DNA of 64,000 nt from a virus, in the IMG/VR virus record IMGVR_UViG_3300035661_000009, positions 96,016 to 160,015 of that record. The stretch is one strand, 5' to 3'. The notes below the pieces were generated by a model. The model was not told where the DNA came from and did not search any database. It saw only the letters and a program-made list of their open reading frames with translations. Both the position numbers and the translations under genes were made by a program. The first letter of the stretch is position 1. Each line of letters opens with the position of its first letter. Shown piece after piece: positions 1 through 64,000 of this stretch.

Positions 1-147
1 ACCAAAAATATTCGCTTCCTTGTTTACAGAATAAAGTTCATAATGATTTAAAATCCTATTTGGACAATAAATCCTATACTTCGGGTGACCTTTCTTTGGC
101 TCAATCTCTAAGACATCATATTCGCCAACTTTTTTATGTACAAACAT
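1..147 (-). CDS. small unknown protein, 3' part cut by window edge
   Basis: An open frame starts at the ATG at 147 and runs off the left edge, with 49 codons visible. It begins MFVHKK and contains a basic, beta-like stretch with a YRIYCPN segment. The N terminus resembles the other MFI/MIH-type miniproteins of this window in style only. It lies 10 bases downstream of the deaminase stop, so it is probably the last visible gene of the leftward operon driven from the promoter near 1800. No function can be assigned. Confidence 0.55.
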   Translation of the reverse strand, partial: MFVHKKVGEYDVLEIEPKKGHPKYRIYCPNRILNHYELYSVNKEANIFG

Positions 148-157
148 AGTTTTGTGC

Positions 158-520
158 TTAAAGCCACTCCACAGTAATTGGGTTAAATGGATCGTTAGTC
201 GAATAAACGATCTTATCAACGCCTGCATTACGCAAAATAACCTCACAATCAGAGCACGGCCTACTCAAACCGTATGGTTGTTCCTTACGCAAACGAACAA
301 TATATACGGTAGCTCCCCTCAACTCGCCCGGATTAAGTTTATTAAAGGCGTGGATTTCAGCATGGATCCCGGTAGCATACATATTCCTACCAGTCGCAAT
401 AACCCTACCGCCCTTAATAATTACGCAACCATGGCGATGATTATCTGTAACCTTAGCGGCGAGCTTAGCAGCGAGCTTAATATAACTTTGGTCCCGCCTG
501 CTAGCGTTCTCGGTTCGCAT
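158..520 (-). CDS. cytidine/deoxycytidylate deaminase-like protein
   Basis: This 120-residue protein carries the zinc-dependent deaminase signature: HAE at residues 53-55 (zinc ligand His and catalytic Glu) and PCSDC at 88-92 (two Cys zinc ligands). Known family members deaminate dCMP, cytidine, or other bases and nucleotides. In phages they usually feed dUMP to thymidylate synthesis or edit modified nucleotides. The length fits a single-domain deaminase. The substrate cannot be told from sequence, because no clear dCMP-deaminase extension is visible. It sits in the leftward operon downstream of two orphan genes and the GAT-II/amidoligase pair. Confidence 0.85.
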   Translation of the reverse strand: MRTENASRRDQSYIKLAAKLAAKVTDNHRHGCVIIKGGRVIATGRNMYATGIHAEIHAFNKLNPGELRGATVYIVRLRKEQPYGLSRPCSDCEVILRNAGVDKIVYSTNDPFNPITVEWL

Positions 521-531
521 ACCTCACCCTA

Positions 532-1116
532 TCACGACCCGATCGGCCACGCAAGGGGCGCAGAAGAGTCAATATCGCAAGCATCTATCTCATTTGAAGT
601 GTCTGTAGGACCTGCCAGTTTACTCAGCCTATTAGGATCTGTAAATGTCTCCCACATAGCATCAATAATAGCTGGATCAGTCTTCAGACTTGAAGAATTT
701 ACAGTATTTACAGTATTGACAGTATTGACAGTATTTACTGGCACTTGTCCGATATAACTAGGGCTAGGCTGGCCCATCAAATTCTTCTTAGCTAGCTCCG
801 TTACGATATCATTAAGAGATTCGGAATTGTCCTCTCCCTCGATTTCAGTAATCTCATTTTCTTCAGCAATTTCTCCCAATTCTTCATGTTCGTCTGAATA
901 ATAGGGAACTCCTGACAAAACTTCGATTAACGCGCTAGGAACGACATAAAGAACCAGATCGTTATCAAACGATACTTCAACCTCTTCTTTATCTAGCCTA
1001 ATAGTCACGACTTCATTAGTGTAAGAGTTTTCCATACACCACTCAGTCTGAGACATTTCAATAAAGCCCTGCGAAATCATGAGATCAATACACTTGTCGT
1101 ACATTTGTGGGGTCAT
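532..1116 (-). CDS. acidic orphan protein with NTV tandem repeat
   Basis: This 194-residue acidic protein has no recognised domain. The first 70 residues look folded (Cys/Trp-containing, mixed alpha/beta). The middle is Glu-rich, and near residues 129-140 there is an in-frame tandem NTV tripeptide repeat, encoded by a near-perfect 9-base DNA repeat around 700-740. It is followed after 11 bases by the deaminase gene. The start at 1116 is the first ATG after the intergenic repeat at 1153-1185. Confidence 0.7.
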   Translation of the reverse strand: MTPQMYDKCIDLMISQGFIEMSQTEWCMENSYTNEVVTIRLDKEEVEVSFDNDLVLYVVPSALIEVLSGVPYYSDEHEELGEIAEENEITEIEGEDNSESLNDIVTELAKKNLMGQPSPSYIGQVPVNTVNTVNTVNTVNSSSLKTDPAIIDAMWETFTDPNRLSKLAGPTDTSNEIDACDIDSSAPLAWPIGS

Positions 1117-1152
1117 TTGGGTTATTGCCTTATTTTTCTATGTAAAGAAGGT

Positions 1153-1185
1153 GGTCATATACTTACTGGTCATATACTTACTGGT
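1153..1185. repeat. 15-bp direct repeat, two full copies
   Basis: The unit GGTCATATACTTACT occurs twice head to tail (1153-1167 and 1168-1182) and is followed by a third GGT. It lies in the short gap between the 137-residue and 194-residue orphan genes, upstream of the latter's start. It could be a duplicated leader element or a slippage product. Confidence 0.85.
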
Positions 1186-1193
1186 TTATGTAA

Positions 1194-1607
1194 TTAACTA
1201 AGGTTCGTTACAAAAAAAGACAAAAAAGACGCCGGTACTTCTTGTGTCATTTGCCAACTGCCAATTTCACTAATAGTTACTTCCATGGCTTTCCGCCATA
1301 CCAACCTTAGGATTTCGTTACGGAGCTTTCCCATATTTTGATTTAAAATCTCAATATTCTGAGAGCTTGGACGGAGATAGTTTGATAAAGCATTTCTAAA
1401 AAGATAGCGATGTTGCTGATATTTATACTGTGGCGCAATATTTACCTTCGGATCGCGCAAAACATTTTCTACATAAATATTATACATAATCCCGTGAAAC
1501 ATCCCAAGCTCTTTAGTAAGAAGAGAGATAATTAGTGGCTCTTCAATTAACATTCCAATTTGGGAAGCGTCGCGAACCGTTAAAACGCGTTTATAATTAT
1601 TCCACAT
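1194..1607 (-). CDS. orphan protein, 137 aa, mostly helical
   Basis: The protein is rich in Leu, Ile, Asn and Arg and looks helical. It contains a segment around residues 60-90 with many Tyr, Gln and Arg. No catalytic motif is recognised. It is the first gene of the operon started by the TTGACG/TAGGGT promoter at 1800-1828. A long leader of about 185 bases holds two alternative hairpins. A homolog cannot be named. Confidence 0.7.
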   Translation of the reverse strand: MWNNYKRVLTVRDASQIGMLIEEPLIISLLTKELGMFHGIMYNIYVENVLRDPKVNIAPQYKYQQHRYLFRNALSNYLRPSSQNIEILNQNMGKLRNEILRLVWRKAMEVTISEIGSWQMTQEVPASFLSFFVTNLS

Positions 1608-1695
1608 TAATGAAGGTCCTTAGATTCATTGATCAGTTAATTAATCGTTATGGAGACAAAACCCGAACAAATGGCCGACTTTATCTACCAAAACA

Positions 1696-1740
1696 ATTCC
1701 TAGCTTAAAATTATTGCTAAGGAATAGGTTATTCATAGCA
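1696..1740 (-). promoter_or_regulatory. leader with two mutually exclusive hairpins
   Basis: On the leftward transcript the segment at 1725-1716 (ATTCCTTAGC) can pair with GCTAGGAAT at 1704-1696. It can instead pair with GCTATGAATA at 1740-1731, and not with both at once. The segment lies in the untranslated leader between the promoter at 1800-1828 and the gene starting at 1607. Mutually exclusive stems are the layout of attenuators and riboswitches, but no known aptamer is recognised. Confidence 0.4.
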
Positions 1741-1799
1741 ATGCCGATTTTCCACACCAAAAACTTAGTCTTTGAATTGGCCATACGCCCCTCTGCCCT

Positions 1800-1828
1800 A
1801 CCCTAGCACGTCAAGGGGTGGGCGTCAA
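1800..1828 (-). promoter_or_regulatory. promoter TTGACG-17-TAGGGT (leftward)
   Basis: The -35 TTGACG is at 1828-1823 and the -10 TAGGGT at 1805-1800, with a 17-base spacer and TG two bases before the -10 (extended -10). The same pair of boxes recurs at other operon starts in this window. The -35 lies in the loop of the hairpin at 1813-1840. Confidence 0.75.
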
Positions 1829-1840
1829 GGCCCACCCCTT
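1813..1840 (-). terminator. GC-rich hairpin overlapping the next promoter
   Basis: An 11-bp perfect stem (1813-1823 with 1830-1840) with a 6-base loop lies just downstream of the stop of the glutamine amidotransferase gene. No U-run follows, so it may be a weak terminator or a 3'-end stabiliser. Its loop and 3' arm double as the -35 box and spacer of the following promoter. Confidence 0.55.
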
Positions 1841-1858
1841 GGATATTATCTTACTGTA

Positions 1859-3010
1859 TTACTTAACGCCCTTTACTACAATACTTTCTCCATGATCGTT
1901 ATGCTTCAGCCAACCAATACCTGAGACATACTCAAGTTCTTCCAAATCGTCTAAATCAACTTCTTTTTCCTCGCCGCTTTGGAAACTCTCCCACGCTTCC
2001 GATAGTGTTTCTACGTCTTCTGTATGACGGCGATCCGCTTCTAAAAAACCATTTACCACCTGATCGTAGGTGCGTCCCTGACCACTACCACTACCGGTTG
2101 AAATAATTGTCCCGTCTTTTGATGTAGTTGTGATATTTGAAGCGCCTCCATTAGCTAGTGGTGGGGTGGGGCGGCCACGAAGACTTGAGTATTCAGAATT
2201 ACTTGAGTCATCTTCTGACCAATTACCGCTAACGCTAAAATCATATGCCCTGTTATAGCCTCGATATTGATTCATACCACGCATATCAGCACCACCATTA
2301 CGCCAATCAGGCATATAAGTATTGTATCGGCTCTGGAATTCGAGCTTCATATCTTCCTTATACAGACAGCCGTCTTGAATGTAATACACTTGTCCGGTCT
2401 CGATTTTGAATTCAAAAGTATCGATACCAGCGGCTTTAATAGCCATTTCCGCATGACCATCATCGCTTGACCAAATAATACCAGTAGCTTCATCGGCATT
2501 TTCGCTTGCCTTAATCCCATGTACCGAAAGATCGCCACCACTTAGCTTACATAGATAAATACGGGTCGGATCTGACTTCCGAGTCCATACAATACTTCCA
2601 TAACCCGACAAATCCGACAAATCCTTATCTTCATTTAAATGAGCGAAGATATGCATCGAATCTACTTCAAACTTACGGTTATACTTAATTTGGAGTTCCG
2701 AATGGTTCGTAATAATCCCATTATGTGCGCCAATAATATCGCCAATATCAAATGGATGGCTATTGGCGGCACAAATAGATCCTGTAGTCGCCTTTCTAGT
2801 ATGGCCAATTAGCCTATCTTTGCCAATTAGAAGGCGGGCCCGTTCGGTTAGCTCCCCTACGCCGCGAGTTAGATTAGCAAAATCATAGAACCCCCAGCTA
2901 TCACCACCTCGCGAATCATTTCCAATAGCTAAAATTGCCGCTACCATTGCCTTTTGTTCATTTGATACGCCACTATTTTCAGTATACTCGAAGCCCAGAA
3001 GCCCACACAT
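1859..3010 (-). CDS. class II glutamine amidotransferase (Ntn hydrolase)
   Basis: This 383-residue protein begins MCGLLGF, giving the N-terminal nucleophile Cys2 of GAT-II enzymes after Met removal. Further family motifs follow: GHTRKATTG near residues 89-97, and an HPFDIG...GAHNGII segment near 105-118. The first 200 residues match the glutaminase domain that frees ammonia from glutamine. No sugar-isomerase, PRPP-transferase or asparagine-synthase partner domain follows. The last 170 residues are Ser/Gly/Asp-rich and probably disordered. The gene lies 44 bases downstream of the zinc-ribbon/amidoligase gene in the same operon. I infer that it supplies ammonia, or a glutaminase activity, to that ligase. 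Confidence 0.9.
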   Translation of the reverse strand: MCGLLGFEYTENSGVSNEQKAMVAAILAIGNDSRGGDSWGFYDFANLTRGVGELTERARLLIGKDRLIGHTRKATTGSICAANSHPFDIGDIIGAHNGIITNHSELQIKYNRKFEVDSMHIFAHLNEDKDLSDLSGYGSIVWTRKSDPTRIYLCKLSGGDLSVHGIKASENADEATGIIWSSDDGHAEMAIKAAGIDTFEFKIETGQVYYIQDGCLYKEDMKLEFQSRYNTYMPDWRNGGADMRGMNQYRGYNRAYDFSVSGNWSEDDSSNSEYSSLRGRPTPPLANGGASNITTTSKDGTIISTGSGSGQGRTYDQVVNGFLEADRRHTEDVETLSEAWESFQSGEEKEVDLDDLEELEYVSGIGWLKHNDHGESIVVKGVK

Positions 3011-3054
3011 TGATTATAGCCTTTCTTTAATTAGTTAAAAATTAATTCTAATTC

Positions 3055-4275
3055 TTACTTATCGCCAAACTTCTTCTTACGCTCAATTAGCCAATCTTTT
3101 ACGGTCTTATTGGGAGCAATGCTGTGAAGAATCATGAAACCTTCCCCCTTCATGTTCTTAATCTCCTTTTCAGACATTTCGAAAGCATAATCGATAATAC
3201 TCGCCCATAGCATGGCCCAGTTAGTTATATTTTCGTAACTAACAGTACCTTCAAACAAGCGGCATTCGAAGGTTCCACGGAAAATGTACGAATGGATATT
3301 CAAAGCGCCGTACCGAGCGTTATGATACTTCTCCCCACGTACGCTTGCAAGCGATTGGTTCTTGACACCATAGACATTTTCTACGATCTTCTTACCATTT
3401 TCTTGCGGAACCGCGAACTTCTCTAGATCCTTAATGTACTTCTTGGCCGTTCTTGCACAATACCTAGTGTTATTGCGACGAACATCGGGCATTAGGTCGA
3501 ATAGCGTATCCTCTAGCTTATCATAAAGGAAGATTAGCTTACGTACATCGAAGAACGTGTAATCGCGAGCGTCTACGTGAATATGATAACCGCAAGAATC
3601 GTTAGCTACTGCCCCAATTTCCTTCAATTCGTCAGTAATTTCCTTAACTTGAGTAAGGAAGGTATCGCCTTGAGCCGGAGCAGTATTAATTTCGAATGGA
3701 GAACCTCCATGAATACTTCCATCATGGACGATACCACCCCGCCAATTAGTTACAATAGTAGCTAGGTTGGCGCCAGACTTAACTAAATCAGCTACTTCCA
3801 ATTCAGCAGAAAGGAATCGTTCTGATTTATTTACCTTAAAAGTCTCGCTTGTGTGGAATTTCGGTTGACGCGGACCAGTTACATAAACCGCTAGTTCATC
3901 CCGGCAACTACAGCAATTATCACAATTGCCACAAACATTATGTGTTTGTACATCGCGAGCCCCGCAATCGGCACAGCGCACGCAGTCACAGCAATTATTG
4001 CAATTATCACATGAAGAACAAGCGTTGTCGGCAGCCGAAGAATGAGACGTATTACAATTCGGGCAATTCCAACACTCACAGCAATTGGCACAATCGTTGC
4101 AAGTAAAACAAGTATCTTGGCTAATAGTCGTGCAACGTGAGCATTGAATACAAATGCATTCATCGTTGGGAACGCTACATACAGCGCAAGTATCTACGGG
4201 AGTTGTGGGAGTTGTGGGAGTTGTGGGAGTTGTGGGAGTTGCAGAAACTACGGGCGGATCGATATTAGAAGGCAT
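3055..4275 (-). CDS. zinc-ribbon array fused to GS-fold amidoligase
   Basis: This 406-residue protein has two parts. Residues about 30-130 hold many CxxC pairs in tandem (several knuckles with CxNC and CxxC spacing), typical of zinc ribbons. Residues about 148-400 match phage and bacterial COOH-NH2 ligases of the glutamine-synthetase fold (Amidoligase_2-like). The ligase motifs are an ExE in SAELEV, HDGSIHGG, an E in FEINTAP, SCGYHIHVDARD, an RNNTRYC element, and a GTFECRLFEGT element. Such enzymes form amide bonds with ATP. A threonine/proline tripeptide repeat (TPT) near the N terminus is encoded by a 9-base tandem repeat. It overlaps the start of the neighbouring gene's stop region by 11 bases and precedes the GAT-II gene. 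The zinc array may recruit a protein or nucleic-acid substrate (inference). Confidence 0.85.
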   Translation of the reverse strand: MPSNIDPPVVSATPTTPTTPTTPTTPVDTCAVCSVPNDECICIQCSRCTTISQDTCFTCNDCANCCECWNCPNCNTSHSSAADNACSSCDNCNNCCDCVRCADCGARDVQTHNVCGNCDNCCSCRDELAVYVTGPRQPKFHTSETFKVNKSERFLSAELEVADLVKSGANLATIVTNWRGGIVHDGSIHGGSPFEINTAPAQGDTFLTQVKEITDELKEIGAVANDSCGYHIHVDARDYTFFDVRKLIFLYDKLEDTLFDLMPDVRRNNTRYCARTAKKYIKDLEKFAVPQENGKKIVENVYGVKNQSLASVRGEKYHNARYGALNIHSYIFRGTFECRLFEGTVSYENITNWAMLWASIIDYAFEMSEKEIKNMKGEGFMILHSIAPNKTVKDWLIERKKKFGDK

Positions 4276-4453
4276 TTAGAGCTTCCTCTCGGTTAATGAA
4301 CTTCATATTCTCTTCTTTAAGCATCTTATTAAGATACTTCGTAATGTTCCTCGTATGGGTTAGGGCATCGTGAACGTCAGTCGCAGGAGGATTATCCTGC
4401 ATATCTTCTACTTCACTCTTTAGCTTCTCAATCATTTGAACTAGATCGTCCAT
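4265..4453 (-). CDS. small coiled-coil protein, 62 aa
   Basis: This acidic, helical protein has heptad-like Leu/Met/Ile spacing at both ends. It is the first gene after the promoter at 4508-4536 and overlaps the amidoligase gene by 11 bases, so the two are probably translationally coupled. It could be an accessory subunit of the amidoligase (inference from position only). Confidence 0.7.
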   Translation of the reverse strand: MDDLVQMIEKLKSEVEDMQDNPPATDVHDALTHTRNITKYLNKMLKEENMKFINREEALNAF

Positions 4454-4507
4454 GACCTTTTCTTTGCTTTGGTGTAGGTGGCTTGGGTTTCGTTGCTTGC
4501 CCTCTCA

Positions 4508-4536
4508 ACCCTACCACGGTCGGTTTCCGGTTGCAA
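4508..4536 (-). promoter_or_regulatory. promoter TTGCAA-17-TAGGGT (leftward)
   Basis: TTGCAA is at 4536-4531 and TAGGGT at 4513-4508, with a 17-base spacer and an upstream TG. More than 30 bases around it are repeated almost exactly at 9978-10006 and 12041-12069. It drives the coiled-coil, amidoligase and amidotransferase operon. Confidence 0.75.
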
Positions 4537-4544
4537 GGGCTAGG

Positions 4545-4560
4545 ACCCGCACAAGCGGGT
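4545..4560 (-). terminator. small hairpin after the 62-aa gene
   Basis: A 6-bp GC-rich stem (ACCCGC/GCGGGT, 4-base loop) lies just downstream of the gene ending at 4569 and just before the promoter at 4508-4536. It lacks a U-run. It is a possible weak terminator separating two operons. Confidence 0.4.
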
Positions 4561-4568
4561 ATATGTAT

Positions 4569-4757
4569 CTATTGTAGTCTATTTACTTGTATCCACGTAC
4601 CGCCATAAATACCTTGCAGACTTTTGTATTTAGTATTAATAGATACGCATATAAATTCGCCCTTTACAGTGCTTATATGAAATTGATACCGCATTTTCAT
4701 CCTAGATATTGATAGTTTCTTAATCTTTACGCTACTATTCCAGATTAGGTGGATCAT
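4569..4757 (-). CDS. miniprotein, MIH type, 62 aa, basic
   Basis: This small basic protein is rich in beta-forming residues and begins MIHLIW. It overlaps the upstream gene by 4 bases (ATGA), so coupling is likely. It belongs to a group of short basic proteins with MIH or MFI N termini scattered through both arms. No function is recognised. Confidence 0.6.
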   Translation of the reverse strand: MIHLIWNSSVKIKKLSISRMKMRYQFHISTVKGEFICVSINTKYKSLQGIYGGTWIQVNRLQ

Positions 4758-4966
4758 TGTTTTGGCTTATTAATTAATGTTTTAATTTCGTCGCCTTGAC
4801 AAGAACGTCTTTTGAACCTTAATTCAGTAAATATGTAAGATCTTAATTCTCCGTAATCGGAGTTAAAAATGCTGGAATCTGAAAACCCATCTGTATATGC
4901 TCTGGAGTATACAATCCTATCGTCTTTTATTGAAGACTGATATGCGTATCCATATAAATGTATCAT
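4754..4966 (-). CDS. miniprotein, MIH type, 70 aa
   Basis: This 70-residue protein begins MIHLYG and is rich in Tyr, Ser and Asp, with a basic C-terminal third. It is coupled to the next gene by an ATGA overlap. No promoter directly abuts it. A TATAAT-like box about 95 bases upstream (5058-5063) could serve. No function is recognised. Confidence 0.6.
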   Translation of the reverse strand: MIHLYGYAYQSSIKDDRIVYSRAYTDGFSDSSIFNSDYGELRSYIFTELRFKRRSCQGDEIKTLINKPKQ

Positions 4967-5057
4967 TAATTAATGTCGTTGTTAGCCCGTCGATATGAAC
5001 TAACGGATTGCGAGAAACTGCGTTTTGAATAGTAACCCCCAAGAGGGTTTGGAAGTA

Positions 5058-5074
5058 ATTATAGTTACAAGATT
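5058..5074 (-). promoter_or_regulatory. possible promoter/leader motif with AATCTT and TATAAT
   Basis: The leftward strand reads AATCTT at 5074-5069, then TATAAT at 5063-5058. This resembles the motif found before the late genes. The surrounding gap of about 320 bases (4967-5288) otherwise holds a terminator at 5163-5193 and a small imperfect hairpin near 5035-5050. No convincing gene is seen in it. Confidence 0.35.
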
Positions 5075-5162
5075 GTATCCGTTTACGCCCGTATCCAAAT
5101 CTTTTTTAATCTTGCTTACAGCTTTGCCATATCTAAAGACAATTGTGGGGAACAAGAGTTCT

Positions 5163-5193
5163 CGTTTAAATAAAAATAAAGGCCCGAAGGGCC
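5163..5193 (-). terminator. Rho-independent terminator (leftward)
   Basis: The stem GGCCC/GGGCC at 5181-5193 has a 3-base loop and is followed on the leftward strand by a T-rich tract (TTTATTTTTATTT). It lies about 95 bases past the stop of the gene at 5289-5588 and ends the tRNA-containing operon. Confidence 0.8.
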
Positions 5194-5288
5194 TCTATAT
5201 CTTACTCATTGGGGGGAGATTAAAGGATTACAACAGAAGATGAAGCAGCGCCTTCAATTACAATGAGTCTGATTCTGTTAATTCTTTA

Positions 5289-5588
5289 TCAGGCAGGAAC
5301 GGGAGCTAAAGCTACCGTCGCGGTACGTTCAATAAGCAATTCACCTACAGGCATTTGAGTAACTACCGAACCTACTTTTTCGCCACCCTTTTCTAGGTAT
5401 TTATCGAATTCGCCAGTTTCGAAGACGATTTCGGCTTTCTCAAGTACGTAGTGGGTAGCAGTAACTTTCTTCATATTGCCACGATAAGCATAGGTTGATG
5501 TTTGAATATAATACCTACCTCCAATTACAAATAATCCTTCAGCAAGCATTTGATCGGTAGCTACGGAGACTTCATTGTCAGTTTTCAT
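5289..5588 (-). CDS. orphan beta-rich protein, 99 aa
   Basis: This protein has alternating hydrophobic and polar residues that suggest a small beta barrel, with a GGRYYIQ segment near residues 23-29 and a VTQMPVGELL segment near the C terminus. It follows tRNA-Lys and is the last gene before the terminator at 5163-5193. No family is recognised. Confidence 0.65.
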   Translation of the reverse strand: MKTDNEVSVATDQMLAEGLFVIGGRYYIQTSTYAYRGNMKKVTATHYVLEKAEIVFETGEFDKYLEKGGEKVGSVVTQMPVGELLIERTATVALAPVPA

Positions 5589-5644
5589 TGTTTTCTATCT
5601 TTCTTTCTTGTTTATTACATACGGCTAACTACCTACCTACACCT

Positions 5645-5718
5645 TGGGTTCGGTGGGGTACGATCCCACAGCCTATTGATTAAGAGTCAATTGCACTGTC
5701 CATTTGTGCTACGAACCC
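5645..5718 (-). tRNA. tRNA-Lys (CTT)
   Basis: A full cloverleaf: acceptor GGGTTCG/CGAACCC, D arm with GCAC...GTGC, anticodon stem ATTGA/TCAAT with loop CTCTTAA (anticodon CTT), and T stem GTGGG/CCCAC. The 3' CCA is not encoded. It lies between two protein genes of the leftward operon. Confidence 0.93.
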
Positions 5719-5727
5719 GCTTACTGT

Positions 5728-6249
5728 TTATTTACTGCTGTATTTAGCATAATCTGCGGCGTCTTTATCTTCCTCGTTTGCTATATCATTTTGATAATTA
5801 GCTTGTTTTATAGCTTTATCATAATCAACTTCATACTTAGCTTTTAATTCTGCTAGTAATTTCTTTTCTTTTTCAACCTTTTTAGCTTCTATTTTTGCTG
5901 CCAAGGTCTGCTTCTTTTCTTGAGCTTTAGTCCAGTTTGATTGGAGCGTACGAAGCTCTTTATCTATCTCTTCTTCTGTCTTTTTAATTACGTAATTTGC
6001 AATTAATTCAACGTCACCATAATTATAGCGACTATCGTAAACAGAATTAGTAGATAGTGACAGTTGTTGAATTTTTCCTTCTTTTTCTTTAGCTAATAAA
6101 TTAGTTAATTCTATAATAAGAATTTCTATGTCGCTATGTGACAGGTCTTCAGTAAATATCTGTATTGGCGGAACATAAAACGAAGGCATTTTAGGCGCTT
6201 TATTTTTAATCTTTGGCTTTGTGTTTGGCTTTGTGCTCGATTTTGACAT
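5728..6249 (-). CDS. lysine-rich coiled-coil protein, 173 aa
   Basis: This strongly charged protein has a basic N-terminal tail (about residues 1-25, rich in Lys, Pro and Asn). It then has a long helical stretch of Glu, Lys, Ala and Leu from about 85 to 150 that should form a coiled coil. No enzymatic motif is seen. It lies between the frameshifted small gene at 6308-6495 and tRNA-Lys. It may be a structural or nucleic-acid-binding accessory protein, but that is a guess. Confidence 0.65.
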   Translation of the reverse strand: MSKSSTKPNTKPKIKNKAPKMPSFYVPPIQIFTEDLSHSDIEILIIELTNLLAKEKEGKIQQLSLSTNSVYDSRYNYGDVELIANYVIKKTEEEIDKELRTLQSNWTKAQEKKQTLAAKIEAKKVEKEKKLLAELKAKYEVDYDKAIKQANYQNDIANEEDKDAADYAKYSSK

Positions 6250-6307
6250 AATTCAGCGCTCCGATAAAAGTGTTAATACGGATTCAAAAGATAATTTTAT
6301 ACTATGG

Positions 6308-6495
6308 TTAATTATTTCTTCTCCATAACGGTTTAGTGTACTTAACCAAATCTATATGGGGATTGAAGCCAGACACTTTATATCCGGGAAACAAGATTTC
6401 GCATGTTTTAATGGTTTGTTTAACCAACTCAAAATAGAACTTTTCTGAGATTAGGGCCCCCCATTCCTGTCTAACGGATTTAACATCATCTTCAT
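6308..6495 (-). pseudogene. small gene needing a -1 shift at a G6 run
   Basis: Directly after tRNA-Ile an ATG at 6495 stands behind GGGAG, which is part of the tRNA acceptor stem. The frame runs 13 codons into a run of six G (6462-6457 on the leftward strand) and then stops. If reading slips back by one base in that run, the frame stays open to a TAA at 6308. It then encodes 62 residues with protein-like composition (ISEKFYFELVKQ, then FPGYKVSGFNPHID). The total of 188 bases plus one repeated base is exactly 63 codons. It could be a broken gene, a phase-variable or programmed shift, or a sequence error in the homopolymer. Confidence 0.5.
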
Positions 6496-6496
6496 G

Positions 6497-6565
6497 TACT
6501 CCCGAAAAGAGTCGAACTTTTCCGGCAGGCTTATAAGACCCGCTTCCGCAACCGGCGACAGGAGC
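6497..6565 (-). tRNA. tRNA-Ile (TAT), short D arm
   Basis: The acceptor GCTCCTG pairs with CGGGAGT. The anticodon stem CGGGT/GCCTG encloses loop CTTATAA (anticodon TAT, reading AUA). The T stem AAAAG/CTTTT encloses TTCGACT. The D arm is short and poorly paired, making only 69 bases in total. The anticodon suits an AT-rich phage using ATA codons. Confidence 0.7.
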
Positions 6566-6623
6566 AAAAACCCTAATTCATCTAGGGTTAAATCCAAATC
6601 TATGTAATTTGCTATCTAACTAA

Positions 6624-6848
6624 TTAGACAGCGGGGGTCTTTTCGAATTCAACAACGAAAGTAGTCTCGTCGCGGTTTAGCCGCGCAAGAACACCGCTTA
6701 CTTCCGATGAGGGAGAATCAGCATAAGTTTCATCAGCCATATCGACGGTAAAACCTGCCGCCGTCAATAGTGAACTAACTAGCTCGCCAACGGCCTTCTT
6801 ACCTGATTTCGCGGGACCAGCAATCGTAATAGTAACAGTCTTTGACAT
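6624..6848 (-). CDS. small protein with P-loop-like GPAKSGKK motif
   Basis: The start is set at the ATG at 6848, behind a purine-rich AAGAGA stretch; this gives 74 residues. Residues about 7-16 read IAGPAKSGKK after a hydrophobic strand, which is the layout of a Walker A loop with Lys in place of the last Ser/Thr. A helix and a VDMADE strand follow, as in the first half of kinase-like P-loop folds. The protein is far too short for a full NTPase. It may be a fragment or a minimal nucleotide-binding decoy. It lies between tRNA-Tyr and tRNA-Ile. Confidence 0.6.
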   Translation of the reverse strand: MSKTVTITIAGPAKSGKKAVGELVSSLLTAAGFTVDMADETYADSPSSEVSGVLARLNRDETTFVVEFEKTPAV

Positions 6849-6921
6849 ATTGTTTCTCTTTCTTACTGCGTAATACAACGTTGTACAGCACAGCCTTACC
6901 TACCCCATGTAGATAAGACAG

Positions 6922-7003
6922 TTGAGTAGGTTGGAATCGAACCAACTGTATCCGAAGATGGCAGATTTACAGTCTGCTGACTTCCCATGAAGTCATCTAC
7001 TCA
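6922..7003 (-). tRNA. tRNA-Tyr (GTA), long variable arm
   Basis: The acceptor TGAGTAG pairs with CTACTCA. The anticodon stem GCAGA/TCTGC encloses CTGTAAA (anticodon GTA). There is a long variable arm typical of bacterial tRNA-Tyr, and the T stem GTTGG/CCAAC encloses TTCGATT. It is the first gene downstream of the promoter at 7174-7202 and the tandem repeat at 7050-7148. Confidence 0.95.
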
Positions 7004-7049
7004 ATAACAACCAAACTAACTGTAACTATTAACGAAGTCAATCCGTTAA

Positions 7050-7148
7050 CCACTGCTCAACCACTGCTCAACCACTGCTCAACCACTGCTCAACCACTGC
7101 TCAACCACTGCTCAACCACTGCTCAACCACTGCTCAACCACTGCTCAA
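7050..7148. repeat. nine tandem copies of an 11-bp unit
   Basis: The unit CCACTGCTCAA is repeated nine times without any mismatch (99 bases). It lies in the transcribed leader between the leftward promoter at 7174-7202 and tRNA-Tyr at 7003. No gene crosses it. The 11-bp period is close to one DNA helical turn. Confidence 0.97.
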
Positions 7149-7173
7149 CCAACCCGTCCGCTACCGCCCGACA

Positions 7174-7202
7174 ACCCTATCACACCCGGTTCGTACCGTC
7201 AA
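7174..7202 (-). promoter_or_regulatory. promoter TTGACG-17-TAGGGT (leftward)
   Basis: TTGACG is at 7202-7197 and TAGGGT at 7179-7174, with a TG upstream of the -10. The core (CGAACCGGGTGTGATAGGGT) is the same as in the rightward promoter at 14438-14466. Both promoters lead into tRNA genes. The 127 bases upstream of it (7203-7329) hold no gene. Confidence 0.78.
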
Positions 7203-7282
7203 CACCCCGGCTTAACGCGCTGTGTTGCGGTTGCGCCGCTTATTCTTGCCTACCTGTATGCCCAACCCTAAGGCCGCAGTTA

Positions 7283-7306
7283 AAGCTATATTTAGTTATA
7301 TAGCTT
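7283..7306 (-). terminator. AT-rich hairpin downstream of the transglutaminase-like gene
   Basis: AAGCTATA at 7283-7290 pairs with TATAGCTT at 7299-7306, and the leftward strand continues TTTAAC. It lies 25 bases past the stop of the gene at 7330. It may be a weak terminator. Confidence 0.4.
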
Positions 7307-7329
7307 GGAAAGTGCCAAAAAAATATGTA

Positions 7330-7944
7330 TCACGGATAGATGACCTTTTCTCTGTTTAACTTACTATCTGTTACCGCAATTGCGGTGATTATGCCAGATA
7401 CGCAATACATGTCCACTATCTTTCTAGCGACCTCTTCAATCGAACTAAAATAACTGCTAGGGAGGTGATAGTCAGACCACCTATAGCCAAGATCGTTTTT
7501 AATTAGACAGACATTGTGTCCATTTTGTTTACCTTTATCATCTATCCAGCAAACAGATAGCATCCGGGTAGTCAGGTCTTTTTCTTCAAAGCTCCCTTCA
7601 TTTACGGCATTTTCTATAACGGTAACTTGATACAGAGCGAATTCATCACAGTCATGACTATCTACCGTATCTGTTCCGGTTCTTTCAAAATACGATGGAT
7701 AAGAATAGGCATTCCATAATTCCTTAGCTCCGTCGGCTACCCAAAGCTGTTGGCGTATAAAGAAGTATATGTCTTTAAAGGTGGCATATTTACTTACTGG
7801 CTTATCTTTCCAGTCTCTTTGATATATCCACCTATATGCCTTGCTCCATTTACAGTCTAACCCAAGACTTAGGACGGTATATAGGGTTATTTTAATAATA
7901 AAGACATAAAGCTGCATTAGTTTACGGAAGATAACTTTGTTCAT
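7330..7944 (-). CDS. transglutaminase-like cysteine hydrolase
   Basis: This 204-residue protein carries the papain/transglutaminase triad layout: Cys99 in HDCDEFAL, His143 in GHNVCLI and Asp158 in WSDYH. The region before it is helical, with a hydrophobic N-terminal stretch at about 10-30 that could be a membrane anchor or signal sequence. Related bacterial proteins act as peptidases, amidases or transglutaminases. Here the target is unknown. With two amidoligases in the same genome, an isopeptide- or amide-cleaving or transferring role is a reasonable inference but not shown. It ends the leftward operon that carries the tRNA cluster. Confidence 0.7.
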   Translation of the reverse strand: MNKVIFRKLMQLYVFIIKITLYTVLSLGLDCKWSKAYRWIYQRDWKDKPVSKYATFKDIYFFIRQQLWVADGAKELWNAYSYPSYFERTGTDTVDSHDCDEFALYQVTVIENAVNEGSFEEKDLTTRMLSVCWIDDKGKQNGHNVCLIKNDLGYRWSDYHLPSSYFSSIEEVARKIVDMYCVSGIITAIAVTDSKLNREKVIYP

Positions 7945-7966
7945 ATCCGTAAGATTGCTTATGAAG

Positions 7967-8037
7967 CGCGACCTCTGGGAATTAAACCCACCCTACTAAC
8001 CTATACCGGAATCTATGTCCTACGGAAACAAAGTCAC
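7967..8037 (-). other. degenerate tRNA-like element
   Basis: A 71-base segment has a 7-bp acceptor-like stem (GTGACTT with AGGTCGC, two wobbles) and a 4-bp T-arm-like hairpin TGGG/CCCA around TTTAATT. No anticodon stem can be formed that gives a U33-anticodon loop. It lies in the tRNA cluster and fills the gap between two genes. It may be a decayed tRNA. Confidence 0.3.
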
Positions 8038-8180
8038 ATTGCTGTGCTATATAGTTTCCATTCAATAGTTAGCCTAATCTGGCGATCGCTTATTTCTTTT
8101 ATAGGAACCTTGACTATTACCGCGTAGTCAGATGTGAGATCTCTTTTAAATATTGTCTTTTCGTAGGCTTGTTTTGTCAT
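8034..8180 (-). CDS. small orphan protein, 48 aa
   Basis: The start is set at the ATG at 8180, just past tRNA-Trp; a longer frame would run through three tRNA genes and is not credible. The product is a charged, beta-forming protein with a VIVKVPIKEI segment. It fits exactly between tRNA-Trp and the tRNA-like element, overlapping the latter by four bases. No function is recognised. Confidence 0.6.
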   Translation of the reverse strand: MTKQAYEKTIFKRDLTSDYAVIVKVPIKEISDRQIRLTIEWKLYSTAM

Positions 8181-8193
8181 AGTTACACGGACA

Positions 8194-8264
8194 CATAGAC
8201 ACATGGAGTCGAACCATGGCGAGAAGTTTTGGAGGCTTCTATGCTGCCGCAACATTTTGTCCGT
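8194..8264 (-). tRNA. tRNA-Trp (CCA)
   Basis: The anticodon arm GAAGC CTCCAAA ACTTC has the CTCCAAAA loop typical of bacterial tRNA-Trp. The T arm is CATGG/CCATG around TTCGACT, and the discriminator is G as in tRNA-Trp. The acceptor ACGGACA/TGTCTAT has one mismatch and one wobble. The D arm is compact. Confidence 0.78.
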
Positions 8265-8267
8265 AAG

Positions 8268-8338
8268 AGGGCTGACACAGAATTGAACTGTGATACAAAA
8301 GTTAACAGCTTTTTGCTTTACCGTTAAGCTATCAACCC
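8268..8338 (-). tRNA. tRNA-Asn (GTT)
   Basis: Acceptor GGGTTGA/TCAGCCC, D stem GCTT/AAGC, anticodon stem AAAAG/CTTTT with loop CTGTTAA (anticodon GTT), and T stem CACAG/CTGTG. It is separated by three bases from tRNA-Trp. Confidence 0.93.
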
Positions 8339-8343
8339 ATAAA

Positions 8344-8417
8344 TCAGACATGAAAGATTCGAACTTTCGGCCTCTTGCGCCCAAGGCAAGCGCTCTACCA
8401 AACTGAGCTAATGTCTG
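8344..8417 (-). tRNA. tRNA-Pro (TGG)
   Basis: Acceptor CAGACAT/ATGTCTG, D stem GCTC/GAGC, anticodon stem CTTGC/GCAAG with loop CTTGGGC (anticodon TGG), and T stem GAAAG/CTTTC. It is the first tRNA of the Pro-Asn-Trp cluster. Confidence 0.95.
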
Positions 8418-8422
8418 AAAAT

Positions 8423-8440
8423 ACCCCTATTTCTAGGGGT
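8423..8440 (-). terminator. hairpin between mRNA and tRNA cluster
   Basis: A 7-bp stem ACCCCTA/TAGGGGT encloses a GAAA tetraloop on the leftward RNA and is followed by ATTTTC. It lies 6 bases before tRNA-Pro and after the stop of the gene at 8470. It may be a partial terminator or an RNA-processing stem that frees the tRNA. Confidence 0.55.
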
Positions 8441-8469
8441 TTGATGCCTTTAAGATTGATACCTCCACA

Positions 8470-8913
8470 TTACTCCGATACATGAACCATCGTGCCAACT
8501 TGGCTAAAATTGGGGATAGCGACAATTTGCTGATTGTAATCCTCAAAGGAGGCATTGCCGGTTATGGCTGTGATATTTAAATCCTCTAGCTTAAGAAAGG
8601 CGGCAAAAGCCCATGTCCTTAGTAATTTGCCTGATTCATAAAAGCAGCCAACTTGCTCATTTACATCATCGATGGCCCATACCATGCCCCCATTGTCTGT
8701 CATAAAGGGTGAGATCCCGAATGCTTTATCGTCGCCGCAGCCGAACTTAACCATTTCTGAATGGATAATATTCGTTAACGTCGCAGTATCTCCCCAGCTA
8801 CCTTTTCCACGAAGTAGCGCATTTTGAAGAATTTCAGGCAATAAATCTCCTAGCTTACGAGTATATAGCCATACTGCCCGAGCCCCATGCTTAACTACGA
8901 TATTTCCACGCAT
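8470..8913 (-). CDS. orphan protein, 147 aa
   Basis: A mixed alpha/beta protein. It contains GISPFMTDNGG near residues 66-76, a following VWAIDD strand, and an AFAAFLKLEDL helix near the C-terminal third. No motif is recognised. Its start overlaps the stop of the upstream acidic gene by one base, so they are coupled. Confidence 0.7.
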   Translation of the reverse strand: MRGNIVVKHGARAVWLYTRKLGDLLPEILQNALLRGKGSWGDTATLTNIIHSEMVKFGCGDDKAFGISPFMTDNGGMVWAIDDVNEQVGCFYESGKLLRTWAFAAFLKLEDLNITAITGNASFEDYNQQIVAIPNFSQVGTMVHVSE

Positions 8914-9218
8914 TAGTATTCATCCATTTCTGAGAGAAAGATTCCAGCCTCTACTTCATTTACTTCATTTACTTCATTTTCATCGATATAACCATCATTA
9001 TAACTGTCATGGATAAGGTCGAATAGATTATCCCACTGTTCGGGCGATAAGTCAACTTCTTCTAGTGATAGCCATTCATTGCCCGATCGTTCATAAACCT
9101 CAATAATCTCAGCTTCATCGTTGGCAATGTAAGCGTCTACTAGTAAATCCCTAGTATCTGCAAAGAACTCTACGCGTACATTAGCTAAATCATTTACATT
9201 AGGCAGTGCGGTAATCAT
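8913..9218 (-). CDS. acidic orphan protein, 101 aa, NEV repeat
   Basis: A very acidic protein whose C terminus carries an in-frame NEV tripeptide repeat from a 9-base tandem DNA repeat near 8952-8980. It overlaps its upstream gene by 4 bases and its downstream gene by one. A DNA-mimic or adaptor role would fit the charge but is speculation. Confidence 0.65.
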   Translation of the reverse strand: MITALPNVNDLANVRVEFFADTRDLLVDAYIANDEAEIIEVYERSGNEWLSLEEVDLSPEQWDNLFDLIHDSYNDGYIDENEVNEVNEVEAGIFLSEMDEY

Positions 9219-9907
9219 AGTTTGGCCAACCCTTCCAGTAGTTTAGTTAAATTCGCCTTACTTTCGTCTGAAGAGAGGTTAATCGGGACATCAACATAAC
9301 TAACCTCCGCTGATTTACTGTTAATACCCAACGCGACTTTAACTCCGTTAGGTAGTTCTAGCCCCATATTGAATCCGGGCTTTTCATTTACAATTTTAAC
9401 CGTAGTAAAATCCTTCAACGATTCCTTAATCCGGTTAAAGATTTCAAGCCTTGCTGGAGCTTCTTCGATCCGCTTCTTTCTAATGCTATCGACCATATCG
9501 GTATCGATACGTTGATCGAATAAAAGCTGATTTTTTACAGCAACTACTTCCGTAAGAGTCTTAACCAATTCACGTAAACGACTCTTATATCGTTCCTTAT
9601 CCCAGATAGAATCGGTTTCGACGATGATGTAGCTATGTTTATTTACGGCAGCTACCTTCTCACCTTCAAGGTTTACAGTAATACGAATACGACGGGCCTG
9701 AGAAGGATCTTGTACAACTCCCGAATTATTCCCACGACTGCCTGGAGATCGTTGGTTTTCAACGAAAATGTTAATAATGTTCTTCAACTCAGGATGGTCA
9801 ATAGTTAGCTTACCCTCACTATTGTTTGCTCCCGTAAGCATTACCTTAAATTCTGGGTATCTAATGCCGAAGTCAATTAAAGCCTGCGTCATTTCATTAA
9901 TAAGCAT
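9215..9907 (-). CDS. orphan protein, 230 aa, alpha/beta
   Basis: The first gene after the promoter at 9978-10006, with AGGAAA before its ATG. It has a central helical part (residues about 105-170, rich in Arg, Lys, Leu and Glu) flanked by beta-rich segments. No catalytic motif is recognised. It is coupled to the acidic 101-residue gene by an ATGA overlap. Confidence 0.72.
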   Translation of the reverse strand: MLINEMTQALIDFGIRYPEFKVMLTGANNSEGKLTIDHPELKNIINIFVENQRSPGSRGNNSGVVQDPSQARRIRITVNLEGEKVAAVNKHSYIIVETDSIWDKERYKSRLRELVKTLTEVVAVKNQLLFDQRIDTDMVDSIRKKRIEEAPARLEIFNRIKESLKDFTTVKIVNEKPGFNMGLELPNGVKVALGINSKSAEVSYVDVPINLSSDESKANLTKLLEGLAKL

Positions 9908-9977
9908 TATGGTTTCCTGTTTAGTTTCTATTTACTGCGACAATTCCAAAGCCTTACCGCGTCCGACCGACCTCTCA

Positions 9978-10006
9978 ACCCTACCACGGTCGGTTTCCGG
10001 TTGCAA
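9978..10006 (-). promoter_or_regulatory. promoter TTGCAA-17-TAGGGT (leftward)
   Basis: TTGCAA is at 10006-10001 and TAGGGT at 9983-9978, with an upstream TG. It is nearly identical over more than 35 bases to the promoter at 4508-4536. It drives the 9907-to-7330 operon with the Pro, Asn and Trp tRNAs. Confidence 0.75.
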
Positions 10007-10018
10007 GGGCCGAGCGGA

Positions 10019-10246
10019 TCAAGCACTTGCCATAAATAAGTAATTCCAACGCTCCCCAGCTACTTCTTTATTTACTAGGAAATCGTATGGAAGTTGATCA
10101 GCAAAATGATTTAAGCATAGATCACATGTCTTGCTGCCATCAACAAAAGCCTCTTCTATGCGAGCTTGCTGACATAAATCGCAACAATGGGGTGGTTTAA
10201 CTACTTCTAATGCCGCTAATGCTTCAATTTTTTCGATTGTATTCAT
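10019..10246 (-). CDS. small zinc-finger protein, 75 aa
   Basis: A CCxLC motif at about residues 21-25 and a CxLC motif at 42-45, separated by about 18 residues, form a likely four-Cys zinc site. The N terminus is helical. No further function can be read. It is the last gene of the operon that begins at 12034. Confidence 0.7.
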   Translation of the reverse strand: MNTIEKIEALAALEVVKPPHCCDLCQQARIEEAFVDGSKTCDLCLNHFADQLPYDFLVNKEVAGERWNYLFMASA

Positions 10247-10257
10247 AATTTCCTAGG

Positions 10258-10653
10258 TTAGTCTAATCTTCCTGATTTCATCTCTTTGATTACGGCTCTT
10301 AATATCTCAAATCCTTCATCTGAAAGCGGAAAGTCATCTTTACGGAGTTTATTTATAATACGTTTCGCTCTCTTTTTAGCTGACCTACTCGGCCTCTTTG
10401 TATAATCAAACTTCTCATATTTCTCATACTGTCCGTATTTAGAGCGCCGACCACGCAGTATATCTATTTCTAGCTCAAGCTGCTTGTCGGTCATATTCTT
10501 ATACCTATCCCGAGTCTCCTTCATATCGGTAGGATTGATTGAGTTAGATGGGTTACTTGGACCCAGATCTCCGGGATCCTCATCTCCACCATATGGATCA
10601 AAATCCCTCCTAACTCCTGGTTTATTCAGGTTTTCATTTTTATATCGGCTCAT
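10258..10653 (-). CDS. basic orphan protein, 131 aa
   Basis: The N-terminal third is rich in Pro, Asn, Gly and Asp and probably disordered. The C-terminal half is basic (a KRPSRSAKKRAKR segment at about residues 87-99) and helical, which fits nucleic-acid binding. The end of the upstream gene overlaps its start by 14 bases. Confidence 0.65.
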   Translation of the reverse strand: MSRYKNENLNKPGVRRDFDPYGGDEDPGDLGPSNPSNSINPTDMKETRDRYKNMTDKQLELEIDILRGRRSKYGQYEKYEKFDYTKRPSRSAKKRAKRIINKLRKDDFPLSDEGFEILRAVIKEMKSGRLD

Positions 10654-10945
10654 TTACTATCGTTTCTCCACTGCAAGTGGTTGATCTATAAACAGCAGTA
10701 AGTAGGTAGTTTATCCATTCTTTAAGCGGGACGCGGTTAAGACGGGCGGGAGAGGGCAGCCTATACTTCCTCCAAGCAATAACCTTTGGTCCAGCATGAA
10801 GTATTTCTACAATACTCATATCTCCTACGATATGGGCTGGCATACGCCAACAAGTATTTTCATTAATTGAAAAAAGATAGAACTTCTTTTTCGTTTTGTT
10901 GTAAAGGAACTTCTGACCTAAATATATCTCTTGTTTCCATGCCAT
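10640..10945 (-). CDS. orphan protein, 101 aa, tandem paralog 3
   Basis: The N-terminal half (FLYNKTKKKFYLFSI, then a WRMP element) resembles the two genes just upstream. All three have a threonine/lysine turn, a short strand, an RxP or RFP element and a C-terminal helix. It was probably made by tandem duplication. Function unknown. Confidence 0.65.
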   Translation of the reverse strand: MAWKQEIYLGQKFLYNKTKKKFYLFSINENTCWRMPAHIVGDMSIVEILHAGPKVIAWRKYRLPSPARLNRVPLKEWINYLLTAVYRSTTCSGETIVNEPI

Positions 10946-11260
10946 TTAATATCTCCACAGGCTAGACAGCGTAGAATTGCTGGAAACGGTGTTAACTGGC
11001 CGTTCAAACATACTTAGCGCGTATTTAAATAAAAAGTTTCTGTCTTTATTAAGCCCAGCATAGGTTCTATCGATATGCAAATCCCACCAGTCACGTGGCT
11101 TATTTGCACTTAGCAGCGAAGATAAATCAGTCGTAATTGGTGGCACTCTCCACACTCTACCATCTAGGGTCACTATAAAGGTTCTTTTTTGAGTCGTCTT
11201 ATAAAAAGTGTCGTTGCTGCCGCTAATATGTCTAATCCACATTAAGCATCTCCAAGGCAA
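10946..11260 (-). CDS. orphan protein, 104 aa, tandem paralog 2
   Basis: It shares the layout of its neighbours: FYKTTQKRTFIV near residues 19-30, then WRVPP, then a helix ending FERPVN. It overlaps the upstream paralog by 19 bases and abuts the downstream one. Function unknown. Confidence 0.65.
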   Translation of the reverse strand: MPWRCLMWIRHISGSNDTFYKTTQKRTFIVTLDGRVWRVPPITTDLSSLLSANKPRDWWDLHIDRTYAGLNKDRNFLFKYALSMFERPVNTVSSNSTLSSLWRY

Positions 11261-11595
11261 GAGAGGGGTCGAGCTTGCGGTGATAAGGCGAATTTAAGTA
11301 ATTCTTTGCGAGTATAGATAGTGGGATTAGGATCAGGATTAGGATTGAGAGGTACGTCGCTCCCGTTCCAATCTAAAGCGGCCCATTGATTATAAAATTT
11401 ATCTAAATTTGGATTCACATCTTCGTGTTTAAATTCTAATATTCCTGGGAATCTAAAGTAATCTAAGTTTTTAATTGGAAATCTAAGTTTATAGATATAG
11501 GGTTCGGTCAACTTACGGAGATCTACAATTATAAGGTATTCTTTAGTTTTAGTTATTAAAAACTTGCTACCGCAGTATTTATAATTTATAAACAT
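11242..11595 (-). CDS. orphan protein, 117 aa, tandem paralog 1
   Basis: It begins MFINYKYCG and has FLITKTKEYLIIV near residues 12-24, then YKLRFP, and a C-terminal helix ending ARPLS. A short NPNPDPNP proline/asparagine repeat lies near residue 85. It looks like a diverged paralog of the two downstream genes. Confidence 0.65.
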   Translation of the reverse strand: MFINYKYCGSKFLITKTKEYLIIVDLRKLTEPYIYKLRFPIKNLDYFRFPGILEFKHEDVNPNLDKFYNQWAALDWNGSDVPLNPNPDPNPTIYTRKELLKFALSPQARPLSCLGDA

Positions 11596-11611
11596 ATTAG
11601 TTTTTATTCTT

Positions 11612-12034
11612 TTACTCCATCAATTCTTCGATTTCATAATTTGGGTAATGGTATTTAATGAGACTCTCGCCCTCAAGCGGAATAGACTTTAAATAACACT
11701 TATTCCCATCATCTACCCATTTGACACTATCTACGGCTTCCAAGTCGTTGGTATTGACACTTAGCTTATCAATACAATACGTAACCTTGCTAAACTCAAC
11801 AATAGCGACATGACTCCCAGCAAAGAAATCTTTCTTGCATCGGCCACATTGATACATGGCTGTGTTAAAATCACGACAAGTTACTAAACCATCGCAGTCT
11901 TTATGGTAAATATCCTCAAATGGGACCATAGCGAATTCTTCGTCGATATCCATTGGCCGCTTTGCGGTAATGTGAAATAACGTCGCTTGAGCTTTTGCCT
12001 TTTGAGCCGTTGGGCTCGTCGTTCTGGTGACCAT
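11612..12034 (-). CDS. zinc-knuckle orphan protein, 140 aa
   Basis: It contains CxxC at about residues 64-67 (YQCGRCKKDFF) plus an upstream HKDC and a CRDF element, which may bind zinc. The ATG at 12034 lies about where transcription from the promoter at 12041-12069 should begin, so the mRNA may be leaderless. The next in-frame ATG at 11953 has no clear ribosome binding site. Function unknown. Confidence 0.68.
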   Translation of the reverse strand: MVTRTTSPTAQKAKAQATLFHITAKRPMDIDEEFAMVPFEDIYHKDCDGLVTCRDFNTAMYQCGRCKKDFFAGSHVAIVEFSKVTYCIDKLSVNTNDLEAVDSVKWVDDGNKCYLKSIPLEGESLIKYHYPNYEIEELME

Positions 12035-12040
12035 GCCGCA

Positions 12041-12069
12041 ACCCTACCACGGTCGGTTTCCGGTTGCAA
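12041..12069 (-). promoter_or_regulatory. promoter TTGCAA-17-TAGGGT (leftward)
   Basis: TTGCAA is at 12069-12064 and TAGGGT at 12046-12041, with a TG before the -10. It is the third near-copy of the element at 4508 and 9978. It is back to back with the rightward promoter at 12105-12134. Confidence 0.75.
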
Positions 12070-12104
12070 GAGGCGTTGGCGGTTTGGCGTGCGGGGTGGA
12101 GCGG

Positions 12105-12134
12105 TTGACGTGCAAGGTAACGGTGTGATAGGGT
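12105..12134 (+). promoter_or_regulatory. promoter TTGACG-18-TAGGGT (rightward)
   Basis: TTGACG is at 12105-12110 and TAGGGT at 12129-12134, with TG upstream of the -10. It starts the rightward arm. The 119-base leader to the first gene at 12254 shows no gene and no obvious conserved structure. Confidence 0.72.
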
Positions 12135-12253
12135 CGGGCTGGCGGTTTTCAAGAAACCCGGAAGACAGTCATATTCAAGGGAAGCCCCGCGATAGTCTTA
12201 TACAAAAGTATTCGTAGGTTCCGCAGCACACAAATAACCCAAAACAGCAATCC

Positions 12254-12778
12254 ATGAGATTAGAAACCAGAGCACAAAGATATGCTAAGAAAGCCCGAGA
12301 CTCAAAGATTGTTAAACTACCTTTTGCATTCGCTGCCACAAATTTCACAAATGATGGTAACGTTGCTTTCCTAAGCCGAGCGTTGGCTTGCTTTGGTGGG
12401 CATACAATGCATATAATCGGACGTATGCCGTCTGAGCATGAATTGTCTCGCCTATCTGGCGGGCATAGCAGGTTAGTTAAATGGGTTAGTTATAAGAACC
12501 CGACCCACTTCCTATCTGATAATCAAGATAAAGAATTGGTCTGCGCTGAGCTAGACGACAGAAGCGTGCCATTAAATGAGGTTAAGTGGAATTATGTTCA
12601 TGAAACCATTGTAATTCTTGGCAATGAAATGGATGGTATCCCTGTAGAAATTATGGCCAAGAGTAAGTTGGTGGAATTGCCAATGAAATCAAAGGGGTGG
12701 TGCCTTAATACCAGTATGACCGGTAATATCATTGGTTATGATTATATGAATAAATATCTCAATGGGTCAATGACATGA
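12254..12778 (+). CDS. SpoU/TrmH-type RNA ribose methyltransferase
   Basis: This 174-residue protein has the three SPOUT motifs: NDGNVAFLSRAL near residues 33-44 (motif 1), VILGNEMDGIP at about 121-131 (motif 2), and ELPMKSKGWCLNTSMTGNI at about 140-160 (motif 3). SpoU enzymes use SAM and a trefoil knot to methylate ribose 2'-OH groups of tRNA or rRNA. The size fits a minimal catalytic domain without an RNA-binding extension. No Shine-Dalgarno sequence is clear before the ATG. As the first gene of the rightward arm, with tRNA genes nearby, modification of phage or host tRNA is the likely role. Confidence 0.85.
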   Translation: MRLETRAQRYAKKARDSKIVKLPFAFAATNFTNDGNVAFLSRALACFGGHTMHIIGRMPSEHELSRLSGGHSRLVKWVSYKNPTHFLSDNQDKELVCAELDDRSVPLNEVKWNYVHETIVILGNEMDGIPVEIMAKSKLVELPMKSKGWCLNTSMTGNIIGYDYMNKYLNGSMT

Positions 12779-13002
12779 TCCCGTTCTTCTGGGACAGTGT
12801 GCACAATAGATTGCAAATAAGTCGAGTCGCCAGTAATCCCACCAACCCATTTAAGTTCTTTACCAAAGCATATAGATCTAATATAAGGTCCGCTCAAGGG
12901 AACGAGACGGTTGGTATTGAGCGTTGGCATTATGCCCAAATAGACGGACATACCGCTTACTTTATAAATGATGTTAATTGGTCTGTTATAGATAAGGAAT
13001 AG
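12775..13002 (+). CDS. small orphan protein, 75 aa
   Basis: A small aromatic-rich protein, coupled to the SpoU gene by an ATGA overlap. It contains a HYAQIDGHTAYFIND beta segment. No motif is recognised. Confidence 0.6.
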   Translation: MIPFFWDSVHNRLQISRVASNPTNPFKFFTKAYRSNIRSAQGNETVGIERWHYAQIDGHTAYFINDVNWSVIDKE

Positions 13003-13010
13003 AGGCGTTT

Positions 13011-13241
13011 ATGTTTGTCGTACAAGGACAAGCCGCAGTTTTAGTTGGAAAGTATTGGTCGCCTAAAACGGGCGATTTCTATAGAACCGGAATGGCGTAC
13101 CCGGCTGATAAATTTGGCCTGTTAAGGGCTCGGTATGCTGTTATTAGACTTAACTCAGTTTTTCGCATCGAAGCCAAGTCTAAAAGTAAAATACCGGGCC
13201 ATCTTGCTCAAAAACGATTAAAATATGGAGAAGAATTGTGA
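13011..13241 (+). CDS. basic miniprotein, MFV type, 76 aa
   Basis: It begins MFVVQG behind an AGGCG ribosome binding site. It is beta-rich in the first half and strongly basic in the last third (KSKSKIPGHLAQKR). It overlaps the next small gene by 4 bases. Function unknown. Confidence 0.62.
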   Translation: MFVVQGQAAVLVGKYWSPKTGDFYRTGMAYPADKFGLLRARYAVIRLNSVFRIEAKSKSKIPGHLAQKRLKYGEEL

Positions 13242-13408
13242 GTATAACTGTTGAAGACGCGATCGATGGAGGAAGTAGGGTTATTTGGGGTTGCGCTTGG
13301 TTCTACGGAGCGTATAATATAGACCAGACCTTTTGGCAAGCCGCCATTCCGGCGTTAACTATCATTATTTTAGCGGCTTTGTGGATGAAAAAGGACATAG
13401 GTGAATAG
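13238..13408 (+). CDS. small membrane protein, 56 aa, GTG start
   Basis: A GTG at 13238 overlaps the preceding stop (GTGA). The product has a polar N terminus and a hydrophobic segment at about residues 36-50 (PALTIIILAALWM), with a KKD positive end. It is a single-pass membrane protein of unknown role. The next gene's ATG follows immediately at 13409. Confidence 0.6.
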   Translation: MSITVEDAIDGGSRVIWGCAWFYGAYNIDQTFWQAAIPALTIIILAALWMKKDIGE

Positions 13409-13666
13409 ATGAGTTACTCTAGTTTTACTAAAAAAGAAAAAGCGGCTTTATATAGACTTGCAGTACAAATAGAACATGAAGGTGGATTGCAAGGGTTATT
13501 TAAAGGATGTGACAATTGGGCCCCTTATATGGATAGCTTGCCGTTTGAGTTCTCACAAGAGCTTTCTGAACTAATGAGCAAATTCGATAAGTTCGAGAAA
13601 AGAATTTACGAGGGCTATCTCTATGCTGAAGAATTTGATGAAGTAGAAGCGGGGCTAGATGATTAA
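13409..13666 (+). CDS. orphan helical protein, 85 aa
   Basis: An acidic helical protein, with a basic KKEKAALYRL helix at the N terminus and an acidic C terminus. It starts immediately after the small membrane protein and overlaps the next gene by 8 bases. No motif is recognised. Confidence 0.65.
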   Translation: MSYSSFTKKEKAALYRLAVQIEHEGGLQGLFKGCDNWAPYMDSLPFEFSQELSELMSKFDKFEKRIYEGYLYAEEFDEVEAGLDD

Positions 13667-13883
13667 AATCAATGACTGGATGGAATTATCTAAAAAAATG
13701 GGTGGTGTTAGGGCCCCGGCGGAATGTCAAGACACCGCTTTAATCGAAATAATCAACCAAGAATTAGCTGCTATGGAAGCTCGTATTATAGAAGTATTTA
13801 AAGCTAAACTTAAAGACCAAGAGCAACAGATAATGTATCAATTTGCCGCTATGAAGCAAGCAGCAAGAAATAAAAAGGGATAA
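13659..13883 (+). CDS. coiled-coil protein, 74 aa
   Basis: The C-terminal two thirds are a continuous Glu/Gln/Ala/Lys/Met helix with heptad spacing, ending in a basic NKKG tail. Function unknown. Confidence 0.62.
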   Translation: MIKINDWMELSKKMGGVRAPAECQDTALIEIINQELAAMEARIIEVFKAKLKDQEQQIMYQFAAMKQAARNKKG

Positions 13884-13961
13884 ATGAGTAAAATATCAAA
13901 TCTTTCAATAGAATATCAACTTGAACATACTTACGTAGTCCCATCCAATGATTCATTTTAA
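13884..13961 (+). CDS. very small protein, 25 aa
   Basis: The ATG at 13884 directly follows the preceding TAA. The 25-residue frame ends 14 bases inside the next gene, keeping the chain of overlaps unbroken. The peptide reads MSKISNLSIEYQ at its start. The evidence is position only. Confidence 0.4.
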   Translation: MSKISNLSIEYQLEHTYVVPSNDSF

Positions 13962-14196
13962 AGGCAGAGACAGGTTGATTATTAATACAGCCGGATCTAA
14001 AATGATGAAGCCGCATTCTTGCATAAATGGACATTGGGAATCTGGCTTTAATTTAGATCCAGAGGTAGCTGTATTGGGCTTTACCCATAGGTACAGTGAG
14101 GTTGGCCCAATTAATTATTATATTAGAGGTGTTTATATTAAGGGCCATTTATACGCAAGAAGCTCTATATTAAGAGGAACTTGGTATGTTCATTAG
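13948..14196 (+). CDS. miniprotein, MIH type, 82 aa
   Basis: It begins MIHFKG. A small basic protein rich in Gly, Tyr, His and Arg with likely beta strands. It overlaps the next gene by 11 bases. It belongs to the group of small MIH/MFI proteins. Confidence 0.58.
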   Translation: MIHFKGRDRLIINTAGSKMMKPHSCINGHWESGFNLDPEVAVLGFTHRYSEVGPINYYIRGVYIKGHLYARSSILRGTWYVH

Positions 14197-14416
14197 CTCA
14201 AAAACAAGCCGATGCCATATAATGAATAATTTTAGCGTTCATTTACAGCTTATTCAAAAATTTAGAGTTTATGGATACTTAGCCATTGGAAGAAATTTAT
14301 TGTTTTCTCAAACTAATCTATATACGCCATTAACGTTTTCTCGTTGTGAACTTAGAATAAATTATAGAACGAAAAGCAAAATACATAAAATGCCCGGAAT
14401 GACATTATCTTACTGA
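14186..14416 (+). CDS. miniprotein, MFI type, 76 aa
   Basis: It begins MFISSK, is basic, and is rich in Arg, Lys, Leu and Ser. It is the last gene before the internal promoter at 14438-14466. Function unknown. Confidence 0.55.
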   Translation: MFISSKTSRCHIMNNFSVHLQLIQKFRVYGYLAIGRNLLFSQTNLYTPLTFSRCELRINYRTKSKIHKMPGMTLSY

Positions 14417-14437
14417 TTGGGGCTGGTTGGGCTGGTG

Positions 14438-14466
14438 TTGACGGCACGAACCGGGTGTGATAGGGT
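14438..14466 (+). promoter_or_regulatory. promoter TTGACG-17-TAGGGT (rightward)
   Basis: TTGACG is at 14438-14443 and TAGGGT at 14461-14466, with TG upstream of the -10. The spacer matches that of the leftward promoter at 7174-7202 in nearly all bases. It leads to tRNA-Ala. No gene lies in the 155-base gap. Confidence 0.78.
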
Positions 14467-14571
14467 TGAGGTGGCGCGCGTGGCGCGGCGAAGAGATGGC
14501 GAACGGGAGTAAGGCAGTCAATCAAAGGGTGGTTTTGGACGTTTTATTATATTTGTAAATACGGGCAGTAA

Positions 14572-14640
14572 GGGCTAGGTGCTGGGGTACAAAGACGCTT
14601 TGCAAGCGACTTTCGATGGGTTCGATTCCCATATGGTCCA
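14572..14640 (+). tRNA. tRNA-Ala (TGC), unusual D arm
   Basis: The anticodon stem GACGC/GCGAC (one A-A mismatch) encloses TTTGCAA (anticodon TGC). The T stem ATGGG/CCCAT encloses TTCGATT. The acceptor GGGCTAG/ATGGTCC has a G3:U70 pair, the known alanine identity element, two further wobble or weak positions and discriminator A. The D arm is short and poorly paired (69 bases in all). Confidence 0.6.
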
Positions 14641-14641
14641 T

Positions 14642-14923
14642 ATGTTCATAAAAATAAAGCGAGCTTATCAAAACGAGACATATTTATATAAAGAATATAA
14701 AAATTTAGACGTTATTTTGTCGTGCCGCGTACCGTCGCGTGGGATCAACGGAACAAGAACAAAGACGATTACAATATATAAGCGGCCATACACGGGTGTT
14801 TTTAAAGACACCTCTATTGAAGTTTATAGATACGACGGATTTGTTAATTGTGGAAGCTTTACCATATCAGAGTACGGATTTGCGAAACAATTACTTCTGT
14901 TAGTTAAACAAACATTGAGATGA
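14642..14923 (+). CDS. miniprotein, MFI type, 93 aa
   Basis: The start is set at the ATG at 14642, one base after tRNA-Ala; an upstream GTG would lie inside the tRNA. It begins MFIKIKRAY and is basic and beta-rich, with many Tyr. The next gene starts 6 bases downstream and also begins MFI. Function unknown. Confidence 0.62.
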   Translation: MFIKIKRAYQNETYLYKEYKNLDVILSCRVPSRGINGTRTKTITIYKRPYTGVFKDTSIEVYRYDGFVNCGSFTISEYGFAKQLLLLVKQTLR

Positions 14924-14929
14924 GGGAAC

Positions 14930-15202
14930 ATGTTCATAAGACCTGAATTACACCAAAATAACTATGTCTATCTTTATAAAGTGTCTAAAAATAGCGAATT
15001 CTTACTGCGGCGTGACAAAGGCGGTCAAAGCAGTTGGTATCTCTATAAAAGAGACTTCATTCTAGCTCCACGAGGCAAAGACAATTTCCTTAATTATAGT
15101 TTAATAAAAAGAGGTCGTTTAGATCAGTGTGCAAATGACACAAAGATGTTCATGTCATATATAAACCTTATTGTCAAAGAAAATAGAACCCCGAGAATTT
15201 AA
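14930..15202 (+). CDS. miniprotein, MFI type, 90 aa
   Basis: It begins MFIRPE behind GAGGGAA. It is basic, with repeated Tyr-Leu-Tyr-Lys elements (VYLYKV, WYLYKRD) shared in style with the preceding gene (TYLYKEY). The two are probably related. It is followed by tRNA-Gln. Confidence 0.62.
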   Translation: MFIRPELHQNNYVYLYKVSKNSEFLLRRDKGGQSSWYLYKRDFILAPRGKDNFLNYSLIKRGRLDQCANDTKMFMSYINLIVKENRTPRI

Positions 15203-15226
15203 TGTGAATAGTTTTACCGCATCGCT

Positions 15227-15298
15227 GCCCTATAACTCAACTGGCTAGAGTGTCACCCTTTGAAGGTGAAAGTTTACGGTTCGAATCCGTATGGGGCT
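15227..15298 (+). tRNA. tRNA-Gln (TTG)
   Basis: Acceptor GCCCTAT/ATGGGGC, anticodon stem TCACC/GGTGA with loop CTTTGAA (anticodon TTG), and T arm TACGG/CCGTA around TTCGAAT. It lies between two small genes. Confidence 0.92.
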
Positions 15299-15330
15299 AT
15301 TGACTGTATTAATATTATTAAACATAATCT

Positions 15331-15597
15331 ATGAAAACAAAGCTACTGTGTCTATTTTTAATGACAAGCTGTATAACCGCCAAAGAGTTAGGTCGGTGGC
15401 AAACTACCCCAAATGCCAATAAAAGGCATGAAGTCGGCGTTTGGCTTCAAAACTGTATAAACAACTGTAATACCTTATTTTGTCAGCACGAATGTCTAGA
15501 ATTGAGTCACGAATGGTGTCGTAACGAAAAGTTGGAAAGTGGTTGCGGTATTGATCAATTGTATGGTGTAAGAAACTGGCGTAGCTTTAATCAATAA
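15331..15597 (+). CDS. small Cys-rich lipoprotein-like protein, 88 aa
   Basis: The N terminus (MKTKLLCLFLMTSC) looks like a short signal peptide with a lipobox ending in Cys14. The rest has six further Cys (CINNC, FCQHEC and others), which suggests disulfides outside the cytoplasm. Near the C terminus it carries GIDQLYG, a string also at the end of the lipoprotein metallopeptidase at 21082-21570. A role at the host envelope, such as exclusion of other phages, is possible but not shown. Confidence 0.65.
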   Translation: MKTKLLCLFLMTSCITAKELGRWQTTPNANKRHEVGVWLQNCINNCNTLFCQHECLELSHEWCRNEKLESGCGIDQLYGVRNWRSFNQ

Positions 15598-15631
15598 AGA
15601 AATAAAATAAAGAAATAAAGAAAGAAAACAA

Positions 15632-16363
15632 ATGAACTTCAAATTTCATGACAGTAAGGGCGACGTAAAGCGGTTTCTAGGCGTTGAAATGGAAGTTTCA
15701 CATATAGGCGACCGAAGTAAGGTAGCTAAGGTAGTTGAAAAATGGGGCGGCGAAGTAGGCTCAGATGGCAGTATTGATCCTGAAGATACCGACATTGGTA
15801 ATCGTTCTTGTGGAGATACTGCCGAAATTCGTACGGCCCCCGCCAGAGGAGAGTTGTTTGAACAGCAGATAAAAGAAATCTGTGAAGTATTGGTGGCTAC
15901 TGGCGGCAAAGTCAATGAATCATGTGGGTTACACGTTCATGTAGACGCCCGAGACTTCAACTCAGACGACATATTCAAGACCGTTCTTGTATGGGAGAAA
16001 TACGAATCGCAGATGTTCCAAAAAGTAGCTAAGCACCGTCGAGATAATGACTACTGTGAAGCCATTGGCGACACTTTTGCCAGTATTGTAAGAGGTGACG
16101 GGTTCCCTATGGTGAAGCTAGAAAAAATTAAAAATGAGTGGCAAGATCTAGATAAGCACTGTTCGCTTAATTTAATCAATCTTGAGCACCTCGGTACGAT
16201 TGAAAACCGTATGCATGAAGGTACGATAGATGCTGAGAAGATAATCGCTTGGGGTAAGCTAAACAGCAAACTCATCGACTTCTGCAAGAAGAGTGATCTA
16301 AAATCAGTAACTAATATGAAGGCGTTCTCGACTCGCAGTTTGGGAAGTTATCTACGGAAGTAA
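15632..16363 (+). CDS. GS-fold amidoligase, single domain
   Basis: This 243-residue protein has the same motif order as the C-terminal part of the gene at 3055-4275: GVEMEV near residue 18, GSDGSI, EIRTAP, SCGLHVHVDARDF, RRDNDYC, HCSLNL and a final ENRMHEGT. It is therefore a paralog without the zinc-ribbon array. These COOH-NH2 ligases form amide or peptide bonds with ATP. Here no amidotransferase is next to it. It lies between a lipoprotein-like gene and a tRNA-like element. Substrate unknown. Confidence 0.85.
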   Translation: MNFKFHDSKGDVKRFLGVEMEVSHIGDRSKVAKVVEKWGGEVGSDGSIDPEDTDIGNRSCGDTAEIRTAPARGELFEQQIKEICEVLVATGGKVNESCGLHVHVDARDFNSDDIFKTVLVWEKYESQMFQKVAKHRRDNDYCEAIGDTFASIVRGDGFPMVKLEKIKNEWQDLDKHCSLNLINLEHLGTIENRMHEGTIDAEKIIAWGKLNSKLIDFCKKSDLKSVTNMKAFSTRSLGSYLRK

Positions 16364-16387
16364 GGAAAGTAAGGAAAGTAAGGGCGT

Positions 16388-16453
16388 TCTAGAGTGCTCA
16401 ATTGGTAGAGCAAAGGGTAATCCTTGTCGTCGGTTCGACTCCGATCTCTAGAA
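16388..16453 (+). other. tRNA-like element with truncated anticodon arm
   Basis: A perfect 7-bp acceptor TCTAGAG/CTCTAGA with discriminator A, a perfect D arm GCTC/GAGC with an AATTGGTA loop, and a perfect T arm around TTCGACT are present. The anticodon arm is only AAGG/CCTT around a five-base loop GTAAT, and one base between acceptor and D arm is missing. Total 66 bases. No anticodon can be assigned in a standard loop. It may be a decayed tRNA or a tRNA mimic. Confidence 0.55.
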
Positions 16454-16455
16454 TT

Positions 16456-16674
16456 ATGTTAATTCATCTTTCTAATAATCTTGAAGGAGCGCATAATTGC
16501 CTCTCGATAGGTGGGAGCAATAGATCAATAATAGCTAATTATTGGATGTTCAGAAGGGCGCTCTATGCAAAACCGTTACGGTATTTTCAAACAAAGATTA
16601 ATCCGTTTTTTTCTTCGGCAATAAAACGCAAAATGGCGATTTTTATTAAACGAGGCAACAAATATGGACAATAA
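16456..16674 (+). CDS. basic miniprotein, MLIH type, 72 aa
   Basis: The start is set at the ATG at 16456, directly after the tRNA-like element. It begins MLIHLS, is strongly basic, and ends with IKRKMAIFIKRG. It overlaps the next small gene by 11 bases. Function unknown. Confidence 0.52.
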   Translation: MLIHLSNNLEGAHNCLSIGGSNRSIIANYWMFRRALYAKPLRYFQTKINPFFSSAIKRKMAIFIKRGNKYGQ

Positions 16675-16822
16675 AATAATTACGATTTATCATCAGCCAA
16701 CAGCGGTAACACGTTATTTTCGAAGTAAAACAGAGGCTAACGGGTTTATAAAAGAGGCTTACTTAGCCGAGAAGGCTGATGGTTTACAGTGCTGTTGCAT
16801 TTTCGAAAATTCCAAGAAATAA
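16664..16822 (+). CDS. small protein, 52 aa
   Basis: ATG at 16664 behind GAGGCAAC. It reads as a small alpha/beta protein (IITIYHQPTAVTRYF, then a helix KTEANGFIKEAYLAE) and ends with a CCC cluster. It looks like the small phage proteins that have a beta strand followed by a helix. Function unknown. Confidence 0.6.
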   Translation: MDNKIITIYHQPTAVTRYFRSKTEANGFIKEAYLAEKADGLQCCCIFENSKK

Positions 16823-16880
16823 AAGCAGAATATGAAATAAACGAAGAGTTTTTTCATTATAAGAATGGGAGTTTATAAGC

Positions 16881-17204
16881 ATGAAAAAGATAATTAATAC
16901 AGACGGAAGTATCATTTTAGAAGGCTCTGTCGAAGAAATTCTGGAATATGAGCGTAATCAAGTAGGAATTAAATCATACAACGCCTATCCTCTATGCAGG
17001 CCAGAAAAATATCAGCTCGTGGGAAAGGCGCATTTAATGCCCAATGGGAATTTGCGTAAAGACTATGAGCCCAATATAGTTAAAGACTATAAGCCCAATA
17101 TGGTAACAACTATAGCGACGGGCGTACGTGACTATGCTGGCCCACAAGGGCTAGAAATGGATTCAAACGGCAATTTCTACTGGGCTGGTACAAATAAGGC
17201 TTAA
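16881..17204 (+). CDS. orphan protein, 107 aa
   Basis: ATG behind GGGAG. It has an N-terminal strand-turn-helix (DGSIILEGSVEEILEYER). There is an imperfect duplicated segment near residues 66-76 (YEPNIV/YKPNMV, encoded by a tandem DNA repeat) and a Gly-rich C terminus (GLEMDSNGNFYWAG). No family is recognised. Confidence 0.65.
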   Translation: MKKIINTDGSIILEGSVEEILEYERNQVGIKSYNAYPLCRPEKYQLVGKAHLMPNGNLRKDYEPNIVKDYKPNMVTTIATGVRDYAGPQGLEMDSNGNFYWAGTNKA

Positions 17205-17211
17205 TTGTTGT

Positions 17212-17745
17212 ATGAAAAATATTCTTTACGTATTCCCGGAAGCAGAGTTATGGGTAAAACCATATAAAGATCATGGATATAACATCTTAACTCAAAATAC
17301 AGTTAAACCATGGGATAATATTCACGGGCTATTGATGGTGCCCCCTTACGATTCCTTTAGTAACGCGGGCCATAAAGGCTGGAATCACAGAGATGAAGTA
17401 GGTATAACAACTACAGCAGTAAATGAGGCCCAAAAGGCATTTAATTTAGTTCAGCTATATAGTCCTATATTTTGGGCCGTAGCGGGTCCAGTTGGGCGTA
17501 TGCAAAGACTTCTAAGCATACCCGACCCAGTATTAAGGTTTAATCCAAACGATTATGGCGACGATTATAGGAGGCGTATCAATATATGGGGAGTTTTTAA
17601 TATCCCACCCAAAACCCCAAGAAGACTACCTACTCTAAACCAAGACGCAAAAGACATTTTGAGGATAGCTGGCCAAAGCAAGAAAATACCAAAAACGCTA
17701 ATCCCTCCTAAATTTGCTGAAGAATTTATGAAAGCAAACCCGTGA
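17212..17745 (+). CDS. divergent cytosine-methylase-like phage protein
   Basis: The layout follows a phage family related to DNA cytosine methylases: a first strand (ILYVFPEAEL), then LLMVPPYDSFSNAGHKGW near residues 42-59 in place of the usual HPPCTYLSNAG element. Later, GPVGRMQ near 92-98 replaces NPxGxL, and a final NPNDYGDD...IWG...LPTL section matches the family's tail. The catalytic PC motif reads PPY, so cytosine methylation is doubtful; it may be an inactive or repurposed member. It overlaps the next gene by 4 bases. Confidence 0.5.
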   Translation: MKNILYVFPEAELWVKPYKDHGYNILTQNTVKPWDNIHGLLMVPPYDSFSNAGHKGWNHRDEVGITTTAVNEAQKAFNLVQLYSPIFWAVAGPVGRMQRLLSIPDPVLRFNPNDYGDDYRRRINIWGVFNIPPKTPRRLPTLNQDAKDILRIAGQSKKIPKTLIPPKFAEEFMKANP

Positions 17746-17999
17746 ATAAATCAGATTATAACGTAAATATGTATTTAAATGAAATATTAGGCGAATTTGC
17801 TGATGCTGCTGTCGATTTAGGCGGTGGCGTCAATGACGTTTTAAGAGCAAAACCAGAAGATTTAGCTAATGTAGCTATTATTTACACAAAGCTGGAAAAG
17901 AACTATAACTTCTTATTTGAAGAGTTGCTTAAGGCAATTCATCTAATATCTAAGGATTTTGAGCTAGACGAAGGATATAGTATAGATGACTCAATATGA
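17742..17999 (+). CDS. orphan helical protein, 85 aa, GTG start
   Basis: A GTG at 17742 overlaps the preceding stop (GTGA). The product is acidic and helical, with GEFADAAVDLGGGVNDVL in the first half. It overlaps the next ATG (ATGA). Function unknown. Confidence 0.62.
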   Translation: MNKSDYNVNMYLNEILGEFADAAVDLGGGVNDVLRAKPEDLANVAIIYTKLEKNYNFLFEELLKAIHLISKDFELDEGYSIDDSI

Positions 18000-18220
18000 T
18001 ACATATAGTTAGAAAACTTGAAATTAAGATAGGTGACGATCGTTGGTACGTCAAAGCCACAAGGGCGACGGTCCGAGGATCTATTTTAAATAGATTATAT
18101 ACGTCACGAACTGAGGGTTTGTATAGAACCTTAATCGTGAGTGATTGGTTTGATATTTTCCTTGGATTAAATAGAAATGTAATTAATGAAAGAAATCGAT
18201 CAATAGTATCAAGAATATAA
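17996..18220 (+). CDS. miniprotein, MIH type, 74 aa
   Basis: It begins MIHIVRK. Strongly basic (many Arg) and beta-rich, like the other MIH/MFI proteins in this window. It sits inside a chain of overlapping genes. Function unknown. Confidence 0.58.
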   Translation: MIHIVRKLEIKIGDDRWYVKATRATVRGSILNRLYTSRTEGLYRTLIVSDWFDIFLGLNRNVINERNRSIVSRI

Positions 18221-18221
18221 T

Positions 18222-18788
18222 ATGAACCTAGACAATATAGAGACCCCGAAAGCAGTTTTAGATTTTATAGAGAAATACATAACCTCAACAAACCAATTAT
18301 TCAATCCAAGATCAGAGAATCCTAGGGAGCTGCTCCCCACGCCGGAAGATAAGATTCCATTAATTATTTTGAAAGATTCAGATCCCACTGCTGATATAAT
18401 TCTTGCGTTTAATACATATAGGGTTAAAACTGATGGGAAAGCTATAATCCTGTTACCAGCTAAAGTGGATGAAAAGCATTGGATTAGATATGTTCAGCCA
18501 TTTTCGCTTTTGCAGGATTGCTACCTCTATTTCCTAGGTAAAATGAAGATAAACGAGCCCGGCCAAAAACCTAAGAAAAGTAAGGACGGCTATGCTCTGC
18601 TCGTAGTGGGGCTTGACCTACTCGATACCGCCGTGCTAGGGTTAGCAGAGAGCGCCGGGATAGAGGCGGGAGCAGAAGTCAAGGCTAGGGCGGCCGACGA
18701 CGGCGTGGCGGCAGGAAAGACCAAAGTTAAGACCAAAGTTAAGAAAACGGATAAGTCAGATAAGTCAGACACCTTAAAGGCGGTATAA
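18222..18788 (+). CDS. possible remnant of phage adenine-methylase fold
   Basis: Of 188 residues, the segment at about 75-112 (KAIILLPAKVDEKHWIRYV, then a CYLYFLGKMK element) resembles the C-terminal half of phage Dam-type DNA N6-adenine methylases, where LLPARxDxxWF is followed by FxxGRLKF. The catalytic D/NPPY motif is not seen, so activity is unlikely. After residue about 150 the tail is charged, with tandem TKVK and DKS duplications encoded by short DNA repeats. The assignment is weak. Confidence 0.4.
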   Translation: MNLDNIETPKAVLDFIEKYITSTNQLFNPRSENPRELLPTPEDKIPLIILKDSDPTADIILAFNTYRVKTDGKAIILLPAKVDEKHWIRYVQPFSLLQDCYLYFLGKMKINEPGQKPKKSKDGYALLVVGLDLLDTAVLGLAESAGIEAGAEVKARAADDGVAAGKTKVKTKVKKTDKSDKSDTLKAV

Positions 18789-19049
18789 ATGGATTCGGCT
18801 ACATTAAAGATATTAAGTGATATAGAAAATACGCAAAAACGTACAGCTTCTCCTTCGGAAGACATGGATGAAGATGAATATGAGCCTACTCTAGAAGACG
18901 AAGTAATTGATTTGCGTAGCGAGGTTGATTCGCTGAAGAAGTTGATATTTATCTTTATAAATAAGTATAATACGCATATACATAGGCCAGACAATAAAGT
19001 ATTGAGCAATAGTCTTATAAACACTAAAGAACAATTAAAGGCATTATAA
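18789..19049 (+). CDS. acidic coiled-coil protein, 86 aa
   Basis: It starts immediately after the preceding stop. Very acidic in the middle (EDMDEDEYEP), then a leucine-heptad helix (LRSEVDSLKKLIFIFINKY). Function unknown. Confidence 0.62.
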   Translation: MDSATLKILSDIENTQKRTASPSEDMDEDEYEPTLEDEVIDLRSEVDSLKKLIFIFINKYNTHIHRPDNKVLSNSLINTKEQLKAL

Positions 19050-19051
19050 CT

Positions 19052-19618
19052 ATGTTAAAAAGCTCAGATTTCGGTACTGATTTGCAGTGTAAGTCTTGTA
19101 AACAGAGATTTACACTATATAAAAACTATAGTCACGACCATATTCTAACGCCAGCTTCCAAAAACGCTACATTCCTAGTTTGCCACTATGTTCATCCAAT
19201 GCCGATCTCGGTCGGGAGTGGCTGTGTTGATTGGTTGCGATGGTTTAGCGATGGCGAATTCTTTAATGGAATAACTATAAAAGACGCTCATTTGACACTT
19301 AGTGGCTATGCCGAACTACATCAACCACAAACTGCACAAACTGCACAAATTGCTTCTGCTCCAGCACCAATTCCACAGCCCGCGCAGGTACCTGCGCCGC
19401 GACCGATGATAGGCTTATCACAACAAATAAACACAATGAATCAAGTGACTAATAAATACGTTGGTAAAAAGATAGACCCTGTGCTAATGAAGGAACTAGA
19501 AGACGAGCTATTAAAGTATACTGAAAAAATGATTAATAAATGTGAGTGTGGTTCTGCTAAAATAGGTATTAAAAAGGGTCAAATCGGACATAGCTCTTGG
19601 TGTCCATGGGTTAAATAG
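19052..19618 (+). CDS. zinc-binding orphan protein, 188 aa
   Basis: The N-terminal CKSC at about residues 13-16 and a later Cys/His pair, together with the C-terminal CECG and HSSWCPW elements, suggest two zinc sites. Between them is a Pro/Ala/Gln-rich linker with a TAQ tandem repeat (residues about 92-115). No enzyme motif is seen. It lies just upstream of the cysteine-peptidase-like gene. Confidence 0.65.
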   Translation: MLKSSDFGTDLQCKSCKQRFTLYKNYSHDHILTPASKNATFLVCHYVHPMPISVGSGCVDWLRWFSDGEFFNGITIKDAHLTLSGYAELHQPQTAQTAQIASAPAPIPQPAQVPAPRPMIGLSQQINTMNQVTNKYVGKKIDPVLMKELEDELLKYTEKMINKCECGSAKIGIKKGQIGHSSWCPWVK

Positions 19619-19621
19619 TTT

Positions 19622-20095
19622 ATGCGTATTCAAACGACAGACTATAATTGCGGGATTTTTGCTACATATAACGCATTAAGCGTCTTAGGTAGTCGTCCGT
19701 CGTTAAGGAAGTTAGGGAAGTTAACTAACACTACCGCTGAAACCGGAACTAATGAATTCGGGATTATGCAAGCGTTAATTGGCTATGGATACTATCCTAG
19801 GCAATTTCATATTAAAAGTAACATTGAAATGAAGAAGCATCTCAACACATATGAGAAGTTCATTTCAGAAAGCGGCGAATCTTTCCCTATACAATGGCCC
19901 ATTATAGCCTGCGTAGACAAGAATAAGCATTGGGTAGTTATAGCTGGATGTATTGAAGACCGATATCTCATACTAGATAGTAATAATACATTAGCTAATA
20001 AAGCTAAAAACGGTATTCATTCTCTTAATTTTAGTGGGCTGGCTGAACGATGGAAGTATAATGGTGTATTCTACGGTATTACAATAGAGCGTTAA
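19622..20095 (+). CDS. C39-like cysteine peptidase-fold protein
   Basis: This 157-residue protein has the papain-fold C39-like triad: Cys10 in TDYNCG at the N terminus, followed by a helix (ATYNALSVLG), His103 in KHWVVIAG and Asp119 in LILDSN. C39 enzymes cut after double glycine or act as small peptidases. Here there is no transporter part and no signal peptide, so it should act in the cytoplasm. With two amidoligases encoded nearby it might remove or transfer amide-linked groups (inference). A cluster of GTTAAGGC repeats separates it from the next gene. Confidence 0.75.
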   Translation: MRIQTTDYNCGIFATYNALSVLGSRPSLRKLGKLTNTTAETGTNEFGIMQALIGYGYYPRQFHIKSNIEMKKHLNTYEKFISESGESFPIQWPIIACVDKNKHWVVIAGCIEDRYLILDSNNTLANKAKNGIHSLNFSGLAERWKYNGVFYGITIER

Positions 20096-20123
20096 GGCGT
20101 TAAGGCGTTAAGGATAGAAAACT

Positions 20124-20537
20124 ATGGGAATGTTCGACAACGTAACTCTTCATATGCTTGAAGAACCGATGGATGGCCAATATCAAACAAAAGACCTTTA
20201 CAATGGGCTTTATAATCTAGGCCTTTGTGAAAAAGGGCTGTTTTACATAAAAGAGGATGGAACTTGGCTTCCTTTGACATGCACTGTACCATATTTTACT
20301 ATAACTCGATGGATAGGAAATAGCTATATTACGCACTTACTTGGGCTGAAAGATGGGCAGATAACCTTCTTTATGGAAGATATTGGCAGTGAAAGGTCGT
20401 TAGCTTATCTTCAAGAAATGCAAAATGAAGACGCTTGGGCTGAAGATGGGGAAGTAACTACCAACTACCTTATAGAGCTTTATAATAAGCGCCCTTGGTA
20501 TAGTAAACTCGGTGACTGGATAAAAGGGAAGAAATAA
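20124..20537 (+). CDS. orphan MGMFD-type phage protein, 137 aa
   Basis: It begins MGMFDNV, an N terminus often seen in uncharacterised phage proteins. A Tyr/Trp/Gly-rich beta protein with a basic C terminus. It overlaps the next tiny gene by one base (TAATG). Function unknown. Confidence 0.68.
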   Translation: MGMFDNVTLHMLEEPMDGQYQTKDLYNGLYNLGLCEKGLFYIKEDGTWLPLTCTVPYFTITRWIGNSYITHLLGLKDGQITFFMEDIGSERSLAYLQEMQNEDAWAEDGEVTTNYLIELYNKRPWYSKLGDWIKGKK

Positions 20538-20605
20538 TGGAATACGCAGTTGGCCACGTTTTAGGATTGACCGTAGGAATAGGCTTTTTTATACTTTTTT
20601 GCTAA
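20537..20605 (+). CDS. tiny membrane peptide, 22 aa
   Basis: The ATG at 20537 shares one base with the preceding TAA. The peptide is almost entirely one hydrophobic helix with GxxxG-like spacing (GLTVGIGFF). It resembles the next peptide (both read xFAVGY or YAVGH, then a Gly-rich helix). Confidence 0.5.
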   Translation: MEYAVGHVLGLTVGIGFFILFC

Positions 20606-20624
20606 CATCCTCGAAGGAGGATGA

Positions 20625-20741
20625 ATGATAGATTTCGCTGTTGGATACTTATTTGGAACAATAATCGGATTGATAATAATTTATATTCTACCTATGAGTA
20701 TAGATTTGTATCATAAAAACAAAAGAAAGAACAAGAAATGA
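20625..20741 (+). CDS. tiny membrane protein, 38 aa
   Basis: ATG at 20625 behind a perfect GGAGG. One transmembrane helix (GTIIGLIIIYIL), then a basic tail ending in KNKRKNKK, so N-out/C-in topology is expected. The stop overlaps the next start (ATGA). It is similar in layout to the 22-residue peptide upstream. Confidence 0.62.
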   Translation: MIDFAVGYLFGTIIGLIIIYILPMSIDLYHKNKRKNKK

Positions 20742-21073
20742 GTATAGTTCCAAATTGGAAGTTAGCGACCCAAATTATAATGGGCGTTTGCGGGGTGGCT
20801 TTAGTCGGTTGGGATATATTCGCTGATACAAATAAGACTACTGGAGATACTATATCGGAGATTATGTTCAATCTCTCCCGTTCGGCTCCTATATTGGTCG
20901 TTATTTGTGGCGTCGTTTGCGGTCATTTATTTACGTCGTTTGACACGCCCGGTACCCCTATCTCTTTGTTCGGGAGTATGGTACTGTGGTTACAGACAAG
21001 ACCCATATTCGCATTTATGGCTGGAATGGCTATTGGAAGTTGTTTTTGGTATCAGCAGGCTAACTTTAAATAA
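20738..21073 (+). CDS. membrane protein, 111 aa, about three TM segments
   Basis: Hydrophobic segments at about residues 9-26, 47-66 and 88-105 are separated by short polar loops. It could be a holin-like or envelope protein. It sits between two tiny membrane peptides and a lipoprotein, forming an envelope-directed group. Confidence 0.62.
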   Translation: MSIVPNWKLATQIIMGVCGVALVGWDIFADTNKTTGDTISEIMFNLSRSAPILVVICGVVCGHLFTSFDTPGTPISLFGSMVLWLQTRPIFAFMAGMAIGSCFWYQQANFK

Positions 21074-21081
21074 ATTGACCA

Positions 21082-21570
21082 ATGAAAAATCTAATTCTTG
21101 CTTTATCTTTAATGTCATGTTCTGGAAGTCGTGAAATCTGTAAGACAAAGTGTGGGGTCTCGTTTTATGGTCAAATAAAGACCCAAGACACTATAGGCGA
21201 CAATACCTGTGCAGAATTACAGCGTATTGAAGATCTAACCATGAGCGTTTATTCCGATATAGTAACTGATCCTCGTTTTAATGTTAAAAATATGTGCCAG
21301 TCTTTAAATGGGTATTCATTGTGGACTAATCCCGAAAGCCATTGGATTGATGGCTGGAATAGAGATATTGCTGGAATGACCGAATGCGACACTAAGATCA
21401 TAGAAATCAACAATTCTCCATTTAACCTATCTTCTATTCATCATGAATTTGCCCATGTAATTCAGAATTGTGAGGCTGTCTTGCCCATTACAGATGGCGA
21501 AGATATAGATCATGCTGACTGGACTAGAGACTTCATTAACAAAGGAATTGACCAACTCTATGGAGAGTAA
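21082..21570 (+). CDS. lipoprotein zinc metallopeptidase-like
   Basis: This 162-residue protein has a short signal peptide with a lipobox ending at Cys13 (LSLMSC). A zincin motif HEFAH lies at residues 121-125, and a downstream DIDHADW offers a third ligand (His144). Several Cys suggest disulfides. Such a protein would sit on the outer or inner membrane facing the periplasm. It could process an envelope protein or block superinfection (inference). It ends with GIDQLYG, as does the region near the C terminus of the small lipoprotein at 15331-15597. Confidence 0.72.
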   Translation: MKNLILALSLMSCSGSREICKTKCGVSFYGQIKTQDTIGDNTCAELQRIEDLTMSVYSDIVTDPRFNVKNMCQSLNGYSLWTNPESHWIDGWNRDIAGMTECDTKIIEINNSPFNLSSIHHEFAHVIQNCEAVLPITDGEDIDHADWTRDFINKGIDQLYGE

Positions 21571-21838
21571 GCCATTTTGGGATGAAATTTACATGAAAAA
21601 TAAGCCGGTCATAGAAAATAAGCCGGACGACCTTAATTACACCGGATTCAAATCTCAATGTGGTATGTGCCCTAAAATAACTGGCTATGTCTTGGATGTA
21701 GAAGGGTGTCCCGGCATCCCATGCTGTAGTTTGGAATGCTATGATAAGTTCGATAAAGGTGATTTAAAGGATTCAAAAAAATCGAAGGATGAAATCCTTG
21801 TAACTCAAATTGTACCACCGATTACGGCGGCGACTTGA
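21560..21838 (+). CDS. zinc-knuckle orphan protein, 92 aa
   Basis: The start is set at the ATG at 21560, overlapping the previous gene by 11 bases. It contains CGMCP near residue 36 and a CPGIPCCSLEC cluster near 52-62, which would bind one or two zinc ions. A KPVIENKPDD duplication lies upstream. Function unknown. Confidence 0.6.
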   Translation: MESKPFWDEIYMKNKPVIENKPDDLNYTGFKSQCGMCPKITGYVLDVEGCPGIPCCSLECYDKFDKGDLKDSKKSKDEILVTQIVPPITAAT

Positions 21839-22245
21839 GTGACTTAATTACCGCTTATTGTGATGGCAGTAGTACGGGTAAAAGTAATAAACCTTGGGGT
21901 TGGGGGTTTGTGGTTGTTCACAATGATATTGTAATTGGCTATGGCTATGGCGGCGGGCCTTCTGGCACTAACAATATGGGAGAGTTATCCGGCGCTATTC
22001 AAGCCATGGAGTATTGCATTGAAGCTAAAATTAAAAAAATTCTGCTTATTTCGGACAGTATGTATTGCTTAGATCTACTAAATGGTGATAAAATCGCTTC
22101 CAAGAATAGAGAATTAGTAGAATGGATGCTCTACTTAAAAAGCCAAATTGATGTAAAGACGCGATGGGTAAAAGGACATAGCGGTGATAAGTTTAATGAA
22201 ATAGCAGATAGATTAGCTAAAAAGGGAAAACAAAAACATGTTTAG
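21835..22245 (+). CDS. ribonuclease HI
   Basis: This 136-residue protein has the RNase H acidic set: Asp10 in YCDGSS, Glu50 in MGELSGA, Asp74 in LISDSMY and Asp125 near the C terminus, with the flexible-loop His115 in VKGHSGD. Single-domain RNase HI length. It degrades RNA in RNA-DNA hybrids, for example primers during phage replication. It starts with TTG at 21835, overlapping the previous stop (TTGA). It overlaps the next gene by 8 bases. Confidence 0.92.
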   Translation: MSDLITAYCDGSSTGKSNKPWGWGFVVVHNDIVIGYGYGGGPSGTNNMGELSGAIQAMEYCIEAKIKKILLISDSMYCLDLLNGDKIASKNRELVEWMLYLKSQIDVKTRWVKGHSGDKFNEIADRLAKKGKQKHV

Positions 22246-22906
22246 AATTCACTTCAAAAAAGACAAAGCCTTAGGTTTTACAGACGATGCTGAAATGGCT
22301 ACAGAACAAGATGATTTTCTTTACGGCTTTCTACAAGCTCCTATTACACTAGATGAAGATGTAACCTTGCTAGACTTCCTTCGATTAGTTACTAAAAGCT
22401 CCTCAACCTCTGATTTATTGACCGATATCTTCTCAACTCCATTTAGGGCCATCTTAGCTGAAATGGAGCCGGGCGGGGAAATGATTAAAGACGAAATCCT
22501 CTCAATAGGCAAGAGGATAGAGGCGTTTGAGACAAATCACCAAAACAAGAATTGGATAGCAGAAACTACCGATATGTCTATTGTCAAAGACGGGCAGAAG
22601 TTTGCTTGTTGGGGTATGACAAATGCTGAGTTAGGTAGACTTAGGCTGGGTATTGAAGCTACTATAAACATAGCCATTTTAGATAAACAGTATAAAGACA
22701 AAGCTAATTTGGATGTAGACTTTGAACCTACATTCTATGAGTTCATGACAGTTATGGCAAATGAACTCGCTTTTGCTCCGTTAGACAAAGACAAAGAAGA
22801 CCTTACTAAAATGTTGCTAGAACGAGCAAATGATACAAAAGGCTCGGTTGAGTGGAAAGATACAAAATGGGCTAAAATAGTAGCTCAAGATATTGAGGAC
22901 ATGTAA
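22238..22906 (+). CDS. orphan protein, 222 aa, helical
   Basis: An acidic helical protein without recognised motif. It contains LDFLRLVTKSSSTSDLL near residues 45-61 and a GMTNAELGRLRLGIEA helix near 125-140. It is coupled to RNase H (8-base overlap) and to the HAD gene (1-base overlap). A replication-linked role is possible from context only. Confidence 0.68.
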   Translation: MFRIHFKKDKALGFTDDAEMATEQDDFLYGFLQAPITLDEDVTLLDFLRLVTKSSSTSDLLTDIFSTPFRAILAEMEPGGEMIKDEILSIGKRIEAFETNHQNKNWIAETTDMSIVKDGQKFACWGMTNAELGRLRLGIEATINIAILDKQYKDKANLDVDFEPTFYEFMTVMANELAFAPLDKDKEDLTKMLLERANDTKGSVEWKDTKWAKIVAQDIEDM

Positions 22907-23436
22907 TGAGAATAATTCTAGATATAGATGGCACGTTAGCTGACGCTACCCATAGGTTGCATTACATTGAACACGCTGAGTTAAAAGACCAAGATTGGAA
23001 AGGCTTCCTTAAGCCGGATGAAATCGCTAAAGATCTTCCTATTCCAGAAGCCCAAAGAGTGGTTAATGAGCTAAAAAATCTAGATTGCGGGCCCGAAATA
23101 CTCTTTTTAACTGGCAGAAACGAGTCATTAAGAGAGGTAACTACGAATTGGCTGTTATCATACTTCGTAGACACTCTTACTTCCGATAGACTGCTTATGC
23201 GCCCTGTAGATAATGCTGAGAAGCCGACGGTCTATAAGACTGGGCATTTAAAGAAGCTTGATCCTAAGGTTGGGGAGTGGTATTCTGTTCCTCCGACGCT
23301 TTGTTTTGACGACGACCCATATATGCAGACAGTCTATATGTCTTTTGGGTTTATACCCTTCTTGGCGCCGAGGTGTTGGGAAATAATGTTTAATGCAAAT
23401 GAAGATCTATTACCAGAGACTTATTGGAGAAAATAA
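22906..23436 (+). CDS. HAD-family phosphatase
   Basis: This 176-residue protein has the HAD motif I DIDGT with Asp6 and Asp8, motif II LFLTGRN near residue 65, a Lys region near 105, and motif IV CFDDDP near 130. The ADATHRLHYI element after motif I resembles the phosphatase half of phage polynucleotide kinase/phosphatases and related 5'(3')-nucleotidases. The kinase half is absent. The next gene's ATG overlaps its stop by one base. Confidence 0.82.
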   Translation: MRIILDIDGTLADATHRLHYIEHAELKDQDWKGFLKPDEIAKDLPIPEAQRVVNELKNLDCGPEILFLTGRNESLREVTTNWLLSYFVDTLTSDRLLMRPVDNAEKPTVYKTGHLKKLDPKVGEWYSVPPTLCFDDDPYMQTVYMSFGFIPFLAPRCWEIMFNANEDLLPETYWRK

Positions 23437-24893
23437 TGTCAATAAATGAAGACTACATACACTTAGAAAATGTAACAAAATGGAAAGAAAAAAATCCAAC
23501 GCTAAAAAAAGTAAATGACGTTTTACAAGCGCTTTTTTACCCCATCGTCAATATAAATAATATATTTATAGGCGGGGGGTTTATTATGAATGCTGTCGAT
23601 GAAAGCCACCCTTACACAGATATTGATGTTTATGTAAGAACTACTCCAAGTGTGAGTCTTAAAAATTCAATATTATTACAGTTAACTAAAAAGTGGGTAC
23701 ATGTAGCAGCCAATCCATATACAGGAGACCTAGATTACATTACCGCCAGACAAAATGGCGTTGTCACAAATAGCACGTCTAATAATGCAATAAGAGTTGC
23801 TGGGCCACCGAATTTTTACAACACGAATGTTTACAACACGAATGTTTACAACGCGAATGTTTACACCTTACCAATAACTCCGATAGAAATTACAGATATT
23901 AAAGTCAAGGCTAGAAACGCAAGTATTGCTGAATATGAAGATAGGCTTCATATTCAAGATATTATTGAATGCAATATAGATGAGCTTAAATTCCAACTAA
24001 TTGTAGTAGAAGAGTATGCAGATGCTTCATTTCAAAGACAAATTCTCCAATCGTTTGATTTTGATACCTGTAAGGTTGGAATTACAATGGATGGGTTCAA
24101 TCTTGCGTATAAAACAGATACATTAGAATTAATCTTAGAAAAAGAGCTTGTCTTAGCTGAAGATGTTGAAATAAACGAAAAAATCAAAAAGCGTATAGAG
24201 AAGTATGTAGCTAAGGGCTATAACCTAAGTTCTGGGATTCTAGCTAAGCTAGAGGCTTATAATAATACCCATAATATCCATAATACCCATAATACTAATA
24301 GCATGGCTGTAAATCAGATAGCTAATTTATTTAGAATTGGAGTGTCTACGATGAATGGCGATAGAAATACCATATCCATGGTAAATCCATGTGTTGAGAT
24401 AGAGATTCCCCCGCCAGCAGAACGCATTGCAATGTATAGCATACCAAATACGGAATTCATTGATAGATTAGATACTTTGTCTGACGAAATTCGTGCTAAT
24501 GCAGGTAGCATGATAAATAGCTCTAACTGGAGCTATATTGACTCATACACAGACATATCCCCAGCGGCTCGTCCGTTTGCTGAACAAGCTCCAGCAATTA
24601 ACGAACAAACTGAACGATCCCCTTGGAGAGCAATTCTTAATAATAGAGCGACACCTCAAGAGGTTTTTGAAGCCTATTCTAGCCCACCGATAGACAGGTT
24701 CTCCTCATTATGTGGATGCGAATGGTGTAATAATGGGCTGCCGCCGCCACCCGCAACGCCGTCGGGTAGGGTGGAAGACATTGGCGATGATAGCTATTTA
24801 GGGAATACGAGTAATAACTCCTTAAATAATTCTTTAAATGCTACTATGTCCAGAAGGGCCAGAAATAGATCGAGTTCAGATATAGACGAATAA
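23436..24893 (+). CDS. Pol-beta-fold nucleotidyltransferase-like protein
   Basis: The start is set at the ATG at 23436 behind GGAG; this gives 485 residues. GGG at about residues 46-48, followed by DIDVYV with Asp62 and Asp64, is the nucleotidyltransferase helix-turn and metal-binding pair. A QSFDFDTCKVGI element near 205 is typical of related phage and large-virus proteins. The C-terminal 200 residues are low-complexity, with a CGCEWCNNG zinc-like element near 430. It has tandem in-frame repeats: a YNTNV type near 130-145 and an NTHN type near 280. Substrate unknown; tRNA-like or protein targets are possible. Confidence 0.72.
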   Translation: MSINEDYIHLENVTKWKEKNPTLKKVNDVLQALFYPIVNINNIFIGGGFIMNAVDESHPYTDIDVYVRTTPSVSLKNSILLQLTKKWVHVAANPYTGDLDYITARQNGVVTNSTSNNAIRVAGPPNFYNTNVYNTNVYNANVYTLPITPIEITDIKVKARNASIAEYEDRLHIQDIIECNIDELKFQLIVVEEYADASFQRQILQSFDFDTCKVGITMDGFNLAYKTDTLELILEKELVLAEDVEINEKIKKRIEKYVAKGYNLSSGILAKLEAYNNTHNIHNTHNTNSMAVNQIANLFRIGVSTMNGDRNTISMVNPCVEIEIPPPAERIAMYSIPNTEFIDRLDTLSDEIRANAGSMINSSNWSYIDSYTDISPAARPFAEQAPAINEQTERSPWRAILNNRATPQEVFEAYSSPPIDRFSSLCGCEWCNNGLPPPPATPSGRVEDIGDDSYLGNTSNNSLNNSLNATMSRRARNRSSSDIDE

Positions 24894-24903
24894 TTGGTGA
24901 TAT

Positions 24904-25410
24904 GTGAAGCGAACCTTAGTATTAAATAATAATTATGCCCCACTTGGAACAGTAAATTGGCAAAGAGCGGTTATATTACTGTTCCAAAACAAGGCTGAAT
25001 TAATAGAAACCTTTGAAGATGTGATTCATACCACAAATAGAACATATCCAATGCCAGCAGTAATTAAGGTTTCGACATATATTAAGGCTCGTTCCGTTGG
25101 GGTTAGATTTAATAAAGAAAACGTTTTCCTTAGAGATAAGGGTAAATGCCAGTATTGTCTTAAAAAACTAGTAAGTAAATTAGCTACATTTGACCACGTA
25201 ATACCCAAATCCAAAGGCGGAAAAACTCAGTGGAATAACATAGTAACAAGTTGTTATGACTGTAATCAGTTCAAAAGCAATAAGATGCCGGAAGAAGCTG
25301 GAATGAAGTTGTTAACCAAGCCTATTAAACCTACTCCATCGTCTATGAACATGACATTTAAAATGACTAATAGTAGCATACCCGAAAGCTGGAAAAAGTA
25401 TTTATGGTAA
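24904..25410 (+). CDS. HNH endonuclease
   Basis: This 168-residue protein has the HNH core: CQYC at about residues 79-82, FDHVIPKSKGG at about 98-108, an NN element, then CYDCNQFKSNK. It matches free-standing phage HNH nucleases that nick or cut DNA in packaging or homing. GTG start at 24904; a weak GGTGA lies upstream. It overlaps the next gene by 7 bases, so it is part of the operon and not an isolated insertion. Confidence 0.9.
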   Translation: MKRTLVLNNNYAPLGTVNWQRAVILLFQNKAELIETFEDVIHTTNRTYPMPAVIKVSTYIKARSVGVRFNKENVFLRDKGKCQYCLKKLVSKLATFDHVIPKSKGGKTQWNNIVTSCYDCNQFKSNKMPEEAGMKLLTKPIKPTPSSMNMTFKMTNSSIPESWKKYLW

Positions 25411-25724
25411 TTAAAGCAGATATTGAATTAGACGAACAAGACTTTAAAGCGGCGAAAGAAATGATGGATGAGCTTATTAATGTAGACTATTTTGGTAAAA
25501 TAAGCTATGATTGCTTCGTATTGCTGGAAAAAGTGCTACAAACCATTCGTAAAGCTGAAGAGAACCAGAAGATTAAAGAAGGAATGAAGCGCAAGGCTGG
25601 TAGTTATGAATGGCAATCAGATAGATGTGTATGTGGACATACGGCGCACGATCATGCATTGATGGGAACTACCCTTTGTATACTTGAAGGCTGCCGATGT
25701 GAGTTATTTAAGGAGAAGAAATAA
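25404..25724 (+). CDS. small zinc-binding protein, 106 aa
   Basis: Helical N-terminal 70 residues, followed by a CVCGHTAHDH ... C ... CRC element (residues about 73-100) that forms a Cys/His zinc site. This C-terminal element is common in phage and actinobacterial small proteins of unknown function. It overlaps the endolysin start by one base. Confidence 0.66.
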   Translation: MVIKADIELDEQDFKAAKEMMDELINVDYFGKISYDCFVLLEKVLQTIRKAEENQKIKEGMKRKAGSYEWQSDRCVCGHTAHDHALMGTTLCILEGCRCELFKEKK

Positions 25725-26287
25725 TGAGTTTTGTATTAACCCCAGATAAGCAAGTGTTTATGTCGAGTTTAGTAAAGGCCGCTTTAGCGGTTCGTCCTGC
25801 AATGAGCCTAAACGCCCGTGTGCTACTAACGGCGTGGGCCTGCCATGAGTCGGGGTGGGGTCAGTCGAACCCGGCTAAACGGGCCTTCAACCTCTGGAAT
25901 GTCAGCAAAGGGGCTTGGACCGGACCGACTTTGGCGGGTGGAGATACTGAATTTACCGTAGGTAGCAAAAATCCTCCAAAAGCCATAACACAGCAATGGC
26001 GAGTTTATAGAAGTATGGAAGAGTCTGTTAAAGACATCTTCAATTTCCTTGAAAATAGCCCCGGATTCGTGAACTATCGAGAGGCCGCTGCCCAGCTAAT
26101 GGCGGGTGACGCTCAATTCGCGACAACCCTAGGGGTGCTTGACAGAGGCCCCGATGGTGCTATAATCAGGGTGGATACCCGGAAGGGAACGGCAGGTTTC
26201 TACACGCTGCCCCGAAAAGATTACCAAAAGGGCGTCGATGATATCGTTAATATGATATCTGGATTTATACAAACTAATTGTACCTAA
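25724..26287 (+). CDS. endolysin, glucosaminidase/muramidase (FlgJ-like fold)
   Basis: This 187-residue protein has the catalytic Glu42 in ACHESGWGQS, followed by FNLWNVSKG, the hallmark of the GH73-type N-acetylglucosaminidase domain. A YRSMEESVKDIFNFL helix and a YxxGVDDIVNMI tail complete the domain. There is no signal peptide, so a holin is needed for release. The gene is much more GC-rich in its first half than its neighbours. It should cut peptidoglycan glycan strands at lysis. Confidence 0.88.
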   Translation: MSFVLTPDKQVFMSSLVKAALAVRPAMSLNARVLLTAWACHESGWGQSNPAKRAFNLWNVSKGAWTGPTLAGGDTEFTVGSKNPPKAITQQWRVYRSMEESVKDIFNFLENSPGFVNYREAAAQLMAGDAQFATTLGVLDRGPDGAIIRVDTRKGTAGFYTLPRKDYQKGVDDIVNMISGFIQTNCT

Positions 26288-26290
26288 ATA

Positions 26291-26542
26291 ATGTTTAATT
26301 TACCAAACATAGAAGATTGGGAATTTGACTTTGCTGCTGATGGTGGGAAAAGTAGTTCAAAGCCAGGGAAAGAACTTATTAATACTGCACCGGTAAAGAA
26401 AGATATAATGCTGTGGAATTGTTATATTTGTGGTAGACCCAAGGCCCTAGAAGAAGGCGCGGCTACGACATTGAACGAAAGAGAGAATTTGCTTATACAT
26501 TATGAATGTAAAAAATTCAACATTGATGACAATAAGTATTGA
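26291..26542 (+). CDS. small zinc-finger protein, 83 aa
   Basis: A CYICG at about residues 47-51 and a later H...C (HYEC) give a likely zinc site in the C-terminal half. The N-terminal half is charged and Ser-rich. Function unknown. Confidence 0.6.
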   Translation: MFNLPNIEDWEFDFAADGGKSSSKPGKELINTAPVKKDIMLWNCYICGRPKALEEGAATTLNERENLLIHYECKKFNIDDNKY

Positions 26543-26810
26543 ACAACTCGCTATATTAAGTTCATTATCTACCTCTCAAGAACCAAAATCGCTACTAGCG
26601 TGGGAGCTAGAGCGATTTTTTGGTCATAATTACAGTATGGCTAGTAAGGTAGTTGATGGGCTTGTAGTTATGGGGTACGCTCGATACGTACCAAAAATAG
26701 GTAAATACGAGATTACATCAGAAGGTATTGAGGCGATGTCAGAAGGTGCTAAGGGATTTAAGGCGTGCTATGACATTATCTACCGTGTAGCTAATATCAA
26801 CAATCACTAA
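26526..26810 (+). CDS. winged-helix-like small regulator
   Basis: The start is uncertain; ATG at 26502 is also open. The product of 94 to 102 residues has helices SIEQLAILSSL and SLLAWELERFF, a recognition-like helix ASKVVDGLVVMGY, and a wing ARYVPKIGKYEIT, as in winged-helix DNA-binding proteins. It is the last rightward gene. Its stop overlaps the stop of the convergent late operon by three bases. It could be a late switch regulator (inference). Confidence 0.6.
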   Translation: MTISIEQLAILSSLSTSQEPKSLLAWELERFFGHNYSMASKVVDGLVVMGYARYVPKIGKYEITSEGIEAMSEGAKGFKACYDIIYRVANINNH

Positions 26811-29215
26811 AGATTTAATCCAAAGCTTATTGGCAAGATTTGTGACGTTCCGTTTATTTCTAATACTATATTAATCATTAATACTGGGCCATTTTGCTGT
26901 ATATCTAACGAAGCAACGTTTCTAAACGTCGAGTCACCCTTAAACATAGTTAATATAGCTGAAGTTAACTCTTTAATATTTACGTCAGCTATACTGTCGC
27001 CTACGTCGAAATTAATGCCATATTCAGGATGGAGTGGCAATGTTCCTTGCTTGGTAGATAAAGCTAACTTAATTCTTTGAATAATGTTTTGCATACCATA
27101 AGCTAGCTTACAATCTCCGTCTGGTGTTATAGCTAAGTCTCCATCTGGGGTTAATAGCAAATCTACGCCGCCAACATCCAATAAAGTATCCATTTCGTCT
27201 ACGTCAGGAACTTTAGATAGTTTTGGATCTTCCCTTGGTGTATTTGCGCTTGGGATATAGATAACTTGTTGTGAATTCACCGTTCCGGGTAAAAACGCCT
27301 GTAACGTGGCTGAAGCCGCGATTACGTAACTATCTAGATCTGCGTTACCAGAAAGCTCAACCTCTACAAAGCCTGTGTATATTTCTCTAATATTATTAAT
27401 AGTTCTTTTGTTATTGGGCTTATTAAGAGAAGAGATCCAGACGTATTGACCAATATATAAATTAGTTTTATCTGAAACATAGCATTTTCTGCCATCTCCG
27501 TTAACTAAGAATGGGAGTTGAAATCCAGTTTCATCTACATAAGGCGCTCGTAAGCCATTTAGGGCTGCGATCTCATGCCATCTGTCTGTATTGCCTAGAT
27601 ACATTTGCGAGACTTGTTCTAGTGTATGATTATAAGGAAAAGGAATGGCGAACTTACTTACTGGAGTGGTAAAAGCAATGCCGCTTCTCTGAGCCAAACC
27701 TGCAATATATTCTAAGCTAGTGAATTTAGGTGGGTTTACATCTCTTGACATGGCAAGATAATCCAATGATTGAATTAAATTGTCTAAATAAAACAACGTA
27801 TTTAGCTCATCATCGGTTAAGTTAGGCTTTAATGTAGTTATTTGAATACTAATAGCATCTAGCTGATTAGCCATGTTTTCATAATCAGTTCTTGTCTGAT
27901 TAGCTACTTTATTTTGGTATTGAAATATAGCATTTTTCATTGTGCTACTTAGCTTAATATCTCTTGGATTCAAACCATCAAAGAAGTCATGTAGCTTTCC
28001 ACCCATAGGTTCGTCGCCGGGCTTTGGCAATATATGACTAGGAATGCGACGACCATCTAACCCTGGATAGTTAACTGTATCGGTAGTTACATTTATTCCG
28101 TATAGATCTTGAGTAAGCTGATTCCACTTTGTCTGTAGCTGATTACCTACGTCTAAGTTGTTGTAATCGGCTATTTCAGCTTGCATTGAAGCTACAACGT
28201 TTTGAAATAGATTATGAGGAAGGTCTAGTACAGAAAGCGGGATATTAAGTATGCTTTTGACTCCACCTGATAAATTCCTAATAGTTTCGCTTAATGCAAA
28301 TCCAAGACCGTTGCCCACTGAATTTAGCAAATCGTTAATCGATTGAAACGCAGTCGAGGCGTTTTTAATTAGATTAAGTATACCAGTAGCTATATTCGGT
28401 AGTTTTGCAGAAGGAATTGCAATAGGGCTATCAAAACTACCCCCATCTATCATAGCCGGGTTTACACGTTTCCAAGCCTTTAATTTCAATGTGTATAAAT
28501 ATTCCATTGGAGAGTTGACCGCTCTTTTCATATCAAATGAAACACCGCTGCATATGTAGGCGGCTTCGTCTTTATTTATGATTAGAGCCAATCTCAAGTC
28601 AGTTGAATTAACTACTGATTTTGGCGTATTTACTTGGATCTTGCTCTTCTTTAATTCTAAGTATTGCTCTAAGAATTGTTGGAATAATCGAAATTGATAA
28701 TAACCAGTAGACTCTGTTGGAATTCTGTCCGGATCTAAGTCAGTGTAGCTAAGACCTTTATTTATATTGCTTTTAAATATATTCAAAGGATTGGCTGAAG
28801 ATAGGTCGTTTAACGAACCACCAAGAATGTAACCCAAAACTGGCGGAAGCTGGGCTACAACACTATTCTTAATAGGCGTAAATCCAGTAGTCCCTTGTAA
28901 CGTAATATCTCTAAATGGCGAGCCGTTGTGATATTCGACGATTCCATTAAGCGTGGCTTGGACGTTTGTGGCTATAGCTCCGGTTATGGTTAGTTCTTGT
29001 GGTGGGATAGGTAAGACAAACTCCCAATGAGATAAATATTTAGAGGTTCCGTCTATTGGAGACAAAATAGCCATTTTATATGGATAATATTTATTCCAGT
29101 TGTCTGGGAAAAAGAAGTTTTGATCCCATGAGATAGTAGACAAAGCCTTAAGGGCCTCATCCCCTTTGCTCTCGACGTATCCAATTCCATTCTTACTGTA
29201 TTGTATTAATTCCAT
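26807..29215 (-). CDS. baseplate protein with LysM-like and gp25-like parts
   Basis: This 802-residue protein contains a LysM-like stretch near residues 530-555 (YLGNTDRWHEIAALNG). The C-terminal about 110 residues match the gp25-like baseplate wedge fold (LTPDGDLAI, GMQNIIQRIKLAL, HPEYGINF, then beta-rich end). The N-terminal half is large, with many aromatic residues and a PIPPQELTI element typical of tail-tube-initiator or LysM-type baseplate proteins. This is a fusion of parts that are separate in T4. Its start codon follows an AATCTT motif by about 7 bases with no Shine-Dalgarno between. Confidence 0.78.
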   Translation of the reverse strand: MELIQYSKNGIGYVESKGDEALKALSTISWDQNFFFPDNWNKYYPYKMAILSPIDGTSKYLSHWEFVLPIPPQELTITGAIATNVQATLNGIVEYHNGSPFRDITLQGTTGFTPIKNSVVAQLPPVLGYILGGSLNDLSSANPLNIFKSNINKGLSYTDLDPDRIPTESTGYYQFRLFQQFLEQYLELKKSKIQVNTPKSVVNSTDLRLALIINKDEAAYICSGVSFDMKRAVNSPMEYLYTLKLKAWKRVNPAMIDGGSFDSPIAIPSAKLPNIATGILNLIKNASTAFQSINDLLNSVGNGLGFALSETIRNLSGGVKSILNIPLSVLDLPHNLFQNVVASMQAEIADYNNLDVGNQLQTKWNQLTQDLYGINVTTDTVNYPGLDGRRIPSHILPKPGDEPMGGKLHDFFDGLNPRDIKLSSTMKNAIFQYQNKVANQTRTDYENMANQLDAISIQITTLKPNLTDDELNTLFYLDNLIQSLDYLAMSRDVNPPKFTSLEYIAGLAQRSGIAFTTPVSKFAIPFPYNHTLEQVSQMYLGNTDRWHEIAALNGLRAPYVDETGFQLPFLVNGDGRKCYVSDKTNLYIGQYVWISSLNKPNNKRTINNIREIYTGFVEVELSGNADLDSYVIAASATLQAFLPGTVNSQQVIYIPSANTPREDPKLSKVPDVDEMDTLLDVGGVDLLLTPDGDLAITPDGDCKLAYGMQNIIQRIKLALSTKQGTLPLHPEYGINFDVGDSIADVNIKELTSAILTMFKGDSTFRNVASLDIQQNGPVLMINIVLEINGTSQILPISFGLNL

Positions 29216-29221
29216 ATAGTT

Positions 29222-29227
29222 AAGATT
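29222..29227 (-). promoter_or_regulatory. late AATCTT motif before 29215 gene
   Basis: The leftward strand reads ACAATCTTAACTATATGG, with the ATG of the baseplate gene inside TATATGG. It is one of at least ten copies in the late region. Confidence 0.55.
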
Positions 29228-29241
29228 GTTTCCTTGTCTTG

Positions 29242-29853
29242 CTATCCAGCTATTGTCATATTAATGGAAGAATTGCCGTCTATAGTGAAGTTAGTGCCAG
29301 TTGAAGGGGAGTTGTTCTTAACCGCATACAAAGTTATGGTTGGAGTGCCTTGTAAGGTCACTACGAACGTCCCAGTTACGTGTTTTTGATTAGTATCAGT
29401 AATATATGTAAGTAATTGATTGCTTTGAGTTCCGGATACGTCAATCCAGTATTGCAGTAAATGAGCGGGAGACGCAGAAACGGCTATATCGAATTGTACA
29501 GAAACTAACGCCTGTCTAGGTACTGATATGCTATCCGTAACAGTAAAGGCTATTAATGGCGTAGGGATGCCTCTAAAGGTAATGGTTGACGGCACTGGCG
29601 ATATAGTTTGTTGAGCGAAGAATGGGGCCATGTACTTAACCGATACGGCTAATCCAGCCTTAATGCCATCTTGTGAGACATTGTAAGCATCACCGCCGCT
29701 TGGAACCAAAACGTCATAATTAGGCACCGGAATAGCTTTAGTTCCATAATCGACGCCATTAGCTTGCAAACCTTGGCGCAATACCTTATCGGTATCTAAC
29801 GCCATTTGGTCTAACAATGCCTTATCTGCTATATTTACGCTAAATTTTGCCAT
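29242..29853 (-). CDS. baseplate-region structural protein, 203 aa
   Basis: A beta-rich, Thr/Val/Pro-rich protein with few charged residues in its C-terminal half, typical of virion proteins. It lies between the spike and the gp25-fusion genes, which suggests a baseplate or tail-tip part. No family is recognised. Confidence 0.65.
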   Translation of the reverse strand: MAKFSVNIADKALLDQMALDTDKVLRQGLQANGVDYGTKAIPVPNYDVLVPSGGDAYNVSQDGIKAGLAVSVKYMAPFFAQQTISPVPSTITFRGIPTPLIAFTVTDSISVPRQALVSVQFDIAVSASPAHLLQYWIDVSGTQSNQLLTYITDTNQKHVTGTFVVTLQGTPTITLYAVKNNSPSTGTNFTIDGNSSINMTIAG

Positions 29854-29856
29854 TTA

Positions 29857-30897
29857 TTAATCCCCGTGGGTGTGTTTAGTGCTTAGATATGTAGAGGCTT
29901 GGGCTTCAAAGTTGGCTAAATCCACACCCATTTTGGTTACTGCCGTTATAGCTTGGGTTAATGAATAAGCCATAACTCCAAAACCGGGCAATGCTAATAC
30001 TCCACCCAGCATAGGTGCTGCATTAGCTGCAGCGGCTACTCCTAAGGCTATTGTAGCTTGTGTAAGCGCCGCCGTAAGGTTGGCTATGTCGGTAGACAGG
30101 TTGGTATGTAACGTTTGTTGCTGATTCCTGAAATTAGTGCCATTAAGCCAAGCTTGTTGACTAGCCGCGTCAGGATTGACTTTCATGCCGTTAGCTGTAG
30201 TTATTTTGAGATTAGCATCTGTCTTAAACTCAGTATTATTCTTACTATACGTCTTTATGTTTTGATCTTTCTTACTTATTTTAAAAAAGGCATTGTCTGT
30301 GGCCGAGTCGTCTAAACTACCTATATAGCCAAGGATGTGCTCACCATTAATGGTCTGTTGATAAGTAGCGTCTTGGTGTTTCTCAGAATCAGCGACAGAT
30401 CCGTCTGCGTTAGTCTTTCCTCTGCGGGTTAGCTGGAATTCGCCATCTTCGTTAATAAAGACATTCATTCCGTTATATTCAAAATCTAAAAAGATAGAAT
30501 TCCCGTACGTTTCTTCTGTACCAGCATATGAATGGGGAATACCGCCTATAATATATGCTTCTCTAGAATTACCATTAACACACATAACTAAAACTTCACT
30601 ATTAAGTCTTAAAAATGATTTTGGATTAGGGTCGATTCTGGGTATCCAGTTAATTCTATCCGCCACTCCACCAAATAAAGTGGTCGTTTTTACTCTATAA
30701 TATGGAGTGTGAGCTTCGGCACCGCCATCGCAATATCCGACTAAAACATCATATGTCATTGTCTTATATTGTTCATCTGGAGGATAAATATTAATAATTT
30801 TACCTAATCTAAGTCTAGAGTCATTTAGAGAGAGTTCATACGAACTAGCCTGCAATTGAGCGATATCGCCTAAATAAGATGGAAAGATTTCGCTCAT
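29857..30897 (-). CDS. baseplate spike/hub protein (gp5-OB type)
   Basis: This 346-residue protein has an N-terminal beta-barrel section (residues about 28-120, with VLVGYCDGG and LNSEVLVMC) like the OB-fold of phage spike proteins. It continues with GEFQLTRRGK and repeating beta elements, a small-residue helix near 265-320, and an HTHGD end. The terminal His-x-His could bind a metal at the needle tip, as in other spikes. It lies next to the hub gene. Confidence 0.72.
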   Translation of the reverse strand: MSEIFPSYLGDIAQLQASSYELSLNDSRLRLGKIINIYPPDEQYKTMTYDVLVGYCDGGAEAHTPYYRVKTTTLFGGVADRINWIPRIDPNPKSFLRLNSEVLVMCVNGNSREAYIIGGIPHSYAGTEETYGNSIFLDFEYNGMNVFINEDGEFQLTRRGKTNADGSVADSEKHQDATYQQTINGEHILGYIGSLDDSATDNAFFKISKKDQNIKTYSKNNTEFKTDANLKITTANGMKVNPDAASQQAWLNGTNFRNQQQTLHTNLSTDIANLTAALTQATIALGVAAAANAAPMLGGVLALPGFGVMAYSLTQAITAVTKMGVDLANFEAQASTYLSTKHTHGD

Positions 30898-30898
30898 A

Positions 30899-32752
30899 TT
30901 ACTCCCTTTCTACCGTAATTGAATCCATATGCTTATTTTTTGGATTATTTATGTAATATACGTGGGCACCCTCTGGATTATTTTCAGACTCACTAAGTAC
31001 AATGCCATTCGTCAAGGTCAATTGAATAGAAGACGACTTCAATCCAGAACCATTTATATTCCCCGTCATATTAACTGATTCAATATGAAAAAGAAGATCG
31101 CTAATTACACAGTTATCCCCAATTGCTATAGGATCTGAAAATCCAACTACAGTGACCGTTCCAGTAAGTTTTAAATGATTCATCCCATTTATATCTAACC
31201 AAAACTTATTATAAAAAGACGTTCTTGCTGTAATTTCTCCATTTATAGATCCTGTAAAAGCTGCTGAAATATTTTTAACGACGCCTTGAACGCCACTTCT
31301 TTTAATATCAACAGTATCGTGCAATGGGGTCAATGAATTTCTTATGTCATGAGGATCTATCCCTTGTCTAATCGGGAGTAAATAAGTAAAGTTCATTTTA
31401 GCGCCGTTAGATTTTGTAAATGAAAATGAATTAATCATTGCATCATCTATTTCCCAGCGAGGAAGATCTAAATATTTAGTTATATTAAAATTATCATTAA
31501 AATCGAACTTAATATCATTTTTTGGCGCAGTAGTTTTAGCTTGCTTAATTTCTCTTTTAATTACATTATTAGCATTTTTCTCTTGTGGAGTATTTGCCGC
31601 CCCTGCTGCCTGGCTTTTTAATTTGGCCAATACGGGAACTATTTTGGGAGTTGAAAGTGGAACTCTTCTTACGGTCAGTGACGGATATATAAGATCGTCA
31701 GAAGACACTCTCATTGAGGTGAACATTTCATTTATTGGAGAATTCAAATATCCTTGCAGGATCCCCATAACTTCTTGCATAGCCCAATAGGTAGGCTGGA
31801 CTACAATTGGATCGTTTAGTCTTTTGGTACAATTATTTATTATAAATCCAGTGTCTTTAAATAAATTATTTTCCGTATCTATTTCAGGAGCGTAGTCAAT
31901 AAACTCTTGGACGCCTACGGTTACGTTTAAAATGTTTGCGTAAGTCTGGCCGCCACCTGAAGTAGAGTCTCTCCTAAATAGTGTATTGATTGTATCGGGA
32001 ATAAAATATGCCTCATTTGGAGACATACTAACTGAAGTGTTTTGATTGCCAAATTTGGCTTTCTGGCTAGGTCCGTATCCCAAAAGCATTGTCAATGTAA
32101 GAGGAATCGCAAACTGAGTTGGCATTATACTAGTGATGGCCCCTTTGGTAGCGCCAGTTAAATTATTAAAATCCATCCAATAGTCAACTGGACCATTTTT
32201 AAGATTTTGAATATAAGGGTCGAAGAAAATCATTGCCCCCAGCTCTGAAAAGCTAGTACAACCAACGTTCATGGTCATGTTCTTGATACCTCCCGCACCT
32301 ACTTGCACAGAAGAAGTGACGGTGTTTACACGACCTAGAAATTTCAATCCTAAATCTTTATGGTTAAGTTTTTTATTTCCAACATTAAAGGTCTGATTTT
32401 TAAGTGCCTCTTTAACATTTAAATAATTAGTTTTATTATCAAAATACCAAAAACATACCCAGTCGCCAGGATTTATTTCAGATAGATAATTTATTTTACC
32501 TACAAGTAAATTTAAATTTAAATCTCCAGTCTTAGATCCTTTTGAAGACCTACATGTCCATGATACACAATCGTCATCTATTATTAAAGGATCTCCATCT
32601 TCTTCGACAGGATCTTTAATATTATCTATAGATTGCTGGGTGTCAAAATCTAAAGTAATTTTATCTTTAAACTTGACTACATAAGCAATCCAGTAGGGGG
32701 AGATTTGATGGGCGTCTCCGGAATTTGGAGATATTTTATTATTCTTTTTCAT
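30899..32752 (-). CDS. baseplate hub-like protein, 617 aa
   Basis: A large beta-rich protein with many Asn, Ser and Thr, located directly after the tape measure and before the spike, the usual position of the tail hub. It contains GDWVCFWYFDN near residue 97 and FLGRVNTVTSSV near 140, as in hub proteins that close the tube. It overlaps the tape-measure gene by one base. Confidence 0.68.
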   Translation of the reverse strand: MKKNNKISPNSGDAHQISPYWIAYVVKFKDKITLDFDTQQSIDNIKDPVEEDGDPLIIDDDCVSWTCRSSKGSKTGDLNLNLLVGKINYLSEINPGDWVCFWYFDNKTNYLNVKEALKNQTFNVGNKKLNHKDLGLKFLGRVNTVTSSVQVGAGGIKNMTMNVGCTSFSELGAMIFFDPYIQNLKNGPVDYWMDFNNLTGATKGAITSIMPTQFAIPLTLTMLLGYGPSQKAKFGNQNTSVSMSPNEAYFIPDTINTLFRRDSTSGGGQTYANILNVTVGVQEFIDYAPEIDTENNLFKDTGFIINNCTKRLNDPIVVQPTYWAMQEVMGILQGYLNSPINEMFTSMRVSSDDLIYPSLTVRRVPLSTPKIVPVLAKLKSQAAGAANTPQEKNANNVIKREIKQAKTTAPKNDIKFDFNDNFNITKYLDLPRWEIDDAMINSFSFTKSNGAKMNFTYLLPIRQGIDPHDIRNSLTPLHDTVDIKRSGVQGVVKNISAAFTGSINGEITARTSFYNKFWLDINGMNHLKLTGTVTVVGFSDPIAIGDNCVISDLLFHIESVNMTGNINGSGLKSSSIQLTLTNGIVLSESENNPEGAHVYYINNPKNKHMDSITVERE

Positions 32753-35262
32753 TATTTCTTTTTTAAGCCAGTTATAGGATTATTTTGTCTTTCGGAAATA
32801 GCCTTCCTAACTTCAGCAACTCTTTCCGGAGGAGAATGATTCATTTCTAGAACTAATATTTGTAGCTCTTGAACTAACCCAATAGCATCATCCCATAATT
32901 TATTATCACTTCCTTGGACAGTCTTCCAAAAAGCACTTGCGTCTCTAAAAGCAGAGGTAATTTCAGGTTTACTCATCGCTTCTACTAGGCCCTGCATAGT
33001 TATTGCTGCCGTTCCGGCTGCTGCGCCTGAAGAATGTTGCTGTAATCCAGAGACTGTTTTTGAAGCGGAAGCCATACTTTCGATCGATCCGTCGTAGCTA
33101 CCAAGCGCTTCGATTGCCTTAGTTCCTTCTACTTGATTCATTCCCTTAAACGACTGATCTCTTTGTCTAAGAATTCCGGCCATTAAAGCAGGATTCGATT
33201 TCATGGCCCCACGCCAACCGCCGCTAGCATATGCAGCACCGAGATTTTGATCGCTACCTGCCGCTTCCTGGGCCATGCGATCCATGTCGCCTTCAAATTC
33301 TTGTTTTCTTTGTGCGTCAGTGACGCCAAATGACCGTAACTCATCGGAATTACCAAGAAGGTCCGTAAGTGAAGCGTTGCTCAAGGCCTTAGTCTTATAG
33401 AAGCTAGCATCGTCACCTAAATTATTTCTTGTTTGCGAAAAATTAACCGCTTGCAAAAAAGGGTCGCCGCCCAAGCCTTCAGACAAGGCGTTTAATCCTT
33501 TTGATCTTTGCTCTATATCAGCTTTAATGCCACCTCCATTTCCAAGTAAATTAGCTAATGCGGATACTCCAGCTTCAGTAAATCCTCCGCTCGGACCCAT
33601 CATGGCTTGACCAATTGAAGAAGCAATACTTTCTCTAGTTTCTACGTCAAATCCCGACTTAACGCCAGCGGCTACGGCTAAAGTTAGCATTCTTTGAGCT
33701 TTTTCTTGTCTGTCTGCTCCGTTTCCTGACATTAAACCTGACGCATTGCCCATAAACTCGCCAGTCATTTGTCTATCAAATCCATACTTCTGAAATTCTA
33801 ATGAGCGTTCGTACAATCCGCGTTGTTTGTAAGAAACTCCTCCTCCTCCACCACTTTTAGGCGTAGCGATAGCTTCAGGTAATCCATTTCCTTCATGAAT
33901 CCCATAATGATGGCCAATATCATCCGACATAGGTATATGGGTTCCAGGTATTAGATCTCCACTTAGCCATCCCTTTTCGGTTTTACTTAAAGGGTGGTTT
34001 GTTAAAAAACCTCCCGTTTTTGGAGCCGCAGCTTTTTGATCCGCAGCTATTTTAGCCGCCGAACCTCCAGATCTATTTTGAATACCCATTGCCATGTTAG
34101 AGCCGTATTTATTACTCAACCCTGAAGCGAATTCTAAGCTTTCACTTAAAGACATGCCCTGTGCGGCACCGGCCCACCCAGCTTGCATAGCTTTACCGCC
34201 AGTACGTCTATCTGCTGCTAATAATGCGGGGGCATATTGCTGTAAATGTTGCATCAAGGGTGCTAAAGTTGGATCTACCTCTGTTTGGTAATTCCTAATA
34301 CCAGACTCAAGATTTCCGGTCTGCATAGCCTCTTTGCCGCCCTGAAGACTAAAATTGGCAGTATTTATTCCGGCAGTTAGTCCAGCACCAATAACTCCAG
34401 TGCCAGCGCCTGCAGCGCCTGCGTTAGCTAATCCAGTTCCGGCAGAAGCGGCAATGCTACTGGCATTCCCAAGAAAATTAGCGGCGGTTAATCCTGCCGT
34501 TCCACCAAACGTATTATCAAGAGTGCCGTTAATCCCACCTCTTAATGATGGAAAATCCGCAAGATTCCGAGGTCTGTCTGGATGTAGTCTAGCTGTTTCG
34601 TAAGCTAAAACATCACTAAAATCACCTCCAAGCATTCTGGATGTAATTCCCCCTCTATATCCTCTTACTTTAGCTAAATTACCATACGTAGCCAGACCTG
34701 CCGTTCCAGCATATTGAGCAGCTTCAGCGCCCACCCCCATTATTTGAGATGCTTGAGTATATCTATAAGCTGCCGCCGAAGTTTGTCCCATGTGAGATAC
34801 TTGGGCTTGGTGTTGGGCTTGAGGGGTTGCTGGAGCCGAAACGAAACCACCATTAGGGAGTGGGAGCAACATCACGTTGCCATTTATAGCACCGCCCCCG
34901 TTGCCACCACCACCACCACCACCTCCGCCGCCACCACCACGACCGCCACTTGCTCCACTTAATCGCTTGCTACTTGCAGCTACGGCAGATATGCTACTTG
35001 CCATGCTTTGGAGGGCGGCGGCCTGTGATTTAGCTTCAGCCCCAACAGATTTTAATGCTGCAATAAACGACCTATTCCCTTGAACCACCTCTTTCATACT
35101 GGCGGCAATAGCTTTGAAATTATCAGCAAACTTCTTCAAAGCACCTTGATTTTGGTTAATCAAAGCTTCGAGTTGTTTAAACTGATCTTTAGCTTTCTTA
35201 ATGTCGGCGCTTAATTGCCCTGCGCTGCCACCAATTCCACCGGGGTTTTTGGGAGTTGCCAT
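32752..35262 (-). CDS. tail tape measure protein
   Basis: An 836-residue protein, Ala/Gly/Ser-rich. It has an N-terminal coiled coil (residues about 15-95), then a poly-glycine run (about residues 105-125), and long small-residue helices. It has the usual place between the chaperone-like genes and the hub. At about 0.15 nm per residue it would fit a tail near 125 nm. No lysozyme or peptidase domain is seen. Confidence 0.82.
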   Translation of the reverse strand: MATPKNPGGIGGSAGQLSADIKKAKDQFKQLEALINQNQGALKKFADNFKAIAASMKEVVQGNRSFIAALKSVGAEAKSQAAALQSMASSISAVAASSKRLSGASGGRGGGGGGGGGGGGNGGGAINGNVMLLPLPNGGFVSAPATPQAQHQAQVSHMGQTSAAAYRYTQASQIMGVGAEAAQYAGTAGLATYGNLAKVRGYRGGITSRMLGGDFSDVLAYETARLHPDRPRNLADFPSLRGGINGTLDNTFGGTAGLTAANFLGNASSIAASAGTGLANAGAAGAGTGVIGAGLTAGINTANFSLQGGKEAMQTGNLESGIRNYQTEVDPTLAPLMQHLQQYAPALLAADRRTGGKAMQAGWAGAAQGMSLSESLEFASGLSNKYGSNMAMGIQNRSGGSAAKIAADQKAAAPKTGGFLTNHPLSKTEKGWLSGDLIPGTHIPMSDDIGHHYGIHEGNGLPEAIATPKSGGGGGVSYKQRGLYERSLEFQKYGFDRQMTGEFMGNASGLMSGNGADRQEKAQRMLTLAVAAGVKSGFDVETRESIASSIGQAMMGPSGGFTEAGVSALANLLGNGGGIKADIEQRSKGLNALSEGLGGDPFLQAVNFSQTRNNLGDDASFYKTKALSNASLTDLLGNSDELRSFGVTDAQRKQEFEGDMDRMAQEAAGSDQNLGAAYASGGWRGAMKSNPALMAGILRQRDQSFKGMNQVEGTKAIEALGSYDGSIESMASASKTVSGLQQHSSGAAAGTAAITMQGLVEAMSKPEITSAFRDASAFWKTVQGSDNKLWDDAIGLVQELQILVLEMNHSPPERVAEVRKAISERQNNPITGLKKK

Positions 35263-35269
35263 ATATTAT

Positions 35270-35275
35270 AAGATT
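35270..35275 (-). promoter_or_regulatory. late AATCTT motif before tape measure
   Basis: The leftward strand reads GCAATCTTATAATATATGG, with the tape-measure ATG inside TATATGG. Confidence 0.55.
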
Positions 35276-35285
35276 GCTTTTTGCA

Positions 35286-35771
35286 TTAATCGGGGAAATC
35301 GTCAACAAACTCGACCTTTACTTCTTCGGGTAAGTCTTTTGGAAGCGCTTCAGGCTGAGATTTAAGAGGCTTATTGGGAGGTGGGATTAATGGAGCTTTC
35401 TTTTCTTTAGAATTAGCTGCCTTTAAAGCCTTATTCTTAGCTAATATGTCTTGTAATGACAATCCTTCTTTAACCTCTTGTTCTAGGTCGGATAGGCTAT
35501 CGTCTTCTTCCTTAAGTCTCTTCTCACGTTCTTCTGGAGTTTCTAGGAGGAAAATGATCTGGTTATGCTGCTCTTCGGGCTCCATATCTTCATAATAAGC
35601 TTCGAAGTAGTGTTGGTAAATGTAGTCTTTGGGTAGATTTTCGACTTCGTGAAGTGGAGTATGAAATTTGACACTATACCAACGACATAGCTTTCGCATA
35701 TAGGCTTGATAATCTGGATCTAATACAGAAAGCAAGGCGGCTTTCTGTATTTCATTTAGATAATCAGCCAT
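35286..35771 (-). CDS. probable tail assembly chaperone, second gene
   Basis: This 161-residue protein has an acidic helical first half (YYEDMEPEEQHNQIIFLLETPEEREKRL near residues 57-84, written in parts) and a Pro/Lys-rich C-terminal tail. It lies between the first chaperone-like gene and the tape measure, as in many tailed phages. The upstream frame is in the -1 register and is open across the junction. No strong slippery site is seen, so separate translation is assumed. Confidence 0.6.
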   Translation of the reverse strand: MADYLNEIQKAALLSVLDPDYQAYMRKLCRWYSVKFHTPLHEVENLPKDYIYQHYFEAYYEDMEPEEQHNQIIFLLETPEEREKRLKEEDDSLSDLEQEVKEGLSLQDILAKNKALKAANSKEKKAPLIPPPNKPLKSQPEALPKDLPEEVKVEFVDDFPD

Positions 35772-35776
35772 AAAGC

Positions 35777-36190
35777 TTATTGATTCTTTACAACTTCCTG
35801 CTTTTCGGCCATTTCCTTCAACCTAGCTTCTGCTGCTTTGCCTTTGTCTTGAACTTCCTTAATGGCAGCTAGACGAATCTTAATAGTTTCTGACCAAACT
35901 TCTGAAATTACGTTATCATCTACAAGGTCTATGCCAAAGCCCGCTTCTTTCCACCAAGCAGGAACTTCAGCTAAACAGACATAAAGATCTGCGAACACCT
36001 CAGCCTTGTCTTTTGCGTTTTGCGACGCTGAATCGGGGTTTTCGCCCAATAATTCCCGATACTTACGATCTCTTGCTAATTCTTGACGGTGAGATAGTCT
36101 ACGAAGACACTTAAATGACCCCATATAGGTTTCGCCCGACTTATCACCATTTACTGACACTCTAAACTCTGTTGTTTCTAGGAGATTCAT
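35777..36190 (-). CDS. probable tail assembly chaperone, first gene
   Basis: A 137-residue alpha/beta protein with a basic RRLSHRQELARDRKYREL helix near residues 29-46 and a Lys/Glu-rich tail. Its position before the tape measure suggests a tail assembly chaperone. Ribosome binding site AAGGAT. The gene is read away from the opposing promoter at 36239-36267. Confidence 0.6.
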   Translation of the reverse strand: MNLLETTEFRVSVNGDKSGETYMGSFKCLRRLSHRQELARDRKYRELLGENPDSASQNAKDKAEVFADLYVCLAEVPAWWKEAGFGIDLVDDNVISEVWSETIKIRLAAIKEVQDKGKAAEARLKEMAEKQEVVKNQ

Positions 36191-36238
36191 GTTTTATCCT
36201 TATTTCTTCTTCAAACCAAGCCAATCAGCCATCGGTCC

Positions 36239-36267
36239 TTGACGTACCAATCTTCTAGTGGTATTAT
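36239..36267 (+). promoter_or_regulatory. promoter TTGACG-17-TATTAT (rightward)
   Basis: TTGACG is at 36239-36244 and TATTAT at 36262-36267, with a TG before the -10. It is a complete sigma70-like promoter facing the late operon, placed to drive the small gene at 36327. Confidence 0.78.
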
Positions 36268-36326
36268 AGCATAGCCAGCATAACCAGCAGGCTTTATCAA
36301 GCTACATCAAGGAACCGCAATACATA

Positions 36327-36518
36327 ATGTATACAACAATAGGACCGAATGGAAAGGGTTGTAAACACGAGCATGAAACGTTTGACGAAGCTCAGGAGTG
36401 TTTACATGATTTTCTAGAAACATGCCGAAAGGCCAATAAAGTGGCCAATCGGGTAGTTGTTGAATGTAATTCGTTAGAAGAATTAGAAGACGAATTGGAC
36501 CAAATGGCTATATACTAA
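36327..36518 (+). CDS. small acidic protein on opposite strand, 63 aa
   Basis: A 63-residue product with GPNGKGCKHEHETFDEAQECLHDFLETC in its first half (given in parts: Cys/His cluster, then an amphipathic helix) and a very acidic C terminus (SLEELEDELDQ). The product has its own promoter and lies between two leftward late genes, with its stop one base before the ClpP-like gene's stop. It is probably an early-expressed factor placed inside the late block. Confidence 0.72.
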   Translation: MYTTIGPNGKGCKHEHETFDEAQECLHDFLETCRKANKVANRVVVECNSLEELEDELDQMAIY

Positions 36519-37187
36519 CTAGCGCTGTAATTGCTTTAGTAGCTCTTCCAACGGATTGACTACTCGGATTACGGTTTCGGGCGGCAACTTTTCTACCTCT
36601 ACTGTCCCGTCTATTAATCCATCTTCTTTTGCTTCTTCCCATCCAAAGAACCAATCTTTATTGTCTATTTTCTCTAAAAACTGTTCTTTGGTAAGTTTAC
36701 TTCGCTTACATACTTGCTCGGCCATTGTTAGTTTAATGACGTTAAGAAACTTGGCTGTGCTTTCAAGATCTTGCTCCTTCCCCTCGCCTTGTGAGCTTGG
36801 GCCATGAGCCATTAAGACTGTACGTTTAGTAGTTAAACGAAAGTCACAATATTGAAGAAGAACGAAGCCCATTGACATTGTTTTAATGTCAGCGACACAA
36901 GTAACTGGCGATCCGTAGGTTTCAATAGCTCTGACTAATTCCATTCCATCAAAAACTGAACCACCGGGGCTATCTATCCTTAACCAAAGATTGGTATTAC
37001 CTGATTCCTTTAGCTCTTGTATCTTAGCTATATATGCTTTTACGTTGCTCGGTGTGATCTCAGCAATTTGGAGCATAACTGGGGCAGAAATAACTGGAAT
37101 TGGCGCTGGTTCTCCCACTGGTTGTGCAATAGTGCAGGCGGCGACTACGACGATAAAAGCGATAGAAAGTCTCATTAAATTACCCAT
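36519..37187 (-). CDS. exported ClpP-like serine protease, lipoprotein signal
   Basis: The start is set at the ATG at 37187, which follows the AATCTC motif as in neighbouring genes, giving 222 residues. Residues about 5-18 form a signal peptide with lipobox VVAAC (Cys18). The rest is a ClpP/SppA/crotonase-type fold: DSPGGSVFDG near residues 72-81, MSMG with the nucleophile Ser105, and MAHGPSS with His128. Phage ClpP-like proteases usually mature the prohead in the cytoplasm. A secretion signal on one, within the tail genes, is unusual and suggests an envelope target. Confidence 0.8.
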   Translation of the reverse strand: MGNLMRLSIAFIVVVAACTIAQPVGEPAPIPVISAPVMLQIAEITPSNVKAYIAKIQELKESGNTNLWLRIDSPGGSVFDGMELVRAIETYGSPVTCVADIKTMSMGFVLLQYCDFRLTTKRTVLMAHGPSSQGEGKEQDLESTAKFLNVIKLTMAEQVCKRSKLTKEQFLEKIDNKDWFFGWEEAKEDGLIDGTVEVEKLPPETVIRVVNPLEELLKQLQR

Positions 37188-37193
37188 ATATTT

Positions 37194-37199
37194 GAGATT
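37194..37199 (-). promoter_or_regulatory. late motif variant AATCTC before 37187 gene
   Basis: The leftward strand reads ACCAATCTCAAATATATGG, with ATG inside TATATGG. It is a one-base variant of the late AATCTT motif. Confidence 0.5.
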
Positions 37200-37236
37200 G
37201 GTACTCAAACGGGTAAAATCATCATTTTAGTTATTT

Positions 37237-38637
37237 TTATTGATAAACTACAGTACCCCAGACATTTGGAGTAGAAGGTAGGGCCGTAGGGGAGGCTGCT
37301 CTTAAGGCAGCTATTGTGGTCACTGCACCATCTATAGTTATTTCATTAGTGGCCTGTAATGTAGCTGTTGATAGAATCTTCACTCTGCCGCCTCTTGATA
37401 CAACTACATAATTAGTGTTACCACTTTCTGTAATAGGAAAACCATTTTGAGCTCCAATGTTTGCATAGAAATTTGGAGCAGCAGACGAGATTACAGTAGT
37501 GCAGTTGATACATGCGTGAGATATTAGTGCGACTCTCACTGCGTTGGGAGCGGCAGTGCCAGCGGCACTTTCTATATTGCTTATTACTGTGCCCCAGCCT
37601 TCAAATAAAATCGAACTGCAAAGAATAGACCCTAACGACAATCCCAACGCGGTTCCAGTTCCAGTATTCTTTTGCCAAACGTAGCTTTCAGCTATGTTGA
37701 ATGCTATTGGAACGCTATTGGCTGGATTACTAAATACGGCTGCCGTTCCACTTGAAATAAGAGCCATTCTAGACATCGCTAATGTCCCCGAATTCATTGA
37801 AAATGAAGAATTAGTGGATGAATTTATCGTCATTTCTCTTAAGGTGACTATACTATTGTTAGATCTAAGTAATACACCTATTTGAGCGGTACTTACAGTA
37901 ATTGAAAAATTCTGAATAAGTATGCCAGAAGCGGAGAATGGAGATTCATTTCCTATAACCATTCCGCTGGTGGTTCCAGCAGAAAAGGTAGGAATGTTTG
38001 CATTGCAAGTAACAATACTGACATTATCTAATATTTGATATTGATTACTGGGGAACCCAGAAAAACTAGTAAGAGTAGGGCAGGTTATTGTAGTTGCTGT
38101 ATTACTAATTATCGGATAATTTACGCCACTGCCTACAAACGTTACAAACTTTCCTTTAAGATCGTTTACTGTCCACGATTGAGTAGTATCTGTGAATGTC
38201 CCTGAAGCCCCTTTTGAAGTGGCTGTTCCTTGATTACTTCCAGTAGTTACGGTAGATAAAGCCGTTGTGCCTTGGATCTTAATTCCTGGAGTTCCAAGAA
38301 CGTTGGTTTTAGAATAACTTACTTGATGGCCACCTAAAAAGAATCCATCATAGGTGCCCGCAGCAACATTTATTGTAACTAATTCACGAATTTCATAGTT
38401 AAGTAGGCTATCAAGGGCCGCTTGAATAGTCTTATAAGCAAAATCTTGTGTTCTTCCATTAAAAGAGTCATCTCCCTTAACAGAATCTACGAATATTACT
38501 AAGGGGGCGTCTATAATAAGATTTAAAGCGGACGATAAATCAATATCAGGATCTAATAATTTATTTTGACGAAGCATCGTGCGAAACGCAATATCGATAG
38601 CATTTTTCTTTTCATCATTAATTGCTTTTCTAGCCAT
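37237..38637 (-). CDS. tailspike/fibre with beta-helix-like region
   Basis: This 466-residue protein has VDSVKGDDSFNGRTQDF followed by YKTIQAALDSL near residues 51-77, the usual entry into right-handed beta-helix tailspikes (GxD ... pFkTIqaAl). It then has long Thr/Ser/Asn-rich repeats of short strands. No catalytic pair for glycan cleavage can be identified. It should bind, and perhaps cut, host surface glycan. It overlaps the upstream gene by one base. Confidence 0.72.
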   Translation of the reverse strand: MARKAINDEKKNAIDIAFRTMLRQNKLLDPDIDLSSALNLIIDAPLVIFVDSVKGDDSFNGRTQDFAYKTIQAALDSLLNYEIRELVTINVAAGTYDGFFLGGHQVSYSKTNVLGTPGIKIQGTTALSTVTTGSNQGTATSKGASGTFTDTTQSWTVNDLKGKFVTFVGSGVNYPIISNTATTITCPTLTSFSGFPSNQYQILDNVSIVTCNANIPTFSAGTTSGMVIGNESPFSASGILIQNFSITVSTAQIGVLLRSNNSIVTLREMTINSSTNSSFSMNSGTLAMSRMALISSGTAAVFSNPANSVPIAFNIAESYVWQKNTGTGTALGLSLGSILCSSILFEGWGTVISNIESAAGTAAPNAVRVALISHACINCTTVISSAAPNFYANIGAQNGFPITESGNTNYVVVSRGGRVKILSTATLQATNEITIDGAVTTIAALRAASPTALPSTPNVWGTVVYQ

Positions 38638-39017
38638 TAGAGTAATTTCCCTTGTTTAGGTTTTGATGCTATTGCTTTAATATGATCATCTAGTGGTTTC
38701 CACCACTTAAATTCAGCGTGTCTTGAAGACAAAGAGCCGTTAGGTGAGAATGGCTCGTTTGGAACCAATGGAGGTTTTTGATCTATTGGTTTATTGCGGC
38801 TTATTTGGCCAGCGGTTAAATCACTACCACGTTGATTAACACCTTCTGTGCTAATTCCCGGAGTATTGTTTATTTGCCACTTGCCTTCGCCTGCGGAGTT
38901 AAGTTCATTAATTACATCATGAGTAGTTGTAGCAAATGGTTCGTGCTGAGCTTTATTAAGATTCTTAAGCTCAATAGCAATTATGTTTAATATAGCTAAT
39001 GCTTGCTTATTATTCAC
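38637..39017 (-). CDS. orphan structural-region protein, 126 aa
   Basis: A helical N-terminal 35 residues (LAILNIIAIELKNLNKAQ), then a Pro/Gly/Asn-rich, probably disordered middle and a basic end. It lies between a tailspike and a coiled-coil membrane protein. Function unknown. Confidence 0.62.
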   Translation of the reverse strand: MNNKQALAILNIIAIELKNLNKAQHEPFATTTHDVINELNSAGEGKWQINNTPGISTEGVNQRGSDLTAGQISRNKPIDQKPPLVPNEPFSPNGSLSSRHAEFKWWKPLDDHIKAIASKPKQGKLL

Positions 39018-39019
39018 AA

Positions 39020-39400
39020 TTACATCCCTAAATGATTAACTAATCTTTCTGCTATGAAAGTTAATACACCGCCGCCACCGCCAATGACAATTGCGTAAAT
39101 CAGCTTTCTATGCCACTTAACCTTCTCTACCTCTGCGCGGTCACGTTTTTCTAACGCTACGACACGACCTTTAATCTTGCCTTGCTCGTCAACTACCTTG
39201 CTAGCAAATTCGGCCATAGATTTATTGGTTTCTTTAACCGAGTTGGTTAATTCGCCAATTTCTTCCTTAACTGATTCGAGGATGGTCGTCTGCTTACTCA
39301 TTTGTGTAGCTACCTCTACCCTTTCCCTTTCAAGGTGCTGGATACGATCTTCTTGATTTTCTAAAATTACGGTTAGCGGAAGCTTGGCTTGGTCTGACAT
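39020..39400 (-). CDS. coiled-coil protein with C-terminal TM (XhlA/holin-accessory-like)
   Basis: The start is set at the ATG at 39400, behind GAGAG; this gives 126 residues. A long coiled coil spans residues about 8-95, followed by a charged stretch and one transmembrane helix near 100-120 (LIYAIVIGGGGGVLTFIA). The layout is like hemolysin XhlA-type holin accessory proteins. It could also be a tail-attached membrane-piercing part. Confidence 0.65.
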   Translation of the reverse strand: MSDQAKLPLTVILENQEDRIQHLERERVEVATQMSKQTTILESVKEEIGELTNSVKETNKSMAEFASKVVDEQGKIKGRVVALEKRDRAEVEKVKWHRKLIYAIVIGGGGGVLTFIAERLVNHLGM

Positions 39401-39412
39401 AGTTTCTCTCAA

Positions 39413-40084
39413 TTACGCAATAGACCAACGGAGGATCTTTGCGCCGGTTACCGCTGAAGAAGTTGTTACAGTAAAGCTTCCAGCAGTGGGTACTACGATA
39501 TGGGTAATTCCGGCACCTAAAGCCGTTTCCCATTGAATATTGACTACATCGTTTGCAGTAACTAAACTGTTTGTTACGGTCATGGTAGATGCCGCATTAG
39601 CCATAGCTGCTCGACCTTTAGCTGTATTGCCAACGCCTGAGCCCGGGGTGCCTGAAATATCAGTAAAACCGGCAGTTCCAAGTCTTGTAGCGACTATTGG
39701 GGCGGTTATATTGATATTTGTACCGTCAAACGATATAAATGAGTTCGCTGAAGGACCATCTAAAATAATTGAGCCGCCAACTGGGATTTCTTGACCATTA
39801 TCTGCGAAAAGAAAATCGACCTGTTGCGGCTGCGTGAGTTTTGCTGATAATGCTACTGTATAGGCTGAACTAGGGAACCTGGTATATTGTCCATATATCT
39901 TAACTGCTAATTGAGTTGAAGAAAGAATGGCATCTACAAGTAAAGACACTGTAGGTAAGCCGGTTGCTGACAAATAGCACGTCGCTCCTACTTCAAATAG
40001 ACTTGTATCTGCAAAAGTTAATATACCATTGCTACCGCCATCGGCGGTAAGCGAAGCTATGATTTGCTGGGTCATTACAGTCAT
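39413..40084 (-). CDS. short fibre/adaptor protein with shared N-terminal domain
   Basis: The first about 110 residues resemble the N terminus of the gene at 46989-48098: both have ADGxSxGxLTxA, then YLxATGLPxVSL, then YTRF(D/P)SSAYTVAL and a TQP element. This suggests a common virion-attachment domain. The C-terminal 80 residues (from a GxAAMA element) look like a fibre tip domain with beta strands. Ribosome binding site GAGG. Confidence 0.72.
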   Translation of the reverse strand: MTVMTQQIIASLTADGGSNGILTFADTSLFEVGATCYLSATGLPTVSLLVDAILSSTQLAVKIYGQYTRFPSSAYTVALSAKLTQPQQVDFLFADNGQEIPVGGSIILDGPSANSFISFDGTNINITAPIVATRLGTAGFTDISGTPGSGVGNTAKGRAAMANAASTMTVTNSLVTANDVVNIQWETALGAGITHIVVPTAGSFTVTTSSAVTGAKILRWSIA

Positions 40085-40109
40085 TGATACACCTCAATCT
40101 ATTAGATTA

Positions 40110-40115
40110 AAGATT
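40110..40115 (-). promoter_or_regulatory. late AATCTT motif before 40084 gene
   Basis: The leftward strand reads ATACTAATCTTTAATCTAATAG, written here in two parts (ATACTAATCTT, TAATCTAATAG). It lies 26-31 bases upstream of the start. Confidence 0.55.
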
Positions 40116-40134
40116 AGTATCAATAATGAATGAT

Positions 40135-40680
40135 TTACAGCGTTATATTAGATTCAACTTCATTACCAAAACAATCCCAACCTTCGACCTTTTGTCTGGC
40201 AAAAAGCTCAATTCTAGGTAAGGGACCGATTAATTTAAGTATTAAATCACGAACTTCGGCTGGTTTTTCTGAATGTCTACCGATTGGTGAAGTAATTAAT
40301 TGGTGGATGCCGTGATCAATTACTTTGGGTTTTCCCCTAACTCCTATAAAACAAGGCTCGGTACAGGCCCGCGTATAGCGCCCCATGCCCCAAAACGGGG
40401 TTTTAGCCTTTTTGTTTAGCTTGACCCACTGGAACCCAAGGGTTTTGTATTCGAAACCCCACGAGGCCATTACGCCCAAGCAATCGGGTAGTTTAGGATA
40501 AGTCGCCCACATAAATAGAATACAATTATCGTCCGCTATGTCTTTTACCTTCATTTTACATAAATCTTCAGTAGAAAGAGTGGGATAATGGTTTTCTGCG
40601 CCACCTCTTGGGGTTTTATCATTATATGCCCATGGAGGATCCGCTAATATGATTTGGTATTTTTTAGTGATTATGGTCAT
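40135..40680 (-). CDS. MT-A70-family DNA adenine methyltransferase
   Basis: This 181-residue protein has the catalytic DPPW at residues 14-17, then LSTEDLCKM, LFMWATYPKL and GRYTRACTEP elements, and a SEKPAEVRDLI motif, all typical of phage MT-A70 enzymes that make N6-methyladenine in DNA. It may protect phage DNA from host restriction. It overlaps the next gene's stop by 4 bases (ATGA), and both lie in a modification-enzyme cassette inside the late block. Confidence 0.9.
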   Translation of the reverse strand: MTIITKKYQIILADPPWAYNDKTPRGGAENHYPTLSTEDLCKMKVKDIADDNCILFMWATYPKLPDCLGVMASWGFEYKTLGFQWVKLNKKAKTPFWGMGRYTRACTEPCFIGVRGKPKVIDHGIHQLITSPIGRHSEKPAEVRDLILKLIGPLPRIELFARQKVEGWDCFGNEVESNITL

Positions 40681-40886
40681 GATAGTGGAATAATCGTACT
40701 GCCATCTGTCTTTGACTCTTCAGATAGACAAGATGAGCAGACATAAAAAGAGACATATTGGGGTCGAAATCTAACCTTATAGTCGGCTGGAGCAAAGCAT
40801 TCTCTGCATTTCATTAAACCATGGTGGGAAACTGGCCCCAGTATTTTATTTAAAACCCAATCAAAGAATTTATCTATCTTATTCAT
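40677..40886 (-). CDS. small zinc-ribbon protein, 69 aa
   Basis: CRECF at about residues 27-31 and CSSC at about 49-52 form a four-Cys zinc ribbon. The N-terminal 20 residues are a basic amphipathic helix. It lies between the MT-A70 gene and the frameshifted gene. Perhaps it is an accessory subunit for the methylase (position only). Confidence 0.65.
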   Translation of the reverse strand: MNKIDKFFDWVLNKILGPVSHHGLMKCRECFAPADYKVRFRPQYVSFYVCSSCLSEESKTDGSTIIPLS

Positions 40887-41125
40887 TTATTTTTCTTCTA
40901 TTTGAACAAGGGTTGGGGTTTGTATTATTGGAGAATTGATTACATTAAGAGAAAAGGTTCCAAGCCCCGTGTATTTATAAGTTGTGGGTCCAAACCAAGA
41001 ATATATTTCGTGTATATCGTATTTGAGGTCGTACGACATGTGTGGATTTTTAAATCCAATATTTATTTCTTCTTCATCTTCATAGGTTATTTTTATTTCA
41101 ACTTTTTTACGCGATTTGTTTTCAT
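40887..41125 (-). CDS. small protein made by -1 frameshift at A_AAA_AAG
   Basis: An ATG at 41125 directly follows the preceding stop. The zero frame ends after ten codons. At 41108-41102 the frame reads A_AAA_AAG, the best known bacterial -1 slippery heptamer. After a -1 shift the frame is open to a TAA at 40889-40887, touching the next gene's ATG at 40886. The 239 bases plus the re-read base are exactly 80 codons. The product (VEIKITYEDEEEINIGF, then IHEIYSWFGPTTYKYTG) looks like a folded beta protein. Without the shift this would be a 240-base gap in a region with no other gaps. Confidence 0.65.
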
Positions 41126-41126
41126 T

Positions 41127-41663
41127 TTATTCTTTCGTAATAGTAGCTATAAGGTCTTGGCAAGCCTCTTTGTAGTTGTTTACAGCGAATTGCTGGAATT
41201 CCGTGCTACGAACAGTAAGATCTTGACGTAAGCTATAACCCCACGTCGCACTCCAATTGCAAGTAAACCCACCCGGTAAGAATTCTCCGTCTGTATGAGG
41301 AGCATTCTTTGCTCGCCAGTCTTTATTTAAATAATAATACCACATTTCAGCTACGGGGGGCCATTTGTGAGTTGGATCGCCTAAGGCTCGATTGCTAGCC
41401 CAATGTGGTGTAATTATTGAACATTTTCCACCCTTCTTCATAACGCGATATAATTCGTTTACAAAATGCATACGTTCTTCTGCGGTTAAATGCTCTACGA
41501 AGTGGCTGGCATGAGCTTCTGATACGGTTCCGTCAGCCCATGGGAATGTATCCTTGCCTACATTTAAAACTACATCGACTCCGGGGAAGGAAATTGAATC
41601 AACTCCTAGAAATCCTTGGCGTTTGTTCGGTCCACAGCCGAAGTCTATCTTGATATCTGTCAT
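41127..41663 (-). CDS. SAM-dependent methyltransferase (class I)
   Basis: This 178-residue protein has DFGCGPNKRQGFLGVD near residues 7-22 (SAM-binding motif I and acidic end of strand 2), then HFVEHLTAEE near 53-62 and a MKKGGKCSIITPH element. It is typical of small-molecule, glycan or protein methyltransferases of the Methyltransf_11 kind. It is next to a glycosyltransferase-like gene, so methylation of a sugar is possible (inference). Confidence 0.82.
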   Translation of the reverse strand: MTDIKIDFGCGPNKRQGFLGVDSISFPGVDVVLNVGKDTFPWADGTVSEAHASHFVEHLTAEERMHFVNELYRVMKKGGKCSIITPHWASNRALGDPTHKWPPVAEMWYYYLNKDWRAKNAPHTDGEFLPGGFTCNWSATWGYSLRQDLTVRSTEFQQFAVNNYKEACQDLIATITKE

Positions 41664-41664
41664 A

Positions 41665-42144
41665 TTATTCCTTTATGGTTTGCTCTACGCCCTCTTCGAG
41701 TAGCGAAGATAGGCCATTTTCGGCTAAAATTTGTGCTAGATTGTCTGTATCTTTAACCGTTACGAAGAAAAAAACGCCATAGGGCTGAGACAGGTCTGTA
41801 ATCGCCATTTTAATTGAGCCCGGAGGGGCGAGACTTCCAATAACCTCTACTCCAGCAGCAATAACTTTATCTAAGGTCGGTAAGACGAACTGATTTAAAA
41901 TATCGCTTGGAGTTGACGATTCTTCACCTAATATGGTTTGATATAGTGTGGTTCTTACAATTTTTGATAAAAACAAAGTTCTATATCCAGCGTCTTTGTC
42001 TGCAATTTTATTAAATCTTGTTTCTGCAATTGTTTTGTATTTATCTGGTACAGGTAGCTTGGTAATTGATAAATGTCTAGAGGCTTTGTTTTCATCAATA
42101 GCTTTTTTAAAATTTTCAATTGCTTCCATTATTTTGTCGTTCAT
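41665..42144 (-). CDS. orphan protein, 159 aa
   Basis: A helical protein with a basic N-terminal half and a mixed alpha/beta C-terminal half. Ribosome binding site AAAGGAATAAT, the same string as before the methyltransferase gene. It sits between glycosyltransferase-like and methyltransferase genes. No motif is recognised. Confidence 0.65.
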   Translation of the reverse strand: MNDKIMEAIENFKKAIDENKASRHLSITKLPVPDKYKTIAETRFNKIADKDAGYRTLFLSKIVRTTLYQTILGEESSTPSDILNQFVLPTLDKVIAAGVEVIGSLAPPGSIKMAITDLSQPYGVFFFVTVKDTDNLAQILAENGLSSLLEEGVEQTIKE

Positions 42145-42158
42145 ATTATTCCTTTAGG

Positions 42159-42872
42159 TTACCACGTAAATCCGTCACCCGAACTATCGTGGTGACCTAC
42201 AAGTATACTACAGTCAATGGCACAACGATAGCCGTATTTTCTAAAGTCTGTCCAAGCATAAAGATCTTGCGTCATAATCCCGCCATCTCCAGCCAAAGTC
42301 TTAAACCATGGTTTGCGGAGACGCTCATCCTTAAACATGCTAGTTCTGAATAAATTAAAACCCATACCCGTGCCACAGCATTCTACTAATTGTCCGGGAA
42401 TGGGAGGTTGCGGTCGGAAATTCAATACGGGGTCTTTGGGATCGCCCCAAATCTGTGGAACGCCGCCCTCGCCCTTGGTCCAGTATAAACCACCTATGCA
42501 TGAAAGCTCTGGGTGCTTTTCCATTTGGTTAATAAGTTTTAATACGCCATCCGCTGGAGGCATGTTGTCGTGTTCTAGCGTAAGTATGTATTCCCATTGG
42601 CTTAAGTCAGGGTTTGCAAGGATTTGGTCAATGGCTTGACTATAAGCCTCACCTACTTCTAACCCTAATGCGAGCATTCGGTAAACAGCTTGATTGGGCG
42701 GAAACATTAAATTCCAGTGCGATAATGCGACTTTACTGTCTATCATTTTCGCTGCTGGGATTATTACGATTATTCGTTGTTTCTTCCAACTGCCGCCTTC
42801 AAATATGCGTTTAGTCGATTCTTCAAGATTTTTGTTATGTTGACCGGGGTCGGTCTCGGTAATTATGGTCAT
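42159..42872 (-). CDS. glycosyltransferase-like protein (GT-A type)
   Basis: This 237-residue protein has LTLEHDNMPPADGVLKLI near residues 98-115 (an EHDN acidic cluster in the place of the DxD motif), CIGGLYW near 129, GTGMGFNLFR near 165, and a final DLYAWTDFRKYGYRCAID. The fold order is that of GT-A glycosyltransferases. It may glycosylate phage DNA, virion or host surface. The ATG lies 6 bases after a TATAAT box, so the mRNA may be leaderless. Confidence 0.7.
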   Translation of the reverse strand: MTIITETDPGQHNKNLEESTKRIFEGGSWKKQRIIVIIPAAKMIDSKVALSHWNLMFPPNQAVYRMLALGLEVGEAYSQAIDQILANPDLSQWEYILTLEHDNMPPADGVLKLINQMEKHPELSCIGGLYWTKGEGGVPQIWGDPKDPVLNFRPQPPIPGQLVECCGTGMGFNLFRTSMFKDERLRKPWFKTLAGDGGIMTQDLYAWTDFRKYGYRCAIDCSILVGHHDSSGDGFTW

Positions 42873-42878
42873 AAGTGC

Positions 42879-42887
42879 ATTATACCA
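42879..42887 (-). promoter_or_regulatory. extended -10 promoter TGGTATAAT (leftward)
   Basis: TATAAT is at 42884-42879, preceded by TG with one base between. No good -35 is seen. It is placed to start transcription almost at the ATG of the glycosyltransferase-like gene (42872). Confidence 0.65.
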
Positions 42888-42908
42888 CAGATATAGAAAA
42901 AGAAAAGA

Positions 42909-42920
42909 CCGCCAAAGCGG
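42909..42920 (-). terminator. terminator of the small leader transcript
   Basis: The stem CCGC/GCGG is followed on the leftward strand by TCTTTTCTTTTTC. It lies downstream of the fibre gene and of the small open frame at 42942-43001, and just before the promoter at 42879. Confidence 0.65.
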
Positions 42921-42941
42921 GCTTTGTTATATTTACGTTGT

Positions 42942-43001
42942 TTAAGGAACGTTAAAAGCTAAACATAAGAATAAACTGCAATATCGTAAAAATTTGATCA
43001 T
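42942..43001 (-). CDS. candidate 19-aa hydrophobic peptide or small RNA
   Basis: Between an extended -10 box (43059-43068) and a terminator (42909-42920) lies an about 150-base unit. It contains an ATG-initiated 19-codon frame (MIKFLRYC, then LFLCLAFNVP) that is hydrophobic, and a shorter 8-codon frame before it. No strong ribosome binding site is seen. It may be a small RNA rather than a gene. This unit fills most of the 239-base gap 42873-43111. Confidence 0.3.
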   Translation of the reverse strand: MIKFLRYCSLFLCLAFNVP

Positions 43002-43058
43002 TGATATCTTTATTGTTGAATTCAAGGAATCCCGGAATTAGGCTTCATTGTGCGGAGC

Positions 43059-43068
43059 AGTATACCAC
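43059..43068 (-). promoter_or_regulatory. extended -10 promoter TGGTATACT (leftward)
   Basis: TATACT is at 43064-43059 with TGG directly upstream. A TTGACT lies 14 bases before it, which is short for a -35. It is placed after the fibre gene's stop. Confidence 0.5.
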
Positions 43069-43111
43069 GACGTGCCAGAGTCAACCACCCAAATACTTAA
43101 ATTACAAAGTC

Positions 43112-46100
43112 TTACAACGTCTTGCCGATAACAGCCAGCCACAGTGAGCCGTTACTGGCTTGTGTGCTGATTTGACTTAGCGGAATAGCTGTTGTAGTTT
43201 GAGTGCTTGCGCTGTACGATCCAAAACCTGGGCGGTAATTACTAGTGGTTATGAACACAGAGTTGCCAATTTCAGCGTAACTGTTGGTAGATCCAGTGAA
43301 ATATAACATTCCTGGAGTAGTCATCATGGCTACGCGGTTCAATGAATAGTTAGTAGAGCCAGTAGTTGTAGATTGAATCATTCCTATCCAATATTCACCC
43401 GGCGTAACATTGCTCCCAGCTAACGGGACAAATAATGGGCGTATTCCTGACATATGAACATATGGGAAGTTCATTTGGAATGAAGATGAGAACGAGTTTG
43501 CATTAGTGGACGTACTACTAAATGATGATGAAGATGAGGAAGTCGTAGCCGAAGTTGTTACGCCACCGCCACCGTCAATATTTTTAATAAAACCTACTGC
43601 CGCTGAGGTTGTAAATGAAGCTGTGGCAGAAGAGACATTTGTAGACCAAGATACTGAAACCGAATATCCAGCGGACATTGAATAAGTATTTGACTGAAAC
43701 GTTTGGATGCTATTATAGCTGGCATTTGTTTCGTTAGTATTTAATCTACTAAACCACAATACTGTTCCGGTCTGACCCCACGTTCCTGAGCCAGATGAGG
43801 CGCTCCCTGCCGAAACTGAAGCAGAAATACTCATCGTACTGGATACGGAAGCATATGATTGCTGAAATTGAATCATATCTCCGTCATAATAGCCATCTAA
43901 TTCAACTGGACGGATAAATAACGTTCCGTTGGCGTGTGAAGAAGTGAGGGTGTTCCCCCAGATCTCTGGTTCCCACCAGCTACCAGTGAAAGCTGCCCCG
44001 CCAGCATTAACCGATGCGGTAATTACAGAGTTGTTACTCATTCCGAAGGTAACGCCGTTAGAGTTAGCAAAAACTAGCGTTCCAGAGGCATTAGAAGAGA
44101 AGGTCTGGGTTCCTGCGGCTATTGCGTTATCTATATCATTAAATGAAGCGGTTAGTGTTCCACCATTTAATCCAAACGAGACTGAATTTGCATTACTAAA
44201 TAAAACCGTAGTAGAAAGAGCGGCAGTGGACCCGGCTACTGCAATTATATTATAACCATCTCCACCACCGCCACCGGCTGGAACAGAGATAATTACGTTC
44301 CCTGCTGAATAACCTACAGAAGCTATGCCTGCTCCAGAGAAACTTAAGGTTCTAGCGTCAAATGTTGAGCTTGAACTTTGACCGGTAGTGTTACCTACGG
44401 CGTATAGCCCTATTGTTTGATCAGTTTGAGCTGGAATGTTCGGTACTGTATAGCTTGCCGTAATTTGACTAGATCCTGATAATCCAAAACTAATACCATT
44501 GCTGTTTACAAAATTTAGGGTGCCTGAGGTCCCTGTTTGTGTCCCTGCTGCAAAAGCGCTTGGGCCAGTTGATTGACTATAACTTGCAGAAGCTGTTATA
44601 GTCGAAGCATTAAAGCCGAAGGTGATATTGTTACTATTGCTAAAGACTACGTTACCAGAAGAACCTTGGACCTGTACCGATCCTTGAGTTTGTACTGATT
44701 GTGAAAAACTCGCTGTTACTATTGACGAGTTATTCATCCCAAAAGATACGTTATTTGAATTACTGAAAACTACAGAACCCGAGGTATTGGCGGTCTGCGT
44801 ACCGGCTGCTATTACATTATAAGTCTGTACTGATTGAGTAGGAACGGTGTAACTAGCCGTAATCTGACTTGACCCAGACATACCAAAACTAATGCCATTA
44901 CTATTTGCAAATGCTATTGTTCCAGAGGTCGCTGTTTGAGTACCGGCCCCAATTGCTCCAAAATTTCCTGTAGCTGTGGCTCCAGCACCAACAGAGGCGG
45001 TTATTGTATTAGCGTTAGCTCCGAATGTAATACCGTTACTATTGGCGAAAGAAATGTTTCCGCTTGAACCCAACACCTGCACAGAGTTTTGAGTCTGTAC
45101 TGATTGAGAAGTGCTGGCCGAGATAATAAAACTACCGCCAGAGTTACCAACTGAAACTATGCCCGCTCCCGAGAAGGAAAAAGTTCTGGCATCGTAGGTT
45201 GAAGAACTTGATTGACCGGTAGTGTTACCTACGGCATAAACACCTTCTGTTTGCACAGATTGAGTAGGAACGGTATAGCTAGCGGTCAATACTGAAAAGT
45301 TTGAAAGACCGAAGCTAATACCATTGCTATTTTGAAACAAAACTGTTCCAGTTGTATTAGCCGTTTGAGTACCAGCGGCAATGATATTTACACCATCTCC
45401 TGCTCCACCGCCAGAAGGTACTGAAATTACTACAGAGCCGTTTGAATAGCCTACGGATGCAACGCCAGCCCCTTGAAATGTGATGCTTCTGGCATCGAAA
45501 GTTGAAGAGCTTGATTGTCCAGTAGTATTGCTTACAGCGTATAGGCCAATAGTTTGATTAGTTTGAGCTGGAACGTTTGGAACAGTATAGCTTGCCGTAA
45601 TTTGACTAGATCCTGATAATCCAAAACTAATGCCGTTTGAATTAGCGAAGTTTAAAGTTCCAGAAGTTCCTGTCTGTGTACCTGCTGCGAACGCACTTGG
45701 TCCAGTTGATTGACTAAAACTTGCAGAAGCTGTTATAGTCGAAGCATTAAAGCCGAACGAGACATTATTTGAGTTACTGAATACTACGTTACCCGAACTT
45801 CCTTGGACCTGTACTGAATTCTGGGTCTGTACTGATTGAGAGGTTGAAGCTGAGATAATGAAGCTACCGCCAGAATTACCAACTGAAACTATACCACCGC
45901 CAGAAACACTCCAAGTTCTAGCGTCATAAGTTGAAGAACTTGATTGTCCAGTTGTATTACCAATGGCATAGATACCTTCCGTCTGATTGCTTTGGCTTGG
46001 TACGGTGTAGCTTGCCGTAATTTGACTAGATCCTGATAATCCAAAACTAATACCATTACTGTTTACAAAGTTTAAAGTTCCAGAAGTTCCTGTTTGAGTT

Positions 46101-46960
46101 CCAGCAGCAAAACCACTTGGTCCAGTAGATTGACTATAACTTGCAGAAGCTGTTATAGTGCTGGCATTAAAGCCGAAGGTAATATTATTTGCGTTAGCAA
46201 AAGTAATAGCGCCGGTCGAACCTTGAACTTGAACAGAGCCCTGAGTTTGAACAGATTGGGTAGGAACGGTATATGAAGCGGTTATAGTACCGGCATTCAT
46301 TCCAAATGAAACACCATTCGCATTGCTAAAACTTACCGTACCTGAAGTAGCTGAAGTTGTGCCTGCTGCAATTACTGCTGGAGCAGTAGATTGACTAAAA
46401 CTTGCAGAAGCTGTTATAGTGCTGGCGTTAAAGCCGAAGGTGATATTGTTTGAGTTACTGAAGACTACGTTACCAGAAGAACCTTGGACCTGTACTGAAT
46501 TCTGGGTTTGAACAGTTTGGGTAGGAACGGTGTAGCTAGCAGTGATTTGACTGCTATTACTCATTCCAAATGAAATACCGTTTGAGTTAGCGAAGTTTAG
46601 AGTTCCGGATGTTTGGGTCTGAGTGCCTGCTGCTGCGGCTCCAATTCCGGCTGCTGCGCCTGCTTGAACAGACGCAGTTACTACGGAGCCATTTAATCCA
46701 AATGAAACACCATTACTGTTGCTAAAAACGATGGTTCCTGTAGTGTTTGCAGTCGAACCGCCAGCAGCGATGATATTTACACCATCGCCTGCCCCACCAG
46801 CACCACCTACGATATTTAATGTACCTGCATTAACAGATAAAGTAATATTGTTACCACCGGCAATTACTACACCTGCGGCATTACCTACTGTAGACGCACC
46901 TACAGTATTCCCTGACAAAGTAAGGGCGCTGACTGTACCGTTTGGTGGATAATATGGCAT
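43112..46960 (-). CDS. long tail fibre with about 16 internal repeats
   Basis: This 1282-residue protein carries about sixteen copies of a short beta unit (F-S/A-N-S/A-N-x-I/V-S/T-FG, followed by xITASxTVP). It also carries four copies of a second unit (NTTGQSSSS, then a Gly-rich VSVG element). The C-terminal 300 residues differ and probably form the receptor-binding tip (HANGTLFIRP, then a Ser-rich stretch and a Tyr-rich end). Almost no Cys or Lys. It is probably a trimeric fibre. DNA repeats across the gene allow recombination that changes fibre length. Confidence 0.85.
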   Translation of the reverse strand: MPYYPPNGTVSALTLSGNTVGASTVGNAAGVVIAGGNNITLSVNAGTLNIVGGAGGAGDGVNIIAAGGSTANTTGTIVFSNSNGVSFGLNGSVVTASVQAGAAAGIGAAAAGTQTQTSGTLNFANSNGISFGMSNSSQITASYTVPTQTVQTQNSVQVQGSSGNVVFSNSNNITFGFNASTITASASFSQSTAPAVIAAGTTSATSGTVSFSNANGVSFGMNAGTITASYTVPTQSVQTQGSVQVQGSTGAITFANANNITFGFNASTITASASYSQSTGPSGFAAGTQTGTSGTLNFVNSNGISFGLSGSSQITASYTVPSQSNQTEGIYAIGNTTGQSSSSTYDARTWSVSGGGIVSVGNSGGSFIISASTSQSVQTQNSVQVQGSSGNVVFSNSNNVSFGFNASTITASASFSQSTGPSAFAAGTQTGTSGTLNFANSNGISFGLSGSSQITASYTVPNVPAQTNQTIGLYAVSNTTGQSSSSTFDARSITFQGAGVASVGYSNGSVVISVPSGGGAGDGVNIIAAGTQTANTTGTVLFQNSNGISFGLSNFSVLTASYTVPTQSVQTEGVYAVGNTTGQSSSSTYDARTFSFSGAGIVSVGNSGGSFIISASTSQSVQTQNSVQVLGSSGNISFANSNGITFGANANTITASVGAGATATGNFGAIGAGTQTATSGTIAFANSNGISFGMSGSSQITASYTVPTQSVQTYNVIAAGTQTANTSGSVVFSNSNNVSFGMNNSSIVTASFSQSVQTQGSVQVQGSSGNVVFSNSNNITFGFNASTITASASYSQSTGPSAFAAGTQTGTSGTLNFVNSNGISFGLSGSSQITASYTVPNIPAQTDQTIGLYAVGNTTGQSSSSTFDARTLSFSGAGIASVGYSAGNVIISVPAGGGGGDGYNIIAVAGSTAALSTTVLFSNANSVSFGLNGGTLTASFNDIDNAIAAGTQTFSSNASGTLVFANSNGVTFGMSNNSVITASVNAGGAAFTGSWWEPEIWGNTLTSSHANGTLFIRPVELDGYYDGDMIQFQQSYASVSSTMSISASVSAGSASSGSGTWGQTGTVLWFSRLNTNETNASYNSIQTFQSNTYSMSAGYSVSVSWSTNVSSATASFTTSAAVGFIKNIDGGGGVTTSATTSSSSSSFSSTSTNANSFSSSFQMNFPYVHMSGIRPLFVPLAGSNVTPGEYWIGMIQSTTTGSTNYSLNRVAMMTTPGMLYFTGSTNSYAEIGNSVFITTSNYRPGFGSYSASTQTTTAIPLSQISTQASNGSLWLAVIGKTL

Positions 46961-46988
46961 GTGAACCTTATATTAGTTATTAGTTAAA

Positions 46989-48098
46989 TTAGTTAGTTAT
47001 TTCAGTAACTAAAGCGTTACCGTTTGCGGATACCCAAATCCCATCTATTTGGCCAGTGTATCCCGCTGGTACTTCATAATATGCGTTTGGGGCCATCTTA
47101 ACAGAATACGATGAAGAACTTGCAGTTACTCCAAGCTTTAGATATAAGAATTGAGTGGAATCATTGAATATAGTTAGGCCCATTCTTGCCCCATTACTTG
47201 CTTTTAAAGTAACGTTGGTAGCTGAAGAAGCAACTTGAGTAATTGCCGTAGAACCTGATTTTTCTACTATACGTAAATTGCCGTTTAAGTCTACAGATAG
47301 TGCGACTTGATTGCCATCTGAATAACTTGGATTAGCCGTATTAGCGATTGCATTTAATACTGGGACGTTAACAGTACCTAATGCTGTATTATTGCTTCTA
47401 CTTCCTTGTACGTAGAATGGATTAGCTGCAATTCCAGCTTCAACTGAACCACCAGATCCTGATTGACGTATATTTACGCCAAGAACGTATTGCAATCCCG
47501 CACCTGTATCTACATCAAAAACTCGAGCGCCTTGCATATTTGCGCCGTCATTAAAGCCAACCGCCGTTGCAATACCTGGGAATCCACCACCTATTGAAGA
47601 AGCCGTGCCTCCTCCGCCGCCACCAGAAATGCCGGTAACTACTATAGGATTAAGGGCGGTTCCTAAGACGTTAGTCCCGTCAGTTACCTTAACTGGCCAG
47701 CCATTAGCTAAGGAAGAGTTAGGCGTGCCTTGAGCAACTCCAGCAACGTCTCGCATATCACGCAATATGCGGTAAACATCGCTAATTCCAGGATCCTTAT
47801 TTACGAAGAAGTTAGTCTGTTCCGGCTGAGTTATTGTAGCAGCAAGAGCTACGGTGTAGGCCGAAGAGTCGAACCTTGTGTAAACGCCCGGAGTCGTAAG
47901 TTTTACATAAAATGTAGTGTCGTTTACGATATCTGCTATTTGTAAACTTACAGAAGGCAGGCCGGTTGCATTTAAATAAACTACAGACCCTATCCTTAAT
48001 CTAAAGGTAGAGGCTATAGTTAGAAGGCCGGTCGAAGACCCGTCAGCTACTAAACTTTGTTTTTCAAATGGAACTAATGATGTGCCCCAATCAGCCAT
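46989..48098 (-). CDS. fibre-attachment or tail adaptor protein, 369 aa
   Basis: The N-terminal about 105 residues resemble the protein at 39413-40084 (ADGSSTGLLT, then YLNATGLPSVSL and a YTRFDSSAYTVAL element), a likely shared baseplate-docking domain. Its middle is Gly-rich and the C-terminal half is beta-rich with a SSYSVKMAPNAYYEVP element like fibre-associated proteins. It lies directly upstream of the long fibre. Confidence 0.7.
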   Translation of the reverse strand: MADWGTSLVPFEKQSLVADGSSTGLLTIASTFRLRIGSVVYLNATGLPSVSLQIADIVNDTTFYVKLTTPGVYTRFDSSAYTVALAATITQPEQTNFFVNKDPGISDVYRILRDMRDVAGVAQGTPNSSLANGWPVKVTDGTNVLGTALNPIVVTGISGGGGGGTASSIGGGFPGIATAVGFNDGANMQGARVFDVDTGAGLQYVLGVNIRQSGSGGSVEAGIAANPFYVQGSRSNNTALGTVNVPVLNAIANTANPSYSDGNQVALSVDLNGNLRIVEKSGSTAITQVASSATNVTLKASNGARMGLTIFNDSTQFLYLKLGVTASSSSYSVKMAPNAYYEVPAGYTGQIDGIWVSANGNALVTEITN

Positions 48099-48123
48099 TT
48101 TTCACTCTCGGGTTAATATAGTA

Positions 48124-48129
48124 AAGATT
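48124..48129 (-). promoter_or_regulatory. late AATCTT motif before 48098 gene
   Basis: The leftward strand reads ACCAATCTTTACTATATT about 25 bases upstream of the start. Confidence 0.55.
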
Positions 48130-48142
48130 GGTATTAAGCTGA

Positions 48143-48643
48143 TTAGGCTGAAGCTTTGGAATTTAAGATGTTTATCGGCAACCCTTCTATTTCGTCCTTA
48201 TCTATTTCTACTTCCTTCATTCCTTTAAACTTTTCCATAGGAACAGGGGCTGAGACAATTGATTCATCTATTTTAGCTATTAAATCCCGACCCATGATTC
48301 CAAACTTTTCTTTAATGTCTTTTTGCATTTCCAGCTTTGTAGTTTCTTTGCAAAGAACAGAGAACAGTCGCAACATGTTTCTAGTTAAAATGACAACTGG
48401 ACGCTTATCTGGAGTATTTTCTGATATTTTCTCTGCGGCGATGATATCATCCTTAAGATAGGCTAGTTTATCCTTAAAATCCATAAAAACATCGAAAACT
48501 CCAACGATTTTATTGAGTAATTCATCTTTTGATTCAATTTTATGGATATTCTCTTTAATTTGGTAAATAGTTTCCATATTAAGTAAATCAAATATTAAAT
48601 CTACTTCTTTTGGTGATAGTTTTATACTTAGATAGTCTTCCAT
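48143..48643 (-). CDS. orphan helical protein, 166 aa
   Basis: A helical, Lys/Glu/Ile/Leu-rich protein with no recognised motif. It lies between the tube and the adaptor and after a terminator, in a place where tail assembly factors are often found. Function unknown. Confidence 0.65.
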   Translation of the reverse strand: MEDYLSIKLSPKEVDLIFDLLNMETIYQIKENIHKIESKDELLNKIVGVFDVFMDFKDKLAYLKDDIIAAEKISENTPDKRPVVILTRNMLRLFSVLCKETTKLEMQKDIKEKFGIMGRDLIAKIDESIVSAPVPMEKFKGMKEVEIDKDEIEGLPINILNSKASA

Positions 48644-48667
48644 TTGATTCCTTAGTTAACAAATAAA

Positions 48668-48692
48668 AAGCCCACGTACAAGCCGTGGGCTT
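48668..48692 (-). terminator. Rho-independent terminator after tail tube
   Basis: A 9-bp stem (AAGCCCACG/CGTGGGCTT) with a 7-base loop is followed by TTTATTTG on the leftward strand. It lies 28 bases past the tail-tube stop and would limit read-through from the strongly expressed sheath and tube genes. Confidence 0.85.
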
Positions 48693-48719
48693 CATTATAA
48701 CATACTTCTTATTTGTTAG

Positions 48720-49178
48720 TTAGCTACCGTAGTTAGTAGCTCCATTATCGTCGTCGTGAGGGTTGTTTTCGTCGTTAACTACTGTGCCCATAAATCTAGC
48801 TGATAGATCTTGTACGCCACGGGCTGAGGTTGAGGTGCTGTAGCCTAATGGACGAACGTTTTGAACGGTCATAATTTGTTGATGGCCTTGACGATCTTCT
48901 AGATAAAGAGAGAAATCTTGGTGATTCAATAAATCTTGAAGTTTTGGAATTGAAATACTACCATACGGGCCCTTATTCAAAACGCGGAAACCTGAGCAAC
49001 TTACGGTAACCGTATCCATATCGGTGTAAACTAATTCAGCAGCGTTGTATCGACCAAGAATATAAATCGGTGAAACACCATAGTTTACTTCATAGCTAGC
49101 GCTAGTAAAGACACCAATTAAGTTGCCGTTTATATATAGTCTGGCGCGCGCGCCAGTTAATGTTTGTGCTTGTGCCAT
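48720..49178 (-). CDS. tail tube protein
   Basis: This 152-residue protein starts with TGARARLYINGNLIGVF and has a following beta-rich pattern (ASYEVNYGVSPIYILGRY, then LVYTDMDTVTVSC), the form of contractile-tail tube proteins. Its size is in the usual range (about 140-170). It comes directly after the sheath gene with a good AGGAG ribosome binding site. Confidence 0.87.
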   Translation of the reverse strand: MAQAQTLTGARARLYINGNLIGVFTSASYEVNYGVSPIYILGRYNAAELVYTDMDTVTVSCSGFRVLNKGPYGSISIPKLQDLLNHQDFSLYLEDRQGHQQIMTVQNVRPLGYSTSTSARGVQDLSARFMGTVVNDENNPHDDDNGATNYGS

Positions 49179-49192
49179 TTTATTCTCCTAAA

Positions 49193-52066
49193 TTACTGTG
49201 CTGCCGATTGCTGAACTTGATTTACGATAGTTGTTATCGGAATGAAGTACAATCCGGTAGCTTCATAAATTTCAACGCTTACTTGAGCAACTGGGCCGTT
49301 TATTGCAACTGTTGCGTTACGGTAGCCAGCAGGAGCACCGTCAGACGAGGCAATTAACTTCAATCTCTTTAGGTCACTTAAAACGCCCTGTACGAAGGCT
49401 AGAATGACTCCTGCGCCAACATCCGCTAGTGATTGACCTACGAACGCTCTTTCGACTCTTGAAGCTAGAGTGAGCGCAATAGTGTCAGCTACGTACATAG
49501 CTTGGATTGAGTTATATACGAAATTGCCATCAACTCCATAGGTGGTTTGGTCAGAAACCCAACGATATCCGCCAGTATCCGCTTGTTCGGCAGGTAGTAA
49601 GCCATTTGAAAGAGCATCTTCTACTTGGCTCAATATTTGATCTGAGTATGAACCATCGGCCATTAATACGCCCGAGACGTTCATAAACTTATTAACTATT
49701 GGCTTATAGAACCCAGCCGCTTGCATTGAGGCAGCAACTACCGCTAGGCCCCATGGTTGCATTTGAGTCAAAACACCTTGGCTATTTGCAGCCTTGATAT
49801 CTTGAAAGCACATTGAAACTCTTTGTGAAGCAAGGTTGGCAGCAGCAAGCTTAACTGAAGTAAATGAAGCCTTCTTGCTAACAAACCCTAGACGGTGGCG
49901 GCGGCGCTTGACTTGGCTCATTGCCAAAACATGAGTCTTGACGTATGCGTTGATTGAGTCTACAAGATAGGTTGAAGAGGCGTCAGTCAATGCGTCTGTA
50001 ATATCTGCCGTAGAATCTCTTGAGAAGAGAGTTACTAGGAAGTTACCACGAACCTTCTCTAATTGGTCAATAGCTGCGGTTACTTGAGTAGTTGAACTAC
50101 CGCCACGAGCGCCCCCTGATAGGAATACTAATGCTTGAGCTTCAGGTTGGCCTGATGCTGGAGGCAAACTTAATACTGAACCAGCTTGGCTGATAAAGAT
50201 TAAGAATGAGGATTGGTCAATCGTTGTCCAGAGGCTATATGCTGCTTTCTTGACTCTTCCGGGCGAAGCTGATAGATGACTTGCGATACCCCAAGTTCCC
50301 TTATCTAGCACAACTTGTGCAACGTTGTTATTGTCAGTAAAGTTTAGTGCAGTTTGCCCATATAGTGAAGAAGCAACAGAAGCGGTGTAGCCGGTTTGTG
50401 AGTTAATGTAACCAACTAAATCGTTTATGGTTCTGTAATTCTTTAGGTTTATGGTTAAATTACTTCCCGTTCCACCAGTAACTGTAGTAGTTAAGGTAGT
50501 TCCTGAAATCGTCATTGAACCAGTAATTGAGGTTGATAATCCGCTTCCGTTATAACCTACAGCTAGAACTACTGCCGGATCTCCACTGAATGATTCTGAG
50601 ATATTATCAGTTGAGCGAGCACTTGAAACTAAAGCTTTGTATTCCGACGCCGAGGTTAGTAAGAACGGAGCTCCTGAGACAGAAATCCAAGTAACTGGAG
50701 TTGCTGAAAGATTAAATAATTGGAGTTGAGGAGTTACGCCCGAAAGAGCGAATACTTCTAAGGTTTTGCCAGTTCCGTCAATATCTGGACGTAGACAAAC
50801 TAAGTCAGTAGTCAGAGCAACGTTAGCTGAAGCGAACGAAACTGGGGTGCCATCGCTTAATCTGGTCATTGTTATAAATGAGCCACCAGCTAATACTGAA
50901 GATCCTGAGGCTGTAACGCGATACCAGCCCGCATTTGTTGCAGGGGTCCAACCCGCTGGGGCATTTGAGGCAATTTGTAGTAAATCACCTACCGCTGGGG
51001 TTGCAGCCCAAAGTTGTGTAGTCGCTAAGGTCAGAGTTAATGACTGACCTGAAGCCGTACCAGTCACGCCTTGACCGACTAATCCAGTCAATACAGGACG
51101 AGCGGTGCCGGTTGCGTTATTTAAAGTAATTGGTGAGTAGCAAAGAACGTCGCCAGTAGCGACGATCGAGGTTGACGTAACTACGGTAGTAACATTAGTC
51201 GCACCACCTGAAGTGGCATCTGCTAATTTAGTAGCAGAAATTGAACTTGAGCTAACTGCCGTAACTACATAACTACCTCTGTTGTTTACTGCACCTGAAC
51301 CTAGTACCGATGTTGAAGTAATGGTTAAAGTATCGCCAACGCTTGGGGTATTTGCCCAAGTTCCTGAGTTTGTTATAACTATTTGACCAGTGGTGCCGGT
51401 TAGAGCTAAGGTCCCAGTAATAGTAGTAATTACGCTACGATTTAATCCGCCGGTCGCATAGACGCCTGAAAGTGCGTTTAATTGACCAGCCACTACGGTT
51501 GGAGTGGTTGAAGCCGCCAGGGCTAAAGTTTGAGTCGCACCACCATTTACACGTAAACCAATGCTTGAAGCACCGGCTGAGCCAAAAGGAATCCAAGTAA
51601 ACGCACCAGTGGTTGGAGCTACTTCAGCTTGTGCTGAAGTTACTGTTACGTTAGTTAAGTTACCTAAAGCTCCCCAAGCATCATCTGCTGCTGTACCCCA
51701 AGCAGTTAAGCCCGCACGAGTTAATGAAGCTGAAGCCTTACTGGGAGTATTGGTTTTTACTATATAAGCACGAGTAAATGATCCGGTAATCTGCGGATCG
51801 CTTGAAGCGGCAACTGCAAGTTTAAAAGCGTCTACAATCGGCCCGCTCTTATATTTAGCTAAAACGGCACCTAATTGATCTGGCCCGTAGAAATTATTTG
51901 TAACTAGAGTTGAATCTAGGGTTACATCAGGCCCTGCGTCGGCTTCACCAACTAGCATTAATACACCAGTCGTGGCAACGCCTGAGTTTGATTGTCTGAC
52001 TTGAACGTCAACAACCGAACTTGGCTTAATTAATGTACCAAAAGTACCTGTATAGCTTTGTGCCAT
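49193..52066 (-). CDS. tail sheath protein, enlarged by inserted domains
   Basis: This 957-residue protein has a typical sheath N terminus (VDVQVRQSNSGVATTGV, then VGEADAGP and YGPDQLGAVLAKY) and C-terminal sheath domain (SQVKRRRHRLGFV, then RVERAFVGQSLADVGAG and a VYEAT-like final strand). Usual phage sheaths have about 480-700 residues. The extra length lies at about residues 125-480 as Ser/Thr/Ala-rich beta domains, two of which share a VGDxLxI ... YxVTA ... KLxD pattern. These likely decorate the outside of the tail. AGGAG ribosome binding site. Confidence 0.87.
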   Translation of the reverse strand: MAQSYTGTFGTLIKPSSVVDVQVRQSNSGVATTGVLMLVGEADAGPDVTLDSTLVTNNFYGPDQLGAVLAKYKSGPIVDAFKLAVAASSDPQITGSFTRAYIVKTNTPSKASASLTRAGLTAWGTAADDAWGALGNLTNVTVTSAQAEVAPTTGAFTWIPFGSAGASSIGLRVNGGATQTLALAASTTPTVVAGQLNALSGVYATGGLNRSVITTITGTLALTGTTGQIVITNSGTWANTPSVGDTLTITSTSVLGSGAVNNRGSYVVTAVSSSSISATKLADATSGGATNVTTVVTSTSIVATGDVLCYSPITLNNATGTARPVLTGLVGQGVTGTASGQSLTLTLATTQLWAATPAVGDLLQIASNAPAGWTPATNAGWYRVTASGSSVLAGGSFITMTRLSDGTPVSFASANVALTTDLVCLRPDIDGTGKTLEVFALSGVTPQLQLFNLSATPVTWISVSGAPFLLTSASEYKALVSSARSTDNISESFSGDPAVVLAVGYNGSGLSTSITGSMTISGTTLTTTVTGGTGSNLTINLKNYRTINDLVGYINSQTGYTASVASSLYGQTALNFTDNNNVAQVVLDKGTWGIASHLSASPGRVKKAAYSLWTTIDQSSFLIFISQAGSVLSLPPASGQPEAQALVFLSGGARGGSSTTQVTAAIDQLEKVRGNFLVTLFSRDSTADITDALTDASSTYLVDSINAYVKTHVLAMSQVKRRRHRLGFVSKKASFTSVKLAAANLASQRVSMCFQDIKAANSQGVLTQMQPWGLAVVAASMQAAGFYKPIVNKFMNVSGVLMADGSYSDQILSQVEDALSNGLLPAEQADTGGYRWVSDQTTYGVDGNFVYNSIQAMYVADTIALTLASRVERAFVGQSLADVGAGVILAFVQGVLSDLKRLKLIASSDGAPAGYRNATVAINGPVAQVSVEIYEATGLYFIPITTIVNQVQQSAAQ

Positions 52067-52089
52067 TTTAACTCTCCTAAATCAAATAA

Positions 52090-52095
52090 AAGATT
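52090..52095 (-). promoter_or_regulatory. late AATCTT motif before tail sheath
   Basis: The leftward strand reads ATACTAATCTTTTATTT, about 25 bases before the ATG and upstream of AGGAG. Confidence 0.58.
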
Positions 52096-52109
52096 AGTAT
52101 TCTAACGAT

Positions 52110-52748
52110 TTATTGATTCTTTTTTAATTCTTCTATTACTAGCTTTAATTCTTTAATAATTTCAGTCTTAGACATTTCTTCTCTTTTGAAGAATTTGTCC
52201 ATTTTTGTAAACTCTTCTTCCGACATTTTAAGTCGTTCCAGAGGGGCCATGGGTAGTTTTGGCTTATTTATCTGGTTTACATTAGCTACGCCGAATTTAC
52301 CTGCTACTGCGGATGTTCCGTAGGGGCCCGGGCCGTATTCTTGATCAAATCCGAAAGAATTACCTAGTTGCTGGGCTGATGCGATTTTTTGATGTAAAAA
52401 TGGGTCTTTTATTCCGCCCTTAACGGCATTATTGGCTACAGGGTTGTAAATATTTAAATATGCGTCTCTGTCGGCTTTTGAGCCTCCGATTGGTTGTATT
52501 CCCGGGTTTGTAGCGTCAGGATTTGGTGCGGCAATTTCTGAATTAGGATTAGGTGTTAAATCGCTAGCCGTCGGTGCCCAAGGGGTTGCCCCCGGGGTCT
52601 TTAATTTAGGTATTGAAGTCAAAGGTGCCGGGGCTTGACCTAATGGTTTTGGGGTCGGGGGGGTCGGGGAAGCTAATGTTTTTATCGCAGGAGGCTTTGC
52701 AAGCCCCTTTTTTGCTGCTGGATCTGCAAATTTCTTTAAATTACTCAT
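52110..52748 (-). CDS. proline-rich protein, 212 aa
   Basis: The N-terminal 85 residues are Pro/Lys/Thr/Ala-rich and probably disordered. The C-terminal 60 residues form a charged helix (EEFTKMDKFFKREEMSKTEIIKELKL, given in parts). It overlaps the larger Pro-rich protein by one base. Both are likely virion or assembly proteins of unknown function. Confidence 0.65.
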   Translation of the reverse strand: MSNLKKFADPAAKKGLAKPPAIKTLASPTPPTPKPLGQAPAPLTSIPKLKTPGATPWAPTASDLTPNPNSEIAAPNPDATNPGIQPIGGSKADRDAYLNIYNPVANNAVKGGIKDPFLHQKIASAQQLGNSFGFDQEYGPGPYGTSAVAGKFGVANVNQINKPKLPMAPLERLKMSEEEFTKMDKFFKREEMSKTEIIKELKLVIEELKKNQ

Positions 52749-55009
52749 TACTTCACCGGTTTGGGCTTAATTTGACTAGGGTGTGGAGCTAGATCTGGGC
52801 CATTTCTTATTGAATCTCTCGCCCCTTGACGAATTTGCTTAGCTTTGTTAATTAAAGTATCTATATGACTTCCGGTTTCGTTTAATTCTTCTTCACCCAT
52901 AGCTAATAGGCTTGGTTTTGGCTTCAAAACATTACTTACTAATCCGCCACCAGCCTTGGGTGAATTCATTGATTGCATTGAAGCGCCGGGGTTGATAGTC
53001 TGTGACTTAGGTTGCGGAACCGCACCGGTGCCCTTTAATGGAGGAGCTAATGGAATTCCTGAATTAGTTCTCTGGCTTGGAATAGCTCCAGTATTTAAAC
53101 CAGCAGTTCCAGGAGCTTGTGGTTTAGGTTGAGCTAATTGTGGGCCACCATTAGTTCTTAAAGATGGATTAAATGAAGGAGGTTGGGCTCCCGCAGTTCC
53201 ATAACTTACTTGTTTTTGAGGGGCTAAATCTAATGGAGCGTCCATATTAGGATCTGGATCCCACATATCGACACCTTTATTTAGTTTAGGATCGGTCTTG
53301 CCCATCCATCCACCTACCATATTTTTAATACCGCCAATGCCTGCCGCTCTGTGTTCGGCAATAGTTCTGGCGTCAGGAATGCCTGCTGCTGCTCTGTCGT
53401 CACTGTGAGTTTGTTGATCTAATGTTTGTGGGCCTTGCTCTTGTGGAGGTTGGAATCTATTTTTTAGATTTTGTAATCCAGTGCTTAGTCTTTGACCCAA
53501 AGAAGGCTTAATTCCAGCAGCTAGTTTATCGGCTTCAACTTGCTCGTTTGATACCGGAGCTTGTTCAGCAAACGGGCGGGGTGTTGGATCTTTTTCAAAC
53601 TGTGCGGATCTTGCTCCAGCAAAAATTGGAGATTGACTTGCTCTCATTTGTGGCTTAGCTTGTGGTAGGTCGCCCTTAGGCGCTACTCTGGGGCCTCCCC
53701 ATTCATTTAATGGATCTTTGGCTGGATTTGGAGCCGGGGGCTGCGTAGCTGGTTGAGGCGCTGGTGCCGAAGCTTGACGAATAGGAGAAGGTGCTGTAGG
53801 AGGAAGCTGTGGCTCTGGAGCCGGAGCGGGGGGCGGCATTGGACGTGGCGGTGGCGCTGAAGCTACTGGTTTTACTGGACTATCTACGGTAGGGGCGGGC
53901 TCTGGGACGGCTCCTGCCGACATTGGTGCAGTGGGTGATGGTGCAGTGGGTGATGCCGCTGGAATAACTGGAGCCGGAGCGAGCCTCGGCGTAGGCTTTC
54001 CAGTCACAGGAGACATTGGAGGATTTGACAAATGTGCTGGCTTTGGCTTTGGAGTAGGCTTAACTGGACTGCCAGTCACAGGAGAAACTGGAAGAGCTGC
54101 TAAATGTGGGGCCTTATATGCTTGTTGAGCAAATCGTTGCGCTTCATTGCCAACTTCTGGATTAACAGTCGCAGCGGCGGCTTGCATATCCGCGCCTTTC
54201 TTTGCAGCTACAGGATCGGCTCCCTCTAAAGCATCTATTTTGCTTTGGATATGAGCTTTATCTTTAGGATCTTCCGCAAGATCTAAGTCTTTTTTGTGTT
54301 GGGCTATTTTAGCAGCAGTTTCTCTACTAACTGGAGCTTTTCGGCTAGCTTTGTCTTCTTTCTCTGGTGCTGGCTTTGAATCCTTCTTTGCTGTTGGCTT
54401 TGAATCCTTCTTTGCTGTTGGCTTTGAATCCTTCTTTGCTGTTGGCTTTGAATCCTTCTTGACCGCCTTTTCTTTCTTGGCTGACTTAGCTGGGGTCTTC
54501 TTAACTGTCTTATCTGCTTTGGCCAATTCTTGAACTAAAGGTTCATTTTTTTTTACTATTTGACCACCGCTGCCCGTATCCTTGTGACCAATTAATTTCG
54601 GCTTCTTATCTGAAGGTAATACAGTGCCCGAGCGGCGGGTCATATTCAATAGTTTTTGATCAACTGGGTGATTTTCTGATTCTTCTTTATCGCCAAGACC
54701 TTTAGGATGAACTTTCTTGTCTGATGAAGATACTTCTGATTGTTCGGGGCTATCTTTGCCGCCTGAACCTGAAAGACTTTCTTCTGATTGCTCTGAAGTT
54801 TCTGACCATGAAGACTCTGAGGTCTCAGATAGTTCCTTTTGGTATTTCTTAAGTTGAGCAATTTGGGCAAGTCGTAGTTCTTGCTGATTAATTTCCGCTG
54901 AAACAGCCGTTAAGCCATTCTCGGTCTTGAATAGCTCTACTTCCTTACGCATGGCAGTAGCAACTAGTTTGAGGGCTTCTGCGGGTGTTAGCTTTTTGTC
55001 TTTAGACAT
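52748..55009 (-). CDS. long disordered Pro/Lys/Ala-rich protein, 753 aa
   Basis: Only the N-terminal 60 residues (a helix with LTPAEALKLVATAMRKE) and the C-terminal 40 look folded. The middle is low-complexity with Pro, Ala, Lys and Ser. It includes three exact copies of KDSKPTAK (24-base DNA repeats around 54380-54450) and duplicated PVTGSP/PVTGKP segments. It lies next to the sheath and may be a scaffold, internal or DNA-compacting virion protein (inference). Confidence 0.68.
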   Translation of the reverse strand: MSKDKKLTPAEALKLVATAMRKEVELFKTENGLTAVSAEINQQELRLAQIAQLKKYQKELSETSESSWSETSEQSEESLSGSGGKDSPEQSEVSSSDKKVHPKGLGDKEESENHPVDQKLLNMTRRSGTVLPSDKKPKLIGHKDTGSGGQIVKKNEPLVQELAKADKTVKKTPAKSAKKEKAVKKDSKPTAKKDSKPTAKKDSKPTAKKDSKPAPEKEDKASRKAPVSRETAAKIAQHKKDLDLAEDPKDKAHIQSKIDALEGADPVAAKKGADMQAAAATVNPEVGNEAQRFAQQAYKAPHLAALPVSPVTGSPVKPTPKPKPAHLSNPPMSPVTGKPTPRLAPAPVIPAASPTAPSPTAPMSAGAVPEPAPTVDSPVKPVASAPPPRPMPPPAPAPEPQLPPTAPSPIRQASAPAPQPATQPPAPNPAKDPLNEWGGPRVAPKGDLPQAKPQMRASQSPIFAGARSAQFEKDPTPRPFAEQAPVSNEQVEADKLAAGIKPSLGQRLSTGLQNLKNRFQPPQEQGPQTLDQQTHSDDRAAAGIPDARTIAEHRAAGIGGIKNMVGGWMGKTDPKLNKGVDMWDPDPNMDAPLDLAPQKQVSYGTAGAQPPSFNPSLRTNGGPQLAQPKPQAPGTAGLNTGAIPSQRTNSGIPLAPPLKGTGAVPQPKSQTINPGASMQSMNSPKAGGGLVSNVLKPKPSLLAMGEEELNETGSHIDTLINKAKQIRQGARDSIRNGPDLAPHPSQIKPKPVK

Positions 55010-55033
55010 ATATCTCCCAAGAATTACTAATTA

Positions 55034-55039
55034 AAGATT
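55034..55039 (-). promoter_or_regulatory. late AATCTT motif before 55009 gene
   Basis: The leftward strand reads AACTAATCTTTAATTAG upstream of GGGAG and the ATG. Confidence 0.55.
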
Positions 55040-55056
55040 AGTTTCGGTTTTGTACC

Positions 55057-56073
55057 TTATCCGATACCATCGTCTGGATCATTACCACTATCGTCATCCC
55101 CAGTCATTCCCCAACCTTGTTGCTGAGCTAGTGCTAAAAACGACTGAGGGGTGGTCGTACCGCTTATTATTTCTATTCCGTTTATTAACGTCCCTTGCAT
55201 TTTCGGGGAAATCATTTTGGGCCAGTATTGACGGCAATATCCGGTTAATGTCACATCTCTGGCAAAAACAAGCTCATTGTCGCTTTGGGGTAGTTTATGG
55301 ATATAAAGTGGCCCAGAAGACGGAATTGACCGGTCAAACCCTCGTTTTTCCATAAATTCTTCTTTATATCGATATAATATAAAAAGTAATATACTATGGA
55401 GGTAAATTAGATAAATGGGGTCGTTCATTGCGAAGCATTTAAGCTGATATGTTTCTTTAAACATAACGCTTTCAATGCTTACGACATAAAATGCGTCTAT
55501 CGGGGTTACGATAGCATTGGTAAAATCGATATTAAGCCCCGTAGCTATAACTAACTGATTTGAACTTAATATATCGGTTATAATAAACCCTTGATTCGCA
55601 TTTGGGGAATAAAGTATTTGATTTAAGACTACATTATCAGTGACAAACCCTGTAGGTAGGGTGACTACACCTTTAACTGAGTCATAGCTTGGAGTAAATG
55701 GGCCCAAAACTGGATCTATTTTGATATTAAAGTCTGAAGCTGGCTGTTCTTCAACGGTATCGTAGTTAACATCGCCTAAAGTAGCTTGATCTTCGCCAGA
55801 AGACTGTAAAGCGATACTAATCATTGGAAACTTTGGCTCATCTACACGATAATTCATTGAAACAGCTATATCGTTAGTCAAAAACCAATTCTTGGCTCTT
55901 TGCTTTTCTTTGTCCCCGTACGTTCCATTAGTTAATGTATCTGTATTATACCAATTAAATACGTAATCTAACAAAAAAGTGTTGTTACGCAAGTCGTTCA
56001 ACCCTGCTATAATGGCAGTGCGGATTAAAACGTCTGATGGTACGATTCCATGTATTTTTTGTGAATTTATCAT
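55057..56073 (-). CDS. structural protein near neck genes, 338 aa
   Basis: Helical first 60 residues (SDVLIRTAIIAGLNDLRNN, then WYNT and an acidic/basic stretch), then a beta-rich part with VDEPKFPMISIALQ near residue 80 and a C-terminal Pro/Gly/Asp end. It lies between the disordered protein and an HK97-gp10-like gene, so a neck or tail-terminator role is possible. Promoter-like AATCTT upstream. Confidence 0.65.
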   Translation of the reverse strand: MINSQKIHGIVPSDVLIRTAIIAGLNDLRNNTFLLDYVFNWYNTDTLTNGTYGDKEKQRAKNWFLTNDIAVSMNYRVDEPKFPMISIALQSSGEDQATLGDVNYDTVEEQPASDFNIKIDPVLGPFTPSYDSVKGVVTLPTGFVTDNVVLNQILYSPNANQGFIITDILSSNQLVIATGLNIDFTNAIVTPIDAFYVVSIESVMFKETYQLKCFAMNDPIYLIYLHSILLFILYRYKEEFMEKRGFDRSIPSSGPLYIHKLPQSDNELVFARDVTLTGYCRQYWPKMISPKMQGTLINGIEIISGTTTPQSFLALAQQQGWGMTGDDDSGNDPDDGIG

Positions 56074-56081
56074 TAGTTACC

Positions 56082-56087
56082 AATCTT
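56082..56087 (+). promoter_or_regulatory. late AATCTT motif facing the rightward small gene
   Basis: ACCAATCTTAGAC on the rightward strand lies 34 bases before the ATG at 56121. It is the mirror of the leftward copy 11 bases away. Confidence 0.5.
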
Positions 56088-56097
56088 AGACTTAGTT

Positions 56098-56103
56098 AAG
56101 ATT
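56098..56103 (-). promoter_or_regulatory. late AATCTT motif facing the leftward gene at 56073
   Basis: The leftward strand reads GCAATCTTAACTAAG, 25-30 bases before the ATG at 56073. With the rightward copy at 56082 it forms a back-to-back pair. Confidence 0.55.
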
Positions 56104-56120
56104 GCTTCTTAAGGAATTAT

Positions 56121-56405
56121 ATGTTTGAACCAAAAGTTTCGCCTATTGAGTTATCTATAATATTACTAAAATTGCATAGCCAGCTTAAAAGCGTCAAAAT
56201 AAAAAATCCAGTCGTTAGGAACATTAGGCACGATTGGATCAAAGCAACTAGCTCGAAGATTATTGAAGTATTAGAAAAAGAGATTAAAATCTATAATGAA
56301 AAGAATCCTGATGTTAAGTTAAAGTCTGGTGACGTTTTAGCTACTGTAAACACAGTATTGAATAGATTATTGAAGGCGATGGGCCTATTGAAGCCTTTAA
56401 GCTAA
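56121..56405 (+). CDS. small basic helical protein on opposite strand, 94 aa
   Basis: It starts at ATG 56121 behind AAGGAA. Helical and rich in Leu, Lys, Ile and Val, with a KSVKIKNPVVRNIRHDW basic stretch near residues 23-39. It is a rightward gene inside the leftward late block. Its end overlaps the stop of the neighbouring leftward gene by nine bases. Function unknown. Confidence 0.72.
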   Translation: MFEPKVSPIELSIILLKLHSQLKSVKIKNPVVRNIRHDWIKATSSKIIEVLEKEIKIYNEKNPDVKLKSGDVLATVNTVLNRLLKAMGLLKPLS

Positions 56406-57182
56406 GTCATTTAATATATCAGGCAGTAAGACGTTATCCCACTTATCCTGAGCCCAGCTTTGAGCGTCTGACCAAATTTCGCTTGGCTGGATTCCGGGGT
56501 GATTCCACTTACCTGTACCTTTTTGAGACTCTGAAGCTGTACGGAACGTATAGGCTTCTTTCTTTACATTACCGCCCATTGGAGCAGCGCGATCATAGAC
56601 TTTAACTCTGTGAAGTAATGGATCTCTTGGATTATCCTTCTTCATTTTTAAAGACCACGGTGGTCTATCTTCATCAGATAGTTCGTCGTAAGCGTCTTTC
56701 TTAGTAGCTGGATAATCAACATTAAAAGAATCGTATTTTTCTTCTGACCCGGAACTATCAGAGTCTTCCATTCCAATATGTCTGGAAGACATTTCCGATT
56801 TAACTGCCATTGCAAGCACGGTTTGCATTGGGGTCATTACATCTTTGCTGTGACTAAACGGAATAATTAAATATCTTCCGTTTTTGCCAGTCTTAGCTTT
56901 GCCTGAGTTAAGAAAGCCGTCAAGCATGTTGTGGGGTTCAGAACCTTCAATAATCCAGTTAGCTGAATCATCTAGCGCAACGCCCCAACAGCCGTCTTCC
57001 ACTCTCTTAACTTTCAAAGCTTTAATAAAAGCGTCTTTTCTGGTGTGGAATTCTTCGTTCGCTTTATCAACAAGATATGCATGAACCATACCGGCCAGCC
57101 ATGCAGTTCCATCCTCTACGGCTGTTCTGATATTGGTATCTTCAATGGTTCCTACGTTTATCTTAATGATGTATTTACTCAT
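56397..57182 (-). CDS. HK97-gp10-like neck/tail-completion protein
   Basis: This 261-residue protein has an N-terminal helix (GTAWLAGMVHAYLVDKANEEF), a GVALDDSANWIIEGSEPHNML segment near residues 68-88 and an LIIPFSHSK strand, the layout of phage gp10/virion-morphogenesis tail-completion proteins. It lies directly downstream of the GGDEF-like gene with a one-base overlap. Confidence 0.62.
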   Translation of the reverse strand: MSKYIIKINVGTIEDTNIRTAVEDGTAWLAGMVHAYLVDKANEEFHTRKDAFIKALKVKRVEDGCWGVALDDSANWIIEGSEPHNMLDGFLNSGKAKTGKNGRYLIIPFSHSKDVMTPMQTVLAMAVKSEMSSRHIGMEDSDSSGSEEKYDSFNVDYPATKKDAYDELSDEDRPPWSLKMKKDNPRDPLLHRVKVYDRAAPMGGNVKKEAYTFRTASESQKGTGKWNHPGIQPSEIWSDAQSWAQDKWDNVLLPDILNDLA

Positions 57183-58633
57183 TACTGAAATTTACCACCC
57201 CTTTTAGGTGATTGAGGCACACCTTCTGAGCCCATTATCATTCCTTGCCCACCTTGATGCCAGTGCCCATTAGCCATTTTTACCTTATCTCCGGTTCTGT
57301 GGCCGACGGGTACAGTGTGACCTTGTAATGATTTATCTAGCACTACTGGATTTTGGTGGGGCGGTAGCTCTGGTGGAAGCTCTTCTTTAATAACCTTGTC
57401 AGTGCCTTGGATATTTACTTTGGTTCCTCTTCCAGTAAGCGGTGCGTTAGTTTTACTGTCCAGAAGACTCCGCAAATTATTCATTATTTTGGGACCTTCT
57501 GGATGTGCGCTCATTGCTTGTATAAATGGTTGGTGATTTATATGTTGTGTAATAAAACTGAGCTTAGCTCCGGGGTTGGTTTGGGATTTTAATCCGCCCA
57601 CAAAACCCGCAAATGTATTGTGTAATTGAGATTTCGGTGCTTGAGGTAATTGTGGAGTCTGCATAGGGGCGGGGGCATCATCAATAGGTGTTAAAGCGTC
57701 GAGTGGATCAGGATCAAAGTCGCCTTTGTTTAATCCGCTTCCAGTAAAATAAGATCTACCGAATCCGACGCCGCGCCCCGCCTTCTCAAGTCTTTCTGCT
57801 TTCAATAACATTAATAATTCTAAAAAACTTCCAACGGCGTCACCTTCACTTTTAACCATTTCGCCGTGAGTTTGAGCCATTTTGACCATAGAATCTATTA
57901 ATTTCTTAATAGCATCAAAAGCTTTTGGATTAATTTCTTTTAATCTCATTATATCTACAGAATAATGCTTAACAAGACTTAAAGCCTCTAATACTTTTTG
58001 CTTAGTGCTTTGCTTCTGCCCGTCTGTAGGACCTGCATAGTCTTGGCTTGATCTAGCTTGAGTCTGGCCTTGTGGGGCTTGTCCTTGCTGACTTTGTACT
58101 TGTTGGGGCACCGGTTGCCCTTCTTCCGGCTTTGGAGTGCTAGCAGTCTGATCAATTAAACTCTTAAACTCCATATCTTCTTTATGAAGGTTGGGGAAAG
58201 AAATATCATATCCGGCCTTTGATAGATCTTCGTCGTTCTCAATAGGATCTCCATATCCTTCAGTATCGAGTTCGCTGCTATAAAGAACGACTCTATGTCC
58301 ACCTTCTAGCTCTGATTGACCCATTGCCTTAAAAGCTTCGCTTGGATTAATTCCAATACCTATAGCTAGCTGAGTTTTGGCTGTATATTCATACTTATGA
58401 GCAAATTCAGTTAGCTTAAGTATTTTTTCAGCCGGAATTTGAATAACTATTTGATTCCCAAACGCAGATAAGACTCTCCCGCAACCTTCGGTATTGGTCC
58501 ATTCCTTAATTTCAGCAAAGGCACGCTCTAAAGGTGCGGAATAACGAAGTAATTCCTCTGGATCGTCACCAATTAGCGCTTCTTCAAAATGTTTGTGGCC
58601 GCAGATCGGCTTTATGAATACGAAAGATAGCAT
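57182..58633 (-). CDS. protein with GGDEF-like N terminus and disordered rest
   Basis: Of 483 residues, about 40-130 follow the strand and helix order of GGDEF or minimal nucleotide-cyclase domains: a CGRVLSAFGNQIVIQI strand-turn, then a helix, then LAIGIGINPSEAFKAMGQSELEGGHRVVLY, given here in parts. In GGDEF proteins that last part is SxGIA...EAxxxADxALYxAK. The catalytic GGDEF loop is not kept (SAFGN). The later part is Pro/Gln-rich, with a helical section near 210-280 and a C-terminal part rich in Gly/His. A nucleotide-binding role is a guess. Confidence 0.6.
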   Translation of the reverse strand: MLSFVFIKPICGHKHFEEALIGDDPEELLRYSAPLERAFAEIKEWTNTEGCGRVLSAFGNQIVIQIPAEKILKLTEFAHKYEYTAKTQLAIGIGINPSEAFKAMGQSELEGGHRVVLYSSELDTEGYGDPIENDEDLSKAGYDISFPNLHKEDMEFKSLIDQTASTPKPEEGQPVPQQVQSQQGQAPQGQTQARSSQDYAGPTDGQKQSTKQKVLEALSLVKHYSVDIMRLKEINPKAFDAIKKLIDSMVKMAQTHGEMVKSEGDAVGSFLELLMLLKAERLEKAGRGVGFGRSYFTGSGLNKGDFDPDPLDALTPIDDAPAPMQTPQLPQAPKSQLHNTFAGFVGGLKSQTNPGAKLSFITQHINHQPFIQAMSAHPEGPKIMNNLRSLLDSKTNAPLTGRGTKVNIQGTDKVIKEELPPELPPHQNPVVLDKSLQGHTVPVGHRTGDKVKMANGHWHQGGQGMIMGSEGVPQSPKRGGKFQ

Positions 58634-58648
58634 TTTATCCTCAAATCA

Positions 58649-58654
58649 AAGATT
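58649..58654 (-). promoter_or_regulatory. late AATCTT motif before 58633 gene
   Basis: The leftward strand reads TAGCAATCTTTGATTTGAGG, with GAGG as the ribosome binding site 7 bases before the ATG. Confidence 0.58.
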
Positions 58655-58663
58655 GCTATTATG

Positions 58664-58672
58664 TGGTATAAT
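58664..58672 (+). promoter_or_regulatory. extended -10 promoter TGGTATAAT (rightward)
   Basis: TATAAT at 58667-58672 is preceded by TGG. It is placed to transcribe the small rightward gene at 58689. It lies directly behind the leftward late motif at 58649-58654, so the two transcripts diverge. Confidence 0.68.
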
Positions 58673-58688
58673 GGAATCAGAGGTTTAC

Positions 58689-58847
58689 ATGGAATCGAAG
58701 AAGCAAATATTAAAGAATTTAACAAATGCGTACAAACTACTAGAAAAAGACTTAGATGGGATTGAAGACCCAACTGCGTTATATTTATGTACAGAGATAC
58801 TTACAAGAATCCGAGACTTAGCAGAAGATATTAGAACTCTCGAATGA
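58689..58847 (+). CDS. small acidic helical protein on opposite strand, 52 aa
   Basis: Start at ATG 58689 behind AGAGG. Helical, with KKQILKNLTNAYKLLEKDL in the first half. It is the third small rightward gene in the late block. Its stop overlaps the stop of the leftward gene at 58831. Function unknown. Confidence 0.7.
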   Translation: MESKKQILKNLTNAYKLLEKDLDGIEDPTALYLCTEILTRIRDLAEDIRTLE

Positions 58848-59814
58848 TTTCGTAGATTACTTCGATATCCTCGTCTAGCATTTCAGGCGAAAAATCTAGG
58901 TAGCGACCAGTTTCATTCTTTTGTAATGTAATGAATTGCGAAAGGTCGGACAAGCACATACATCCAACGAATTCTTCAGACTTAAACATCTTGCCGCCGC
59001 ACTCAGAACATACCTTACCCATATCTTCTTCGCTAAGCTTTAAGCTAGCCTTTCTAGGCTTTAAATGCCTACGTATCTTAAGTCTTGGACGGACTGCGCC
59101 GCCACCATGAGCCGGGACGCCCTTCTTGGGCTTGAACTTACTTATTTTCTTTCCCTCATATCTCTTATCCGCATGAGGTTGGTGAGGATGCTGAACGCGA
59201 TATTTGTAGTCAGCAGCTGTTTCTTGGCTCTTATTTAAAGAACTTAATCTAAAGTCTGCGGTTTCTGCAATTGTTTTAGCATGTTCAACCTTAGTTAATT
59301 TATCGGCAACTATTTTATCAGTAGGTTCGTGCTTAACTAAATACGGAGCTTCTACGTCGCCCGTATACTCAATTATGAATTCACCGTAATCTAGAGTAGC
59401 TAAATATTGTTCTTGAATTGATTTAATTAAATTGGTCTTGACCAGTGCATCTATGCTTTTGCCAAGCTGTAGTAAATCGTTTTTATTTAATTCTTCTACG
59501 CTCGATAACTTACTGTTAATAGCTATACCAATAGCTGCGGCAACGTGCATTGGAGACGAATTATTAAATGTATAAAGCTTTTCTTCAATAGTTACAGCGC
59601 CTTCAAAGCCGTTATCGGTTTTCTCTAATACGAGGAAGGTGTCTTTAGCTCCCGGAACTCTACCCTCAAAGCCATAATTAGCTATATTGTTAACCCAAGA
59701 TAGAAGAACTCTAGGAACAAGGATGTTAGCAAAAGACGGATTATTGCTTACGGCTCTTTGTATTGCCTGTGAGCCATTAATCCCTAATACCGTGTCTAAA
59801 AATGTTATATTCAT
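58831..59814 (-). CDS. virion-region protein with C-terminal zinc ribbon, 327 aa
   Basis: The start is set at the ATG at 59814, just after the upstream stop (TAATATG). Residues about 1-190 are alpha/beta. Residues about 190-255 are basic with many His/Lys, and CSECGGKMF ... CMC near 280-300 forms a zinc ribbon. The protein is a probable head-tail-region structural protein; a nucleic-acid contact is suggested by the basic section. Confidence 0.65.
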   Translation of the reverse strand: MNITFLDTVLGINGSQAIQRAVSNNPSFANILVPRVLLSWVNNIANYGFEGRVPGAKDTFLVLEKTDNGFEGAVTIEEKLYTFNNSSPMHVAAAIGIAINSKLSSVEELNKNDLLQLGKSIDALVKTNLIKSIQEQYLATLDYGEFIIEYTGDVEAPYLVKHEPTDKIVADKLTKVEHAKTIAETADFRLSSLNKSQETAADYKYRVQHPHQPHADKRYEGKKISKFKPKKGVPAHGGGAVRPRLKIRRHLKPRKASLKLSEEDMGKVCSECGGKMFKSEEFVGCMCLSDLSQFITLQKNETGRYLDFSPEMLDEDIEVIYEIIREF

Positions 59815-59815
59815 A

Positions 59816-60616
59816 TTAGCGTGGGCCGAAGACACTATCGCGTGGTTGAATTACTTGGCGATTGGTGGCTGAAGCGTCATCCTTTTTATCTTCTTTAAAC
59901 ATATAGTATTCACGAGCTAAGTGGGCTTGGTAAGGTGCTCTTTGCGAAGTTTTCTTTTGCGTCTTGAAGTCTATTTTATTTATTATTCTGATTTCATGCA
60001 TTAAACGATTTACATAATAAAATGGAGTGTAACGATATCTAACTGAATAAATTACTCCACGATTTAATTCTTGATTAAATCCTGGGCGTTTACCTACCCA
60101 TTTGATCTTACCATCGACTACAGCGTAATCGCCATCGGCATATTTAATTCCATTTTCATCGTAAATGGATTCAATGCTTACGGCATTATAATTAACCTTA
60201 TCTAATCCAGTTATGTGAGCTTCTACCTTCTGGCTGCCAATGGATAATACAACACAATCACAGATATAGAATCTGTCAAAGCTTTGTATGTATATTTCGG
60301 TCTTACCGTCGTCATAATAGCGAGGAAAGGTGACGTTAACTACAGATCCGTCCAATAAGCCCAAATCAGTTAGCTGCATGCTTGCCGGATTACTGGTAAA
60401 TAATGGAGTTACTGTGCCAGCAAATTCATAGATATGACCATTTGAACAATTTGGGTGGGCTTCATGCCCACCACGAGAATCCATTACATCAGTAGTGCCT
60501 ACTGGGCAAGGGATTGAACGGTAATGCTGCATTTTGATGCCATTGCTGACAATAAACTTGTCTTGGGCGTCAAGATCTATACTTACTTGTTCAAATGGTA
60601 TATTAATATCTGGCAT
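59816..60616 (-). CDS. structural protein, 266 aa
   Basis: A beta-rich protein with a Cys/His cluster near residues 37-60 (PCPVG ... HEAHPNCSNGH) that could bind a metal, a VRYRYTPFYYVNRLMHEIRI helix-strand near 195-215 and a charged tail. It overlaps the membrane-protein gene by one base. It is probably a head completion or neck component (inference from context). Confidence 0.64.
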   Translation of the reverse strand: MPDINIPFEQVSIDLDAQDKFIVSNGIKMQHYRSIPCPVGTTDVMDSRGGHEAHPNCSNGHIYEFAGTVTPLFTSNPASMQLTDLGLLDGSVVNVTFPRYYDDGKTEIYIQSFDRFYICDCVVLSIGSQKVEAHITGLDKVNYNAVSIESIYDENGIKYADGDYAVVDGKIKWVGKRPGFNQELNRGVIYSVRYRYTPFYYVNRLMHEIRIINKIDFKTQKKTSQRAPYQAHLAREYYMFKEDKKDDASATNRQVIQPRDSVFGPR

Positions 60617-60864
60617 TATTTTTTATCCGGCTCAGTGGGGTCTGGAGTTGTAACCAAATCTTTTGTAATGTGCCTTGTAATTGTGTTTGCGCCGAGATAT
60701 AAGCCAGCTAGCGTGCAAACTGTCGTACAGAGAGTGGGGTAGACCGAAGTAAGGTTCGTATAAATGCCAGCAGCTATCGCTACGCCTGTCACCAAAACCA
60801 TAGAGAACAGAACGACTAATAATTTTCTACTCTTAAAGCCCCCGTCTAGTTCTCTGTGTTTCAT
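60616..60864 (-). CDS. two-TM holin-like membrane protein, 82 aa
   Basis: TM segments lie at about residues 14-34 and 41-60, with a basic N terminus and an acidic Pro-rich C terminus. Similar small two-TM proteins in phage head modules are often annotated as holins. It is a candidate partner for the endolysin at 25724-26287, although the genes are far apart. Confidence 0.62.
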   Translation of the reverse strand: MKHRELDGGFKSRKLLVVLFSMVLVTGVAIAAGIYTNLTSVYPTLCTTVCTLAGLYLGANTITRHITKDLVTTPDPTEPDKK

Positions 60865-60865
60865 A

Positions 60866-61195
60866 TTACTCTTGCTCCCTTAGCATAACATTGATTAAAT
60901 CGGTTACCTTATTCCAAACTGGGAATAAGTGATTAAACATAACTGGATCGAATTGTTCTGACTTTGATAATTCATCTAGAATGGTATCGGGAAACTTCTG
61001 GACAGCCAATTGACGAGCAAATCCCCGATGCGGACCTGAGCCTAGTATCTCTACGCCGGTTTCGTCGCCATGCTTAGCTACGACATTAAAGCCGCCTCTG
61101 GTAACAAACTCAAATACTGGCTTACCCTTGTGCATACCGATCTTCTTCGGTGGCTTCTTAGGATCTAACTGGTCTGCTGTAATAGCTAGTTTCAT
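60866..61195 (-). CDS. orphan protein, 109 aa, upstream of holin-like gene
   Basis: A basic N-terminal half (LDPKKPPKKIGMHKGKPVFEF) with a predicted beta sheet, and a helical end (VMFNHLFPVWNKVTDLINVML). It overlaps the upstream kinase-like gene by 4 bases. Its function is not recognised. Confidence 0.64.
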   Translation of the reverse strand: MKLAITADQLDPKKPPKKIGMHKGKPVFEFVTRGGFNVVAKHGDETGVEILGSGPHRGFARQLAVQKFPDTILDELSKSEQFDPVMFNHLFPVWNKVTDLINVMLREQE

Positions 61196-63336
61196 TGTTC
61201 GGCTCCTTCAGGTGCTTCTTGTTTCTCTTGTGCTTCCTGATGAATAAGATTGCTATAGAATTTACGAATAAACTCTGATTTTGGTCCAAAGTAGTTCTTT
61301 AACTCCATTAATCGATCAATAGTTGGGGTTGGGTTAATTCCAAACTTATTCAATAATTCCGTTAACTTATGCACTGAGATTAAATAAACCCAGTGAGCTA
61401 AAGCGTCTTCAACTCCATGGCTTAAGCGAGGTAAAACATCCATTTTTGATTCAGGAGTGAGCTCTTTCCACTTCCTTCCTGAAAATACACGTAAATAAAA
61501 CGGAACCCATGACCTTGGGTCTTTCCCCGGATTAAAGCTTGGACCGGCGAAGGCGCTTCCTGCGTCTATTAATCGAAGATTACCGAACTTATCAATCATT
61601 ATATTGCCACCGTGACGGTCAGGATTACCCAAAACATAATCAAGAATGGCCCATTTGTAAAGTAATCCGTTGTTAACGAATTTACTGAACTCTTGTTGTA
61701 GATTTAGCTCTTTACTCTTCTTCACATCTTCGACCGACTTAAACTCTTTATCAAAGAATTGAAGAATAGCTACTTCTTCTCCGTCTAGGGTGACTAAAGC
61801 TGATTCTGGGACATATCTTTCAAGGCCGAATATCTTAGCGGCTTCATTAAATGCTACTTCCCTGCGACTTGCGGAAGTTTTTTCTTCTTGAACGCCCCAA
61901 GCCTTGCTTGGTTTGCCGTTTCCAGGCTTAATGAACCAAACAGTATCGGTCGATAAGTCTTTGAATAGCGCGGCACCTTTACAGTGCTTGCCATTTAACT
62001 CAACAGCGTGTATCTTATTATCCTTGTAGCCTTCTTGGATTTTCTTGGCTATTTTGGCATATTCTTTAAATACTGGCTTTACCATTCTGGGCATAATAGC
62101 TACATCGAACTCAAATTTACCGAATTCTTGAATCATAAGGAACTTGTCAAGAATTGAACGGTTTTCTGAGTTTACTGGAATACGGTAACAAGCTAAGGCG
62201 ACGGCAGCATAGTCGCCTTCATAGTCTTGAGTTGCATTAATTATATCGTCTTCATTGGGATCGTAGCCTTCGGCCATAAAACGAGCAGCATTATATTCTG
62301 GGGTTAATACGATTGAATTAACTCCCATAACAAACGCTCGTTTTTGGTCTTCTGGGGTTGGCTCCCACTTCATCAACTGTTCGACTTCGTGTTTTTTAAT
62401 GCTATCTATGTCTCTATTAATCCAAGAGTTGGTAGCTTTATTACTAGCGTATTGTAAATGCCTAAAAGCGTTTTCCATATCTCCATCGAACTTCGCAGCT
62501 TGTTCTGGAGTATGCCCCATTTGATTGTGAAACTCTGATTGTTCTTCTTCTGGCATTTTAAGATAGTCGATTATTGAAGAAAGCCTGTTATGTTCCCAGT
62601 TATGTGGAGTTTCAGCGCCATTACGAGAATAGCCGCTATTATATTGGTGGAATTTTTCTGCGCCGAGCTTACCTTCTTCCGGGATAAAACTATAGAGATT
62701 TCGACTTAACTGGCCTGCCGCTTTTGGACCCAATCTTAAAGGAAGATCGCCAAAGTCTCTAGAATTATTAGGATCTAACTGACCGGAAGTTGTTGTTGTT
62801 AAGTATCTATTGTTTTGTACAGAAGGAACTATTAGTGGCTTTTTTTGCCAAGAGATAATTTCCTTTTTACCATCCCAATTATCTGGCATTGGTTGTCCAT
62901 TTTGTGGATCAACTTCATTCACCTCATTGTCAATGCCGTGCCAATAAGCTCTTTCTGGATCTACCCAATCCGTGTCTGGATCATCTTCTGGACCATCTGC
63001 AACAGGAGTTCCAGCAGCAGGTTCATTTCGATAATCTATGTGATGGCTTCCAGAAGCTAAATGCGTGTCTCTGTTTGCTTCTACGGCACCCATAAGTTTA
63101 TTTATACTTTCTCTGTGAGTTTGGCCGGATTGCTTATTTTTAAAATTTTGATTATCTAGTGCTTTCTTAGGGTCGGCGGGAGCTTGTCCGTCCGAAGTTA
63201 CATTAGAAATTTGACCGTAAGCGTCCTGTAGGACGCCCTCGTTATCTTGATTTGCTTTATCGGCTGCCCCTGCGTAATGAAAAGGCTTGTTTTCGTCGGC
63301 TTTCTTAAGTTTTTTTGGTTTTAAGGGTGTTGACAT
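61192..63336 (-). CDS. virion-operon protein with kinase-like C-terminal domain
   Basis: Start set at ATG 63336 behind GGGAG; 714 residues. The N-terminal 400 residues are a charged, partly helical structural part. Residues about 430-660 follow the HipA/PI3K/actin-fragmin-kinase type of phosphotransferase: a strand with WFIKPGNG (Lys near 465), a Glu-containing helix SRREVAFNEAAKIFG, then the catalytic loop GNPDRHGGNIMID near 569-581 (Asp and Asn) and LIDAGSAF near 588-595 (metal Asp). This is an active-looking kinase core fused to a likely virion protein, and might be injected or act on virion proteins. Confidence 0.78.
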   Translation of the reverse strand: MSTPLKPKKLKKADENKPFHYAGAADKANQDNEGVLQDAYGQISNVTSDGQAPADPKKALDNQNFKNKQSGQTHRESINKLMGAVEANRDTHLASGSHHIDYRNEPAAGTPVADGPEDDPDTDWVDPERAYWHGIDNEVNEVDPQNGQPMPDNWDGKKEIISWQKKPLIVPSVQNNRYLTTTTSGQLDPNNSRDFGDLPLRLGPKAAGQLSRNLYSFIPEEGKLGAEKFHQYNSGYSRNGAETPHNWEHNRLSSIIDYLKMPEEEQSEFHNQMGHTPEQAAKFDGDMENAFRHLQYASNKATNSWINRDIDSIKKHEVEQLMKWEPTPEDQKRAFVMGVNSIVLTPEYNAARFMAEGYDPNEDDIINATQDYEGDYAAVALACYRIPVNSENRSILDKFLMIQEFGKFEFDVAIMPRMVKPVFKEYAKIAKKIQEGYKDNKIHAVELNGKHCKGAALFKDLSTDTVWFIKPGNGKPSKAWGVQEEKTSASRREVAFNEAAKIFGLERYVPESALVTLDGEEVAILQFFDKEFKSVEDVKKSKELNLQQEFSKFVNNGLLYKWAILDYVLGNPDRHGGNIMIDKFGNLRLIDAGSAFAGPSFNPGKDPRSWVPFYLRVFSGRKWKELTPESKMDVLPRLSHGVEDALAHWVYLISVHKLTELLNKFGINPTPTIDRLMELKNYFGPKSEFIRKFYSNLIHQEAQEKQEAPEGAEQ

Positions 63337-63337
63337 T

Positions 63338-64000
63338 TTATTTCTCCCAGCCTTCAAATTCTATACTTTCCGATCTATTTAATTGGTCAAATTCGTTTTG
63401 CGGAATCTCAAACTCTTCTGTTTTGGGCTCCGGTTCTTCGAATTCAAAATGCTCACTTGCTCCGGGAATCGTTAGTTGGGAAAGATGATGGGGCTGAACC
63501 TTATTGGCCATTTCATTAAACCGTCGATGAAGTTTTTTAGCTACAGTAAAATATTTTTGATAATGCATATTTTCTAGTTCTTTAGCTTTATCAAAACGTT
63601 TGTTTTCCGGTGTCTGAGTAAGAATTGACCTATCTAGATCAGATCTTACATAGGGAGGCAGATAGTCTTTGAAAGCATTTCTTTGACCGCTTGAATTTAA
63701 TATATTTAATATTTTTGCATAATACTCATCTGGAGGATTGTCGGAATAAGATCGCTGTTCTTTGTCCATTGCTTGTTTAAATTCTGGTATTCCTTGAATG
63801 CCTTCTTTTTCCATACTTTTATAAGCCATATCCAATAAATTTCTTTGAATGTTTTGTATATGTGAACGTACCATTCTTACACCTTCTAAAATTTTAATCC
63901 CCCATAAACGAACATCCATAGCATGTGAATTTTCATGAAGTTTAATACCAATTACATCATTTAAATCTTTTATCCTATTTAAAACCCATTCATAAATCTT
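63338..64000 (-). CDS. structural protein, 5' end beyond window
   Basis: The frame is open to the right edge (221 codons visible); an internal ATG at 63919 is not necessarily the start. The visible part is helical and basic in the first half, then acidic in the last 40 residues. It lies upstream of the kinase-like gene, with its stop next to that gene's ATG. It may be part of a head or portal region. Function not recognised. Confidence 0.62.
   Translation of the reverse strand, partial: KIYEWVLNRIKDLNDVIGIKLHENSHAMDVRLWGIKILEGVRMVRSHIQNIQRNLLDMAYKSMEKEGIQGIPEFKQAMDKEQRSYSDNPPDEYYAKILNILNSSGQRNAFKDYLPPYVRSDLDRSILTQTPENKRFDKAKELENMHYQKYFTVAKKLHRRFNEMANKVQPHHLSQLTIPGASEHFEFEEPEPKTEEFEIPQNEFDQLNRSESIEFEGWEK

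Follow-up and report, generated by a model that had tools for sequence, protein, structure and literature searches.

An apparently pared-down phage amidoligase/glutamine amidotransferase cassette whose ligase carries an N-terminal cysteine array

Known amidoligase cassettes and the present locus

The founding analysis of the phage amidoligase cassette is reportedly that of Iyer et al. in 2009 (doi 10.1039/b917682a). A cassette of amidoligase, class II glutamine amidotransferase (GAT-II), ATP-grasp, second ligase, and GGCT has been named the ‘peptidoglycan modification cassette’ and proposed, expressly as a hypothesis, to block superinfection, with the GAT listed as a degradation enzyme (PMC5498523). 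The amidoligase and GAT core is seen in the gene table of UFV-P2 (PMC3890496), and amidoligase cassettes have been reported in OM43 phages (PMC10580990) and in prophages (PMC11318856); we found no experimental or biochemical test of the function of the amidoligase/GAT-II cassette in this literature. The cassettes of phiEco32, 7-11, PA11, tf, LUZ24, PaP3, and RIO-1 resemble the locus described here in that Amidoligase_2 and GAT-II genes adjoin in a tailed phage. Unlike these cassettes, however, the present locus has a long cysteine array on its ligase, and whereas the cited cassette carriers are podoviruses, the present phage is large and contractile-tailed.

The locus lies in a 64-kb window (the whole stretch of DNA that was analyzed), which forms the end of a virus record of 160,015 bp. 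Its features, in window coordinates, are as follows.

1811..1842, hairpin directly after the GAT-II stop (12 perfect pairs as RNA, -28 kcal/mol)
1859..3010, minus strand, full GAT-II ORF (P0001, 383 aa, starting MCG)
2342..3010, minus strand, class II glutamine amidotransferase (Ntn hydrolase) domain, P0001 residues 1-223, with Cys2 nucleophile, R72, H85, N97-G98, and D117
3055..4275, minus strand, full amidoligase ORF (P0002, 406 aa)
3088..3861, minus strand, Amidoligase_2 (GS-fold COOH-NH2 ligase) catalytic domain, P0002 residues 139-396
3898..4194, minus strand, cysteine array, P0002 residues 28-126, N-terminal to the ligase domain and presumed to bind metal
4198..4241, minus strand, Thr-Pro linker close to the P0002 N terminus, encoded by 4.9 perfect copies of a 9-bp tandem repeat
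4265..4453, minus strand, 62-aa ORF sharing 11 nt with the start of the amidoligase ORF
15632..16363, plus strand, second, array-less amidoligase (P0004, 243 aa; PF12224, E=5.7e-20, 68.5 bits)

A sequence-only reading of the window had placed a GAT-II gene 44 nt from an amidoligase, and this arrangement was confirmed: the two ORFs are separated by exactly 44 nt (3011..3054), GAT-II lies downstream, and both proteins score above the Pfam cut-offs, for PF13522 and PF12224, respectively. The minus-strand order is the 62-aa ORF, the amidoligase, and then GAT-II, and the hairpin at 1811..1842 probably marks the end of the transcription unit. The same reading had included a small coiled-coil gene in the operon. 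The 62-aa ORF does exist, but it had no homologue in any relative locus examined; it was therefore dropped and, on this comparison, is probably not part of the system. The downstream ORFs at 532..1116 and 1194..1607 were dropped likewise because no homologues were found beside related pairs, and no further pathway genes were recognized beside the pair. Elsewhere in the window, a dCMP deaminase-like protein (PF00383, E=5.9e-12) is encoded at 158..520 on the minus strand, three genes downstream of the pair, and a perfect tandem repeat of 9.5 copies of the 11-bp unit AACCACTGCTC lies between tRNA genes at 7048..7151.

Because the record encodes a tail sheath, baseplate, portal, endolysin, and tRNAs, it was assigned to a contractile-tailed phage. 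Over their full length, its tail sheath and that of Myxococcus phage Mx1 are 46% identical. We searched Mx1 for an amidoligase and a GAT-II and found neither; the pair is therefore an accessory trait in this phage lineage. Contig JAGWUP010000007.1 (165 kb), assigned by binning to an Elusimicrobia MAG, has a sheath and a portal 49% and 50% identical, respectively, to those of this phage and, from these similarities, looks like an Mx1-like relative of this phage; its portal match is interrupted by stops, and so this gene may be broken or contain sequence errors. Other genes of the record include a Cpn60/TCP-1 family chaperonin (locus L169, 6283-8451, plus strand, about 25.8-28.0 kb of the genome; E=8.4e-26) and two large genes with intein/homing endonuclease domains (L168, 16183-19044, minus strand, and L170, 5739-8264, plus strand), among them Intein_splicing with LAGLIDADG and Hom_end_hint. 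Adjoining the portal gene is a 665-aa protein (L168, 11252-13246, minus strand) that matches PI3/PI4-kinase at 31.3 bits against a curated cut-off of 27.1, and a long stretch at about 68-96 kb of the genome (L171 and L172) is poor in ORFs, with few above 110 aa and four tRNA genes.

The second amidoligase of the window, absent from the sequence-only reading, lies 11 kb from the pair and is 31% identical to P0002 (E=2e-33). It has no GAT-II beside it, and a single GAT-II was found in the whole genome. The Mx1-like contig JAGWUP010000007.1 carries two array-ligase/GAT-II pairs together with a third, array-less ligase that is 32% identical to P0004. ATP-grasp, the PF14395 (COOH-NH2_lig) ligase, and GGCT were not found in the 160-kb record, the PF14395 search being one that matched no control genome, and no class I GATase was found in this genome. 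The cassette genes not found could lie elsewhere, given that the record is possibly incomplete.

Catalytic domains of the ligase and the glutaminase

Both enzymes of the pair were examined by profile search, conservation analysis, and structure prediction. P0002 matches Amidoligase_2 (PF12224) over residues 192-359 with E=2.2e-28 and 100 bits against a cut-off of 22. Its residues Asp185, Ser187, Glu195, His231, His233, Asn326, Glu337, and Arg339 are invariant in 39 relatives, in which Glu158 and Glu160 are nearly invariant. The AlphaFold2 model is confident over residues 140-404, with pLDDT mostly above 90 and lowest near residues 270-320, and the first Foldseek matches of this model are YbdK (1r8g, E=1.8e-5), bifunctional glutathione synthetase, and glutamine synthetases. 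The TM-scores of these ligase fold matches are low (0.35-0.41). P0002 is thus predicted, at modest TM-scores, to fold like GS-type enzymes, and the acidic, His, and Arg residues of its active site are conserved. As a single-protein query, P0002 gave no match in a scan of IMG/VR; alignments were required as the query.

P0001 matches GATase_6 (PF13522) with E=3.2e-7 and 30.9 bits against a cut-off of 27. Its relatives all share Arg72, His85, Asn97, Gly98, and Asp117, and conservation of Cys2 reaches at least 90%. In a PDB profile comparison, P0001 aligns with GlmS over residues 68-110, a stretch that includes Arg72, His85, Asn97, and Gly98, which are glutamine-site residues in this family. The AlphaFold core is confident to about residue 220-225 (pLDDT about 92-98); residues about 230-383 are modeled with low confidence, and this tail is probably mostly disordered. 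Foldseek matched the model to GlmS (1xff, E=2.5e-12) and also to PurF and EgtC (4zfk), P0001 being closer to the glutaminase domains of GlmS and PurF than to EgtC. As judged from these residues, the class II glutaminase site of P0001 is intact. Overall, the assignment of the two enzymes in the sequence-only reading withstood both structure prediction with fold search, which returned a YbdK/GS-like ligase and a GlmS-like GAT-II with intact active sites, and the conservation check on the Asp, Glu, His, Asn, and Arg positions of the ligase motifs. The wider interpretation given there was borne out in part, by these assignments and by the tight pairing of the two genes in relatives; its suggestion of array-directed tagging, perhaps of a host or phage protein, stays putative.

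The cysteine array and its association with GAT-II

Residues 1-138 of P0002 contain 27 cysteines and 18 overlapping CxxC motifs, and the unit of the tandem array is CxxC-x(4-14)-CxxCxxCxxCCxC. An alignment of five relatives, of which the other four share 36-41% identity with the first, shows 14 invariant positions in the array, every one a cysteine. The CCxC signature occurs in 17 amidoligase ORFs of our survey (fewer distinct contigs, because some loci overlap), and two or more CCxC units were, in the fetched loci, confined to amidoligase ORFs. Unit number varies among relatives, and the array of one ligase of the Mx1-like contig (L249) holds an exact duplication of one unit. In other lineages, the array at this position is of a different, LIM-like type, in one case (L101) with a weak PF00412 match (E=0.004) below the curated cut-off; at the level of sequence, array types differ between lineages.

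The earlier reading of a zinc-ribbon array stood in part: the paired cysteines are conserved, but the CCxC arrays matched no zinc-ribbon or other relevant family in Pfam, and the AlphaFold pLDDT of the array is below 50 over most of its length. PDB profile matches of the array to PriA, RING, and LIM proteins (E 0.06-1) were rejected because they look like noise from cysteine composition. As far as sequence comparison goes, the array module is real and conserved, and ‘zinc ribbon’ is a working name only. Because its cysteines are conserved, the array is predicted to bind metal.

To place the array among phage amidoligases, we surveyed 283 amidoligase ORFs, which fell into 153 clusters at 60% identity, 132 of them with enough flanking sequence to be judged. 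N-terminal CxxC arrays were present in 53 of the 132 clusters, and GAT-II lay within 1.5 kb in 51 of these 53, compared with 41 of the 79 array-less clusters. One of the two array clusters counted as lacking GAT-II has it 2.0 kb away. The second scan was partly queried with array-type sequences; in loci retrieved with ligase queries only, GAT-II accompanied 39 of 41 array clusters and 14 of 50 array-less clusters (Fisher p=1.6e-11, a value that ignores shared descent), and a first, smaller survey gave 7 of 7 and 12 of 40, respectively. Conversely, when GAT-II served as the sole query, 77 of the 80 loci retrieved also contained an amidoligase. In the nearest relatives, the array-ligase is followed by GAT-II, the two genes either overlapping slightly or lying no more than about 0.4 kb apart, and no single ORF fusing ligase and GAT-II was found in the survey.

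In a tree of 100 ligase domains, every array row has GAT-II, and the array label needs eight changes, at least three of them forced by well-supported branches; just three independent contrasts lie on well-supported branches. The link between array and GAT-II thus partly reflects common descent. Further, among GAT-paired ligases, neighboring ATP-grasp, F38, class I GATase, and GGCT genes are rarer with the array than without it. F38 is a divergent family in which a short motif resembles those of ligases, and it may be of the PF14395 type. Because 41 array-less clusters have GAT-II, pairing as such needs no array, which leaves substrate choice or a lineage-specific mode of docking as candidate roles of the array.

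Readings of the pair and comparison with known systems

The reading that we favor, at somewhat short of even confidence, is that the pair works as an amidating ligase that depends on glutamine, with the array as the site at which GAT-II or a macromolecular substrate docks. From its fold and conserved residues, the GS-fold amidoligase would use ATP to activate a carboxylate, and the adjacent class II glutaminase would split glutamine and supply ammonia. The N-terminal array would fold around metal, most likely zinc, and act as the module that recruits either the GAT-II partner or a macromolecular substrate. Most likely, a carboxylate of a peptide or protein would be amidated, and this product would alter the infected host; candidate targets are the host's wall peptides, as has been hypothesized in print for the wider cassette, and proteins of the phage or host. 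On this reading, the locus would be a reduced version of the established phage amidoligase/GAT-II cassette, and because this genome yielded no ATP-grasp, F38 ligase, class I GATase, or GGCT, two genes may suffice.

The ammonia supply stays putative because P0001 also resembles EgtC, a gamma-glutamyl amide hydrolase, and related cassettes hold gamma-glutamyl-cleaving enzymes. It is conceivable, though doubtful, that the two enzymes instead make and break the same kind of bond, the ligase joining a gamma-glutamyl group to an amine as EgtA, YbdK, and PuuA do and GAT-II cleaving the gamma-glutamyl amide as EgtC does, so that the outcome is a remodeled metabolite or wall peptide and no ammonia is delivered. 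The ligase fold is indeed nearest to YbdK and glutathione synthetase, GAT-II also matches EgtC (4zfk), related cassettes hold GGCT and a Peptidase_C26/class I GATase, and the cassette GAT has been classed as a degradation enzyme (PMC5498523). However, GAT-II matches the ammonia-transferring enzymes GlmS and PurF better than EgtC, and neither GGCT nor a class I GATase was found in this genome.

An unlikely reading is that the locus belongs to a full peptidoglycan modification and superinfection exclusion cassette whose remaining genes are unrecognized, lie elsewhere, or have been replaced by the amidoligase at 15632..16363. The amidoligase and GAT core shared with the published phiEco32, LUZ24, and RIO-1 cassettes, the two amidoligases of this genome, and the two pairs plus third array-less ligase of the Mx1-like contig are all consistent with it. 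Against this, searches of the 160-kb record yielded no COOH-NH2_lig (PF14395), GGCT, or ATP-grasp, it is hard to see what a cytosolic metal array would do in the modification of wall peptides, and the cassette literature examined contains no experimental test of the function.

GS-fold carboxylate-amine ligases commonly make metabolites, and this, with the YbdK and glutathione synthetase matches, would suit the synthesis of an amide or peptide metabolite for use in infection, such as a derivative of an amino acid or polyamine. We consider such a role improbable, given that no more pathway genes were recognized beside the pair and that it leaves the metal array on GAT-linked ligases unexplained. 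DNA hypermodification was rejected because no base-modification pathway was recognized beside the pair and a literature search linking amidoligases to hypermodified phage DNA came back empty.

Returning to the glutamine-dependent amidating ligase, we also considered, as a rather unlikely extension, that such pairs form a phage protein-amidation or tagging family in which exchangeable metal-binding cysteine modules choose the macromolecular target; by exchanging array units or adding copies of them, phage lineages would have directed the same conserved ligase/GAT-II core to new targets. Amidoligase/GAT-II pairs occur widely among phages, and an array that guides the ligase to a macromolecule would give phages a class of glutamine-fueled protein modifiers. 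The array marks GAT-linked ligases, and its compact, repeated units make it an obvious bait for a partner or substrate.

Among named phage records, the top match for both P0001 and P0002 is Caudoviricetes sp. ctUh1700 (MW202637), which has the same gene order and a Cys-rich stretch directly before the ligase domain but differs in its 684-aa ligase with a long extra N terminus, its fewer CxxC motifs, and a small ORF between the genes. The combination of CCxC-unit array, amidoligase, and GAT-II recurs at 32-40% identity in IMG/VR contigs (L088/L173, L093, L099, L175, and L179) and in two copies (L249 and L250) in the phage-like contig JAGWUP010000007.1. GS-fold ligases of the YbdK/EgtA type and the GAT-II domains of EgtC and GlmS are alike in fold and catalytic residues at low sequence identity; to our knowledge, these are cellular metabolic enzymes without cysteine arrays. 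The Pup ligase PafA also has a GS-fold and modifies proteins, and it is a weak structural match (4bjr, E=5.5e-3, TM 0.2). The fusion had at first seemed undescribed in phages. The pair proved to be a published phage cassette and the fusion to occur in dozens of phage contigs; no description of an array-amidoligase fusion was found in a limited literature collection covered by titles and abstracts. The array, apparently undescribed, is thus a recurrent feature of an amidoligase and GAT-II pair that is already known.

Follow-up and report, generated by a model that had tools for sequence, protein, structure and literature searches.

Positions 40887-41125 of the window, by which we mean the whole 64,000-base stretch analysed (positions 96016-160015 of the 160,015-base virus record, here G000), probably hold a real gene whose reading frame is interrupted close to its 5' end, a statement that we make with good but not full confidence. 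The explanation that we place first, tentatively and with the balance lying close to even, is that an orphan accessory gene of 79 residues was intact until recently and had its frame broken by the natural loss of a single base in a run of A. The original prediction had taken the interval for a hidden gene reached by a -1 shift at A_AAA_AAG and had offered an insertion or deletion in the A run as the alternative. The reading frame of that prediction is upheld by codon usage. A programmed shift is opposed by the absence of recognisable stimulators, by a tRNA-Lys(CUU) of the phage and by the presence of the heptamer in ordinary genes, while the alternative fits equally well and needs less.

Geometry of the locus

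The features that enter the argument are listed here in window coordinates, except for the last, which lies outside the window.

42159-42872, minus strand: glycosyltransferase-like protein of the gene block (weak Pfam match; relatives in 273 viral-contig stretches)
41665-42144, minus strand: ORF of 159 residues in the same block, with a homologue elsewhere in contig G022 (41% over 127 residues)
41127-41663, minus strand: methyltransferase (family match, Methyltransf_11 / phrog_6636), sharing its frame with the hidden ORF
41093-41125, minus strand: 0-frame mini-ORF MKTNRVKKLK with its stop, read from the sequence
41102-41108, minus strand: A_AAA_AAG, six A and one G in 0-frame phase, read from the sequence
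40887-41102, minus strand: coding part of the -1 frame, 71 codons (VEIKITYEDEEEINIGFKNPHMSYDLKY...QIEEK) and a stop (open frame, codon scores, shuffles)
40887-41039, minus strand: longest canonical ORF of the -1 frame, 50 residues, with only a 3-base Shine-Dalgarno match upstream
40677-40886, minus strand: ORF of 69 residues whose ATG touches the stop of the hidden ORF, without a family in PHROGs and Pfam
40135-40680, minus strand: MT-A70 type DNA methyltransferase (family match)
5645-5718, minus strand: tRNA-Lys with anticodon CUU (ARAGORN), which bears on slippage at AAG
Record 6307-6667 (G000:C1:6307-6667), minus strand: second broken gene (L148 5413-5783; L149 about 7110-7500)

The methyltransferase ends with a TAA at 41129-41127 and, after a gap of one base, the ATG at 41125-41123 opens a 0-frame of ten codons that is terminated at 41095-41093. 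The AAAAAAG at 41108-41102 is read within it in the phase A_AAA_AAG, and a -1 shift at that point gives a product of 79 residues, or 80 codons with the stop. The terminator of the -1 frame (TAA, 40889-40887) abuts the ATG of the next ORF at 40886. Both ends of the gene are thus tightly packed, the start lying one base past a stop and the stop touching an ATG. This is the arrangement that had been predicted, from the ATG behind the methyltransferase stop through the heptamer to the stop just before the next ATG, and all of its coordinates hold, as does the single open frame of 80 codons.

The -1 frame is the methyltransferase's own frame and, immediately past that gene's stop, stays open as far as 40887. 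Its first ATG, GTG or TTG is the ATG at 41039, from which the longest canonical ORF of 50 residues is read, and a tryptic peptide such as ITYEDEEEINIGFK is encoded in the -1 frame upstream of this ATG. The frame break falls near the 5' end of the hidden gene, which has methyltransferase genes on both sides. Readthrough of the methyltransferase stop into the hidden frame, which would require passage of the one TAA between them, was considered and set aside, as nothing spoke in its favour.

Coding character of the -1 frame

Codon log-odds were trained on the 91 ORFs of at least 150 residues in the G000 record. The 79-codon frame scores 17.3, compared with a mean of 20.3 (sd 8.2) for in-frame segments of equal length, and exceeds nearly all wrong-frame segments, the exception being one antisense frame in which 6.9% reach this value. 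The 71 codons past the heptamer score higher than dinucleotide shuffles of the same stretch (p = 0.0024). For the 21 codons between the heptamer and ATG 41039 the score is 9.8. Depending on which of the five wrong frames is taken, 0 to 1.1% of segments reach this value, as do 1.2% of 6,289 open intergenic 63-mers, a null that omits the hidden gene's own gap and the threonine-codon repeat region (record 73-80 kb). Compared with dinucleotide shuffles, this short stretch gives p = 0.008, or 0.02 among the shuffles that stay open (1,606 of 20,000). The upstream extension of the -1 frame scores 11.5 and ranks fifth among those of 239 called genes, which are simple calls of our own and include doubtful ORFs of the repeat region; of the four extensions above it, three lie in threonine-codon repeats and one belongs to the second frame-broken gene. 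Because codon scores and shuffles place it above nearly all null segments, the -1 frame looks moderately strongly coding, also upstream of ATG 41039. For the product, which the original prediction had described as looking like a folded beta protein, AlphaFold run on the single 79-residue sequence returned a mean pLDDT of 35.5.

The same scores bear on a simpler reading, in which the true gene is the 50-residue ORF from ATG 41039, or starts at a non-canonical codon upstream, and the preceding open stretch and ATG 41125 are products of chance. Same-strand neighbours are separated by at least 60 bases in 48 of 204 cases, 8% of the 21-codon shuffles remain open, and codon usage is also compatible with the 50-residue ORF as the whole gene, which counts against an indel. 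Nevertheless, the 21 upstream codons carry coding score, and ATG 41039 is preceded by a Shine-Dalgarno match of 3 bases only, ATG 41125 being no better in this respect. The 50-residue part by itself scores 5.8, below most genes, with 11% of in-frame segments as low. We consider this shorter gene unlikely, while giving it the best standing among the alternatives to a natural indel.

Codon usage does not tell where the frame was broken. When the switch between frames is placed after each of codons 1 to 10 in turn, the summed scores run from 15.21 to 17.27, and the best position, directly after AAG, reaches 17.27 compared with 15.21 to 16.94 at the nine others. With a margin as small as 0.33 the break cannot be placed by this means, and an indel could have occurred in the short A run directly after the ATG just as well as in the run of six A.

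Origin of the frame break

By judgement and not by computation, the readings are ranked with a natural indel first, followed by the shorter gene, an assembly error, a programmed shift and, last, slippage of the polymerase or phase variation. For a natural indel, one base would have been lost from an A run near the gene start, either that of the heptamer or the shorter one after the ATG; we infer both the direction and the place of the change. Ribosomes leaving the methyltransferase stop would presumably restart at ATG 41125, make ten residues and terminate at 41095-41093, and the 79-residue product would now be absent or present in traces only, through spontaneous slippage on the A run. The coding signal on both sides of ATG 41039, together with the absence of a canonical start before it, argues for such a loss, whereas the hidden frame bears no further damage, which would be expected in an old dead gene.

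The loss of one base from a longer in-phase A run always yields A_AAA_AAG with a continuation in the -1 frame, and so manufactures an apparent dnaX-type slippery site. The heptamer is therefore no independent evidence of recoding, and since an indel predicts both it and the open -1 frame, their coincidence is explained without recoding; by themselves the two cannot tell recoding from indel. According to the GeneTack study (PMC3711429), orphan frame-broken singletons are regarded as overlaps, errors or indels. The hidden gene resembles these in the absence of a homologue, the absence of a conserved site and a break at an A run, and no feature was found that sets it apart from them. A pattern allowing 3-12 free bases at the run found no copy with another run length in viral contigs, a collection from which near-identical records may be omitted. 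Neither a second copy of the gene nor an intact relative was found, which counts against this putative indel.

If the true run length differed from that in the record, the gene would be intact and the break an error of sequencing or assembly. A single assembly covers the hidden locus, and a second copy was not found. A second contig, G021 (IMGVR_UViG_3300035182_001197; 34,080 bases), argues otherwise: it matches G000 over its whole length with zero gaps and 25 mismatches (4, 1 and 20), 18 of these in the last 140 bases of the record, and its 47 runs of six or more bases are all without an indel relative to G000. This agreement is indirect for the hidden gene, as G021 ends short of the locus, and none in 47 still permits an error of a few percent per run. 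Moreover, no frame break was detected among the G000 genes with relatives (81 of 239), by a test that misses breaks near gene ends, such as that at 6307.

The latter belongs to a second frame-broken gene (record 6307-6667), which directly follows the major capsid gene. Its break is +1/-2, near the 5' end, at the run A5G4 (five A, four G), and the gene is identical in G021 and G000 (480/480 bases). A homologue in G022 is read in a single frame (45% identity over 109 residues), and Myxococcus phage Mx1 has a related ORF of 99 residues. Since the break is common to two assemblies while G022 has a single frame, this phage does carry real frame breaks, and the assemblies are reliable at runs. With G021 free of gaps and the second broken gene shared, we place an isolated error of sequencing below a natural indel and would rate it as improbable, just behind the shorter gene. 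The 6307-6667 gene itself looks structural and may be either dead or recoded; it is a better candidate for tests of recoding than the hidden gene.

A programmed shift, in which tRNA-Lys on AAA AAG slips by -1 to yield the 79-residue protein and the ten-codon frame acts as a throttle, is possible but unsupported, and we find it doubtful, marginally more so than an assembly error. The heptamer is in phase with intact frames on both sides, and codon scores are highest, if barely, for a switch after AAG. Its in-phase copies are also somewhat rarer than shuffled codons would give, as if the heptamer were costly: 12 sites occur in 11 called genes, where codon shuffling expects 20.7 (sd 4.1). The same count means that ordinary called genes of the record tolerate it, and one of these genes, 35924-40327, with relatives in two fetched loci, continues past its own copy. 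As in E. coli dnaX, A_AAA_AAG, a heptamer of the form X_XXY_YYZ, is read in the phase of the 0-frame, which soon runs into a stop. Slippage at the dnaX site is stimulated by a downstream stem-loop and an upstream Shine-Dalgarno-like element. In sites of the dnaX/IS type the structure downstream may also be a pseudoknot, the Shine-Dalgarno-like element lies about 10-14 bases upstream and is missing from some members, and AAG is read by a sole, weakly pairing tRNA-Lys(UUU). The hidden gene, in contrast, has neither stem-loop nor Shine-Dalgarno-like element: in pseudoknot-free folding no stable structure begins within about 40 bases downstream of the heptamer, the first hairpin of the centroid fold lying about 43 bases past it (fold z-scores of -0.1 to -1.3 relative to shuffles), and the bases upstream, read by eye, hold no Shine-Dalgarno-like word. 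When the longest piece is folded to minimum energy, one weak pairing across the heptamer appears, and the centroid of that piece lacks it. It further differs from dnaX in that only 8 codons would be translated ahead of the shift and in the presence of the phage tRNA-Lys(CUU), which is expected to read AAG firmly. With prfB (RF2) the hidden gene shares a short first frame near the 5' end, the main protein being read in a different one. The prfB shift is +1 and its signal includes a stop codon, whereas the hidden gene would need -1.

Two studies name A_AAA_AAG as the site of dnaX and count it with the most slippery heptamers of E. coli (PMC5009743, PMC4066793). Slippage is held to be influenced by the presence of a second lysine tRNA with good pairing to AAG (PMC5009743), and in an E. 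coli survey stimulator-free frameshift-prone heptamers gave 2.1- to 10-fold the background, which was 0.055% (PMC4066793). It is conceivable, at long odds, that the protein is expressed only by a -1 slip that needs no stimulator and happens within a few codons of a start coupled to the methyltransferase stop. This would be a minimal short-leader switch that keeps an accessory protein at trace level and responds to the balance between tRNA-Lys(UUU) and the phage tRNA-Lys(CUU). A shift in actual use would make the locus a very small -1 frameshift switch of the leader type in a phage, one that lacks recognisable stimulators and belongs to a kind of gene that gene finders would miss. Unless a second copy or a laboratory test shows the shift in use, the hidden gene is an ordinary one.

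Three other genes that carry the heptamer at their ends (record 30596-31081, 128767-131277 and 148125-148763) were considered as shift sites and rejected, as the heptamer is missing at those ends in the relatives compared, one for each; these ends probably represent lysine-rich tails. Two pairs of genes overlap by one base (window 32752-35262 with 30899-32752, and record 30596-31081 with 31081-32943). In each, an in-phase A_AAA_AAG falls among the last 6 codons of the gene that comes first, where a -1 slip would fuse the two. In both pairs the heptamer is missing in the compared relatives.

Slippage of RNA polymerase at the A run, or phase variation of its length, would restore the frame in some transcripts or genomes and give the same product as a -1 shift, and is very unlikely with a run of only six A, where about nine would be expected for transcriptional slippage. 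In a large share of genomes, runs of about nine are evidently selected against because they slip, and shorter runs may slip in some bacteria (PMC1088944).

The gene block and its phage

The hidden ORF belongs to a block composed of the glycosyltransferase-like gene, the 159-residue ORF, the methyltransferase, the hidden ORF, the 69-residue ORF and the MT-A70 methyltransferase, with tail genes on either side. The syntenic contig G022 has the flanking tail genes, lacks the hidden ORF and is missing most of the block. Genes for the glycosyltransferase-like protein and the methyltransferase co-occur in many other phage contigs, where the genes that follow them differ. As most of the block is absent in G022 and the genes behind this pair vary among contigs, the hidden gene is accessory and exchangeable, a kind of gene in which decay would be expected.

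No relative of the 79-residue protein was found in viral contigs or genome contigs. The phage records gave only Bacillus phage Mater (E 0.2 over 44 residues), and the best values were E 1 in plasmids, 0.085 in PHROGs (searched together with Pfam), 0.92 in solved structures and 0.12 in a tblastn search of 117 fetched loci; PADLOC was also without a relative. The frame was unmatched in the 20 records searched out of 34 found with tail-sheath relatives, and in 6 records that include the whole of Myxococcus phage Mx1, three of them shared with the tail-sheath set. Of the 83 glycosyltransferase/methyltransferase loci, 49 had their records searched, and its own record, the positive control, was the only one to match. 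Relatives of these two genes were also tried as guides to the downstream gene and were of no use, the ORFs behind them being other things. Elsewhere, the pair at window 41127-42872 is often followed by ORFs that start with repeated AFQ motifs. Two proteins encoded on either side of the block (window 39413-40084 and 46989-48098) have the same best match, one ORF of G022 (L158_m_8617_9358), and may therefore have a domain in common or a duplicated one.

The phage is contractile-tailed, as matches to tail sheath and baseplate proteins document, and its major capsid protein shares 55% identity with its counterpart in Myxococcus phage Mx1. Related records are G015 and G019, and the nearest with synteny is G022. 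The contig G021 bridges the two record ends, positions 1 and 160015 (window 64000), with a 251-base overlap containing 18 mismatches. By joining both ends, it makes the record look circular or circularly permuted and near complete. At about 14000-18250 of L123 (record 74-78.3 kb) there are several open frames consisting for the most part of threonine codons (TTTITTT repeats), some without start codons, which look like simple-sequence repeats and not like genes.
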